Of a DNA stretch of 39,955 nt, positions 1 through 39,955 are shown in pieces. This DNA comes from Magnetovibrio sp. GTDB lineage: Bacteria; Pseudomonadota; Alphaproteobacteria; Rhodospirillales; Magnetovibrionaceae. The notes under the pieces are model-generated. The model worked only from the letters and a program-made list of their open reading frames with translations, ran no database searches and was not told where the DNA came from. Location of the stretch: contig NZ_DATCTF010000017.1 of the NCBI RefSeq assembly GCF_036568125.1, positions 1 through 39,955 of the forward strand, given 5' to 3'. The translations under genes were made by a program, and so were the position numbers. Within the stretch, counting starts at the first letter, position 1; every line of letters starts with the position of its first letter.

Positions 1-2
1 AA

Positions 3-27
3 TGTAAGGGAACACTTGATATTAGAG
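3..27 (+). other. Left phage end with transposase site L1
   Basis: The phage terminus TGTA is followed after 10 nt by CACTTGATATTAGAG (13-27). The right end read in reverse starts TGTA and has CATTTGAATTTGGAG at the same distance. Mu ends also begin TG and carry a transposase-binding L1 within the first about 30 bp. Assignment to MuA-like binding is inferred from repeat and position. Confidence 0.82.
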
Positions 28-29
28 TA

Positions 30-65
30 GGCGGGATATGGCGGGATTAGGCGGGATTTAGTGGG
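30..65. repeat. 10-bp phased tandem repeat GGCGGGATTA
   Basis: Three copies of GGCGGGAT(A/T)(T/A) follow each other with a 10-bp period, and a fourth degenerate copy (GTGGGAC) follows. The array lies directly inside L1 and before L2. A period of about one helical turn puts every copy on the same face of DNA. In Mu the L1-L2 spacer is bent by HU during transpososome assembly, so a role in end bending or protein loading is possible but unproven. Confidence 0.8.
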
Positions 66-120
66 ACCGCCCCCGGAAAATCGCCGTTTATGTATGCCTC
101 GGCGCAAATCGCGCACGAGG

Positions 121-136
121 CACTTTGTTTTTAGAG
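121..136 (+). other. Transposase site L2 (putative)
   Basis: CACTTTGTTTTTAGAG resembles the L1/L3 consensus CACTTGAATTTTGAG with mismatches and one extra base. It lies about 119 bp from the phage end, close to where Mu L2 lies (about 110 bp). Same orientation as L1 and L3. Confidence 0.6.
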
Positions 137-161
137 TGCGGCGTCACACAGGCACTTCTCG

Positions 162-176
162 CACTTGAATTTTGAG
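162..176 (+). other. Transposase site L3 (putative)
   Basis: CACTTGAATTTTGAG differs at one base from the reverse complement of R2 (39769-39783). It is about 160 bp from the phage end and about 41 bp from L2, close to the Mu L2-L3 arrangement as I recall it. Confidence 0.78.
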
Positions 177-204
177 TAAGCCGGATTGGCATATTGCGAG
201 ACGA

Positions 205-372
205 CTACTCATTCGTCGCATCCTGCACCAATTCTTCATTGTCGTTCACGCTCATTTTATGTAAAGCCCGAACTGGCGAAAGCATGGAGTGGGTTTTATT
301 GATCTGAATATTCAAATCCTTAAAGACGCTAGGCAATATTCTTAAAATGATAAGTCGGCGTTGTTTAGTCAC
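205..372 (-). CDS. Possible small gene, 55 aa, GTG start
   Basis: On the minus strand a GTG at 370-372 opens a 55-codon frame ending in TAG (205-207). A strong purine tract (AGGGGG) lies 5 nt before the GTG. The product begins MTKQRRLIILRILPSVF, is basic at the N-terminus and acidic at the C-terminus, and looks like a plausible folded helix rather than random translation. It is downstream of the repressor on the same strand, so it could be expressed in the lysogen. I do not recognise a family. Chance ORFs of this length are not rare in AT-richer DNA, so confidence is limited. Confidence 0.4.
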   Translation of the reverse strand: MTKQRRLIILRILPSVFKDLNIQINKTHSMLSPVRALHKMSVNDNEELVQDATNE

Positions 373-602
373 ACTGGCCCCCTAATTGCAGTATCCTTCG
401 ATGCCAGGCCCTGGTGTGGGATGGCAGGGTGGACGCATTCTGTCGTGTTTAGAGGGCAATCTCTAAGCGTCCAGGCCGCCCGGCAAGGCGGCCTGGACCC
501 CGCCCATAGTTGAGCGGGTAAGTGGAACAGCAAGCAAAAGATGTCTCACTCAAGGGGGACTTTAAATAGGGATTTACGCAAATGCAACCATAGTGTTTGA
601 AA
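373..602. other. Region downstream of the repressor gene
   Basis: About 230 bp without a convincing gene. It holds the hairpin at 469-498 and is less GC-rich toward the repressor end. No transposase-site repeat was seen here. Confidence 0.5.
469..498. terminator. Perfect 12-bp hairpin after the repressor gene
   Basis: GTCCAGGCCGCC (469-480) and GGCGGCCTGGAC (487-498) pair perfectly around a 6-nt loop. It lies about 105 bp downstream of the repressor stop on the minus strand. Neither side has a T-run, so a classical intrinsic terminator is not certain; it may also block exonucleases or separate the 55-aa ORF from the repressor transcript. Confidence 0.5.
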
Positions 603-1055
603 TCAATTTGATCGCTCCTCTTTAAGTGCAGCCCTGTATGTGGCTACATACGCTGCCGCAATGGTTTCTATGGGAAGCTGAAATCCTGCATCCTTCAAAA
701 CCTGTTGTAAATTAAGAGCTTTACTCACTTCTAGCACGACAGCCGTCATAAGTTCTTCGTCCAACTCATCTGGCGCTGCATTGGTGTTTTTGAAGTATTC
801 GCCTGTGGCGATCCAATCCAGGGAAACCCCACAAGCCTTAGCGATCCGGGATAGCGAGACAATTTTTGGCTCGGATAATCCTCTGGTGTAATTCCCAATC
901 GTCCGAAGTGGAACACCACTTTTTTCTGCCACAACAGCGTTGCCTCCCGATTCGCGAATCGTTTTACGGATTCGTTCGGATATTTCGGACTTCAGAGCCT
1001 CAACTCCGAAATCGTCGTCATCATTTTCCTGTGATTTCGTTGTTGCTCTAACCAT
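603..1055 (-). CDS. CI/c-like lysogeny repressor (HTH, XRE type)
   Basis: The 150-aa product has a helix-turn-helix at about residues 25-80 (core VVAEKSGVPLRTIGNYTRG, then LSRIAKACGVSLDWIATGE), the usual XRE/Cro-CI signature including the SLDWI(A/L)TG end. No LexA-type S24 peptidase domain follows; the C-terminal 70 residues (LMTAVVLEVSKAL..) are probably the dimerisation part. It is the only early gene on the minus strand and is divergent from ner, the position of the Mu repressor c. It presumably binds sites in 1056-1220 and silences the early operon. The absence of an autoprotease domain suggests control other than RecA-stimulated self-cleavage. Confidence 0.85.
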   Translation of the reverse strand: MVRATTKSQENDDDDFGVEALKSEISERIRKTIRESGGNAVVAEKSGVPLRTIGNYTRGLSEPKIVSLSRIAKACGVSLDWIATGEYFKNTNAAPDELDEELMTAVVLEVSKALNLQQVLKDAGFQLPIETIAAAYVATYRAALKEERSN

Positions 1056-1220
1056 TTGAAAACACCATTAAATTCCCAAAAAAGACCACTTGTGAGCTAA
1101 TTTGTAAGACCGAAACCCATTTCTGGTCTTTACAAAGAACCACATGTGGTCAAACATCGGGTTACAAGTTACCCAATTACCACCTCAAAAAAGCGGCCCT
1201 AACCGCTTCTGTGAGACCCG
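1056..1220. promoter_or_regulatory. Divergent repressor/ner control region with operators
   Basis: This 165-bp gap separates the divergent repressor and ner genes and is AT-rich compared with the rest. It contains an inverted repeat TTTGTAAGACC (1101-1111) / GGTCTTTACAAA (1125-1136), a perfect palindrome ACCACATGTGGT (1139-1150), a GACCACTTGTG half-site-like sequence at 1084 and GGGT..ACCC ends at 1159-1174 with a GTTAC direct repeat. These are candidate operators for the repressor and Ner. Mu has its operators and transposition enhancer at a similar distance (about 1 kb) from the left end. Exact promoters could not be assigned. Confidence 0.7.
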
Positions 1221-1523
1221 ATGGCAAGACGCGAAGACATGCACTGGAGCGACGTAAAGGCTGCCCTTGAAAAACAGGGCTCATGCCTAGCGGAGATTGC
1301 TCTTTCGCTCGGCATCAGTCGGGTCAGCGTCTCAAAGGTGAGCTGGCGTCCCAATGCGGGCGTGCAATCCACCATCGCCAAAGCCCTAGACACCGCGCCC
1401 GAGGCCATTTGGCCAACCCGTTATTACGTCTTATCCGGCAAGCCGATTCGGCCTTCCATTTGGATGAGGAAGAATAGCAGGCGGGCGGGCAAAGGGCATG
1501 TCAAAAACGTGAAAGCCGCCTGA
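1221..1523 (+). CDS. ner: Ner-like DNA-binding regulator
   Basis: The 100-aa product matches the Ner/Nlp family over residues 7-68: HWSDVKAALEKQG, a helix-turn-helix (LAEIALSLGISRVSVSKV) and the family end AIAKAL..PEAIWPTRY (Mu Ner has IANALETKPEVIWPSRY). Mu Ner is the first early gene and turns down both the repressor and early promoters. The C-terminal about 30 residues are a basic extension not present in Mu Ner (75 aa). An alternative start at 1239 would give a protein closer to the Mu size. Confidence 0.85.
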   Translation: MARREDMHWSDVKAALEKQGSCLAEIALSLGISRVSVSKVSWRPNAGVQSTIAKALDTAPEAIWPTRYYVLSGKPIRPSIWMRKNSRRAGKGHVKNVKAA

Positions 1524-1524
1524 C

Positions 1525-2358
1525 ATGAAAATCATTGAAATCAAACTCTCGGATATCGACGCCTCCAAACGCTTCCGCCCGGTTGACCCAGAGGTGGTCG
1601 ATCAGTTGGCTGAAAGCATTCAGGCACGCGGTCTACGCCAGCCCGTTGAGATTGCCAAACAGAACAAGGGAAAGCCGTTTCGGCTCGTCACTGGCGGTCA
1701 TCGTTATTTCGGCAGCGAGAAGGCCGGGATGGAAACCATCCCGGCAGTGTTGCTGACAGGCGACGATTTGCAACTGCGATCTGATGAGTTGTTGGAAAAT
1801 CTAGAACGCAGCGAGCTGACAGCATTAGAGCGTGCGCAGCATTATGCAGAACTGAAAGCGTTGTTTCTGGAAGGCAACCCCGAAGCTAAACACGGCGGTG
1901 ACCGTCGAAGCGCCGATTTTCAAGACGCCAACTTGGCGGCTTGGTCCGACACAGTTGTGACCCGCACCCAAAGGAGCAGGACAACCGTTGAGCGGGCTGC
2001 ACGTATAGGAGCGCGGTTAACCAAAAAAGCAGCAGAAATTCTGCGCGGAACCGACTTCGAAGACAATCAATCAGAACTTGAGGCGTTGGCCAAGCTGGAA
2101 CCTCAAAAACAGGTAAAGGTGGTGAAGGTCATCACCAGCGAAAAAGACGACGCCCCCAAAACAGTCACTCAAGCGATCAAGGTCATCGATGGACACACCG
2201 AAGCGGCCATGGTCGATCCCGTTGAAGCCCTCGCTAACAAGCTTCAGGACAATTGGAACCGCACCATCAAGCGTGAACCAAAAGCCGCCCGCCGTTTCCT
2301 TGAACATTTGATTGAAGAAGGTGTTCTGGCGGCAGGCTCCATAAAGGGGATCAAGTGA
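1525..2358 (+). CDS. ParB/Srx-domain protein
   Basis: The 277-aa product has an N-terminal ParB domain: IKLSDIDASKRFRPVDPEVVDQLAESIQARGLRQPVEI, the nucleotide-binding box VTGGHRYFGSEKAG (residues about 57-70) and ENLERSELTALERAQHY (about 92-108), followed by a possible HTH (TVVTRTQRSRTTVERAARIG). ParB-fold proteins bind CTP or act as nucleases or DNA binders. It is found one base after ner and overlaps the next start (TGATG). Similar genes occur near the transposase in other transposable phages of Alphaproteobacteria as I recall. Its job here, perhaps in DNA binding or copy control, is unknown. Confidence 0.75.
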   Translation: MKIIEIKLSDIDASKRFRPVDPEVVDQLAESIQARGLRQPVEIAKQNKGKPFRLVTGGHRYFGSEKAGMETIPAVLLTGDDLQLRSDELLENLERSELTALERAQHYAELKALFLEGNPEAKHGGDRRSADFQDANLAAWSDTVVTRTQRSRTTVERAARIGARLTKKAAEILRGTDFEDNQSELEALAKLEPQKQVKVVKVITSEKDDAPKTVTQAIKVIDGHTEAAMVDPVEALANKLQDNWNRTIKREPKAARRFLEHLIEEGVLAAGSIKGIK

Positions 2359-2822
2359 TGGCGAAAAAACCCGCCCCCAGCACATTGCCGTCGCTTTTGC
2401 TTTGGACGCCGCCGCATGACGTTGTGGTGCGGTTTAAAGATGAGCGCGTGCGCACCGCCACGCTGCGGTCGCAACTCTCTCGGGCGGTTTCCGAAACCCT
2501 TACCGATGCGGATGCAACCCGCGACGAAATCGCTCAGAAAATGAGCGAGTGGTTGGGTGAGAACGTTTCCAAAGAGATGCTCGACAACTACGCGAGCGAG
2601 GCCAAGGAAGATCACGCAATTAGCCTGCCGCGCGCCATCGCCTTGATCGAGGTGACCGGCGACGTGCGCCTACTGCAATTGATCGCAGAAATGTTCGGTC
2701 ATGTCGTGATCGAAAGCCGCTATCTGTACGCCGTCGATGAGGCGATGGTCACCGAAGAAATGGAGCGGCTGGCTAAAAAGAAAAAGCAATGCCGCAAAGC
2801 CTGGAAAGGCGGTGTGTCATGA
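2358..2822 (+). CDS. Conserved early protein before transposase
   Basis: A 154-aa protein from the ATG at 2358 that overlaps the ParB-like stop (TGATG); a GTG one codon earlier is less likely. It is mostly helical by appearance, with segments such as SQLSRAVSETLTDAD, IAQKMSEWLGENVSKEMLDNYASEAKEDHAISLPRAIALIEVTGD and a basic tail. The middle resembles the helical part of XRE-like DNA-binding proteins (SLPRAIALIEVTGDVRLL). It overlaps the transposase start by ATGA, so the two are translationally coupled. I do not assign a function. Confidence 0.65.
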   Translation: MAKKPAPSTLPSLLLWTPPHDVVVRFKDERVRTATLRSQLSRAVSETLTDADATRDEIAQKMSEWLGENVSKEMLDNYASEAKEDHAISLPRAIALIEVTGDVRLLQLIAEMFGHVVIESRYLYAVDEAMVTEEMERLAKKKKQCRKAWKGGVS

Positions 2823-4942
2823 AGGAATGGTTTACCGCCGCTGAACTGGCGTCAATGGCGCTGAAAGGTATGCCCGGCACGGATCGCGGCATCCAATCGC
2901 TTGCCAAACGGGAATGCTGGAACTCACGCACAAATGCTGCCGGGGGCATGTTGACCCGTAAGCGTGAGGGCCGAGGTGGTGGCGTTGAATACCACTACAC
3001 ACTTTTGCCGATGAAAGCACAGGCCAAAATCGTTGCCGATATGGCCCCTGCGAAAGTGTCGAAAGCCGTTGAAAAATCGGCCCTCGCTTCGCCTGATTTG
3101 TGGGCATTCTTCGAAGCGCTGCCAGACGCGCGCAAGGATAAAGCAAAACAGAAACTGCAAGTCATCGAAGAGGTCGAAGGGCTCTATCGCGGTGGGGTGC
3201 TGAAGAACCTTGCTGTGCATACGGTGGCGGCGCGCCACGGTGTGACACCGGCAACGGTTTTCAATTGGTACAAGCTGGTTGCGGGCGTGCCGCGTCCAGA
3301 TCGGCTGCCCGCTCTTGCACCCCGTCACATAGGCCGCACCAAAACCGCCGAGTGCGCGCCCGAGGCATGGGAACTGATCAAGTCGGATTATCTGCGCGGA
3401 GAGCGCCCGACGTTCGAAAGCTGTTATCGCCGCCTGGAACGCGCCGCCAAAGCCCATGGCTGGTCCATTCCATCTTCAGCCACCCTTGAGCGCCGCATTG
3501 AACGCGAGATTGCACTGCCCGTTCGCGTGCTGGCGCGTTATGGCGTTGATCGTCTCAAAACCATGTATCCAGCCCAAGAACGCGACCGCTCGATCTTCCA
3601 CGCCCTGGAAGCCGTCAACGCCGATGGTCACAAGTGGGATGTGTGGGTTCAGTGGCCAGATGAAGACAAGCCGATCCGCCCGATGATGGTGGCGATCCAA
3701 GATTTGTATTCAGGTAAATTTCTGGCCTGGCGATTTGATAAATCTGAAAACAAGGACGCGGTGCGTCTCGCGATCGGTGATGTAGTCGAAGAGTATGGCA
3801 TCCCCGATCACATCTATCTCGATAACGGTCGCGGGTTCGCTTCCAAGTGGTTGACCGGCGGCATAGCCAATCGCTTCCGCTTCAAGATCAAGGACGAAGA
3901 GCCGGTCGGAATTCTCACCCAGTTGGGTGTTGAGGTGCACTGGACCTTGCCTTACAGCGGCCAATCAAAGCCCATTGAAAGGGCCTTTAGAGACTTTTGC
4001 GACGACATAGCCAAACACCCTGCATTCGCCGGAGCATGGACCGGTAACTCTCCCGTCAACAAGCCTGAAAACTACGGTTCACACGCCGTCCCGCTTGAAG
4101 ACTTCGTGCGTATCGTCAACGAAGAAATTGAACACCACAACCAACGCACAGACCGCCGCGCCGCCGTTTGTAAGGGGCGGTCGTTCTCTGAAACGTTCGC
4201 TGCATCCTATGAGCAAGCACCCATCAAAAAGGCCACCGAGGAACAGCGCCGACTGTGGTTGTTGGCCGCTGAAGGGGTGACCTGCGCCGCGCGCGATGGT
4301 GCGATCAAGTTGATGGGAAACCGCTATTGGAGCGATTTCCTGCACGGTCACATGGGCAAGAAATTGGTGGTGCGATTTGATCCCGATGATCTGCACGCCG
4401 GGCTGCACGTCTATCGCCTAGACGGTTCGTATCTTGGCTATGCCGATGTGATCATGGCCGCTGGTTTCAACGACACCACCAGCGCCCGCGAACATGGCCG
4501 CACGCGGCGCGCCTTCATCAAAAACACCAAGACCATGTACGAGCAGCACGTCAAGCTCACCGGCCAAGAGATCGCCGCTACCCAGCCCATCCCCGACAAC
4601 ATGCCGCCGATAAAAAACAAAGTGGTGCGCATGGCCGCAGCGCCGGGTGTTGATCCGCTGATGAAGCGGCCAGAACCAAAATCAACGCCCCTCGATAAAC
4701 GCCAGGAAGCCGTGCACGAGCGCGTGGTGGAAAGCCTCGCGGCGCATCGCCCGGCCAAGCCCGAGAACACACCTGAAGCACGCTATGCCCGCGCCAGTGG
4801 GCTGGAACACAAGATCGCTGCCGGTGGCCAGGTGAGTGCCGAGGATCGCCAGTGGTTGCAGCGCTATCAGGGCACCGCCGAGTACCAGGCGCGCCACAGG
4901 ATGGAAGTGAGTTTCGGAACCCGAGCAGATTTCGCCGGGTAA
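2819..4942 (+). CDS. A: MuA-like DDE transposase
   Basis: From the ATG at 2819 (ATGA overlap) the product is 707 aa. It starts MKEWFTAAELASMALKGMPG, matching the Mu DNA-binding domain that contacts the enhancer. The catalytic RNase H-like domain carries D269 (NADGHKWDVWV), D335 (IYLDNGRG) and E387 (QSKPIERAF), nearly the same numbering as MuA (D269, D336, E392). KWLTGG, RFRFK and HPAFAGAWTGNSP also match MuA. The C-terminal portion is the usual MuB/ClpX-contact region. It binds the end repeats, nicks and joins phage DNA for replicative transposition. All three catalytic residues are intact. Confidence 0.95.
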   Translation: MKEWFTAAELASMALKGMPGTDRGIQSLAKRECWNSRTNAAGGMLTRKREGRGGGVEYHYTLLPMKAQAKIVADMAPAKVSKAVEKSALASPDLWAFFEALPDARKDKAKQKLQVIEEVEGLYRGGVLKNLAVHTVAARHGVTPATVFNWYKLVAGVPRPDRLPALAPRHIGRTKTAECAPEAWELIKSDYLRGERPTFESCYRRLERAAKAHGWSIPSSATLERRIEREIALPVRVLARYGVDRLKTMYPAQERDRSIFHALEAVNADGHKWDVWVQWPDEDKPIRPMMVAIQDLYSGKFLAWRFDKSENKDAVRLAIGDVVEEYGIPDHIYLDNGRGFASKWLTGGIANRFRFKIKDEEPVGILTQLGVEVHWTLPYSGQSKPIERAFRDFCDDIAKHPAFAGAWTGNSPVNKPENYGSHAVPLEDFVRIVNEEIEHHNQRTDRRAAVCKGRSFSETFAASYEQAPIKKATEEQRRLWLLAAEGVTCAARDGAIKLMGNRYWSDFLHGHMGKKLVVRFDPDDLHAGLHVYRLDGSYLGYADVIMAAGFNDTTSAREHGRTRRAFIKNTKTMYEQHVKLTGQEIAATQPIPDNMPPIKNKVVRMAAAPGVDPLMKRPEPKSTPLDKRQEAVHERVVESLAAHRPAKPENTPEARYARASGLEHKIAAGGQVSAEDRQWLQRYQGTAEYQARHRMEVSFGTRADFAG

Positions 4943-4948
4943 AGAAAT

Positions 4949-4979
4949 GCCCGCCCCGGCGTGCATGCCGAAGGCGGGC
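4949..4979 (+). other. Intercistronic hairpin between transposase A and B
   Basis: GCCCGCC (4949-4955) pairs with GGCGGGC (4973-4979), and an inner CGGC/GCCG pair (4957-4960, 4967-4970) lengthens the stem. It sits 6 bp after the A stop and ends about 12 bp before the B ribosome site (GAGAGGA). No T-run follows. It could protect or process the mRNA and set the A:B ratio. Confidence 0.6.
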
Positions 4980-5002
4980 GATATCAACGAAGAGAGGATA
5001 AA

Positions 5003-5737
5003 ATGACAGACCAACAGAGCAGCGTCAATACCATCGCGCCATTGAAAAACGTCGCGCGGTTCACGGAACTGGTCGAGCGACTGGTCAACCGTCCGCCTGA
5101 ATTGCCCGGCTTTGGGCTGTTCTCAGGCCGCGCCGGTTTGGGCAAGACCTTCGCCGCCATGTACGCCATCAACGTGTATCGCGCGTTCTATGTCGAGTGC
5201 GATTTCACCTGGACACAGAAAGCCTTTTGCGAGGCCGTTATGGTCGAGCTGGGCCTGTTGCCGCCGCGCACGGTTCTCAAACAACCCATTCACCGTGCGG
5301 TGGCGTTGATCGGCGATCACTTGGCCGATCATCCGCGCCGCCCGCTGATCATCGACGAGGCCGACTTCCTGGTGAAGCGCGGCATGATCGAAATCGTGCG
5401 CGCAATTTCCAAGCACAGTGCGACGGCGGGTTCGAGCATCATCCTGATTGGTGAAGAGAACATGCCCAACGCCCTCAAAATGTGGGAGCGCGTTGACAGC
5501 CGCGTGTTGAAAGGCATCAAGGCCGCGCCGACGGATCAAGACGATGTGAGGGTCTTGGCGCAATTGGTATGCCCCAACCTCAGTTTTGAAGACGACGTGA
5601 TCGCAAAGCTGCGCAGTTGCACCAACGGCAGCGCCCGGCGCGTGGTCACCAAACTCTATGACCTACGCGAGTTGGCCGTACTGAACGACATCACCACCGT
5701 CACGCTCGATGCGTGGGACCCAGCGGAGGCGTCGTGA
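5003..5737 (+). CDS. B: MuB-like AAA+ ATPase, target-DNA activator
   Basis: The start at 5003 is chosen because AGAGAGGA precedes it; a longer frame from 4961 would cross the hairpin. The 244-aa product has Walker A GRAGLGKT (42-49) and Walker B LIIDEAD (115-121), followed by sensor-like SSIILIGEEN. MuB binds ATP and DNA, captures target DNA and stimulates the transposase. It is somewhat shorter than MuB (312 aa), lacking the N-terminal HTH domain, as in other B3/D3112-type phages. It overlaps the next gene by TGATG. Confidence 0.92.
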   Translation: MTDQQSSVNTIAPLKNVARFTELVERLVNRPPELPGFGLFSGRAGLGKTFAAMYAINVYRAFYVECDFTWTQKAFCEAVMVELGLLPPRTVLKQPIHRAVALIGDHLADHPRRPLIIDEADFLVKRGMIEIVRAISKHSATAGSSIILIGEENMPNALKMWERVDSRVLKGIKAAPTDQDDVRVLAQLVCPNLSFEDDVIAKLRSCTNGSARRVVTKLYDLRELAVLNDITTVTLDAWDPAEAS

Positions 5738-6375
5738 TGGCCAGAAAATCTTCCGACGCAATCGCAAATTCGAAAATGCCCTATGGCCGCGACGCCATCT
5801 GGGCGGCGATCCGCACGCTTCATAAGCGCAACGGTGAGTCCGGGTTTACCCGTCGCGACATCTACACCGAGTGTGGATATGAAATTTCGCGCGGCACCAT
5901 CCAGACCTACACGGATAGCCTGACCAACGCGGGCATCATCGCCATCACGGATCAGCCGGGGCAACAATTCCAATCGACGATCTATCTCTTGGTCAAGGAC
6001 GTCGGAGCCGAAGCCCCGCGCATTCGCAAGGATGGAAGTGAAGTCACGCAAGGCCTTGGCACCGAGGCCATGTGGCGCACCATGAAAGCCTTGAACGCAT
6101 TCACGGCGGGAGAGTTGTGCCTTGCCGCCAGCACGTCCAAGGCCCAGGTCTCGGAGCCCGCCGCGCTGGATTACCTCAAGTTCATGCGCTGCGCAGGATA
6201 TATCCGCGAAGTGTCGAAAGGCGCGCCCGGAAAGCCTGCACGTTACGCCTTCATCCGTTCCCGAGACCCAGGGCCTAAGCCGCCGCAAATCCAACGCGTC
6301 AAGCAGGTGTTCGACCCCAACTCAAAAACCGTCGTATGGCCTAAACCCGACGCGGCGAAAGGCGGTGCGAAATGA
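5737..6375 (+). CDS. Winged-helix-like early protein
   Basis: The 212-aa product begins at 5737 (overlap with the B stop). It appears to contain two winged-helix units: residues about 18-75 (AIWAAIRTLHKRNGESGFTRRDIYTECGYEISRGTIQTYTDSLTNAGII) and about 105-165 (AMWRTMKALNAFTAGELCLAAS.., then YIREVSKGAPGKPARYAFI). The pattern of helix, recognition helix and strand hairpin supports DNA binding. It lies between B and a conserved small regulator, and overlaps it by ATGA. Target unknown. Confidence 0.6.
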   Translation: MARKSSDAIANSKMPYGRDAIWAAIRTLHKRNGESGFTRRDIYTECGYEISRGTIQTYTDSLTNAGIIAITDQPGQQFQSTIYLLVKDVGAEAPRIRKDGSEVTQGLGTEAMWRTMKALNAFTAGELCLAASTSKAQVSEPAALDYLKFMRCAGYIREVSKGAPGKPARYAFIRSRDPGPKPPQIQRVKQVFDPNSKTVVWPKPDAAKGGAK

Positions 6376-6764
6376 GCGGCAATCAAAAACGTGATGACCG
6401 CACCAACGTCGAAAAAGCCATTGCGGCCTGGGGCAATGGTTGCCCCGATTGGGTGTTGGTTATGGCCGAAACAGCCGATGCCGGCAGCCAGGGCAAAGTC
6501 GGCGCGCGGCTCGGCTACAAAAGCGGCTCGGTGATCAGCTCGGTGATCGCCAAGACCTATCCCGGTGACATGGGCATGGTCGAGGAACGTGTTCGCGGCG
6601 AATTGATGTCCGCGACCGTGATGTGTCCGGCCACCGGAGAAATTTCCCTGGCCGTTTGCCTCGACAACCAATCGCACGCTCAGAAAGGCAACCGTACCAG
6701 CGCATTTCGGGCGCGCATGGTGAAGGCGTGCAAAGAGTGCCCGAACTCGCGATTTGGAGGATAG
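6372..6764 (+). CDS. Conserved Mu-like early regulator with Cys motif
   Basis: The 130-aa product has a helix-turn-helix-like first half (AIAAWGNGCPDWVLVMAETADAGSQGKVGARLGYKSGSVISSVI) and a C-terminal signature CPATGEISLAVCLDNQ ... CKECPNSRF. Four cysteines spaced in this way could bind zinc. I recall this arrangement (CPVLGEI..CLDxQ..CxxxCPHSR) in many transposable phages, where it is annotated only as a regulator. Experimental role not known to me. Confidence 0.6.
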   Translation: MSGNQKRDDRTNVEKAIAAWGNGCPDWVLVMAETADAGSQGKVGARLGYKSGSVISSVIAKTYPGDMGMVEERVRGELMSATVMCPATGEISLAVCLDNQSHAQKGNRTSAFRARMVKACKECPNSRFGG

Positions 6765-6768
6765 GACC

Positions 6769-7050
6769 ATGTTGAGCCGCAATCTCGAAGCGCTATTTGA
6801 GCACCTCAAGCCGTATGCCAAGACCGGGATCAACGCCGACCCGTCTCATGTGTTCATGATTTGCGCCATCATTCAATCCGCCATCGATGACGCGAAAAAT
6901 TTGGAAGCACGCCCCATTCCGCTGATCGATCAGCAGCACGAAGGTGGTTTGCCCGATAACGTTGTGCGCTTTGATGCGCCCCGCGACGGCGCCGATATCG
7001 CGCATTTCATCCCGCGTCCGCGCACCCCAGGCCCGGAGGATGCGGCATGA
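6769..7050 (+). CDS. Hypothetical early protein, 93 aa
   Basis: Start at 6769 is supported by GGAGG at 6756-6760. The N-terminal half is helical (LEALFEHLKPYAKTGI, HVFMICAIIQSAIDDAKNLE) and the C-terminal half is proline-rich and probably disordered. Overlaps the next gene by ATGA. No family recognised. Confidence 0.6.
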   Translation: MLSRNLEALFEHLKPYAKTGINADPSHVFMICAIIQSAIDDAKNLEARPIPLIDQQHEGGLPDNVVRFDAPRDGADIAHFIPRPRTPGPEDAA

Positions 7051-7457
7051 GCAAATCGTTCGCCCAGGCCGCTGCCGAGCTTGCAGATACCAGCTATTCA
7101 CAAGCTGTCGAACACGCTCTGCACGAATACGAATGCGGCAAAACGTCTCGCCAGATTTTGGAAGACATCGGTATGGGGCATGCGTTCGACAACCCCACCC
7201 CGGAAGACGTGGTGTTCGCCCTTGCCCATGTTCACCGGCGTTTGCCCAAGCCGGGCGCGAAGCCTGTCCTGCCCAAGCATGCTTTTTCCGGGCCGAATGT
7301 CACCAAGCTGGATCGTCAAAAAATCAAGCCTGTCACGCGGCATTGCCTGAAATGCGACAAGCCATTTCAAAGTCGCGGCCATCGCATTTGCCCCCGCTGC
7401 ACCAAAGCCAACCGCGAACGCAATGCGGGCGGCGATCTGGGAGGGCTCTACGCATGA
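7047..7457 (+). CDS. Zinc-ribbon early protein, 136 aa
   Basis: The C-terminus carries CLKCDKPFQSRGHRICPRC (about residues 107-125), a compact CxxC...CxxC zinc ribbon of the type seen in many small phage proteins. The N-terminal helical region (SYSQAVEHALHEYECGKTSRQILEDIGM) resembles a DNA- or protein-binding helix pair. Overlaps neighbours by ATGA on both sides. Confidence 0.6.
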   Translation: MSKSFAQAAAELADTSYSQAVEHALHEYECGKTSRQILEDIGMGHAFDNPTPEDVVFALAHVHRRLPKPGAKPVLPKHAFSGPNVTKLDRQKIKPVTRHCLKCDKPFQSRGHRICPRCTKANRERNAGGDLGGLYA

Positions 7458-7609
7458 AGCGCCGCGCCAGGGAAATTCGCCGCCGCAACCGCATCTACTA
7501 CCGCATTTGGGCTCCGTTTGATGTGCTTTGGAACGTCTTTAAAGGCCTCTTCAAAGCCCTGTTGAACGGCGTTCAAACCCATCACGAAAACGACGTTTTT
7601 AGACCCTGA
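7454..7609 (+). CDS. Small basic amphipathic protein, 51 aa
   Basis: ATG at 7454 overlaps the preceding stop (ATGA). The product starts MKRRAREIRRRNRIYYRIW, highly basic, followed by a hydrophobic, probably amphipathic helix (FDVLWNVFKGLFKALLNGV). It could bind membranes or nucleic acid. It lies in a row of coupled genes, which supports it being real. No family recognised. Confidence 0.55.
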   Translation: MKRRAREIRRRNRIYYRIWAPFDVLWNVFKGLFKALLNGVQTHHENDVFRP

Positions 7610-7621
7610 AGGATTTCCATC

Positions 7622-8329
7622 ATGAACACGATCACCGCCACCGCACCCGCCACCGCACCCGCCACCGCACCCACCACCGCACCCACCACCGTGCCCGAAG
7701 GCTACATGCGCGACAGTAAGGGCCGCTTGGTTCCCGAGGGCCTGGTGAAACCCCAAGAGAAGCTCGAAGATCAGACGGTGCGCGAAATTCTCAAGCACGC
7801 CGAAGAACTCAATGCCCAGATCGCCCGCTTTCGCGGCCATACCTTTGACGACGTCGCGACCTTCATGGACGTCCTCGCCGATCAGTACGGCGCGGCTAAA
7901 GGTGGCCCGAAAGGCAACATCACGCTGACAACCTACGACGGGTGCCAGCAGGTCAAGGTTCAGGTCCAAGACTATCTCGACTTCGGCCCCGAGCTTCAAG
8001 TCGCCAAGACGCTGTTTGACGCCTGCATCACGGACTGGGCCGAAGGCGCGGATGCCAAAATTCACGCCCTGGTAGACCACGCCTTCCAAGTCGACAAAGA
8101 AGGCCGCATCAACCGCGCCGCGTTGTTCGGCTTGCGCCGCCTGGACATCGACGACGATCAGTGGCGCGCGGCCATCGCCGCCGTGAACGATTCCATCCGC
8201 ATCCAGGGATCGCGCGAATACGTGCGGTTCTACAAACGCGACAAACCGACCGACAAATGGCGCGCCGTCACCATCGATCTGGCCAGCGCCCAGACGGTCA
8301 GCCCAGCGCCAACCCCTGAGAGCATGTAA
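7622..8329 (+). CDS. DUF3164 family protein
   Basis: The 235-aa product has the DUF3164 pattern: GYMRDSKGRLVPEGLVKPQEKLEDQTV near the N-terminus, a central RFRGHTFDDVATFMDVLADQYG and C-terminal ALFGLRRLDIDDDQWRAAIAAVNDSIRI ... YVRFYKR. This family is common in transposable phages in the early operon; its function is not known to me, and the old annotation as sulfate transporter is not supported by the sequence. The N-terminal TAPATAP stretch comes from a DNA repeat (7635-7694). Confidence 0.82.
   Translation: MNTITATAPATAPATAPTTAPTTVPEGYMRDSKGRLVPEGLVKPQEKLEDQTVREILKHAEELNAQIARFRGHTFDDVATFMDVLADQYGAAKGGPKGNITLTTYDGCQQVKVQVQDYLDFGPELQVAKTLFDACITDWAEGADAKIHALVDHAFQVDKEGRINRAALFGLRRLDIDDDQWRAAIAAVNDSIRIQGSREYVRFYKRDKPTDKWRAVTIDLASAQTVSPAPTPESM
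7635..7694 (+). repeat. Five tandem 12-bp repeats in the DUF3164 gene
   Basis: Five copies of CC(G/A)CCACCGCAC follow each other, the last one degenerate, and encode the (TAPA/TAPT) N-terminal linker. This is a slippage-prone coding repeat whose unit keeps the frame. Confidence 0.85.
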
Positions 8330-8358
8330 CCGAAACTTCCAACCGGAGGGACGAGACC

Positions 8359-8667
8359 ATGGACGCCAAGACCCGCAATTTAAACGATGCCATGCTGATG
8401 CAATCGATGCTGATCGCGAAGTATTTCCCGCTGCATCGAAAATTGAAAATTGCCGATGAATTTCGCGCTGCCGCTCATGAGCTGCGCCACCACGGTCTCG
8501 CCCTCCAAGCGGGTCAGATTGACGGCGATCCGCGAGACTTCCTCAAGCTGGCTTTGGAAGCATGCGCCGACCGGGGCGTGTGTGCCGCCGACATCGCCAC
8601 CATCGTCAACGACCACCAGCGCGGCCACGCCGGGCCGATGCGCAAGGCCGTGGGTGATGGCGCATGA
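8359..8667 (+). CDS. Hypothetical early protein, 102 aa
   Basis: Preceded by GGAGGGACGAGACC. Helical throughout (MLIAKYFPLHRKLKIADEFRAAAHELRHHG..., DFLKLALEACADRG). No family recognised. Overlaps the next start by ATGA. Confidence 0.55.
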   Translation: MDAKTRNLNDAMLMQSMLIAKYFPLHRKLKIADEFRAAAHELRHHGLALQAGQIDGDPRDFLKLALEACADRGVCAADIATIVNDHQRGHAGPMRKAVGDGA

Positions 8668-8765
8668 CACACGAACGCTTTTGGACTTGGGCCTTTTACC
8701 TCGCGCTGGTCGAGATCGCTTCCCTGATCACCGGCGCATTCATGACAGGACTTATTGAGCTATGA
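8664..8765 (+). CDS. 33-aa single-pass membrane protein
   Basis: ATG at 8664 and stop at 8763-8765 overlap both neighbours by ATGA. The product (MTHERFWTWAFYLALVEIAS, then LITGAFMTGLIEL) is essentially one transmembrane helix. The exact two-sided coupling makes a chance ORF unlikely. Role unknown; small phage membrane proteins may alter the host envelope or exclude other phages. Confidence 0.6.
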   Translation: MTHERFWTWAFYLALVEIASLITGAFMTGLIEL

Positions 8766-8947
8766 ACATCTCCAATTTCCACTTCTCCATCCAACACGGC
8801 GACGACGGTGCTGCGGTTCTGTCCCTTCACCACGGCGGCGATGTTTTGCACATGGAGCTCACACCCGACCAGCGTCGCGCCTTGGGATTGAACTTGCTCG
8901 ATCCCACCACCGCCGCTGAAGCGCCGGGAGAACAAGCAGATGCGTAA
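8762..8947 (+). CDS. Hypothetical early protein, 61 aa
   Basis: Begins MNISNFHFSIQHGDDGAAVL; predicted beta-hairpins then a short helix (LTPDQRRALGLNLL). Overlaps the next gene by 8 bp. No family recognised. Confidence 0.55.
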   Translation: MNISNFHFSIQHGDDGAAVLSLHHGGDVLHMELTPDQRRALGLNLLDPTTAAEAPGEQADA

Positions 8948-9185
8948 GGGCTATTTTAGCGCGATCGCGGCAGTGGTTCTTGCATCCTCACTCACCGTTC
9001 CGACCAACGAAGAAGTGCGCGAAGATCTGGACGCGGTCAGAGACCCCAAAGAGGGCGGTGCGCGGTGCCCAAAGTGCGGGCGTCAGTTCAAAACTGACAC
9101 CGGTATGGCGATGCACCTCAGCACCTATCACCAGGTTCGTATCGGCTTCGACCTTGGCCGCGTCGACGAAGGCGGAGCTGACTGA
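8940..9185 (+). CDS. Small C2H2 zinc-finger protein, 81 aa
   Basis: Residues about 43-64 form CPKCGRQFKTDTGMAMHLSTYH, a C2H2 finger with CxxC and HxxxxH. The N-terminus (YFSAIAAVVLASSLTV) is hydrophobic and may be an anchor or signal. Fingers of this kind occur in short phage proteins that bind nucleic acid. The stop overlaps the methyltransferase start. Confidence 0.6.
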   Translation: MRKGYFSAIAAVVLASSLTVPTNEEVREDLDAVRDPKEGGARCPKCGRQFKTDTGMAMHLSTYHQVRIGFDLGRVDEGGAD

Positions 9186-9886
9186 TGGCCCAGAACACCT
9201 CCGCCGCCGTCATGGCCCAGCGCGCCGCGCCGCGCGACGGTCTTGACGATTTCCCGACGCATCCCTGGGCATTGCGCGCGTTCATCGAATACATCTTCGT
9301 GAAAGCCCTGCGCCACCAGCCCGATGAAATGACGGTGTGGGAGCCAGCAGCCAACCGCCGTTTCATGTCGCGCACTCTGGCCGAATATTTCGAGCACGTG
9401 TGGGAAACGGATATTCACGATTATGGTGTCGGCGTCGGGTTCTTCGACTTCCTAACCTTGGGCGATACCTTGGGGCTCTACGACGCGCCGCCCTTCGCCA
9501 ACGGTGGGGCGCAATGGATCATTTCCAACCCACCGTTCAAGGATTTCGAGAAGTGGGTTGAACTGGCGCTGGAATGCGCCACGGACGGCATTGCGCTGTT
9601 CGGTCGGTTGCAGATGCTCGAAACCATCGCGCGCTACATAAACATCTGGAAGCGCTGGCAGGATCATACCCTTTGTGCAGCCTACATTGAGCGTGTGTCC
9701 CTAGTCGAAGGCGGTCTCGATCCCAGCGCCAATTTGCCTCAAGCCTACGCCTGGCTGGTGATCGACAAGACACAAATCCTCCCCAACCCATACCCCGGTT
9801 TGGTCACCGTCCCCACCGTCCTGATCCCGCCATGCCGCGACCAGTTCGTGCGCCCAGGCGATTACGAAGTGAGGGCTGCGCAATGA
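9185..9886 (+). CDS. Orphan DNA adenine-type methyltransferase
   Basis: The 233-aa product has DDFPTHPWALRAFIE (about 21-35), a degenerate SAM-binding motif VWEPAANRRFMSRTL (51-65) and catalytic ISNPPFKDFEKW (113-124). NPPF is typical of N6-adenine (or N4-cytosine) methylases. DFPTHPWA at the N-terminus is shared by phage-encoded orphan methylases. No restriction gene is nearby, so a role in protecting phage DNA from host restriction or in regulation is likely. The SAM motif is less glycine-rich than usual (EPAAN rather than DPxxG). Confidence 0.75.
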   Translation: MAQNTSAAVMAQRAAPRDGLDDFPTHPWALRAFIEYIFVKALRHQPDEMTVWEPAANRRFMSRTLAEYFEHVWETDIHDYGVGVGFFDFLTLGDTLGLYDAPPFANGGAQWIISNPPFKDFEKWVELALECATDGIALFGRLQMLETIARYINIWKRWQDHTLCAAYIERVSLVEGGLDPSANLPQAYAWLVIDKTQILPNPYPGLVTVPTVLIPPCRDQFVRPGDYEVRAAQ

Positions 9887-10095
9887 CCCCGAACCAACTC
9901 CGCCGATCCGCAGACGAACTTCTGATCCGCGCCGCCGAGGAAACAGACAGCGGCGTGCGCGAGGTGCTCACCCGCGCCGCCACCTCGCTGAGAAAATCAG
10001 CACAGCCCAAAATCGTGCGCGGCAGTTTCCGCTCAGCCGGAGGGCACGCGGTGAGCAGTGCGACTACGTCCGTTTCTGAAAGCGAGGGAAAATGA
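9883..10095 (+). CDS. Hypothetical early protein, 70 aa
   Basis: Start at 9883 (ATGA overlap). Two helices, TPNQLRRSADELLIRAAEETDSGVREVLTRAATSLRKSA, then a basic disordered tail. Overlaps the next gene by ATGA. No family recognised. Confidence 0.5.
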   Translation: MTPNQLRRSADELLIRAAEETDSGVREVLTRAATSLRKSAQPKIVRGSFRSAGGHAVSSATTSVSESEGK

Positions 10096-10370
10096 GCGAC
10101 ACGCTAATAGTTTCCATGAGGCTGGTATCTGGCGAGTTTGAAAGCGAACTCAAGATGCCGTTTCCGCCTAAAAATCCAGTTGAAGTCGGGGCGCAAGTCG
10201 GGGCTTGGCTCAAGATGTGCGCTGCCGGGATTGAACCGCAAACGACCAAGGGTGGTGGACGTGAACCGGGCGACTGCGACCACACTGGTAAATGGTGCGG
10301 TGATAACGACTGCACAAATTGTGCCTATCTGCCAGACGAAGAAACGTCCGATGGGAGCAACACGGAATGA
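10092..10370 (+). CDS. Small Cys-rich protein, 92 aa
   Basis: An N-terminal beta-rich segment (MSDTLIVSMRLVSGEFE) is followed by a C-terminal cluster CDHTGKWCGDNDCTNC, which could hold one zinc ion. ATGA overlap on both sides. No family recognised. Confidence 0.5.
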   Translation: MSDTLIVSMRLVSGEFESELKMPFPPKNPVEVGAQVGAWLKMCAAGIEPQTTKGGGREPGDCDHTGKWCGDNDCTNCAYLPDEETSDGSNTE

Positions 10371-10636
10371 GCAATATCGCACCTTGCAAACACTGCGGTG
10401 GGAAAGCGTCTCCATGCTCAGAGTACGGAAGCATAAAACGCGCTCACTATGTCTGCACAGGATGTGATTGCGTCGACTTCACTGCATGGCTGAAAGAGCA
10501 CTACGACAGCGCATACGCACCTGACCTAAAGGAAGCCCGCCGCCGGTGGAACAAATATCACAACGAAACGTCCCAAAACGCACAGCCGAACGAAAACGAC
10601 GAAACCGCGCCTGGGTCGATCACAGACCTTGGATAA
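10367..10636 (+). CDS. Lar-like restriction alleviation family protein
   Basis: From ATG 10367 the 89-aa product has PCKHCGGKASPC ... YVCTGCDCVDFTAWLKEH ... EARRRWNKYH. The pattern PCxxCGG, a second CxxC pair and a final W-N is that of the Lar family (restriction alleviation protein of Rac), which modulates type I restriction. Spacing between the pairs is longer than usual. Family call is by pattern only. Confidence 0.55.
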   Translation: MSNIAPCKHCGGKASPCSEYGSIKRAHYVCTGCDCVDFTAWLKEHYDSAYAPDLKEARRRWNKYHNETSQNAQPNENDETAPGSITDLG

Positions 10637-10696
10637 CCGCAATGCCCGGTCGAACTCCAATAATGGCCGGACTGCAAACGTATGGAGATTTTTGAC

Positions 10697-10948
10697 ATGA
10701 CCAGCACACGCGAATTTATCCGTAACAAACCAAAACCAACCGAAGAGGAAGCGCTCGACTTCGCACGCAGCGTAATGGCTGAGAAAGGCGCGTTCGAAGA
10801 TTGGGGTGTTTACAAGTACGAAGACGGCCTTTCCATCGACAACGCCATCAAAGCCTTGAAAGAACACGCCATCGATATGAGCGAACGCATGGCCTTGGAA
10901 AAGTGCCTCTACGCTATGGAACCAGACGACGAAACAGCCGCAGCTTAA
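10697..10948 (+). CDS. Hypothetical acidic early protein, 83 aa
   Basis: ATG at 10697 has GGAG nine bases upstream; a longer version from 10682 (88 aa) is possible but lacks a site. Sequence shows TEEEALDFARSVMAEKGAFEDWGVYKYEDGLSIDNAIKALKEHAID, acidic and helical. No family recognised. Confidence 0.5.
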   Translation: MTSTREFIRNKPKPTEEEALDFARSVMAEKGAFEDWGVYKYEDGLSIDNAIKALKEHAIDMSERMALEKCLYAMEPDDETAAA

Positions 10949-10964
10949 CGAGAGGACAGCAAAC

Positions 10965-11174
10965 ATGGGCCGCAAACAAGACTTGCTGAAAGAAGCCATC
11001 GAAATAGAAGCGCACCCGGATCAAGAAACACTTTTCAAATGCCCAACGTGCGCGGGTCTTGGAGGCGGAACCATTGATAGGAAGCGCGTTCATTGCGGGA
11101 CGTGTGGAACGGTCGGAGGGATCACACCGGCCAAGATGGTGAAGTACATGCGCCGGGAAGCGGCGGAAGTTTAG
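10965..11174 (+). CDS. Small zinc-ribbon protein, 69 aa
   Basis: CPTCAGLGGGTIDRKRVHCGTC (about residues 26-47) is a CxxC...CxxC ribbon, with basic helices at both ends. Preceded by GAGAGGA. Likely nucleic-acid binding. Confidence 0.55.
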   Translation: MGRKQDLLKEAIEIEAHPDQETLFKCPTCAGLGGGTIDRKRVHCGTCGTVGGITPAKMVKYMRREAAEV

Positions 11175-11186
11175 GAGGAATGACTG

Positions 11187-11363
11187 ATGTTTTTTACGAC
11201 AGACACAGAGACCAAACGCTGGAAGGTCGTCATTACCTTCAAGGACGGCACCAACGACACACAGGAAATCGAAGAGATATCCGCACTCCAAGAGATTGTC
11301 GAGTTCGGACCAAACTTCAACGACATAGACAACATCAACATCACCTACCAGTTGGGTGTGTAA
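11187..11363 (+). CDS. Small early protein, 58 aa
   Basis: ATG at 11187 follows TAGGAGGA at a good distance. The product starts MFFTTDTETKRWKVVITFKD and continues with IEEISALQEIVEFGPNFNDIDNINITY. I recall similar short proteins with the ISELxxIVExGPNF motif in other transposable phages. A different frame opened by ATG 11180 has no such features. Function unknown. Confidence 0.6.
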   Translation: MFFTTDTETKRWKVVITFKDGTNDTQEIEEISALQEIVEFGPNFNDIDNINITYQLGV

Positions 11364-11379
11364 ACGAGGGCTTATCGAT

Positions 11380-12126
11380 ATGTCAGCCGCACGCAAAATC
11401 AAAACCACCGGTGCCCGCAAAGGCATGATCGCGAAGATCAAGATCGGGCAAAAGCAGCTCGGCTGGTCCGATGAGATTTATCGCGATGTGTTGGACGTGC
11501 GCTACGACAAGTCCTCGGCCACGCAACTGACGATCGCCGAGCTGGAAGATTTGCTCGATCACCTCAAGCGCCAAGGTTTCAAGCCCACCAAGAAGGCCCC
11601 GGCCCGCGCGGGCAGGCGTCCGCTGGCCGATGGTGAGATGCAAGGCAAGATGCGCGCGTTGTGGATTGCGCTGTATCACCTGGGCGTGGTGCGCGAACCG
11701 GCGGAACAAGCGCTGGTGAATTTTGCCAAGCGCGTCACTGGTGGGCGCGAGCGTGGCGTCGCGGCGCTTCAGTGGCTGGACATCGAGCAGTCAGACAAGG
11801 TGATCGAAGCGCTCAAGGCCATGGCCAACCGCGAGGCCGGGGTGAGCTGGGAGCCGTATCGCTTTGTCGGCATGCCCCCGGTTTACATGCCGCGCCACCG
11901 CGTGATCGAGGCGCAGTGGCGCGTCCTGATGGATATCTGCCCGGCCTTGAGCGCCAACCAATCCCTGCGCGAATACCTCAAGGACAGCATGTTCGGCGAA
12001 GCCATTCTTTCCCAATTGACCGACGAAGAGACAGACCAAGCCATCGAAAACCTCGGCGCGCAAATCCGCAAATCGCTGGGCGATCACGGATGCCAAACCC
12101 TCAAGGAATGGAAGGCGAAGTCATGA
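11380..12126 (+). CDS. gemA: GemA family (DUF1018), Mu gp16-like
   Basis: Start at 11380. The 248-aa product has the family signature IKIGQKQLGWSDEIYRDVLDVRYDKSSATQLTIAELEDLLDHLKRQGF, then MRALWIALYHLGVVREPAEQALVNFAKRVTGG. In Mu, GemA modulates host gene expression and DNA supercoiling late in the early phase. It starts after the 58-aa gene (17 bp gap) and overlaps the next gene by ATGA. Confidence 0.88.
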   Translation: MSAARKIKTTGARKGMIAKIKIGQKQLGWSDEIYRDVLDVRYDKSSATQLTIAELEDLLDHLKRQGFKPTKKAPARAGRRPLADGEMQGKMRALWIALYHLGVVREPAEQALVNFAKRVTGGRERGVAALQWLDIEQSDKVIEALKAMANREAGVSWEPYRFVGMPPVYMPRHRVIEAQWRVLMDICPALSANQSLREYLKDSMFGEAILSQLTDEETDQAIENLGAQIRKSLGDHGCQTLKEWKAKS

Positions 12127-12443
12127 ACAGCATCGTTTTCGTTCCCGGTCGCCGTTGCGCCAAAGTCATGGCGGCTCGCTGGAAGTGCCACTTGAACACC
12201 ATCGAGCACGCCGACAAGTACGGCTATGGCTTCGACCTCACCGACCTGGAACGGATCGAGCGCGCCATAGCGCGGATGTATCCGGCGTTCATCCAACCGG
12301 GCCAGGCGCGATACCGCCTCACCATGCGCGTTGCTGGCCAGCGTATCGTTTTTATTTACGACACGGTGTTTCGTTGTCTCGTGACCTGCCGCCCCGCGCC
12401 GCGCCTGGTCACCGGGTTCGATGAGGATCAAGACCATGGCTGA
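12123..12443 (+). CDS. Hypothetical protein after gemA, 106 aa
   Basis: ATG at 12123 overlaps the gemA stop. Sequence includes CHLNTIEHADKYGYGFDLTDLERIERAIARMYPAFIQPGQARYRLTMRVAGQRIVFIYDTVFRCLVTC. Basic and mixed alpha/beta; resembles a small nuclease-like or RelE-like fold in its final beta strands (RIVFIYD), but no family can be named. Confidence 0.5.
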   Translation: MNSIVFVPGRRCAKVMAARWKCHLNTIEHADKYGYGFDLTDLERIERAIARMYPAFIQPGQARYRLTMRVAGQRIVFIYDTVFRCLVTCRPAPRLVTGFDEDQDHG

Positions 12444-13035
12444 TCAGTTGATGCTGTTGCCCCAAGCGGCGATCGACCGCAAACGCTACAAACCCAAACG
12501 CGGCCATGCGGGCTATCCCGGCGAAGGGCCAAAGGGCGAGTTTTGCAAGACTTGCATACACATCGTCAACAATGGCCGTTACGGCGGGCGCAGTTATTTC
12601 AAATGCGCGCTGACCAATTGGACCAATGGCAAGGCCACGGACATCAAAGCCAACGATCCGGCGTGCGGCAAATGGGAAGGCCTGCGCGCGTTGAGCATTC
12701 GCCAGCCTTGGCCCTGGGCGATCCTCAATCTGGGCAAGGACATCGAAAACCGCAGCCAGAATTTCAAACGGCGCGGGCCGATCTTAATTCACGCCAGCCT
12801 CACCATTGACGAGCAAGCGGTCATCGATCTGCGCGCCCAAGGCTATGAGCTGCCCACCACGTTCAAGACCGGCGGCATCGTCGGCAAGGCGACCATCACC
12901 GATTGTGTCAGCGAACATTCATCCGAATGGTTCACCGGCCCCTATGGCCTGGTCTTGACCGACGCGAAGACGCTGCCCTTCCGACCCTGCAAAGGTGCGC
13001 AAAGTTTCTTCGTCCCGAAATGGGAGGATGCCTAA
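12436..13035 (+). CDS. Cys-cluster plus ASCH-domain protein
   Basis: Start 12436 has GAGG nine bases upstream. The 199-aa product has four cysteines at about 37, 40, 57 and 77 (CKTC...C...C, likely a zinc site) followed by an ASCH domain from about 85: LSIRQPWPWAILNLGKDIENRSQ, GPILIHAS and GGIVGKATITDC. ASCH domains bind RNA or nucleotides and include nucleases and coactivator-like proteins. In phages they are common in early operons. The substrate here is unknown. Confidence 0.7.
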   Translation: MADQLMLLPQAAIDRKRYKPKRGHAGYPGEGPKGEFCKTCIHIVNNGRYGGRSYFKCALTNWTNGKATDIKANDPACGKWEGLRALSIRQPWPWAILNLGKDIENRSQNFKRRGPILIHASLTIDEQAVIDLRAQGYELPTTFKTGGIVGKATITDCVSEHSSEWFTGPYGLVLTDAKTLPFRPCKGAQSFFVPKWEDA

Positions 13036-13038
13036 GCC

Positions 13039-13398
13039 ATGGCCGAGCCGCTTCCCCACGGCCTGCAAGTGATCGCCGACGCGTCCGACGTCGAGACGGC
13101 CTTGAAGATCGCGTTGGCGCGGGGCGGATCGCGGCTGCAAATTCCGCAAAAAGCCGAGGGCTCAGTGCTGGCCGAAATTGTGGGGATTGACGCGGCGCGA
13201 AAGATCGTCAAGGATTTGGCCAATGAGCGGTTGACCATCCCGCTGGCCAAAAAGGCCTTGGCGTTTTCCCTGGCCGCGCGGGGATGGTCTCAAGAAAAGA
13301 TCGCCGTCGAGCTGAAAGTGACCCGCCGCACGATCCAGTATTGGCTGACCGGCAACACACCCACCCGACAAATCGATATGTTCGACGACTGCGCCTAA
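13039..13398 (+). CDS. mor: Mor-like middle/late transcription activator
   Basis: The 119-aa product has the Mor dimerisation half (ALARGGSRLQIPQKAEGSVLAEIVGIDAARKIVKDLANERLTIPLA) and an HTH (WSQEKIAVELKVTRRTIQYWLTG). Mu Mor has the same order, GGGQVYIPRG then HTH. It is the last early gene, as Mor is in Mu. It should bind dyad sites near -44 of its target promoters. The perfect palindrome immediately downstream (13401-13418) and again before the capsid operon (20875-20892) are the best targets. No separate C gene is visible, so this one activator may drive all late genes. Confidence 0.72.
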   Translation: MAEPLPHGLQVIADASDVETALKIALARGGSRLQIPQKAEGSVLAEIVGIDAARKIVKDLANERLTIPLAKKALAFSLAARGWSQEKIAVELKVTRRTIQYWLTGNTPTRQIDMFDDCA

Positions 13399-13400
13399 GT

Positions 13401-13447
13401 GGGCGCAACGTTGCGCCCTAACCTTGTGAGCGCCAAGCCCGCAAAAT
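13401..13447 (+). promoter_or_regulatory. Palindrome and putative Mor-dependent lysis promoter
   Basis: GGGCGCAACGTTGCGCCC (13401-13418) is a perfect 18-bp palindrome two bases after mor. CAAAAT (13442-13447) is a -10-like hexamer whose start is 32.5 bp from the dyad centre, putting the dyad near -44. The second copy of the palindrome has the same spacing. The predicted transcript would start about at the next ATG, so it may be leaderless. Confidence 0.65.
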
Positions 13448-13454
13448 CGCGGGC

Positions 13455-13946
13455 ATGACACACGAACCATTCCGCATCTACGTCTATCTGCCCACCGACC
13501 GGTGGAAACCGGGCTTCATACGCGTGTTCGATCCGCGCGGCGCTCAGGTGCTTTACGACATCCCTTGCCGGGGCAAAGCCGCTAACAAAGACGCGGCACT
13601 TTACGACAACCCCCACCGCGACCCCACCAAACCCTACGGCGACACGCCCTCCGGGCTTTATCGCCCGGCGCGGGTTTCGGCCTTTCCATCCAAGCACCGC
13701 ACCTTCGGGCACTATGCCATCTTGCTGGAAGGCCAAACCGGCGATGCGCTCAAGGCGATGCAGAACGGACGCACCGGCCTAGCCATTCACGGTAACCGGG
13801 GCGACGAGCATTTGATGGCCACGTATGGCTGCATCCGCGTGTTCGACCGCGACATGGCTTTGCTGAACGCCACCATCGACGGCCCCGTTGTCGTGGAAGT
13901 TTTCGACATTCCCAACTGGCCCGACTTTTCGGGCGTGGAGGTTTGA
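13455..13946 (+). CDS. L,D-transpeptidase (YkuD)-type lysis protein
   Basis: The 163-aa product has the YkuD catalytic signature: GLAIHGN (H112) then TYGCIRV (C126), and an upstream GDTPSGLY loop, as in bacterial L,D-transpeptidases. It lacks a signal peptide and is the first gene of the lysis block, exactly where Mu has its lysozyme; a holin pair follows. I infer that it acts on peptidoglycan cross-bridges, either hydrolysing or exchanging them, after export through the holin. The start has no clear ribosome site. Confidence 0.75.
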   Translation: MTHEPFRIYVYLPTDRWKPGFIRVFDPRGAQVLYDIPCRGKAANKDAALYDNPHRDPTKPYGDTPSGLYRPARVSAFPSKHRTFGHYAILLEGQTGDALKAMQNGRTGLAIHGNRGDEHLMATYGCIRVFDRDMALLNATIDGPVVVEVFDIPNWPDFSGVEV

Positions 13947-13947
13947 C

Positions 13948-14238
13948 ATGCTCAAGTTGATCTGGAACGGCGCGCGCATCACCTGGCGCGAATTTACCAC
14001 CAAGTCACGTTTGCTGCTTGCCGCCTTTATGATCGGCTTTGTCGCCCTGTCTGCTTCTCTGGGCTGGCTGGTCGGTTGGCTGTTTTGGCAAACCCACGTC
14101 GGCACCTGTTGGGGCGCGGGCGTTGGCGGCTTGATCGACGTTGTGTTCTTGGGGTTGCTGGTCTGGGGCACGATCGCCTGGGACCGCGACGCCGAAGGCC
14201 GCACCATGTTGGGTGAATACAAGCGGGGGCGTATGTGA
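13948..14238 (+). CDS. Small membrane protein, holin-like
   Basis: Start 13948 directly after the lysin stop. The 96-aa product has two transmembrane helices (LLLAAFMIGFVALSASLGW and GLIDVVFLGLLVWGTIAW) and basic ends. Location in the lysis block suggests a holin or antiholin. Overlaps the next gene by TGATG. Confidence 0.6.
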   Translation: MLKLIWNGARITWREFTTKSRLLLAAFMIGFVALSASLGWLVGWLFWQTHVGTCWGAGVGGLIDVVFLGLLVWGTIAWDRDAEGRTMLGEYKRGRM

Positions 14239-14873
14239 TGGGCGTCCTCGAACTGTTTTTGGCCGCGCCTTCGCTGATCAACGCTGGTCGCAAAATCTAT
14301 AACTCGGTCACCGGCGAAAATGTCGGTGATGACGTGACGCCCCAAGATTTGAGCGCACGGATTGACGACTTGCCCGCCGACCAGCGCGACGAAATCACCA
14401 AGCAGTTGATCGCCGCCAGCCTCCAGAAACAAGTCCTCGACACCCAGCGCTTTGTCGCCCTCGCTGATGGCGATGCAGAAAAACAGCGCGCCACCGCGCG
14501 GCCCGAGATTGCCCGACGCGCCATGGGCGTGATCGAGGTGTTCGCCACGACATTCAAGTGGCTGATGATCATCACCATTGCCGAGTGGGCCTTGCGGTTG
14601 ATGGTTGCGGCTGCTGGCAAGCCATTTCCCGATGTGTCGCTTTGGGCTCTTGTGGCTCAAGCTTCGCCAGTGACCGAAATGATCTGGGGGCCGCTGATCG
14701 CAAGTTTCTGGGTGTGTGCCTCGATCGTCAAAACGTATTTCGGCGTTCGTGCGGCAGACAAAGCTCAGCAATTTGAAATTCAAGCAGGCCGACCTCTGGA
14801 AAGTCACGTCGCCACCGTTGCGGCGGCAGGTTCAGGCCTCGCCGATTTGATCAAAGCAATCCGGGGGAAATGA
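14238..14873 (+). CDS. Holin of 3TM superfamily
   Basis: The 211-aa product has a soluble N-terminal region and hydrophobic segments (WLMIITIAEWALRLMVAAAG, MIWGPLIASFWVCASIVKTYFGVRAADK). IVKTYFGVR and preceding W fit the three-TM holin family of alphaproteobacterial phages and gene-transfer agents. The start at 14238 is preferred to GTG 14235. It makes holes in the inner membrane to release the lysin. Confidence 0.7.
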   Translation: MGVLELFLAAPSLINAGRKIYNSVTGENVGDDVTPQDLSARIDDLPADQRDEITKQLIAASLQKQVLDTQRFVALADGDAEKQRATARPEIARRAMGVIEVFATTFKWLMIITIAEWALRLMVAAAGKPFPDVSLWALVAQASPVTEMIWGPLIASFWVCASIVKTYFGVRAADKAQQFEIQAGRPLESHVATVAAAGSGLADLIKAIRGK

Positions 14874-15223
14874 TGGACTACGCCGCCGCCAAATTTTGGC
14901 TCGAAGTCCTGCTGCTCATCGGCATGGTCGGCAATGCGATCTACACCTGGATCGTGACGCGACAAGGGGCCAACAAAAGCGAGATTGAGGATCTCAAAAA
15001 AGAAAATCGGGGCCTGGAACAGCGGCTCTTAATTCAAGAGGCAAAGCTCGATGCGCTGCCCGGCGCGCGCGACTTTCACAACGCTTTGCAGCAAATGACC
15101 AAGATGGACGGCGAGATCGGCATCCTCAATGAGCGCCTCGCCGGGTTTAAGGAATCGATGGAACGGGTCGAGCGCCCGCTCAACCTGTTGGTCGAAGCCC
15201 AGATGAAGGGGGCCAAATCATGA
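14873..15223 (+). CDS. DUF2730 protein, Mu gp25-like
   Basis: The 116-aa product has an N-terminal TM segment (FWLEVLLLIGMVGNAIYTWIV) followed by a coiled coil (SEIEDLKKENRGLEQRLLIQEAKL..., IGILNERLAGFKESMERVERPLNLLVE). This is the DUF2730/Mu gp25 pattern, possibly spanin-like in position. ATG 14873 has better ribosome-site spacing than ATG 14870. Confidence 0.8.
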   Translation: MDYAAAKFWLEVLLLIGMVGNAIYTWIVTRQGANKSEIEDLKKENRGLEQRLLIQEAKLDALPGARDFHNALQQMTKMDGEIGILNERLAGFKESMERVERPLNLLVEAQMKGAKS

Positions 15224-15519
15224 GCGTAAAAGAAGTGTTTCAAGAAGACCGCCGCCTGGTGATCTTGCGCTTGCTTGCCGAAGATCGCGCCGGTTCGCTC
15301 AACGAACGCGTATTGCAAAAGGCGCTGGCAACCTACGGCCACAACCTCAACGACACCGAGCTGCGCGAAGACTTGCAGTTTCTCGAAACGGAACTGGCGT
15401 TGTCGATCGAGAAGATCGCGGACGGCAAGTTGTGGGTCGCCGAGCTGCAACGCCGGGGCGAATTGCATTTGGAGCGCCAGGACATCATCGACGGCGTCGC
15501 CCGTCCAAGCCGCCGTTAA
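15220..15519 (+). CDS. Mu gp26-like winged-helix protein
   Basis: The 99-aa product (VFQEDRRLVILRLLAEDRAGSLNERVLQKALATYGHNLNDTELREDLQFLETELALSIEKIADGKLWVAELQRRG) is a winged-helix fold like Mu gp26, often annotated ArsR-like. It lies between gp25 and gp27 homologues, as in Mu. Likely structural or packaging-related regulator. Confidence 0.75.
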   Translation: MSVKEVFQEDRRLVILRLLAEDRAGSLNERVLQKALATYGHNLNDTELREDLQFLETELALSIEKIADGKLWVAELQRRGELHLERQDIIDGVARPSRR

Positions 15520-15531
15520 AGGGGGCTTTCA

Positions 15532-16095
15532 ATGGGTCAAAAAAGCAAGATTGAAACCGAGCTTGAAGAAGAGGATCGCAAGGCCCTCGATCAACTCATC
15601 ATGAGCGGCAAGTGGACGATCGACGAGCTTCTCGAATGGTTGGGTGAAAAAGGTTACGACACCATCAGGCGTTCATCGCTGGGTCGCCATAAGCAAAATA
15701 TCGAGAAGCTGGGCGCGAAGCTGCGAGAATCGCGCGTCGTCACAGAAGCCCTGGTCAAGGAACTCGGCCCCGACGTTGCCGAAGGCAAGCACGGACGCTT
15801 GCTGGTCGAGGTGCTGCGTAACATCGCGTTCGACCTGATGGTCAACGATGGCGATGATTTCAACGAACAAAGCGTCTTCTTTCTCGCCAAGGCGCTGAAA
15901 GACATGGCCAGCGCCAACAAGATCGATCTGGATCGCGAGCTGAAGATCCGCGAGAGCGTGGCCAAGGAAATGGTCAAGAAACTGGATGCGGCCGTTGAAG
16001 AATCCAGCGCGGAAGGTGAGCCGGGTTTATCGCCTGAGAGCATCGCCAAGCTACGCCGCGATTTCCTGGGTGTGCCGGAGAAAAAGAATGGCTGA
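15532..16095 (+). CDS. DUF3486 small terminase subunit (Mu gp27-like)
   Basis: The 187-aa product has the small-terminase HTH (WTIDELLEWLGEKGYDTIRRSSLGRHKQNIEKLGAKLRESR) followed by helical FLAKALKDMASANKIDLDRELKIRE. Family DUF3486. It recognises phage DNA and hands it to the large terminase, starting headful packaging that in Mu runs into host DNA. Overlaps the large terminase by 8 bp. Confidence 0.88.
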   Translation: MGQKSKIETELEEEDRKALDQLIMSGKWTIDELLEWLGEKGYDTIRRSSLGRHKQNIEKLGAKLRESRVVTEALVKELGPDVAEGKHGRLLVEVLRNIAFDLMVNDGDDFNEQSVFFLAKALKDMASANKIDLDRELKIRESVAKEMVKKLDAAVEESSAEGEPGLSPESIAKLRRDFLGVPEKKNG

Positions 16096-17707
16096 AGGCG
16101 TCGCCCTGCTTGAGGCTCTTCCGATCTGTGCGCCAATACCGGCAGACCTCGATCCGCTGGCGGACGGCATTTTCATGCAACACCAAAAAGACTGGGTTGC
16201 TGACAAATCTGATCTCAAGCTTTGTGAAAAGGGGCGGCGCACCGGCATCACGTTCGCCGAGGCCTTGGACTGCACGCTGATCGCGGCGGCCCAACGCTCG
16301 GCGGGCGGCGACAATGTGTTCTACATTGGCGACACCAAAGAAAAGGGTCTGGAATTCATTCGCTATTGCGCCCACTTCGCCCGCGTGGTTGGCAAGGAGC
16401 TGGGCGCCACGGTCGAAGAGTTCCTGTTCGAAGACAAACAGCCCAGCGGCGAAAGTAAATTCATCAACGCCTATCGCATTCGATTTGCGTCAGGGTATGC
16501 CATCGTCGCCCTGTCGTCTCGCCCGGCCAATATTCGCGGCCTACAGGGCGTGGTGGTGATCGACGAAGCGGCCTTTCACAAGGATGTGCAAGAGGTCATC
16601 AATGCGGCCAACGCGCTGTTGATCTGGGGCGGCAAGATCCGCGTGATCTCCACCCACAACGGTGAAGACAGCCCGTTTAAGATTTTGATCGATGACATCA
16701 AAAAGGGTGACTTCGATTACAGCCTGCACCGCTACACATTCAAGGATGCCGACGATAACGGACTTTTTGCACGCGTGTGCCTGATGCGCGGTTGGGAAAA
16801 CACCGCCGAGGCCCACGACAAATGGTACAAGAAAATACTCAAGAGCTACGGCAACGACAACGAAGCCCGCGATGAGGAACTGTTCTGCAAACCCCGGCGC
16901 GGATCTGGCGCGTACTTCAGCCGTGCGATGATCAAGCGCTGCATGGTCGCGGGCATCCCGGTGGTGCATTTCACTCGGCCCGGCGACTGGTTCATGGACG
17001 ATGGACGCCTGGGCGAGGCGCGCGATTGGTTCTTGGACACCATCAAGCCGATCATCGACAACCTGCCCACCGACAAGCGCATTGTGTTCGGCCAGGACTT
17101 TGGCCGCGATGGCGATTTGTCGGTGATCTGGGTGTTGCAGGAAGAAGCCGCCGGTCTGTGGCGCACCGCATTCATTCTGGAAATGCGCAAGATCCCGTTC
17201 GACGTTCAAGAACAGGTGTTGTTCGATCTTCTCGACGCGCTGCCGAACTGGCACCACGGCAAGCTCGATGCGCGCGGCAACGGTCAATCCCATGCGGAGA
17301 AAGCTCAGCAGCGTTATGGTTTGAGCAAGATCGAATGCGTCAAGGCGACTGTGGAATGGTACGCCAAATATTTCCCGGAATACCGCGCGGCTTATGAAGA
17401 TCGTTCGATCATCGTGCCTGATTCCGAAGACATCATCGCCGATCACCGCCTGGCCATCTTGTATCAAGGCCGCCCAAAAATGGACGACAAGCGCATCAAG
17501 GGCGCGGATGGCCTGCCGCGCCACGGCGATAGCACCGTTGCCGGGTTGTTGGCCTGGGCCGCGACCATTGAAGGATTTGAGCCCGCAGCGGGCACCACCA
17601 ACGACAACGACCCCGAAGCCTACATTCCCGAAAGCCGCCGCCAAGTGACCGGACGGTTGCTCAAGCGTGCGGTGGGGTCGATGTTTGGGAGAGGAAGCCA
17701 TGTTTGA
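16088..17707 (+). CDS. Large terminase (Mu gp28-like)
   Basis: Start at 16088. The 539-aa product has a Walker A-like EKGRRTGIT (47-55), Walker B VVVIDEAAF (155-163), coupling motif ISTHNG, and a C-terminal nuclease with FGQDFGRDGDLSV and later HGDSTVAGLLAW. The EK(S/G)RRTGIT motif is typical of Mu-like terminases. It drives DNA into proheads and cleaves it. Length and motifs are complete. Confidence 0.93.
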   Translation: MAEGVALLEALPICAPIPADLDPLADGIFMQHQKDWVADKSDLKLCEKGRRTGITFAEALDCTLIAAAQRSAGGDNVFYIGDTKEKGLEFIRYCAHFARVVGKELGATVEEFLFEDKQPSGESKFINAYRIRFASGYAIVALSSRPANIRGLQGVVVIDEAAFHKDVQEVINAANALLIWGGKIRVISTHNGEDSPFKILIDDIKKGDFDYSLHRYTFKDADDNGLFARVCLMRGWENTAEAHDKWYKKILKSYGNDNEARDEELFCKPRRGSGAYFSRAMIKRCMVAGIPVVHFTRPGDWFMDDGRLGEARDWFLDTIKPIIDNLPTDKRIVFGQDFGRDGDLSVIWVLQEEAAGLWRTAFILEMRKIPFDVQEQVLFDLLDALPNWHHGKLDARGNGQSHAEKAQQRYGLSKIECVKATVEWYAKYFPEYRAAYEDRSIIVPDSEDIIADHRLAILYQGRPKMDDKRIKGADGLPRHGDSTVAGLLAWAATIEGFEPAAGTTNDNDPEAYIPESRRQVTGRLLKRAVGSMFGRGSHV

Positions 17708-19145
17708 TAATCTGAGAGCGAAACTCTTTGGCCCCAAGGAAACCGTCATCGATCCGAATGAGGAAAAGTTCGTCGAAGCGGCGGGGGCTTTCGTGGACGC
17801 GGACGAGGATCAATGGCGGCGCTTGACCGGCGACAGCAACCGTGATTTGTCGCCGATGACGCAAACCCGCATGCAAGAGTTGGCGGTGTTTTTGTGGAAG
17901 TCCAACACACTGGCGAACCGGCTGATCGAGCTGCCGATCGCTTATATGTTGGCCGATGGTGTGTCGCTTTCGTCTTCAGACCCCACCGCGCAAGATTACC
18001 TGGATGCGTTTTGGAACGACCCCATCAACAACATGAACATCAAGCTTCCCAAGAAGGTGCGCGAATTGGCGCTGTACGGCGAGCAATGCTATCCGGTGTT
18101 TGTGAACAAATATAACGGTCATGTCCGTCTCGGTTATATCGATCCGGGACGCATCGAGACCGTGGTCACCGACCCAGACAACGCCGAACAGCCCATCGGC
18201 ATCGTCACCCATCGCAATAAAAAGGGCCTCAAAAGCCGCTTTAAAGTGATCGTCAACGGCCCTGAAACGGTGTTCACCAAGCGCACCCAGCAGATCCGCG
18301 AGACCTTCACCGATGGTGAGTGCTTTTATTTCTCCGTCAACGATCTGTCCAACGCCTCACGAGGCCATTCCGATTTGCTGGCTCAAGCCGATTATTTGGA
18401 TGGCTACGATCAGTTCCTGTTCGGCGAGTTGGAGCGCATGAACCTGCTCCGTGCATTTTTGTGGGATGTGACCATGAAGGGGGCGACCAAGGAAGAGGTC
18501 GAAGCCCGCGCCCGCGAAATCGGTGCGCCGCGCCCCGCCAGCGTCCGGGTGCACAACGACAGCGAAACGTGGAACGCCGTCACGCCGGGATTGGGGGCTG
18601 CCGACAGCAACGATAACGCACGCCTGTTTCGCAATCACGTCCTGGGCGGCGCTACCGTGCCGGAGCATTGGTACGGCGGCGGCGGCGACGTCAATCGCGC
18701 CACCGGCGAAAGCATGGCCGAGCCAACGCAAAAAGTCTTCGCCATGCGCCAAGCTTATCTCAAGTACATGCTTGAAGAGATCGCCACCTTTGTCATCTAT
18801 CGCCGCCTGGACCCCACCGGCCCGCTGCCAGATCCGACCGAATTCGATGCCGAGTTGAAGCCCGTCGCCCAGTTCCCGGAAATGACCGCCAAAGACACAA
18901 CCAAATACGCCGCCGCATTGGGCCAAGTGGTGGTGGCTTGCGCCGCCGCCATCGATCGCCACTTGATGACGGAAATGACCGCGCTTGAAATGATCTCCGC
19001 GATCGCCGTGCAGCTGGGAGTCGACATCGATCCACACGAAGAGCTGAAGGCCGCCCGCGCCGAAGCGGAGCAGCGCCGCGAAGAAGATGCCTTCACCGGA
19101 ATCGATGAGGATCTGGAAGATGATCTTCTGTCTGACGAGGCCTGA
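17700..19145 (+). CDS. Portal protein
   Basis: Start 17700 overlaps the terminase by 8 bp. The 481-aa product shows portal features: SNTLANRLIELPIAYMLADGVSLSSSD, VRELALYGEQCYPVFVN, LGYIDPGRIETVVTDPDNAEQPIGI and GGATVPEHWYGGGGDVNRATGESMAEPT followed by the long helical C-terminal stem and an acidic end. It is not clearly DUF935 and looks closer to siphovirus-type portals. Portal ring at the head vertex through which DNA enters and leaves. Confidence 0.85.
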   Translation: MFDNLRAKLFGPKETVIDPNEEKFVEAAGAFVDADEDQWRRLTGDSNRDLSPMTQTRMQELAVFLWKSNTLANRLIELPIAYMLADGVSLSSSDPTAQDYLDAFWNDPINNMNIKLPKKVRELALYGEQCYPVFVNKYNGHVRLGYIDPGRIETVVTDPDNAEQPIGIVTHRNKKGLKSRFKVIVNGPETVFTKRTQQIRETFTDGECFYFSVNDLSNASRGHSDLLAQADYLDGYDQFLFGELERMNLLRAFLWDVTMKGATKEEVEARAREIGAPRPASVRVHNDSETWNAVTPGLGAADSNDNARLFRNHVLGGATVPEHWYGGGGDVNRATGESMAEPTQKVFAMRQAYLKYMLEEIATFVIYRRLDPTGPLPDPTEFDAELKPVAQFPEMTAKDTTKYAAALGQVVVACAAAIDRHLMTEMTALEMISAIAVQLGVDIDPHEELKAARAEAEQRREEDAFTGIDEDLEDDLLSDEA

Positions 19146-19147
19146 TT

Positions 19148-20506
19148 ATGGCCGACCCGCGCGACAAAGCCTTTAGCAGTGAGCGCGCCAAGCGCCGTCG
19201 CGTCAAAACGCGGATCATCCGCGACACCCGCGCCGAGGTGGTGCGGCAGCTGAAACTGGCATCGGCGCGCATCCAGGCCCAGCTTGCCGCCCAGCCCAGC
19301 GACTTCGCCCAATGGCAATTGCCGTTGATCCAGCAATCCATCGCCCGCACGCTCAAGGACCTGGGCGAGGATATGGCGGCTACGGCTGCCGGTGCGACAA
19401 CGCAATCTTGGCAAGGGGGCATCGATCTGATCGATGCGCCGATTGCGGCGGGCGGCGTTCACATCGCCACGATGGTGCCGGAAGTCAACCCCGCCCAGTT
19501 GATGGCCATGCGCACGTTCATGACCGGCAAGATGAAGGATGTCACCACGGCGGCGGCGGATCGCATCAACACCGAATTGGGCCTGGTCGCGATCGGCGCG
19601 CAAGGCCCCGGCGACGCCATTGGAAAAATCACCCGTATTCTGGGGACCACATCGCGCGGTCGAGCCATCACCATCTTGCGCACCGAATTGGGCCGCGCCT
19701 TTTCCACCGCCACCCAGCTGCGCCAAGAACAGGCCGTCGAGGTGATGCCCGGCCTGCGCAAGCAGTGGCGCAGATCCGGCAAAACCTATTCACGGCCCAG
19801 TCACGATCTGGCCGATGGGCAGATCGTCAAGGTCGATGAGTCGTTCAAGGTCGGCGGCATATCGATCAAGCACCCGCGCCATGCCGCTGCCCCCGCTAGG
19901 CACGTCATCAATTGCGGCTGCGACAGTTTGCCCTATATGGCGGATTGGGAGGTGATGCATCCCGGCGCGAAACCTTTCAGTCCCGACGAGTTGGGCGCAT
20001 CGCTGGCCAAGCGGCGGGTCAATCAGATCCGCGCGACCGGGTTTGACACTTGGGCCAAAAATCTGGCGGCGGGCAAATTACATGCACGCGGCAACTGGGA
20101 AGCGGTCGGTGAAATGAGTTCGCGTGTTTTGCAATTTCTCAAAGTTCGCGGCCATGTGCCCGCGACCAGTGAAATCGCCATTTCCGATCGCAAGGTTCTG
20201 CATATGCAACGTGACGCCAAGAAACGGCGCGGCGCGGCGCTGTCACCGGGCACGGTGCGCGCGGTGCCGGAACACTTAGGCGCACCCCAGGCGGTGCTGT
20301 GGGATCAGCGCGCAAAGCAGCCCACATTAATTTATGTGTTCAAGGTGCGCGGCGAGCAGCGCCTGGCGAAACTGGTGGTCAAGATTTCCGATGTCGATCG
20401 GCGCGTCCGACATCATCACCACAACTGGGTGGCCACCGGGGGGTACGTGCAGCGGAGCGATCTTGTGGGCGGAAATGTTTACGAGCTGATCGAGGGGAGT
20501 TTGTGA
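19148..20506 (+). CDS. Head morphogenesis protein with C-terminal toxin-like domain
   Basis: The N-terminal part (to about residue 300) follows the SPP1 gp7/Mu gpF type: TILRTELGRAFSTATQLRQEQAVEVMPGLRKQWRRSG and HVINCGCDSLPYMADWEV (the NCxC metal motif). Residues about 320-452 form an extra domain with VRAVPEHLGAPQAVLWD, LIYVFKVRGEQRLAKLVVKI and NWVATGGYV..DL..NVYELIEG. The pattern matches the PBECR class (phage Barnase-EndoU-ColicinE5/D-RelE like nucleases) that are fused to minor head proteins in other phages. It may be a nuclease ejected with the DNA. The head role is confident, the nuclease call is an inference from pattern. Confidence 0.85.
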   Translation: MADPRDKAFSSERAKRRRVKTRIIRDTRAEVVRQLKLASARIQAQLAAQPSDFAQWQLPLIQQSIARTLKDLGEDMAATAAGATTQSWQGGIDLIDAPIAAGGVHIATMVPEVNPAQLMAMRTFMTGKMKDVTTAAADRINTELGLVAIGAQGPGDAIGKITRILGTTSRGRAITILRTELGRAFSTATQLRQEQAVEVMPGLRKQWRRSGKTYSRPSHDLADGQIVKVDESFKVGGISIKHPRHAAAPARHVINCGCDSLPYMADWEVMHPGAKPFSPDELGASLAKRRVNQIRATGFDTWAKNLAAGKLHARGNWEAVGEMSSRVLQFLKVRGHVPATSEIAISDRKVLHMQRDAKKRRGAALSPGTVRAVPEHLGAPQAVLWDQRAKQPTLIYVFKVRGEQRLAKLVVKISDVDRRVRHHHHNWVATGGYVQRSDLVGGNVYELIEGSL

Positions 20507-20728
20507 CCGCCGTGGAGGGGCGCAGGTTCCTCATCCCGTCTTTCGAAAAAGAGGCCGGTCGCCAGTCCGAAGACTGTCCACCAGGCTGAAGCCGACTTTA
20601 CAGCACGCACGGCGGTCATGAAGCGATCATAACGTACATCCCGGATAAAATCCACAACGCCCGTAAATCGCCGTAGACGCGTTTTAGGCTGTTTCAGCAC
20701 CAACCGTAGCCCTACGCCCGAACGAACC
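20507..20728. other. Gap after the head morphogenesis gene
   Basis: About 220 bp without a good plus-strand gene. A minus-strand frame (20479-20619 from ATG) encodes a potential 46-aa peptide with a hydrophobic segment (ASAWWTVFGLATGLFFERR) but it has no ribosome site and overlaps the preceding gene's end. Considered unlikely as a gene. Confidence 0.4.
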
Positions 20729-20765
20729 CTTTAGAGCCCCTTTTAATGGGCCGTTTAAAGTCTAT
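20729..20765 (+). terminator. Hairpin terminator candidate before capsid operon
   Basis: CTTTA (20729-20733) pairs with TAAAG (20756-20760), GCCC (20736-20739) with GGGC (20748-20751), around a T/A-rich loop. A short T-containing tract (TCTATTTG) follows. It would end the packaging transcript just before the new palindrome promoter. Confidence 0.5.
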
Positions 20766-20874
20766 TTGAGGGGGCGGTTCACACCGAAAATGCACTTGTG
20801 CACGGTTGCGCGTTGTGAAATCCATCGAATTGCGCTATGGGTTGAAAACGCGGACGAACCCTGTCCGGCGGCCT

Positions 20875-20921
20875 GGGCGCAACGTTGCGCCCTTATTTAC
20901 ATCCTCTCCCCTTGCAAAGAT
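20875..20921 (+). promoter_or_regulatory. Second palindrome and putative Mor-dependent capsid promoter
   Basis: GGGCGCAACGTTGCGCCC occurs a second time at 20875-20892, identical to 13401-13418. AAAGAT (20916-20921) starts 32.5 bp from the dyad centre, the same as CAAAAT at the first copy. A transcript would start near 20928, about 80 nt before the first head gene, analogous to the Mu late promoter PI upstream of the protease gene. Confidence 0.68.
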
Positions 20922-20958
20922 GCAGCACCGTGGTGATCCCCACCGCTTGAGCGTTTTT

Positions 20959-20974
20959 GTCTTCCGTTGAAGAC
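20959..20974 (+). other. Leader hairpin of capsid transcript
   Basis: GTCTTC (20959-20964) and GAAGAC (20969-20974) enclose a 4-nt loop. It lies in the predicted 5' leader of the capsid mRNA, 35 nt before the first gene, and could stabilise this abundant message. Confidence 0.45.
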
Positions 20975-21009
20975 GATCACAGCAACTGCATTCTTTATGG
21001 AGAGGTTTC

Positions 21010-21291
21010 ATGGCTGACAAAAGCCCCGCCGCACCGACTGCCAAAGATGACGTCGCCGACGCCGTCCAAGTCGAAGAACTCACCCCCGCTGAAGCGGTCA
21101 AGGCCGTCAAGGGTACGGTCCGCGTCCACAAGATCGAAAAGGGCAAAGTCGTCACCGACGACAAGGGCCGCGCGGTGGTCATCGAGCGCGCCATCACCGC
21201 CGCCGACGTTCTCAGCTGCAAGCTGGGCGACGATGGGGTGATCACCGTCGTCACCGTTGACGGCCAAAAGCTCACCAGCGCGGACGTCTGA
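21010..21291 (+). CDS. Small structural protein before protease-capsid, 93 aa
   Basis: GGAGAGG precedes the start. The product is acidic at the N-terminus and has GTVRVHKIEKGKVVTDDKGRAVVIERAITAADVLSCKLGDDGVITVVTVDGQKL, a beta-rich part. First gene of the head transcript and directly followed by the capsid gene; could be a head decoration or scaffold partner. No family recognised. Confidence 0.55.
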   Translation: MADKSPAAPTAKDDVADAVQVEELTPAEAVKAVKGTVRVHKIEKGKVVTDDKGRAVVIERAITAADVLSCKLGDDGVITVVTVDGQKLTSADV

Positions 21292-21292
21292 T

Positions 21293-23599
21293 ATGAAGAC
21301 GGTCCCCATCACCGGCATCATCGGCGACAAGGCGCTGCGCGAAGCGGCGGCGGGCAGCTATCAAGAATTGATGGATCTGCTGCAAGCCGCGTTGCGCCAA
21401 CGCCATGTCAGCGTCGGTGATGGGCCGTACCCGTATATCGAGGCCTTGTATCCCGATAACGTGGTGTTCCGTTTGAACGGCAAGTATTACCGTTCGGCGT
21501 ATGTGATCGGCGATGACAAAACCGTCGCCCTGGGAGATGCCTCCGAGGTCGAAGAAACCTTTGAACCCGCTGGCACCACCCAACCGGCTAGCCGGGGCGT
21601 GTTCATCGAAGCCGTCGGCGAAGCCAAAGAAGCCAAGTTCCGCATCCGCGTGATCCGCGCAGGGGTGTCGGGCAACGCCAACTTTTATCCCAACAAGGTG
21701 CTGCGTGAGGCGCTGTCGATGTTCGACGGCGTGCGCGTATTCGTCAAATCCGACGAAGAGCATCTGAAGGGCAAAGGCAAAGACGTGCGCAACTTGGTAG
21801 GCCGTTTGACCGATCCCGTCTTCATCGAAGGCCAGGGTGCGGACAACGGCGAGATCCAGGCCACGCTGCAGATGTTGGAGCCCGACGGCGACGTCGCCGT
21901 CAAACTGCGCGAAGCGTGGGGTCGCAACATGACGAACCTGTTCGGGTTTTCCATCGACGCCCAAGGCCCCGCCAAGTTCACCACCCACGGCGGTCGCAAA
22001 GTGCGCGCCGCACAAAAGATTTCCAAAGTTCATTCCGTAGACCTGATCGTCGAGCCTGGTGCTGGCGGCGAGGTCATCAACCTCATCGAAGCGAAGGAGA
22101 CCTCCGTCATGGATCGCGATGAGATCATCCAGTTGATCGAAGGCGCACGCCCCGATCTGCTCAAGGGCAAAGACATCACGTCGATGTCCGACGAAGACCT
22201 GACAGCCATCATGCGTGAAGCCATGGCCCCGAAGGAAAACAAAGACGACAAAGGCGACGGCAAAGCCGAAGACGGCCAACTGCGCGAAGCCAAAAACGAC
22301 GACGACCAAGTTGTCACCCGAAACGATTTGGTGATGATCGAGCGCCGTGCATATATGCGCGAAGCGGTCGATAATTCCAACCTTCCGCCCAAGGCCAAGG
22401 CAAAACTCAAAGGCCAGTTTGCCGATCGGGACCGTTTCACTGAAGCCCAGGTCAATCAAGCCATCACCGACGAAACCGATTACCTCGCCAGCTTCACCGA
22501 AAGCGGTGCGGTTCGGGGCCTAGGCGACACCAGCCGCATCGAAATGGGTGAAACGCGCTTCGAAAAAGTTGGCATGATGCTCGATGCGTTCTTCGACAAG
22601 GAACACAAAGATCATCGCCATGCCCGTTCGTTCAAAGAGTGCTACGTCGACATCACCGGCGACAAGAACATCACCGGTCAGTTGCGAAACTGCGATGAAG
22701 CGCGCTTGCGTGAATCCTTGAACACCGCTTCCTTCGACGCGGTCCTGGGGGATTCGATCACCCGGCGTATGATCGCCGATTACAACATGCCAGGCATCTA
22801 CGATATCTGGCGTCCGCTGGTCGATGTGGTCAACGTCAATGACTTCCGCGCCCAGGACCGCACCCGTTGGGGCGGCTATGGTGATCTTCCGGCTGTTGCA
22901 GAAGGTGACCCCTACGTCGCGTTGAGTTCGCCGACCGATGAAAAGGTCAGCTACTCGGTCTCCAAACGTGGTGGCACCGAAGACGTCACCTTGGAAACGA
23001 TCAAGAATGATGACAGCGGCGTTATTCGTCGCATCCCGACCAAGTTGTCTGGCGGTGCCAAGCGCACACTCGGCAAGTTCGTGATGGATTTCCTGCGCGT
23101 CCCGCCGACCATGAGCTATGACGCCGTGGCTTTATTCCATGCCAGTCACGGTAACCTCAGCGCGACAGCCTTGTCCGCTGCTGCATTTGCCGCTGCACGT
23201 CTGTTGCACGGCAAACAGACGGAACTGGACTCGGGTGAATTGATGGGCATTCCGATCAAATATCTGATTGTTCCCGCCGACCTGGAAGAAACCGCCACGG
23301 ATCTGTTCAAGAAAAACACCAACATTGATGAAACGTTTGTGCAGACACTCAAGCCGACCATCATCCCGGTGTGGTATTGGACCGACGCTACCGACTGGGT
23401 GACCATGGCCGACCCGGCGGATATTCCGACCCTTGAGTTGGGCTTCCTTGATGGCCAAGAAGAACCGGAACTGTTCGTCCAGGACACTCCGAACTCCGGC
23501 TCCATGTTCAGCCACGACAAGCTGACCTACAAGATCCGCCACATCTACGGCGGCGCGGCGCTCGACCATCGCGGCGTTCACAAGGCCGTGGTCGCTTAA
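21293..23599 (+). CDS. Prohead protease-scaffold-major capsid fusion
   Basis: Start at 21293; 768 aa. Residues about 112-265 form a herpesvirus-assemblin-like protease: RIRVIRAGVSGNANFYP, DEEHLKGKGKDVRNLVGRL with catalytic His near 157, FGFSIDAQG with Ser at about 220, and KVHSVDLIVEPGAGG. A charged linker (PKENKDDKGDGKAEDGQLREAK, about 325-350) is the scaffold. From about 375 the major capsid protein follows (MYDIWRPL-type region GIYDIWRPLVDVVNVNDFRAQDR, AVALFHASHGN, SGELMGIPIKYLIVP). In Mu protease (I) and capsid (T) are separate genes. Here one polypeptide may self-cleave to release capsid. The capsid part is gpT-like by its AALFHASHGN motif. Confidence 0.88.
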   Translation: MKTVPITGIIGDKALREAAAGSYQELMDLLQAALRQRHVSVGDGPYPYIEALYPDNVVFRLNGKYYRSAYVIGDDKTVALGDASEVEETFEPAGTTQPASRGVFIEAVGEAKEAKFRIRVIRAGVSGNANFYPNKVLREALSMFDGVRVFVKSDEEHLKGKGKDVRNLVGRLTDPVFIEGQGADNGEIQATLQMLEPDGDVAVKLREAWGRNMTNLFGFSIDAQGPAKFTTHGGRKVRAAQKISKVHSVDLIVEPGAGGEVINLIEAKETSVMDRDEIIQLIEGARPDLLKGKDITSMSDEDLTAIMREAMAPKENKDDKGDGKAEDGQLREAKNDDDQVVTRNDLVMIERRAYMREAVDNSNLPPKAKAKLKGQFADRDRFTEAQVNQAITDETDYLASFTESGAVRGLGDTSRIEMGETRFEKVGMMLDAFFDKEHKDHRHARSFKECYVDITGDKNITGQLRNCDEARLRESLNTASFDAVLGDSITRRMIADYNMPGIYDIWRPLVDVVNVNDFRAQDRTRWGGYGDLPAVAEGDPYVALSSPTDEKVSYSVSKRGGTEDVTLETIKNDDSGVIRRIPTKLSGGAKRTLGKFVMDFLRVPPTMSYDAVALFHASHGNLSATALSAAAFAAARLLHGKQTELDSGELMGIPIKYLIVPADLEETATDLFKKNTNIDETFVQTLKPTIIPVWYWTDATDWVTMADPADIPTLELGFLDGQEEPELFVQDTPNSGSMFSHDKLTYKIRHIYGGAALDHRGVHKAVVA

Positions 23600-23645
23600 C
23601 CCAGGCCAGCCATACCTGAAGGCTCCGTACTTTGAGCCAAAAGCA

Positions 23646-23676
23646 TGGGGAGGCGCGATGCGGCGCGGCCTCCCCA
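23646..23676 (+). terminator. Hairpin after capsid gene (attenuator)
   Basis: TGGGGAGGC (23646-23654) pairs with GCCTCCCCA (23668-23676). It is about 47 bp after the capsid stop and no T-run follows. It may lower expression of downstream genes relative to capsid or protect the capsid mRNA 3' end. Confidence 0.5.
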
Positions 23677-23694
23677 CCCTCTAGGAGAATTCAA

Positions 23695-24147
23695 ATGAAG
23701 AAGTTGTTGCTTGGCATCACCGCCGTTATCGCCCTCGGCGCGATCGCGTTGATGGCTCCCGTAACCCCCACCTACGCCGCCACCGCGAATGTGTCGGTGG
23801 CCACGCCCGGTGTGGTGTTGATCCCGGTTCACCTGGATGGCCAGTTCACCGCCACCACTGCCGCCGCCGCGCGCATCAAATTGCCGTTCAAGGCGAAGGT
23901 GCTGGGGGTGTCTGCATCGGCGCGGGCGTCGGGCGGCACAACGCCGACCTTGACCGTCGATGTGCAAGATGACGGCACCACGATTTTGTCTGCGCCGGTT
24001 GCGGTGACGGCCGGTGCGGTGGCGGAGGCCACCCTCGCTAGTTCCCAGGTCGCCGATGAAAGCGTGATCACCATCGATCTGGCGATCGGCGGCACCTCTC
24101 CGACGTGGGATGACATCGACGTCCTGCTTACCGTCGTTCGTAATTAA
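23695..24147 (+). CDS. Exported or membrane-anchored small protein in head operon
   Basis: Start at 23695, TAGGAG upstream. The 150-aa product begins with a classical Sec signal peptide (MKKLLLGITAVIALGAIALM, then a probable cleavage after TYA near residue 25). The mature part is a beta-rich small domain (VVLIPVHLDGQFTATTAAAARIKLPFKAKVLGVSASARASGGTTP..). Such a signal is unusual for a virion assembly gene. It could be a decoration protein whose leader is misleading, or a phage-encoded cell-surface protein. Confidence 0.6.
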   Translation: MKKLLLGITAVIALGAIALMAPVTPTYAATANVSVATPGVVLIPVHLDGQFTATTAAAARIKLPFKAKVLGVSASARASGGTTPTLTVDVQDDGTTILSAPVAVTAGAVAEATLASSQVADESVITIDLAIGGTSPTWDDIDVLLTVVRN

Positions 24148-24161
24148 CCGGGGCGAGTGCA

Positions 24162-24839
24162 ATGGCGCTTTCAGATTTTCAAGATCTGGTTGACGATCTG
24201 GTCCGCGACAGCGGTGGTAAAATCACCACCGCCGATCGCGACCAAGCCATTGCGCTCGCCGTTCTTCGCTATTCCAAAGACCGGCCCCGCGTGGTCACCG
24301 AGGACGTGACCTGCGTGGCCGGTTCTTTTCAGGCGCTGCCCGCCAGCTGGGAAGCCGAATTCAGCGTCATCACCGAATTGGAATACCCAATCGGAAACGT
24401 ACCCCCGGCACTGCTCAACCCGGAAGGTTGGGATCTGTACCAAGGCCTCAACGGCTTTGAAATCATGCTGGCCGAAACCATGGCCGCCGATGCCACATTG
24501 CGCGTGCGGTTCACCGCCAAACATACCGTCGATGGCGTGACCGACACCGTACCGGAACACGACCGAGAAGCCGTGTCCGCCTGGGCCGCAGCCGTGCTGC
24601 TAGATCAATTGGCGGCGCTGCACACCGGCAAAAAACAATCCACTCTCAAATCCGATAGCGTCGATCACGGCAGCATCGGCGGCGGGTATGCGCGGCGTGC
24701 CAAGGAGCAACGCCAGCGCTATTTCGACGAGCTGGGCCTGGACCCCAAGCGCAACGTTGCTGCCGGTGCCGTGGTCAATCTCCAGATGGACGATTCACGC
24801 GGGCGCGACCGCCTGACGCATCCCCGGAGGTTCAGATAA
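24162..24839 (+). CDS. Head-tail connector (gp6-like adaptor)
   Basis: The 225-aa product has the N-terminal helix of adaptor proteins (LSDFQDLVDDLVRDSGGKITTADRDQAIALAVLRYSKDRP) and later VPEHDREAVSAWAAAVLLDQLAALHTG. Placed between capsid and gp10-like genes. Forms a ring below the portal. Family call by position and pattern. Confidence 0.65.
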   Translation: MALSDFQDLVDDLVRDSGGKITTADRDQAIALAVLRYSKDRPRVVTEDVTCVAGSFQALPASWEAEFSVITELEYPIGNVPPALLNPEGWDLYQGLNGFEIMLAETMAADATLRVRFTAKHTVDGVTDTVPEHDREAVSAWAAAVLLDQLAALHTGKKQSTLKSDSVDHGSIGGGYARRAKEQRQRYFDELGLDPKRNVAAGAVVNLQMDDSRGRDRLTHPRRFR

Positions 24840-25361
24840 ATGAGCGGCCTGGGAATTGATCTGGATATGCAGGGTGTGGTCGACCTGGCCCATGCTTTTC
24901 GCGTCGCGCCGGATATGGCGCTTGACGAGATGGTGCGCACGACCGTGGCCGCGACGATGTTGCTGGAACGCGAAACCAAGGAACGCACGCCGTTGGGTGT
25001 TGGCGGTCGCGGCAGCGGAGCAAGTGGATCGATCGCGGCTCAAGAACCGCAGCGCCTGGCCGAGAGCGTGATCGGCGAGGTCGGTTCGCCGCTGGCGTAC
25101 ATCGTTCCTCTTGAACTTGGGTCGAGGCCTCACCGTCCACCGATCGAGCCATTGCGCGATTGGGTCGAGCACAAGCTCAACATTGCGCCGGAGGAAAGCG
25201 AGCGTGTGGCCTGGGCGATTTCCACCAAGATCGCCAGGGAAGGTACCGAAGGTGCGTTCATGTTCACCAATGCGTTCAACGCCAACCAGCCGCAAATCGC
25301 GCGCATGTATGAAGCCATGCAGGCGCGCATCGTCCGCAACTTAGCAAAAGGGGCGACGTGA
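24840..25361 (+). CDS. HK97 gp10-like tail/neck protein
   Basis: The 173-aa product has TPLGVGGRGSGASGSIAAQEPQRLAESVIGEVGSPLAYIVPLELGSRPHRPPIEPLRDWVEHKL, the HK97-gp10 type motif, followed by WAISTKIAREGTEGAFMFTNAF. Needed for head-tail joining in siphoviruses. Starts one base after the previous stop. Confidence 0.75.
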   Translation: MSGLGIDLDMQGVVDLAHAFRVAPDMALDEMVRTTVAATMLLERETKERTPLGVGGRGSGASGSIAAQEPQRLAESVIGEVGSPLAYIVPLELGSRPHRPPIEPLRDWVEHKLNIAPEESERVAWAISTKIAREGTEGAFMFTNAFNANQPQIARMYEAMQARIVRNLAKGAT

Positions 25362-25822
25362 TGGCGACCTTGAGCCAAATCCGTGCGGCCATCCAGGCAT
25401 TGATCGCGGCCAATGATGCCAGCAGCACCGTTCACGATTTCGAGCGCTATGCCGAAGACGAGGACGAGTTTCGTCTTATGTTTGTCGATGGCGCCACCGA
25501 TCGCATCAACGCCTGGATCATCCGCCGCGTGTCGCAAAAGGTCGCCAGCCCAAGCATGGGCCGCGACATCGTCACCAACCGATGGCAGGTGCGCAAATAT
25601 CTGAGTTTTGAAGACGATCAGGCCAGTGAGAAAACCTTCGACGATCAGCTTGAGGTGGTGCGCAAAGCCATTCGCGCCGACGACGATCTGGGCGGATTGA
25701 TCGACACCATGACCCTCAACGAAGCGGCGGGTCTGCAAGTCGATGACAGCGGGCCTGTGATGTTTTCGGGCGTGCTGTGCCATTCGGCGCGTTGCACCCT
25801 GTTCACCCAACACTACGAGTAA
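25361..25822 (+). CDS. Tail terminator/completion protein (gpU-like)
   Basis: Start at ATG 25361 overlapping the preceding stop. The 153-aa product contains DGATDRINAWIIRRVSQKVASPSMGRDIVTNRWQVRKYLSFEDDQ, then FDDQLEVVRKAIRADDDLGGLIDTM. Position just before the tube gene and mixed alpha/beta pattern fit a tail terminator. Not a confident family match. Confidence 0.55.
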   Translation: MATLSQIRAAIQALIAANDASSTVHDFERYAEDEDEFRLMFVDGATDRINAWIIRRVSQKVASPSMGRDIVTNRWQVRKYLSFEDDQASEKTFDDQLEVVRKAIRADDDLGGLIDTMTLNEAAGLQVDDSGPVMFSGVLCHSARCTLFTQHYE

Positions 25823-25834
25823 AGGAGACCCGTC

Positions 25835-26053
25835 ATGTCACGCACCGGCGGACGCTACGAACAAACCAAGGGCGGCAAGATCAAACAGGTCGAAGCGCCG
25901 ACCCAGGATCACCCGGACGGCAACGCGCCGCGCGACGCCCAAGGCGTGCGCGTGGATCGTGCGCCGTCGAGCGAACCGGGCAGCAACGCCCAAACCCAGT
26001 CCCCAACCCAAGACCCGGTCCCGGCAAGCGCCCCGATCGCGGCGAACAAGTAG
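25835..26053 (+). CDS. Disordered Pro/Gln-rich small protein, 72 aa
   Basis: AAAGGAG upstream. Composition is low complexity (TQDHPDGNAPRDAQG, PGSNAQTQSPTQDPVPASAPI) with a basic N-terminus. Likely unstructured; role unknown, perhaps a tail assembly helper because it lies right before the tube gene. Confidence 0.5.
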   Translation: MSRTGGRYEQTKGGKIKQVEAPTQDHPDGNAPRDAQGVRVDRAPSSEPGSNAQTQSPTQDPVPASAPIAANK

Positions 26054-26062
26054 GAGTGAGCC

Positions 26063-26992
26063 ATGCCGCTCAAGTGGAGAAAAAAGGTCATCCTCGCCAA
26101 GACCGAGACGGTCTATGGCACCGACCCGGTGCCGACCGGTGCCGCAAACGCGATTATGATTTCGGACGTCACCATCAACCCGTTGGAAGGCGATAACGCA
26201 TCGCGCGGGTTGGTGCGCGATACTTTGGGCTCGGAACCGACCATTCCGGTCGGCACCCATGTGTCGTGTGAATTTTCCGTCGAAATCGCGGGCGCGGGCG
26301 CGGCAGGCACCGCGCCGGCTTATGGTCCGTTGCTGCGCGCCTGCGCGATGGCGGAAACCATCACGGCGTTGACCGACGTTCAATACGATCCGGTCAGTTC
26401 CGGCGAAGAGTCCGCGACGCTTTATTTCAACAACGACGGCAACCTTCACCCGTTGTTGGGTGCGCGCGGCAACGTCACGATCGAGCTGGCGGCAAACCAA
26501 ATTCCGCACTTCAAATTCCGCTTCATCGGCTTGTGGTCCGACCCGGTCGCGGCTGCGTTGCCAACGCCGGACTTCACCGCCTTCACCACGCCGATCCCGG
26601 TCAACAACGCCAACACGCCGACGTTCACGGTGCATGGCTACAGCGGCGTGATGGCCAACGTGAAATTCGACCTCGGCAACGTGGTCAAGCACCGCGATCT
26701 GGTGAACTCCGAAAGCGTGAACTTCGGCGACCGCGAGGCCAAGGGCTCGACCAGCTTCGAGGCTCCGGCGTTGGGCACGAAGAACTTCTTCACCATCGCC
26801 AAGGCCGCGACGCTCGATGCGGTGCAGGTGGTGCACGGTCTCACGGCGGGCAACATCGTCCAGTTCGATGCGCCGAAGGTGCAAATCCAGAGCCCGAAAT
26901 ACTCGGAATCGGACGGGATCAGCATGCTGGACATGAGCTTGAACGTGACGCCCAACACCGGCGACGACGAGCTGAAGATCACCGTTAAATAA
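26063..26992 (+). CDS. Tail tube protein
   Basis: The 309-aa product has KVILAKTETVYGTDPVPTGAANAIMISDVTINPLEGDNASRGLVRDTLGSE, then an extended beta domain to the end (KVQIQSPKYSESDGISMLDMSLNVTPNTGDDELKITVK). This pattern (AKxETxYGTDPxPT..A..) is a known tail tube family in transposable siphophages and similar viruses. Length fits. Followed by a chaperone pair and tape measure, the canonical order. Confidence 0.82.
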   Translation: MPLKWRKKVILAKTETVYGTDPVPTGAANAIMISDVTINPLEGDNASRGLVRDTLGSEPTIPVGTHVSCEFSVEIAGAGAAGTAPAYGPLLRACAMAETITALTDVQYDPVSSGEESATLYFNNDGNLHPLLGARGNVTIELAANQIPHFKFRFIGLWSDPVAAALPTPDFTAFTTPIPVNNANTPTFTVHGYSGVMANVKFDLGNVVKHRDLVNSESVNFGDREAKGSTSFEAPALGTKNFFTIAKAATLDAVQVVHGLTAGNIVQFDAPKVQIQSPKYSESDGISMLDMSLNVTPNTGDDELKITVK

Positions 26993-26997
26993 TCAGC

Positions 26998-27036
26998 TTT
27001 AAAGGCCATTAAAGGCCCCTTTTAAGGACTCTTAAA
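26998..27036 (+). other. TTTAAAGG-rich intergenic element
   Basis: Near-inverted TTAAAGG (27009-27015) and CCTTTTAA (27018-27025) between tube and chaperone genes. Similar words occur at 20729-20760 and 38736-38763. It may be a weak terminator lowering chaperone expression relative to tube. AAGGA (27024-27028) serves as chaperone ribosome site. Confidence 0.4.
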
Positions 27037-27037
27037 C

Positions 27038-27463
27038 ATGTTCGTTATTCAGGATGACTACACCTATTTTTGGCCGATCACCGCCAGCAAGCCGGTCGAT
27101 GGTGGGAGGTTTGAAAAAGAAACTTTCGAAGCCGAGTTTCTGGCCTTACCCCAGGACGAAATCGACGAGTTGCTGGAATCTGACCGCGACGGCGATGATG
27201 TGGACCTGCTCAAGGAAGTTCTGGTCGGCTGGAAAGGTGTCGCCATCGCCAGCACCACCGAAGGTGAAAAACCTCAGGACCTACCGTTCAACGAAACCAA
27301 CCGCGATAAGCTGTTGAAGATCACTTATGTGCGCGCCGCAATGATCCGGGCGTTCTTCTCTTCTATCGCGGGCATAGAGGAAAAAAACTCAGAGACGTCG
27401 CCCGCCGGTGGGTCCAGGGCTCAGCGGCGCGCAGCGAAAGCCAGGGGCAAAAAGACGTCATAG
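27038..27463 (+). CDS. Tail assembly chaperone, gpG-like
   Basis: The 141-aa product is acidic (FLALPQDEIDELLESDRDGDDVDLLKEVLVGWKGV) and ends with a basic tail (GSRAQRRAAKARGKKTS). Position between tube and tape measure and the frameshift site inside (27382) identify it as the gpG-type chaperone. It coats the tape measure during tail assembly. The frame 0 product ends after the slippery site; the fusion product is described separately. Confidence 0.8.
   Translation: MFVIQDDYTYFWPITASKPVDGGRFEKETFEAEFLALPQDEIDELLESDRDGDDVDLLKEVLVGWKGVAIASTTEGEKPQDLPFNETNRDKLLKITYVRAAMIRAFFSSIAGIEEKNSETSPAGGSRAQRRAAKARGKKTS
27382..27388 (+). other. Programmed -1 frameshift site A AAA AAC
   Basis: The heptamer A AAA AAC (27382-27388) lies in frame with gene G (codons GAA AAA AAC). 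It is the canonical X XXY YYZ slippery site. Slipping one base back opens the overlapping frame that runs to 27756 with no good independent start. The site matches the known G/GT expression strategy of lambda-type phages. Confidence 0.85.
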
Positions 27464-27756
27464 AAGACCTGGAAGCTTTCGGCGTACCGCCTGAAGCTAT
27501 CGCTGAATGGTGTGGTGAAGATGAGCCGGAAGATTTGCTGATACACCCGGCCAATGCCGATGCAGTGAGATTGTTTGTGATGTTGAAAACACAGTGGCGT
27601 TTCGCCGGTCTCGACGGTGCGCCGATGGGCCTTGATTACCAAGCGATTGAACCCACCGCGCGTCTGGCCGGGATCGAAACAACGCCGAAACTGTTCAACA
27701 AACTGCGCGTCATGGAATACGCGGCCTTAAGTGAAATTGCGGAGAGCCATCGGTGA
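27388..27756 (+). CDS. GT extension (DUF1799-like) reached by -1 frameshift
   Basis: After the slip the frame reads LRDVARRWVQGSAARSESQG, then EDLEAFGVPPEAIAEWCGEDEPEDLLIHPANAD, RLFVMLKTQWRFAGLDGAPMGLDYQAIEPTARL and KLFNKLRVMEYAALSEI. The last part fits DUF1799 (W..GLDY..L..E..AL). The fusion with frame 0 (117 codons) gives about 239 aa. The only start codon in this frame is TTG 27535, without a ribosome site. The extension binds the tube in other phages. Confidence 0.78.
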   Translation, partial: LRDVARRWVQGSAARSESQGQKDVIEDLEAFGVPPEAIAEWCGEDEPEDLLIHPANADAVRLFVMLKTQWRFAGLDGAPMGLDYQAIEPTARLAGIETTPKLFNKLRVMEYAALSEIAESHR

Positions 27757-30275
27757 GCGAACAAATCCAAATGGGCATTACCCTGAAGGCCGATGCAAAC
27801 GGCCTTGTGGGTGAAGTTCGCCTTTCCACCGCAGAGCTTGAGAAGTTTGGCAAAGAAGCAAAAAAAGCCGGAAAAAATGCAGATCGTGGTGCGCAAGACA
27901 TCGACAAGTTAGGTCGCAAAAGCAAGAGCACCGCGCGCGAAGCTAAACTTCTCAATGAACAAACCAAACGCATGGGGCAGAGTTTCAACGGTGCCGAGCG
28001 GCGCGCGCGGATGCTCCATGCTGCAATGTTGGCGCTGGCTACAGGAATGGCCGCGCGGGTGGTCAAGTCGTTCATCGATGCCGCCAGCGTATCGGAACAA
28101 TACCGCGTACGCCTGGAAGTGATGTTGGGTTCCATCGGTGAAGCAAACCGCCTGTTTAAGGACATGGCCGATTTCGCCGGACGGGTGCCGTTTCAGTATC
28201 AGGAAATTATGAGCGCTGCGACCCAGCTGTCCGGCGTGGTCAAAGGCGGTGTCGAAGAAGTCAAACGCTGGATGCCATTGATCGCAGACCTCGCCGCCGC
28301 GTCGGGATTGCCCATCCAACAAGCCACAGAACAAGTCATCCGCATGATGAGTGCGGGCGCAGCGTCGGCTGATCTGTTTCGCGAACGCGGCGTATTGGCG
28401 ATGCTCGGCTTTCAGGCGGGCGTCAGCTACTCGGCCCAAGAAACGCAACGCATGTTGTTTGCGTCTTGGGAGGCCATTGACTCGAAGTTCAAGGGCGCGA
28501 CTGCCAAGCTCGCCAACACCTGGGCGGGCATCACATCAATGATGGGGGACAAATGGTTCCAGTACCAGAATATGGTGATGGACAGTGGACCGTATGACTT
28601 CCTCAAGGCTGCGTTTCAGTCCATCGATGATGAATTCACCACCAATGCCGACGGGGTGCGCCAACACGCCCAAGAAATGGGCCAAGACATCGTAAAAATG
28701 GCTACTGAAATCATGCTCGGCACTGCGCGCATCGTCGATGCGGTTTCGCCCGCCGTGGACACGATCTGGGACGGCATCAGCGACATCTGGGACGGCTATC
28801 GCCAGTTGCCGGAATTCGTGCGCGAATGGGGCCTCATCGGTGCGTTGTTCCTGGGCAAAAAAGGCATGATCGTTTTGGGTGCGCTGTCCTATGCCAACAA
28901 GCACATGAGCGAGTTGGGGGCCGGTGCCACCGAAAAAGGCGGGGCCTTCGAAAGCGATAACGAAGGCATGGGGGCTTGGGATTCGTTCTCACAATGGTGG
29001 GATGAAAAGCAATATGATTTCAACCAATCCATCGGGCGCGACGTCTCGCCAATCGTCATGCGCATGTTGGACCGTCAAGATCAGACCAACGCCCAGAATA
29101 ATCCCGGTGCGGATGCCCTGCCTACATTGGTGCGTGGTGCTGGAAACCAACGTGATGGAGGAATTCAACCGCCTGAACAAACCCTTGAAGCCCGCACCCA
29201 GGCCGTTGTCGATGGCATCTTTGCGCGCATGGCCCAATCGCAAGCCGCTCGCACAAGCAGCGGTGCTGAAGCGCCGTCCAGCCCGCCTGTCGCGTCGGGT
29301 CCCGGCCATGACCTAAAAACCACCAAAGACATCACGCGTGAATTTCAAAAGCTGTCCAAAACCTACGAGCAGGCGGCGGATGCCGCCATGGAATGGCGCA
29401 ACCAAGCCATGGCGGGTCTGGATGAGACCGCAGAAGGTTATACGGACTTTTCCAACCAGGTCGAACAGGTCTACACCAAGATGCTGGCCGACGCGCGGGA
29501 AGAGGATCTGCGATCGTCGCGTGAATGGTCGGCGGGTGTGACGCGCGGCCTGAAAGACATCGCCGACGAAGCCGGTGACATGGCATCGCACACCGAACAG
29601 GCGATGAAGAATTTAGACCGCGCTGGGGAGACCGCCTTTACGTCGCTGATGCGCGGCACCACATCGCTTTCTCAATCGTTCGCTAAAATGGCCGACAGCA
29701 TCATCGATGACATCTTGCGCATTTTTTACAAGACGCAAATCTCGCAACCGATCGCGGGGTTCTTAGGCTCCGTCGATTGGGGCTCGCTGTTCGAGTTCGG
29801 CGGGGGTGGTACCGGCGTATCAGAAGCCGGGACCGTGTCGACCAACGTCTCGCATGGCGGCGGCATGGCCGGGCAGTCCCAGCGCACCCGCAACGTGTCG
29901 CCCGACCTGTTCGCCAATGCACCTCGCTTTCACAACGGTTATTCAGGCCTGCGCCGGGGCGAGGTGCCGACGATCTTGGAAGACACCGAGGAAGTGCTGA
30001 CGCGCAGCGATCCGCGCCACCGCTACAATCTGGGCGCGGGCGCATATCAGGCCGGGCCGGTGGTGATGCAGCCGCAATTCTATCTCAACATCGACAACCG
30101 CACCGGCGGCGAGATCGAGGCGTCGTCGGTGAAGGCCACGGCGCGCCCCGATGGCGGCTTCGATTTGGATGTGATGATCGACAAGGCGGTGGAAAATTCG
30201 CTGACCAACGGTCGCGGTAAAAAAGCGCTGCACAACACTTACGGCATGACGCCGTCATTGATTTCGAGGGGCTGA
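27753..30275 (+). CDS. Tape measure protein
   Basis: GTG start overlapping the GT stop (GTGA). The 840-aa product begins with a coiled coil (VGEVRLSTAELEKFGKEAKKAGKNADRGAQD), has the tape-measure domain (SVSEQYRVRLEVMLGSIGEANRLFKDMADFAGRVPFQYQEIMSAATQLSG), several hydrophobic stretches (LIGALFLGKKGMIVLGALSYA) and a lambda gpH-like end (SLMRGTTSLSQSFAKMADSIIDDILRIFYKTQISQPIAGFLGS). It sets tail length, predicted moderate (roughly 120 nm by length). Confidence 0.9.
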   Translation: MSEQIQMGITLKADANGLVGEVRLSTAELEKFGKEAKKAGKNADRGAQDIDKLGRKSKSTAREAKLLNEQTKRMGQSFNGAERRARMLHAAMLALATGMAARVVKSFIDAASVSEQYRVRLEVMLGSIGEANRLFKDMADFAGRVPFQYQEIMSAATQLSGVVKGGVEEVKRWMPLIADLAAASGLPIQQATEQVIRMMSAGAASADLFRERGVLAMLGFQAGVSYSAQETQRMLFASWEAIDSKFKGATAKLANTWAGITSMMGDKWFQYQNMVMDSGPYDFLKAAFQSIDDEFTTNADGVRQHAQEMGQDIVKMATEIMLGTARIVDAVSPAVDTIWDGISDIWDGYRQLPEFVREWGLIGALFLGKKGMIVLGALSYANKHMSELGAGATEKGGAFESDNEGMGAWDSFSQWWDEKQYDFNQSIGRDVSPIVMRMLDRQDQTNAQNNPGADALPTLVRGAGNQRDGGIQPPEQTLEARTQAVVDGIFARMAQSQAARTSSGAEAPSSPPVASGPGHDLKTTKDITREFQKLSKTYEQAADAAMEWRNQAMAGLDETAEGYTDFSNQVEQVYTKMLADAREEDLRSSREWSAGVTRGLKDIADEAGDMASHTEQAMKNLDRAGETAFTSLMRGTTSLSQSFAKMADSIIDDILRIFYKTQISQPIAGFLGSVDWGSLFEFGGGGTGVSEAGTVSTNVSHGGGMAGQSQRTRNVSPDLFANAPRFHNGYSGLRRGEVPTILEDTEEVLTRSDPRHRYNLGAGAYQAGPVVMQPQFYLNIDNRTGGEIEASSVKATARPDGGFDLDVMIDKAVENSLTNGRGKKALHNTYGMTPSLISRG

Positions 30276-30279
30276 CGGG

Positions 30280-30645
30280 ATGGTTGAAGCCTGGCCGCTG
30301 GACTTGCCGCTCGATCCGCTGATCGCGGGTTATGACGAGGTCATTCCGTCCAACATCAAGGAGAAGCAAACGTCGTCGGGTGTGCCGTTGCGGTTTCGCA
30401 AATACACCCGCCCGCCGCGTTTTCCGTTGTCGATCACCTTGCCCTTCACCCGCGCCCAGGTGGCGACGTTTTTGACGTTTTACGAAGTGACCCTGGTCGA
30501 TGGGATCAACCCGTTCACCTTCACCCATCCGCGCACCGGGACGGCGATCACGTGTTATTTCCGCGCCGAACAGGATTTGCACTTCAAGCCACAGCCGGGT
30601 GCCAAGGAATGGCATCTGCCGGTCCAGTTGGAGATTGAACCATAA
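30280..30645 (+). CDS. Minor tail protein (gpM-like)
   Basis: The 121-aa product (MVEAWPLDLPLDPLIAGYDE..., RFRKYTRPPRFPLSITLPFTRAQVATFLTFYEVTLVDGINPFTFTHPRTG) resembles the M-type distal tail protein that follows the tape measure in lambda-like tails. Probable distal tail adaptor. Confidence 0.7.
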   Translation: MVEAWPLDLPLDPLIAGYDEVIPSNIKEKQTSSGVPLRFRKYTRPPRFPLSITLPFTRAQVATFLTFYEVTLVDGINPFTFTHPRTGTAITCYFRAEQDLHFKPQPGAKEWHLPVQLEIEP

Positions 30646-31172
30646 TGCCGGGCCACCTGAAAACCACCGCCGCGACCAAAGCCGCAGTGCAGCGCGACCG
30701 CGAGGAAGTGTTTTTGACCTGCTTCACGGTCACGCACCCCGAACTGGCCCAGCCGCTGCGCATGGTTTCGAACACCGAAGACATCGTGCGCAACACCAAG
30801 ACCTATGTCGCCATGCCGCTTGAGGTGGGCTTGCCCGATGACGATCCGGACCGCCCGCCGCGCGTGCCGGTGAGCATCGAAAATTGGGGCGAAGGCGATC
30901 TGTCGCGCTTGTCCCCTGAAGATCAGGCCGCGTTTAAGACGCCGATGGAGGTGTTCGACACGTTCGTCGATCCGCCCGAGGTCGATCTTGAGGTGATCAT
31001 GGCCAGCGCCCCGGACGAGCCGGAGATGGGGCCGATCCGCATGCAGTTCACGTCCGTCGAAATCGGCGAAGCCATGATCGACGGCGAGCTGAGCGCCGAC
31101 GACGGCTTCGCCCAAGAGCCCTATCCGGGGCCGTCGTTCGGACCGAAAGAAACACCGGGGTTACATCGATGA
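30645..31172 (+). CDS. DUF1833-like minor tail protein (gpL-like)
   Basis: The 175-aa product (LTCFTVTHPELAQPLRMVSNTEDIVRNTKTYVAMPLEVGLPDDDPDRPPRVPVSIENW) matches the DUF1833 pattern of minor tail L-type proteins. Starts with one-base overlap and overlaps the NlpC gene by ATGA. It helps attach the tail tip. Confidence 0.75.
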   Translation: MPGHLKTTAATKAAVQRDREEVFLTCFTVTHPELAQPLRMVSNTEDIVRNTKTYVAMPLEVGLPDDDPDRPPRVPVSIENWGEGDLSRLSPEDQAAFKTPMEVFDTFVDPPEVDLEVIMASAPDEPEMGPIRMQFTSVEIGEAMIDGELSADDGFAQEPYPGPSFGPKETPGLHR

Positions 31173-31585
31173 CGCAAGAACCAAGCTGGGTCGGCAAATA
31201 CATCGGACTGCCGTTCGTCGAAAAAGGCCGCGATTTCGACGGCGTGGATTGCTATGGGCTGTATTGGTTGATCCGGAGCGAGGAATATGGCGAGACGCTG
31301 CCGATGTTCCTTGAAAACTTCTCACCCGAGGATGTGGCTTACATTCGCGGCCTGATCGCCGGGCGCTTGGATGCATGGCGCAAACTCGACAAGCCCGAAA
31401 TCGGCTGCGGCGTGCTGTTGAAGGTGCAAGGGCAAGACAGCCACATCGGCGTGATGATCGGACCGGATACCTTCATTCACGTCAACGACGACGCCAACCA
31501 GGTGCACAAAGATCGCATCGGCGGTTTGATGTGGCCACAGCGCAAGGTCGTGGGCTATTACGCCTGGCCGGGCGGTGCGTCATGA
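31169..31585 (+). CDS. NlpC/P60 tail peptidase (gpK-like)
   Basis: The 138-aa product has FDGVDCYGLYWLI with catalytic Cys28, DSHIGVMIGPD with His92 and FIHV (His104). NlpC/P60 endopeptidases in the tail tip cleave peptidoglycan during DNA entry. The order M-L-K then tip is as in lambda. It is followed by a gene on the opposite strand. Confidence 0.85.
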   Translation: MTQEPSWVGKYIGLPFVEKGRDFDGVDCYGLYWLIRSEEYGETLPMFLENFSPEDVAYIRGLIAGRLDAWRKLDKPEIGCGVLLKVQGQDSHIGVMIGPDTFIHVNDDANQVHKDRIGGLMWPQRKVVGYYAWPGGAS

Positions 31586-31587
31586 CG

Positions 31588-31935
31588 TTATTGGCTGGCG
31601 CAGGATTCGATAATGGCCCGTTCACGTTCACGCACATCTTCGACGGTGTATCGAAGGCTAACATCCGTAACGTGATCGGACGACCGACGGAACTCCGCAA
31701 TTCCGACCCATCGACCATCAATGGTGTAGTGGTGTTCAGCGAGATTAAGCTCGTTAAAAACCAGTCCAACACCCGTATGTGCCTGTGGCGAATAGCAGTG
31801 AAAGACGGCTTGATAATTTCCAGGAACGCTAAAATTGACGCTCTGGGTGTTTGCGGTCAACTCGGTTCTAGAGTCATAACCAACACACCCGGTGACCGTT
31901 GCGATCAACAGCATCGTGCTACAAAGTTTTTTCAT
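31588..31935 (-). CDS. Minus-strand lipoprotein moron in tail operon
   Basis: An isolated minus-strand gene between the NlpC/P60 and tail tip genes. From ATG 31935 (or ATG 31941, GGGAG upstream) it encodes 115 aa beginning MKKLCSTMLLIATVTGC, a lipoprotein signal with lipobox VTGC (Cys17). The residue after the cysteine is Val, so outer-membrane sorting is likely. The mature part contains two further cysteines (FHCYSPQ and ESCASQ), able to form a disulfide. The stretch is visibly less GC-rich than its neighbours, which suggests later acquisition. The likely use is lysogen expression and surface exclusion of related phages, as known for other phage lipoproteins, but this is inferred. Confidence 0.75.
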   Translation of the reverse strand: MKKLCSTMLLIATVTGCVGYDSRTELTANTQSVNFSVPGNYQAVFHCYSPQAHTGVGLVFNELNLAEHHYTIDGRWVGIAEFRRSSDHVTDVSLRYTVEDVRERERAIIESCASQ

Positions 31936-31965
31936 GATCATTTTGCTCCCTGCAATCACCTGTGG

Positions 31966-31995
31966 AGCATAGCGAAAAGTCTTGGGGGGCGTCAT
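31966..31995 (-). promoter_or_regulatory. Candidate promoter of the lipoprotein moron
   Basis: On the minus strand TATGCT (31966-31971) and ATGACG (31990-31995) are separated by 18 bp and resemble -10 and -35 elements. They lie just upstream of the moron start and overlap the start of the tail tip gene on the other strand. Proposed from pattern only. Confidence 0.4.
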
Positions 31996-34900
31996 GTCTA
32001 ATCTGCCTGTCCCCACTGACATGTCCAATTCCAACCCTCTGCATTTGATGGTCAGCCGGTCGGTGATCGATCCCCGTCCGGTGCGCATGGACTGGGCGGC
32101 GGACCGGACCGTTTTGGAGCTGGTCGCTGAACTGGTCGCCGCCAAGCACCTGGCGCGGGCGGTGCTGAACGCCGAGACGGATTGGCAGCTTTATATCGTC
32201 ATCGCCCATCCGGACCCGCGCATTGCGCCAATGACGGTACCGCGCGAACGCTGGGCGATGATCAAGCCCAAACCGGGGATGATCTTGTCGCTGGCGATCC
32301 GCCCCGGCAAGGGCGGCGGCGGCAAGAACCCAATGCGCACGTTGCTGATGATCGCGGTGATCGCGGCCAGTTATGGTGTTGCGTCTTGGGCATCCGCCTA
32401 TGCTGTATCAAATATGGGTGTTGCGGCGGGCTCCTTTGCCGCCAAGGCCATCGGCGGACTCGCCAGTGGACTGGTCACCGCCATCGGCAACACCATCATC
32501 AATTCCATCGCCCCCGCGCCGCGCCCGACGCTGTCCAACCTACAGGGGCGGTTCGCCAGCGATGGGCGGTCGTTGTCCAGTCAACAGCGCCAGGTGAGCG
32601 GCACGCGCAACACCGCCGACCCGTTCGGGCCGATCCCCCAGCCGTTGGGCGGCGGGCGCATCGCGCCGCGTTTGGCGGCGGAACCGTATATCGAGGCCAG
32701 CGGCGCGGACACCTATCTGCGCCAACCGATGGTGTTCGGCGTGGGGCCGACGCGGATCAAGAACCTGAAAATCGGCCCGACGCCGTTGGAACAATACGAA
32801 GACTACGATCTGGAATTGCGCGAGGGCTGGGATGACGATGCGGAATTGACCCTGTATCCAGAAACGCCGAAAAGCGACCAGCACAACCGCACGCTGGCCC
32901 ATAACGACCCCGTCGTCGTCGAAACCCGCACCTGCAAAGAGGCGGTGTTGGATTTTTCCTTTCCGTCCGGGCTGGTGTATTTTACCGACGACGGTACGCC
33001 CGCATCGACCGCCGTGCGGCTGCGCATCGAGCGCCGCCTGAAAGGCACAAGCGATTGGGCCGTGGTGGAAACCACCACCCACGCACCGCAAACCGATACC
33101 TATTTCGACGCGGCTTGGTATTTGACCCGCCATCCCGACGTGGCTGGCGATGCGTACTTTGGCAGCCGCCCTTGGGAGCATTACACCAACCACGGCAGAT
33201 CAGAGGGCCGCGCGGTCAAATGGAAAAGCGCCGACGTGTGGGAGCTGCGCGGCGACAGCGAATACCCGCAACTGCGCAGCTGTCGGCTGACGATGCCGGA
33301 TCACACGTGCTATGAGGTCCAGATCACCCGGTTGAACGCGGAATCGACCTCGCTGCGCACCCGCGACGAATGCCGCATCGCCACGGTCAAGAACATTTCA
33401 CCATCGAACCCCATCGGCCTGGGCGGTTTGGCCACCGGCGCGATCCGTTACAAAACCGGTAAGGATTTTCACGACATCGTCGATCAGCTGACCGCCGAGG
33501 TCGAGCCGCTGGTCTATTACCCCGATGAAAACGACGTGTGGGATTGGCGCTACACCGAAAACCAAGCCTGGTTGGCGTTTCACGTTTTGACGGGCCGCGC
33601 CAACCGCAAGGCCATCGCCCTGGCCGATGTGCCCAACCGCATCGACCTGGCGGCGTTTCGCGCCTTTGCCGCGTTCTGCGATGAAGTTCCCGCCAACGGC
33701 ACCGGCCCGCGTTTTCGCTATAAGCACCTGGTCGATTACCGCACCAGCGTTTTGCAAAAGGCCCAAGACATTTGCGCCACCGCGCGTGGCCAGTTGGTCA
33801 AGATCGCGGGCAAATATTCGGTGGTGTTCGACGGCCCCAAAGGGTCCGAAGACGCCATCGTCGCGCCGGAAAATTCTTGGAATTTTGCGCGCCGCATCAC
33901 CTATGTGCAACTGCCCCACGGCTTGCGGGTGCGCTATGAAGATCCGGACGACGGCATCAAGGAAGTGATCGTCTATCGCAAAGGCTACACCGCCGATACC
34001 GCGACCTTGTTCGAGGCGTTGGAATTGGAAGGCTGCCCAACCGCGGAACAAGCGTACAGGGAGGGCACCTATTGGTTCGAAGTGACGCAATTGCGCCGCG
34101 CGACGACGTTTTTGAGCCTGAGCCTTTATCACCTCACCTTCACCGTGGGGTCGGTGGTGCGGGTTGCCCATCCGATCCCGCGTTGGGGCTTGGCGACGGG
34201 CGACATCGCCAGCGTCACCAAAAACGGCGGCGGGCAGATCATCGCCATCACCCTGAAGACCCCGGTGATCATGGAAGCCGCGAAAGCCTATTGCGTTCGA
34301 ATCAGGCTCAAGGACAACAGCTCCGTCTATGAGCTGGTGGATACCGTGGCGGGTGAACAAACAACGCTGACCTTGCAAACGCCCATCGACCGCATCAACC
34401 CCATCGACCCCGACACCGAGCCAGGCGCGGGCGATCTGGTGACGTTTGGCGAACGCGATTTTGAAACCCGGCGCTTGATCTGCAAAAAAGTGCGCCGCCT
34501 GAACGACGATTTTGACGCGCGGTGCGAGTTTGCCGACGAAGCCCCGGAAGTTCACACCATCGAGCAGGAAGCAATCCCGGCGCACATCACCAGCACGGTC
34601 AGCAACCGGCTGACCGGCGCGCCGGAACCGGTTGTCCACCTGCAAGTGGTCGAGCGCATCACCTTCGTCGCGGGCATGCCGATTTCGTCCGTGTTGGCCA
34701 CGTGGTCGCCCGCCGATGGAACCTTGCCCGCCGCGTATGAGGTTTACCGCCTGACGGACGACGGCATCTGGGTTTATCAAATGCCGGTGACCCAGGGGCG
34801 TTATGAGCTTCAGGGCGTGACGGTCGGCGAAACGGTCACGCTAGCGGTTCTGGCGGTCGGGCGGTTGGGCGGCAAGTTGTCGATCGACGACGCGCCGACG

Positions 34901-36019
34901 GCAAGCGTAACCATTGCGGGCGATGTGCAAGGCCCCGGCGATTTGCGCCGCTTGACGGTCGAAGAAACGGCCAGTGGTGTGCGGCGGTTTCAGGCCGAAT
35001 ACGACCGCGCCCCGGATCATGCCGGGTTCCGCTTTAAATACCACGTCGGCAGTGCGCGCCATTGGGCGTCGGGATTGCCGTTGCACGATGAGCTGGTCAC
35101 CGCGTTGCCGTTTGAGACCGACCGTTTGACGACGGGCACCTACACGGTGCTGGCCAAGGCCGTGGACACCAGCGGCAACGAGTCGGACAACGCCGCCGTG
35201 GTGGTGATGAACCTGGGCGAGCGCTTGGTCGAAAACGTGATCCAAAGCGTTGATCTTGGCGCGTTGGGTTTCGCCGGTACGGTCACCGGCGGCGCGGTCG
35301 CGGGCGGTGAGGTTGTGGCCGATGACCCCGGCACGCCGTTTTGGTCGATCTGGGCCACGCCGTTTTGGGCCGGGGACACGGAACCGTTTTGGACGGCCAA
35401 TCAGAACCCATTTTGGATCGGCGATACAAAGGCTTTTTGGGCCAATGAAGCGGCCCCGTTTTGGCAGGCCATTTACAACGCGGTGACCTATCAAGACGGC
35501 TTTGTCGCAGAAGGGCCGGGCATATTGAGCATCGATGTCGCGGGTCGCGGCGCGCTGTCGGTTGAATATCGGTCTCGCTATGGACGGCCCTTTTGGATTG
35601 ATCCGGACGCTGATTTTTGGACTGACCCCACAGCCACGTTTTGGCACGAAGACGACTGGCGCGCCTATTCCGGCCCGGTGCGCACCACCGAGGGCGATCA
35701 CGACATTCGCATCACCGCGCCGTCCGGGGTGACGCGCGGGCGAATCACGACGCTGAGCGCGACCATCGATTTGGAAGACGATGTGCAAAAGGTCGAAGAC
35801 GTCGTCATTTCGGCGGCGGGCACGCGGGTGCCGTTGGCCCGCGCCATGCGTTCGATCAAGGCGGTCAACATTTCCATTCAAGACGACGGCGGCGATGCGG
35901 TGACCTGGCGGGTCATCGACAAAGACCCGGCGCTGGGGCCGCTCATCGAGCTGCGCACAGCCGGGCTTGCTGCAACTTCGGGACTTATCGACGCGACCAT
36001 TCAAGGAGTAAGAAAATGA
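31994..36019 (+). CDS. Tail tip / host specificity protein (I-J fusion like)
   Basis: From ATG 31994 (GGGGGG upstream) the product is 1341 aa. N-terminal part contains a hydrophobic segment (MRTLLMIAVIAASYGVASWASAYAV, then GLASGLVTAIGNTIINSIAP), as in lambda I-type proteins. A large tail tip core follows (PMVFGVGPTRIKNLKIGPTPLEQYEDYDLELREGW, FAAFCDEVPANGTGPRFRYKHLVDYRTSVLQ), then fibronectin-like domains. An unusual segment (about residues 370-410, YFDAAWYLTRHPDVAG..., HYTNHGRSEGRAVKW) resembles DPDV-HY-EGR repeats of bacterial surface proteins. Near the end is a FW repeat array. Overlaps the fibre gene by ATGA. Confidence 0.82.
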   Translation: MSNLPVPTDMSNSNPLHLMVSRSVIDPRPVRMDWAADRTVLELVAELVAAKHLARAVLNAETDWQLYIVIAHPDPRIAPMTVPRERWAMIKPKPGMILSLAIRPGKGGGGKNPMRTLLMIAVIAASYGVASWASAYAVSNMGVAAGSFAAKAIGGLASGLVTAIGNTIINSIAPAPRPTLSNLQGRFASDGRSLSSQQRQVSGTRNTADPFGPIPQPLGGGRIAPRLAAEPYIEASGADTYLRQPMVFGVGPTRIKNLKIGPTPLEQYEDYDLELREGWDDDAELTLYPETPKSDQHNRTLAHNDPVVVETRTCKEAVLDFSFPSGLVYFTDDGTPASTAVRLRIERRLKGTSDWAVVETTTHAPQTDTYFDAAWYLTRHPDVAGDAYFGSRPWEHYTNHGRSEGRAVKWKSADVWELRGDSEYPQLRSCRLTMPDHTCYEVQITRLNAESTSLRTRDECRIATVKNISPSNPIGLGGLATGAIRYKTGKDFHDIVDQLTAEVEPLVYYPDENDVWDWRYTENQAWLAFHVLTGRANRKAIALADVPNRIDLAAFRAFAAFCDEVPANGTGPRFRYKHLVDYRTSVLQKAQDICATARGQLVKIAGKYSVVFDGPKGSEDAIVAPENSWNFARRITYVQLPHGLRVRYEDPDDGIKEVIVYRKGYTADTATLFEALELEGCPTAEQAYREGTYWFEVTQLRRATTFLSLSLYHLTFTVGSVVRVAHPIPRWGLATGDIASVTKNGGGQIIAITLKTPVIMEAAKAYCVRIRLKDNSSVYELVDTVAGEQTTLTLQTPIDRINPIDPDTEPGAGDLVTFGERDFETRRLICKKVRRLNDDFDARCEFADEAPEVHTIEQEAIPAHITSTVSNRLTGAPEPVVHLQVVERITFVAGMPISSVLATWSPADGTLPAAYEVYRLTDDGIWVYQMPVTQGRYELQGVTVGETVTLAVLAVGRLGGKLSIDDAPTASVTIAGDVQGPGDLRRLTVEETASGVRRFQAEYDRAPDHAGFRFKYHVGSARHWASGLPLHDELVTALPFETDRLTTGTYTVLAKAVDTSGNESDNAAVVVMNLGERLVENVIQSVDLGALGFAGTVTGGAVAGGEVVADDPGTPFWSIWATPFWAGDTEPFWTANQNPFWIGDTKAFWANEAAPFWQAIYNAVTYQDGFVAEGPGILSIDVAGRGALSVEYRSRYGRPFWIDPDADFWTDPTATFWHEDDWRAYSGPVRTTEGDHDIRITAPSGVTRGRITTLSATIDLEDDVQKVEDVVISAAGTRVPLARAMRSIKAVNISIQDDGGDAVTWRVIDKDPALGPLIELRTAGLAATSGLIDATIQGVRK
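35336..35644 (+). repeat. FW octapeptide repeats (24-bp period) in tip gene
   Basis: Codon groups for PFW (one AFW) begin at 35336, 35360, 35384, 35408, 35432 and 35456; a second cluster starts at 35588, 35612 and 35636. Each lies exactly 24 bp from the next in its cluster. The peptides follow the pattern xPFWxxxx with acidic and small residues between. Probably a beta-repeat or host-surface binding module. Confidence 0.85.
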
Positions 36020-37278
36020 CGGCGTTACCCCCAGAAACAGACATCACCAACGCGGCCTCGGAAGCGGCGGCGAAAACCTTTTTCACCAATTTGCGCGCAT
36101 ACCTATCCGGAGTGCTGGGCGCGGCGGGCGATAAGATTTATCAAGACCAGATCGCCGAGGCGACCGCCGATGCCGGTGTGACGGTCGATGGCACGTTGTT
36201 GAAAGACGGCGGCATCGTCTTGGCGGCGGGAAAGACCGTCGCGCCGGGAGACGGCGGCACCGGCTTGGAAGCGGCTTTGACAACTGCGGACTACGGCAAA
36301 AGCCTTCAGGTCAACGCGGCGGGAACGGCGCTTGAATTGGCCGGTCCGCTTCAGGGCTTTCGCAACAAGATCATCAACGGCAGGTTCGATGTGTGGCAAC
36401 GCGGGACCAACTTCACGGCCACCAATATTTACACCGCCGACCGCTGGGACATCGGAACATCCGCCGCGCCGACGGCGATTACGGTTTCGCGACAAAGCTT
36501 CTCCGCCGGGCAAACAGACGTACCGGGCGAGCCGACGTATTTCCTGCGCCTCGACAAGGCGGACAATGCGGCTTGGCCACGCCATAAAATCGAAGACGTC
36601 CGAACCTTGGCGGGTCAAACGGCAACGCTGTCTTTTTATGCCAAAGCGGGTGCAGTGACGACGCATGATGTGACGGTCAACCAGATTTTTGGCTCCGGCG
36701 GATCGGCGACGGTCGCGGCGACTGTCACCTTGTCATCTGCCAATGTGGGCACCGGTTGGGCCAAATATACCGCCACGATTGAACTGCCTTCGATATCGGG
36801 CAAGACCATCGGAACAAACAGCTATGTCGAGATCAACATCATCCCGGCAGGTGGGGCGGTAATTTATGATTTGGCGCAAGTGCAGTTCGAATATGGGCTC
36901 GTTGCGTCGCCGTTTGAACAGAGGCCTCCTGGTGTCGAGTTGGGGCTGTGCAAATGGTATTTTGAAAGAAGGACTGCGACTGTGGCATATCGAACTTTTG
37001 CCTGTGGTCACGTCAATTCCGGCACGCAGGCGAGGGGAATTATTGATTTTGCGACCAAGCGAACCTCACCGACGCTGGCCTTTGATACGGCGAGCAATTT
37101 CCGGGTTTATGCGGGTGTGTCTGCACCGGCCATGACGGCAATCGGTTCTGAAGACGTCGGTCGAGAGAGCTGCACAATCCTTGCTACCGTCGCATCCGGT
37201 CTGACGGCGGGAAATGGCGCGCATATTCAGGCCAATAATTCCACCACCGCTTATATCGACATAGATGCGGAGATTTAA
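36016..37278 (+). CDS. Tail fibre / receptor-binding protein with CBM-like domain
   Basis: Start 36016 (AAGGAG upstream, ATGA overlap). The 420-aa product has an N-terminal attachment part (TLLKDGGIVLAAGKTVAPGDGGTGLEAALTTADYGKSL) and a carbohydrate-binding-like domain (INGRFDVWQRGTNFTATNIYTADRWDI, GQTATLSFYAKAG, PAGGAVIYDLAQVQFEYG). Such domains occur in fibres that bind host polysaccharide. The C-terminal about 100 residues are the likely variable receptor part. Confidence 0.75.
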   Translation: MTALPPETDITNAASEAAAKTFFTNLRAYLSGVLGAAGDKIYQDQIAEATADAGVTVDGTLLKDGGIVLAAGKTVAPGDGGTGLEAALTTADYGKSLQVNAAGTALELAGPLQGFRNKIINGRFDVWQRGTNFTATNIYTADRWDIGTSAAPTAITVSRQSFSAGQTDVPGEPTYFLRLDKADNAAWPRHKIEDVRTLAGQTATLSFYAKAGAVTTHDVTVNQIFGSGGSATVAATVTLSSANVGTGWAKYTATIELPSISGKTIGTNSYVEINIIPAGGAVIYDLAQVQFEYGLVASPFEQRPPGVELGLCKWYFERRTATVAYRTFACGHVNSGTQARGIIDFATKRTSPTLAFDTASNFRVYAGVSAPAMTAIGSEDVGRESCTILATVASGLTAGNGAHIQANNSTTAYIDIDAEI

Positions 37279-37280
37279 TC

Positions 37281-37847
37281 ATGGATATGCAAATGACAAT
37301 TTCGAATGCACGTTTTTCTAACGAAGCCCATACCCAAATCGCCGCCGACATCGATGGCGTTGAAGTGTCGATCCCTGCCATCGATGGCAACCGCCATTAT
37401 GAAGCCATCAAGGCCCAAGCCATCACCCCGACGGCCTACGTCGGCCCGGCACTGGCCGAGGTGCAAGCCGACGCCAAGCGCACCATCGACGCACAAGCCG
37501 AGGCGGCACGGTTGAGCTACATCACCCCCGGCGATGGCCAGGCGATGAGTTACCGCGAGAAATCGGACCAGGCGCGCGAGTGTTTGGCCGCTCACACCCC
37601 CGCCAGCCCGCCCGCGCCGGGCGTCTATGTGCTGCTCGATTCCGAAGTCGGCATCATGAAAAATGCAGATACCACGATCACCGCAGACGCCTATGAGGTT
37701 GCCGTGGTGGTCGAGGCCACCCGCCAAGCCTGGTTGGCCGTCGAAGCGACCATCAACCGCACCCGCGTGCAAGCCAAAGCCGACATCGCTGCCGCCACCA
37801 CCGAAGCCGAGATCGATGCGGTGTTGGCGGCGCTGGTGTGGGTGTGA
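37281..37847 (+). CDS. Tail fibre assembly-like protein
   Basis: The 188-aa product (ISNARFSNEAHTQIAADIDGVEVSIPAIDGNRHYEAIKAQAITP..., LVWV) is acidic and helical and directly follows the fibre, starting 3 bp later. The RTRVQAKADIAAATTEAEIDAVLAALVWV end has the repeated TEAEI-type motif of fibre chaperones. Specific family uncertain. Confidence 0.55.
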   Translation: MDMQMTISNARFSNEAHTQIAADIDGVEVSIPAIDGNRHYEAIKAQAITPTAYVGPALAEVQADAKRTIDAQAEAARLSYITPGDGQAMSYREKSDQARECLAAHTPASPPAPGVYVLLDSEVGIMKNADTTITADAYEVAVVVEATRQAWLAVEATINRTRVQAKADIAAATTEAEIDAVLAALVWV

Positions 37848-37855
37848 GGGGCGGC

Positions 37856-38401
37856 ATGATGGATAAAGGCGCGATCATTTCCGAATGTGGACAATACCGC
37901 TACATGCTGTGGCGGCGTTGGGACAAGACCAAGCCGCGCCTGGTGTTCATCATGCTCAACCCATCGACGGCGGATGCGGACATCGATGACGCCACGATCC
38001 GCTTGTGCATGGGCCGCGCCAGGCGCATGGGGTATGGCGGCATCCGGGTCATCAACCTGTTTGCCTACCGCGCCACAAATCCGAGCGAATTGCGCCAGGT
38101 CGATGATCCTGTCGGGCCGGAAAATTGGAAATATCTCGAACAGCATTGCGGGTGCGGGGCCGCTGGTGAAATGACCATCGCCGCTTGGGGCAACGACGGC
38201 ACCCTCAAAGGCCAGAGCCGCGAACGTTGGCGCGAGGCCTTGGAGATCATCTGCTATGACATGGGCACGCCGCTGTATTGCCTCGGCCTGACCAAACACG
38301 GCCAGCCTAAACACCCGCTCAGAATTTCATATGAAACGCAGCCAACGCTCTGGATGGACCGGGAGCGGTGGCTCAAAAGCATTTCCCCAAAAGGCCAATA
38401 G
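37856..38401 (+). CDS. DUF1643 protein
   Basis: Start at 37856 with GAGGGG upstream. The product (181 aa) has the DUF1643 core: LVFIMLNPSTADADIDDATIRLCMGRARRMGYGGIRVINLFAYRATNPSELRQVDDPVGPENW. The family is found in phages and bacteria and is functionally uncharacterised as far as I know. It is in the right-end accessory region, where Mu-like phages carry host-range or protection genes. Confidence 0.85.
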   Translation: MMDKGAIISECGQYRYMLWRRWDKTKPRLVFIMLNPSTADADIDDATIRLCMGRARRMGYGGIRVINLFAYRATNPSELRQVDDPVGPENWKYLEQHCGCGAAGEMTIAAWGNDGTLKGQSRERWREALEIICYDMGTPLYCLGLTKHGQPKHPLRISYETQPTLWMDRERWLKSISPKGQ

Positions 38402-38533
38402 CGGCCTGGCGGGGGTAGAGGTGTGCCAGCACCTCGAACCGGGAAAATGCAGTTCCCTCGACCAAAACAGGCCTCATTCAGGCCGACCCGCCACCTGTGC
38501 CACAGGCGGGGGCATATTGGACGAAAACACACC
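38402..38533. promoter_or_regulatory. Dyad-rich region upstream of com
   Basis: 132 bp without a gene. It contains GAGGTG/CACCTC (38418-38435), GGCCT/AGGCC (around 38471-38484) and CCTGTG/CACAGG (38494-38506). CATATT (38513-38518) could be a -10. The 18-bp late palindrome is absent. This is where Mu has its mom promoter, activated by C and repressed through DNA methylation state. Confidence 0.55.
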
Positions 38534-38737
38534 ATGGAGTCGATTCATTGTCCGAGCTGCAAAAAGCTGCTCGCGAAAGGAACCGTTAAGGCCCTTGAGA
38601 TAAAGTGTCCACGTTGTAAGACATTTCTTGTATTGAGGGCCAAACAGAGCCCCCCAACCGAACGCCCGCGAGCGTCACCTTTGAAGGTAGACGTTCATGG
38701 CAAAAGCGCCGAAAAACCACCATTTAAAGACCTCTAA
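38534..38737 (+). CDS. com: Com-like zinc-finger translation regulator
   Basis: The 67-aa product starts MESIHCPSCKKLLAKGTVKA and continues LEIKCPRCKTFL. The four cysteines at 6, 9, 25 and 28 and the order CxxC...IxCPRC are those of Mu Com, which binds mom mRNA to allow its translation. The C-terminal tail is basic/proline-rich. It overlaps the methyltransferase start by 41 bp, as com and mom overlap in Mu. The partner gene here encodes a methyltransferase, not a Mom enzyme. Confidence 0.88.
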   Translation: MESIHCPSCKKLLAKGTVKALEIKCPRCKTFLVLRAKQSPPTERPRASPLKVDVHGKSAEKPPFKDL

Positions 38738-39677
38738 AGACGCCCTTTATAGGGACTTTTTTTATCCGCCATTTTCCACCCTCGACGCCCGTTCCGGCTG
38801 GTGGCAAGCGCGCAAACGCCAATGGTTGGCCATCGGTCTGCAAAGCGAACGTGGTCGGGGCAATGCCTTCACATCAATATCTTCTGCGTGGCAGGCCCAA
38901 CAGGGAAAGCCCAATAGTTCAAAAACTCCTATAGAATCGGCCCCCAGTTGGGTGACAACCAGCATTTTTGACCCCGTTTTATGTGAGCTGATGTATCGCT
39001 GGTTTGTGCCGCGCGGCGGGCTGGTTTTTGATCCTTTCGCGGGCGGCTCCGTGCGCGGAATTGTGGCCGCAAAGCTGGGGCTCGAATACATCGGCTTTGA
39101 CATCCGCGCCGAGCAAATCAAAGCCAACCAGGCTCAAGCCAAAGCTTTGCTCAACCGCGATAGCCCTAAACCCATTTGGAAGGAAAAGGACGCTTGTGCA
39201 CGTTCGATTTATCAGAGCCTGCGCAAGCGTCCCGATTTTCTGTTCACCTGTCCCCCATACGGTGATTTGGAGGTCTATTCTGATCATCCAGACGATATCT
39301 CGGCCATGCCGTGGGACACCTTTGCTGGCGCATTGACGCATTCGATCAAACAGGCGTCGGCGCGGCTGGCTGACAACCGCTTTGCGGCGTTTGTTGTCTC
39401 CGATATCCGCGACAAAAAAGGCAACTACAGGGGCCTCCCAGACGTGGTCCGCGCGGCCTTCAAAGACGCTGGCCTGGGCTATCACAGCGAGGCAGTTCTG
39501 ATCAATGCGTTGGGCACCGTGCCAATCCGCAGCCGGGGTTATTTTGAGAATGATCGGAAGCTTGCCCGAGCACATCAAAACGTCCTGTTATTCGTCAAGG
39601 GCTGCCCCAAAAAGGCGAAGGATGATATCGGTGATGTGCCATGCGACGACACGTTGTTAAGCATCGGCAGAACATAA
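38697..39677 (+). CDS. DNA methyltransferase downstream of com
   Basis: The 326-aa product has SAM-binding DPFAGGSVRG (112-121), YIGFDIRAEQ (131-140) and catalytic TCPPYGDLE (184-192). The order is motif I then IV. The CPPY tetrapeptide points to N6-adenine or N4-cytosine methylation. An upstream FDPVLCELMYRWFVP matches motif X of such phage methylases. Its start overlaps com and its reading frame passes through a hairpin with T-run (38736-38763). In the mom position it probably modifies phage DNA against restriction. It is not homologous to Mu Mom. Confidence 0.85.
   Translation: MAKAPKNHHLKTSKDALYRDFFYPPFSTLDARSGWWQARKRQWLAIGLQSERGRGNAFTSISSAWQAQQGKPNSSKTPIESAPSWVTTSIFDPVLCELMYRWFVPRGGLVFDPFAGGSVRGIVAAKLGLEYIGFDIRAEQIKANQAQAKALLNRDSPKPIWKEKDACARSIYQSLRKRPDFLFTCPPYGDLEVYSDHPDDISAMPWDTFAGALTHSIKQASARLADNRFAAFVVSDIRDKKGNYRGLPDVVRAAFKDAGLGYHSEAVLINALGTVPIRSRGYFENDRKLARAHQNVLLFVKGCPKKAKDDIGDVPCDDTLLSIGRT
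38736..38763 (+). terminator. Attenuator-like hairpin at com/methylase junction
   Basis: CCCT (38743-38746) and AGGG (38751-38754) pair around TTAT, with outer AAAG (38736-38739) and CTTT (38756-38759). T7 (38757-38763) follows. It begins right after the com stop but lies inside the methylase coding region (codons 14-23). A terminator here would stop methylase transcription while leaving com intact. Com or translation could prevent it. Confidence 0.6.
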
Positions 39678-39768
39678 AACCACTAATGAGTTGAATCGGG
39701 CGGCATTCATGAGGTCATTAAGTGGGTGTTGAAAGGGCTTTAAGGCTTCATTTTGAGCAATAATTTTG
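39678..39768. other. Right-end noncoding DNA
   Basis: About 90 bp between the methylase stop and the R2 site, relatively AT-rich. A CATTTTGAG near 39751 resembles the end-site core but is only partial. No gene seen. Confidence 0.5.
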
Positions 39769-39783
39769 CTCCAAATTCAAGTG
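39769..39783 (-). other. Transposase site R2
   Basis: CTCCAAATTCAAGTG is the inverted form of the L3 sequence and is repeated 22 bp later at R1. In Mu, R1 and R2 are contiguous 22-bp sites, which fits the spacing. Confidence 0.8.
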
Positions 39784-39790
39784 CCGCTGA

Positions 39791-39815
39791 CTCCAAATTC
39801 AAATGCCGCGCTACA
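39791..39815 (-). other. Right phage end with transposase site R1
   Basis: CTCCAAATTCAAATG (39791-39805) is followed by the 10-nt end CCGCGCTACA. Read in reverse the end begins TGTA and reaches the site after 10 nt, exactly as at the left end. The next five bases (CGAAA) are the presumed target duplication. Confidence 0.82.
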
Positions 39816-39955
39816 CGAAAGTTTCAGCAAGGCGTAACCGGTAATTATCCATTGTTGGGGCGAGGAGCAATGAGAAAACCGGCTTTGTTTTAGATGCAAG
39901 GAAGTCCTGGTTTTCCTTTTCCTAATATACACGGTTGAACAATTCGGTGGAGGAG
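39816..39955. other. Host DNA flanking the right phage end
   Basis: 140 bp beyond the phage end, starting CGAAA. No gene, tRNA or recognisable repeat is identified. A target site interrupted here cannot be named. Confidence 0.6.

Follow-up and report, generated by a model that had tools for sequence, protein, structure and literature searches.

The window analysed here, one entire contig of its assembly (G000:C17, 39955 bases), carries a plus-strand tail operon that is interrupted, between its NlpC/P60 gene and its tail tip gene, by a single open reading frame on the minus strand. What does such a gene do inside an operon read in the other direction, and is it the minus strand that codes? The original prediction, made from the sequence alone, saw here a moron encoding a small lipoprotein for surface exclusion or host fitness.

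The antisense gene and its phage

The window phage is a Mu-like transposable siphophage, with a phage repressor gene (603..1055, minus strand; phrog_3037, E 5.1e-14), a MuA-type transposase (2789..4942, plus strand; phrog_310, E 1.2e-177), a MuB-type transposition protein (4961..5737, plus strand; phrog_296, E 1.2e-42) and a J-type tail. The MuA-type transposase is also present in genomes G268, G278 and G251 and in the records of loci L007-L009, and in G268 and G251 its distance upstream from the slot between the NlpC/P60 and tip genes is about 27-28 kb, as in the window. In this check of records, in which 6 of 11 handles matched, it was not found for L018, L083, L100, L088 and L099, several of which are fragments; L088 (54 kb record) and L099 (43 kb record) may be other kinds of phage. 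At the far end of the window, a gene for a DUF1643 protein (37838-38401, plus strand; E 1.8e-44) lies between the tail genes and a gene for a Mu Com-like zinc-ribbon protein (38534-38737, plus strand; Pfam Zn_ribbon_Com, E 8.4e-10), which overlaps the DNA methylase gene that follows (38697-39677, plus strand; N6_N4_Mtase, E 1.7e-9). Phage Mu has com-mom at the corresponding place, and it is possible that this methylase is Com-controlled.

The slot is bounded upstream by the NlpC/P60 tail gene (31169..31585, plus strand; phrog_329, E 1.4e-12; Pfam NLPC_P60, E 2.9e-4 and 21.2 bits, slightly below the cut-off of 23) and downstream by the gene for a J-like central tail fibre or tip protein (31994..36019, plus strand; phrog_31, E 5.9e-79), hereafter J. 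The minus-strand frame predicted between them is present, and its homologues occupy the same slot on the same strand. Its predicted extent, 31588-31995, is right for the open reading frame and probably too long for the gene: 31995 is the first in-frame ATG (MTPPK...), and aligned homologues begin near later ATGs. The probable start is the ATG at 31941, four bases 3' of a GGAG (31949-31946 read on the minus strand) that is a candidate Shine-Dalgarno sequence (31946..31949). This gives a gene at 31588..31941 on the minus strand (117 amino acids, MIMKKL...), placed by its reading frame and translation, by the homologues in the same position and by the coding test on three related alleles described below.

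The predicted lipobox VTGC is there, and its cysteine is Cys19, or Cys17 as predicted if translation begins at the alternative ATG at 31935 (minus strand, 115 amino acids); aligned relatives have a lipobox as well. The putative signal peptide (31885..31941, minus strand, with the lipidated cysteine codon at 31885-31887) was delimited from the sequence and from a stretch modelled at low confidence before a well-modelled mature domain. The mature protein has 99 residues counting the cysteine, one more than predicted. Under the +2 sorting rule, an Asp after the lipidated Cys bears on outer-membrane sorting, and Asp is absent from this position in the window protein and in nine other translated lipoproteins.

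The low GC content that had been noticed is real. The coding part stands at 49.9%, a value equally low in 2 of 2069 GC windows across the late operon (15500-37300) and reached or undercut in 112 of 3885 across the whole contig. The predicted promoter, by contrast, did not hold up: a sigma-70 scan of 31200-32400 recognised none, including in the spacer that separates the starts of the lipoprotein and J (31942..31993), and the best match upstream of the gene, 8 of 12 positions, is ordinary, being equalled or exceeded in 725 of 2000 random 150-base stretches of the window. The consensus may not hold for alphaproteobacterial promoters, and a promoter, if any, would lie within that spacer or the 5' end of J. 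Over the same 31200-32400 no terminator was recognised directly behind the gene; a terminator-like minus-strand site lies at 31243-31227, inside the NlpC/P60 gene, in a scan that found 3 such sites against 1.2 expected. The insert is also flanked by two copies of the 8-base word GCGTCATG, the left at 31577..31584 and the right, which contains the J start codon, at 31989..31996. A flanking repeat, GATGAGC, occurs in L064, and no flanking words of more than 5 bases were found in L015-L018, L083 and L100 (the J starts of the last two being guesses). Since the flanking words are inconsistent among loci, no insertion mechanism is claimed.

Opposite the lipoprotein gene, and in codon register with it, the plus strand has an open frame (31582..32001) that begins with an ATG overlapping the NlpC stop and ends with a TAA within the J start; both strands were therefore tested for coding. 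The test used three alleles of the Thalassospira type, our name for the prophages of G268 and G278 and related viral contigs. In the three pairwise comparisons, substitutions at the three codon positions of the minus frame numbered 7/4/31, 4/2/23 and 5/2/29, so that the third position takes 31 of 42, 23 of 29 and 29 of 36 of them. Synonymous to nonsynonymous changed codons stood at 29:9, 22:5 and 27:6 on the minus strand, against 5:33, 4:23 and 4:29 in the codon-register plus frame and 22:17, 16:12 and 20:12 in the best other plus frame. Because the changes are mostly synonymous on the minus and not the plus strand, it is the minus-strand gene that codes, and purifying selection acts on its protein in these relatives; the window copy is assigned to the same strand by homology to them. 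A plus-strand gene in the gap was rejected, its frame not being conserved between alleles; such a gene, frame-conserved in relatives, was what the original prediction had named as evidence against itself, and it was not seen in the three alleles.

The NlpC-J junction among relatives

Close homologues of the lipoprotein are few. The genome that carries the window has one copy at E <= 0.01 (the second place, E 0.41, falls inside a long unrelated frame), and no other of the 6 genomes of the genus has it. Matches in 5 of 317 genomes of the order reduce to three real ones, in the window's own genome, G268 and G278; the match in G245 (L005) is a 47-residue stretch of 48% identity across long frames of another gene, that in G159 (L006) covers 38 residues with internal stops, and both were rejected. 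A profile search of the class returned 1 of 385 genomes, again the window's own, and in the genus of G268 2 of 29 genomes have the gene. Viral contigs yielded L007-L009, and L018 was reached via its NlpC gene. In the Thalassospira-type prophages and L018 the homologues are 33-35% identical to the window protein and lie antisense between NlpC/P60 and J. Searching phages with the window protein by tblastn gave nothing, and searching plasmids gave weak matches only, in unrelated genes.

A wider view of the slot was obtained from relatives of NlpC in viral contigs (among the matches listed) and in the genomes of the order and class. Loci sharing the same 150 bases at the NlpC end were counted as duplicates, and a junction was called filled when the implied J start lay at least 200 bases after the NlpC stop. 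The 213 NlpC loci among the matches listed comprised 59 duplicates, 14 with NlpC and J fused, 7 that were too short, 121 with an empty junction, 10 with a filled one and 2 without a recognised J (L039 and L088). An antisense lipoprotein is present in L088 too, where other genes take the expected place of J, which brings the insert-bearing loci among those listed to 11. These counts are not natural frequencies, since only loci within reach of the NlpC profile were seen and near-identical empty loci were left unmerged. The insert is antisense in 11 of the 11, and in 10 it encodes a lipoprotein, at least one of them unrelated in sequence; the lone exception, L226, has an antisense DUF551 protein (E 1.5e-5). 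About nine insert lineages are represented: the window, three Thalassospira-type alleles, L018, L064, L083, L100, L088, L099 and L226.

A prediction fixed after the scan for new loci but before those loci were analysed, that any NlpC-J insertion would be an antisense lipoprotein, failed at L226, which was the only new filled case; the 74 new loci otherwise comprised 29 empty junctions, with the remainder duplicates, fused or too short. The narrower statement that every insert is antisense held. Minus-strand lipoboxes were scanned for in 138 loci: 8 were located at the junction and another 8 at other places in the flanks. The scan misses L100, whose lipoprotein was read from the list of open reading frames. 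Three further observations concern the junction itself. L034 has extra plus-strand coding there and was counted as empty. In L088 (2905-5290) another antisense gene (3394-3852), whose start resembles a signal peptide, stands behind the lipoprotein gene, and further genes occupy J's place. In the 14 fused loci, including L019, L020, L104, L108 and L110, NlpC/P60 and a J-like protein form one continuous open frame.

Named phages that lack the gene offer the comparison that the original prediction had proposed. RcapMu, ppBeUSDA76-1 and Mwe-Yong1 share with the window the order tape measure, two small genes, NlpC/P60 and J, but their slot is empty and J begins four bases inside NlpC; in the annotation of RC1, 83 bases separate the two genes. 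The lipoprotein gene thus behaves as the moron it was proposed to be, a single gene of deviant base composition between genes that adjoin in relatives (121 empty junctions against 11 inserts among the matches listed). For Mu-like phages, the literature describes morons lodged between neighbouring genes, with a base composition that stands out and, in some cases, a part in lysogenic conversion (PMC4378225).

Sequence families, variation and predicted fold

As the original prediction had it, no family is recognised. None of the curated families in Pfam, PHROG or NCBIfam matched the window lipoprotein above its own cut-off, and Pfam LPAM_1 reached E 2.3 only. Two weak links were seen. The first is to phrog_914 (118 positions, function unknown), which matches L064 at E 1.3e-4 over nearly its full length, L100 at E 0.023 and L018 at E 0.051; the window protein is unmatched, and a phrog_914 search of the window's own genome gave no useful match. 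The second is to NCBIfam BPTD_2524, which gives the window protein 16.8 bits (E 0.0066), L018 13.2 bits and L088 23 bits (E 7.9e-5), all far short of the cut-off of 50 bits; a BPTD_2524 search of 31 relatives found none, with the controls equally silent. Judged from these searches, the lipoprotein sequence itself is new, with weak links to phrog_914 and BPTD_2524, and the gene belongs to a known kind, the phage lipoprotein morons. The Cor family (phrog_1119) was considered and rejected: it touches only residues 1-22 of L018, the signal peptide, at E 0.038, and does not match the window protein.

The inserts were also compared as profiles against an alignment of the window, Thalassospira and L018 proteins. 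L083 scored 90.8% over 109 columns, L088 together with phiLM21 gp18 94.7% over 66 columns (the N-terminal half), L064 together with L100 85.2% over only 44 N-terminal columns, and L064 alone 39.8% over 68 columns. L099 reached 2.2%, an indication that high profile scores such as these do not come from the signal peptide alone. Eight aligned members share three invariant residues, the lipobox Cys, one Tyr (in an NYQ/GYQ motif) and a C-terminal Cys.

The lipoprotein also differs more between relatives than its neighbours do. Between L018 and the Thalassospira type, protein identity is 84-87% for NlpC and 83-87% for J, as compared with 40-41% for the lipoprotein. At the DNA level, NlpC is 81-85% and J beyond base 300 is 80-84% identical, against 66, 72 and 66% for the lipoprotein gene and 67-71% for the spacer, values to be read beside a shuffled control with a mean of 63 and a maximum of 67 (20 shuffles of one pair). 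By these comparisons the insert has either been exchanged or is changing far more quickly than most of the sequence around it. Variability is also higher in the first 300 bases of J (65-86% DNA identity) than in the rest of J in L007-L009 and L018, independently of the lipoprotein. Over J residues 850-1178, up to the end of the L018 contig, L008 and L018 share 93% identity, and their lipoproteins 41%; tips so alike beside lipoproteins so different argue against a strict key-and-lock relation between a lipoprotein and its own phage's tip.

AlphaFold, run with 8 sequences, returned a confident model (mean pLDDT 87.1, pTM 0.77) in which the signal peptide is poorly modelled and the mature lipoprotein is predicted to form a compact small alpha/beta domain, in the order helix, strand, helix, four strands, helix. 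The model of the divergent L100 is poor (pLDDT 64.2, pTM 0.51), with the same order of elements after the signal helix. Foldseek gave no match in the PDB at E <= 0.001 and no known exclusion protein. Its best PDB match was the envelope lipoprotein Flpp3 (E 2.2e-3, TM 0.55), with BamC domains lower, and a single viral match was to a phage protein annotated simply as 'Lipoprotein' (E 4.7e-4, TM 0.62, 4% identity). A profile search of the PDB with the lipoprotein had a best E of 0.72. The homology and structure check called for by the original prediction produced homologues and a confident alpha/beta model, and no match to a known exclusion protein.

Proposed function of the lipoprotein and of the strand opposite

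We propose, at about an even chance, that the gene encodes an outer-membrane lipoprotein expressed in the lysogen, most likely a superinfection-exclusion protein. In the lysogen, with the late operon shut off, a promoter of its own would drive transcription of the gene, and the product would be exported, lipidated and sorted to the outer membrane, where it would block competing phages by occupying their receptor or obstructing DNA entry. The antisense orientation would keep its expression separate from late transcription. The conserved slot beside J, the cassette-like variation, a relative beside a prophage repressor in phiLM21 and the published exclusion lipoproteins speak indirectly for this proposal.

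The published systems resemble the window gene to different degrees. Of 48 mEpimmI coliphage genomes, 40 have a predicted Lpp, encoded in the structural gene cluster and falling into four sequence types; several phages were excluded when Lpp021 or Lpp010 was expressed, and neither stopped mEp013 (PMC11893012). Like the window lipoprotein, these are described as small lipobox proteins of temperate phages encoded among structural genes; unlike it, they act in E. coli hosts and their exclusion was tested (PMC11893012). In T5-like phages, a gene for a receptor-blocking lipoprotein, Llp, stands beside that for the receptor-binding protein, and BF23 Llp is reported to do the same job as T5 Llp without being homologous to it (PMC4728585, PMC9586334). 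These phages are lytic, and Llp is made in the infected cell (PMC4728585), whereas the window gene belongs to a temperate phage and is antisense in the tail operon; no profile or fold match of the window lipoprotein to Llp was found. Ltp of the Streptococcus thermophilus phage TP-J34 is described as a lipoprotein transcribed in the prophage that blocks DNA injection (PMC3952083). It differs in its Gram-positive host and in its place in the genome, the lysogeny module (PMC3952083), and no sequence match to it was found.

The location of Ltp is shared by gp18 of the Sinorhizobium phage phiLM21, the sole relative found among named phages, which has a lipobox LAGC and the NYQ motif and lies directly downstream of an XRE prophage repressor, in the same direction, rather than in a tail operon. 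It is 30% identical to the L088 protein, and is linked to the window family only through L088 and a profile match of the N-terminal half. A limited search of the open literature gave no description of a fixed antisense slot between tail genes, nor of an antisense tail-gene prophage lipoprotein with a role in superinfection. If the exclusion proposal is right, the search for exclusion lipoproteins in alphaproteobacterial Mu-like siphophages and related phages has a single address, NlpC/P60-J, and phages that differ in the allele but hardly elsewhere could be paired naturally to ask what each allele blocks.

The strongest competitor, distinctly less probable in our view, is a lipoprotein of lysogenic conversion with an effect on host fitness (stress, envelope, nutrients or adhesion) and no exclusion of phages. 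The anatomy and the cassette variation fit it equally well, the best PDB folds, all above E 0.001, are bacterial envelope lipoproteins, and BPTD_2524, to which the weak link leads, is a bacterial lipoprotein family. However, a slot beside the tip gene and fast protein change are more expected of a contest between phages, and no metabolic or binding signature was found. It is improbable that the protein instead serves the lytic cycle, either shielding progeny from debris, as has been proposed for T5 Llp, or aiding lysis in the manner of an Rz1-type spanin. The T5-like precedent, with llp adjoining the receptor-binding gene and expressed in the infected cell (PMC4728585), favours such a role, but the gene is antisense to the late operon, and late transcription does not make its product. 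The modelled globular domain, moreover, seems unlike a spanin.

Very improbable is a role for the antisense transcript rather than the protein, in tuning J or NlpC expression: a transcript from within the operon could by inference run on into NlpC, no terminator having been recognised directly behind the gene, but the gene overlaps neither NlpC nor J in the window, and selection acts on the minus-strand amino-acid sequence. That the real gene lies on the plus strand, with the minus-strand frame a by-product, is scarcely credible: no stop breaks the plus frame between NlpC and J in the window, the Thalassospira type, L018, L064, L083 and L100, but nonsynonymous changes make up 33 of 38 changed codons in that frame and 9 of 38 on the minus strand, and there is nothing at the junction in 121 relatives.

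We suggest, as a rather doubtful extension, that the NlpC-J junction is an antisense cassette slot in which codon avoidance prevents stop codons on the sense strand, which would thereby serve as a translational bridge. By making a meaningless peptide across the antisense gene, ribosomes translating the late mRNA would keep NlpC and J coupled and would shield the mRNA from termination. A lipoprotein gene that uses TTA, CTA or TCA places a stop on the plus strand in codon register, and in one representative of each of eight lipoprotein lineages these codons number 0, 0, 0, 0, 0, 0, 1 and 1, against an expected sum of 7.9 by local codon usage or 13.1 adjusted to the GC3 of the gene, a comparison in which the lineages are not all independent by descent and which uses the data that first suggested the idea. 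The statistic is weakened by the control, phiLM21 gp18, which lies outside such an operon and also has 0 of these codons among 27 Leu and Ser codons. If the bridge is real, it would explain how an antisense gene is hosted inside a translationally coupled operon, and swappable exclusion lipoproteins could be carried at little cost to the tail genes. The frame runs from a start on the NlpC stop to the J start in the window, the Thalassospira type, L018 and L064, continues open into J in L083 and L100, and is not open across in L088 and L099. In L083 and L100, J may be longer at its N terminus by roughly 130 residues, which would be read from the strand opposite the lipoprotein gene.
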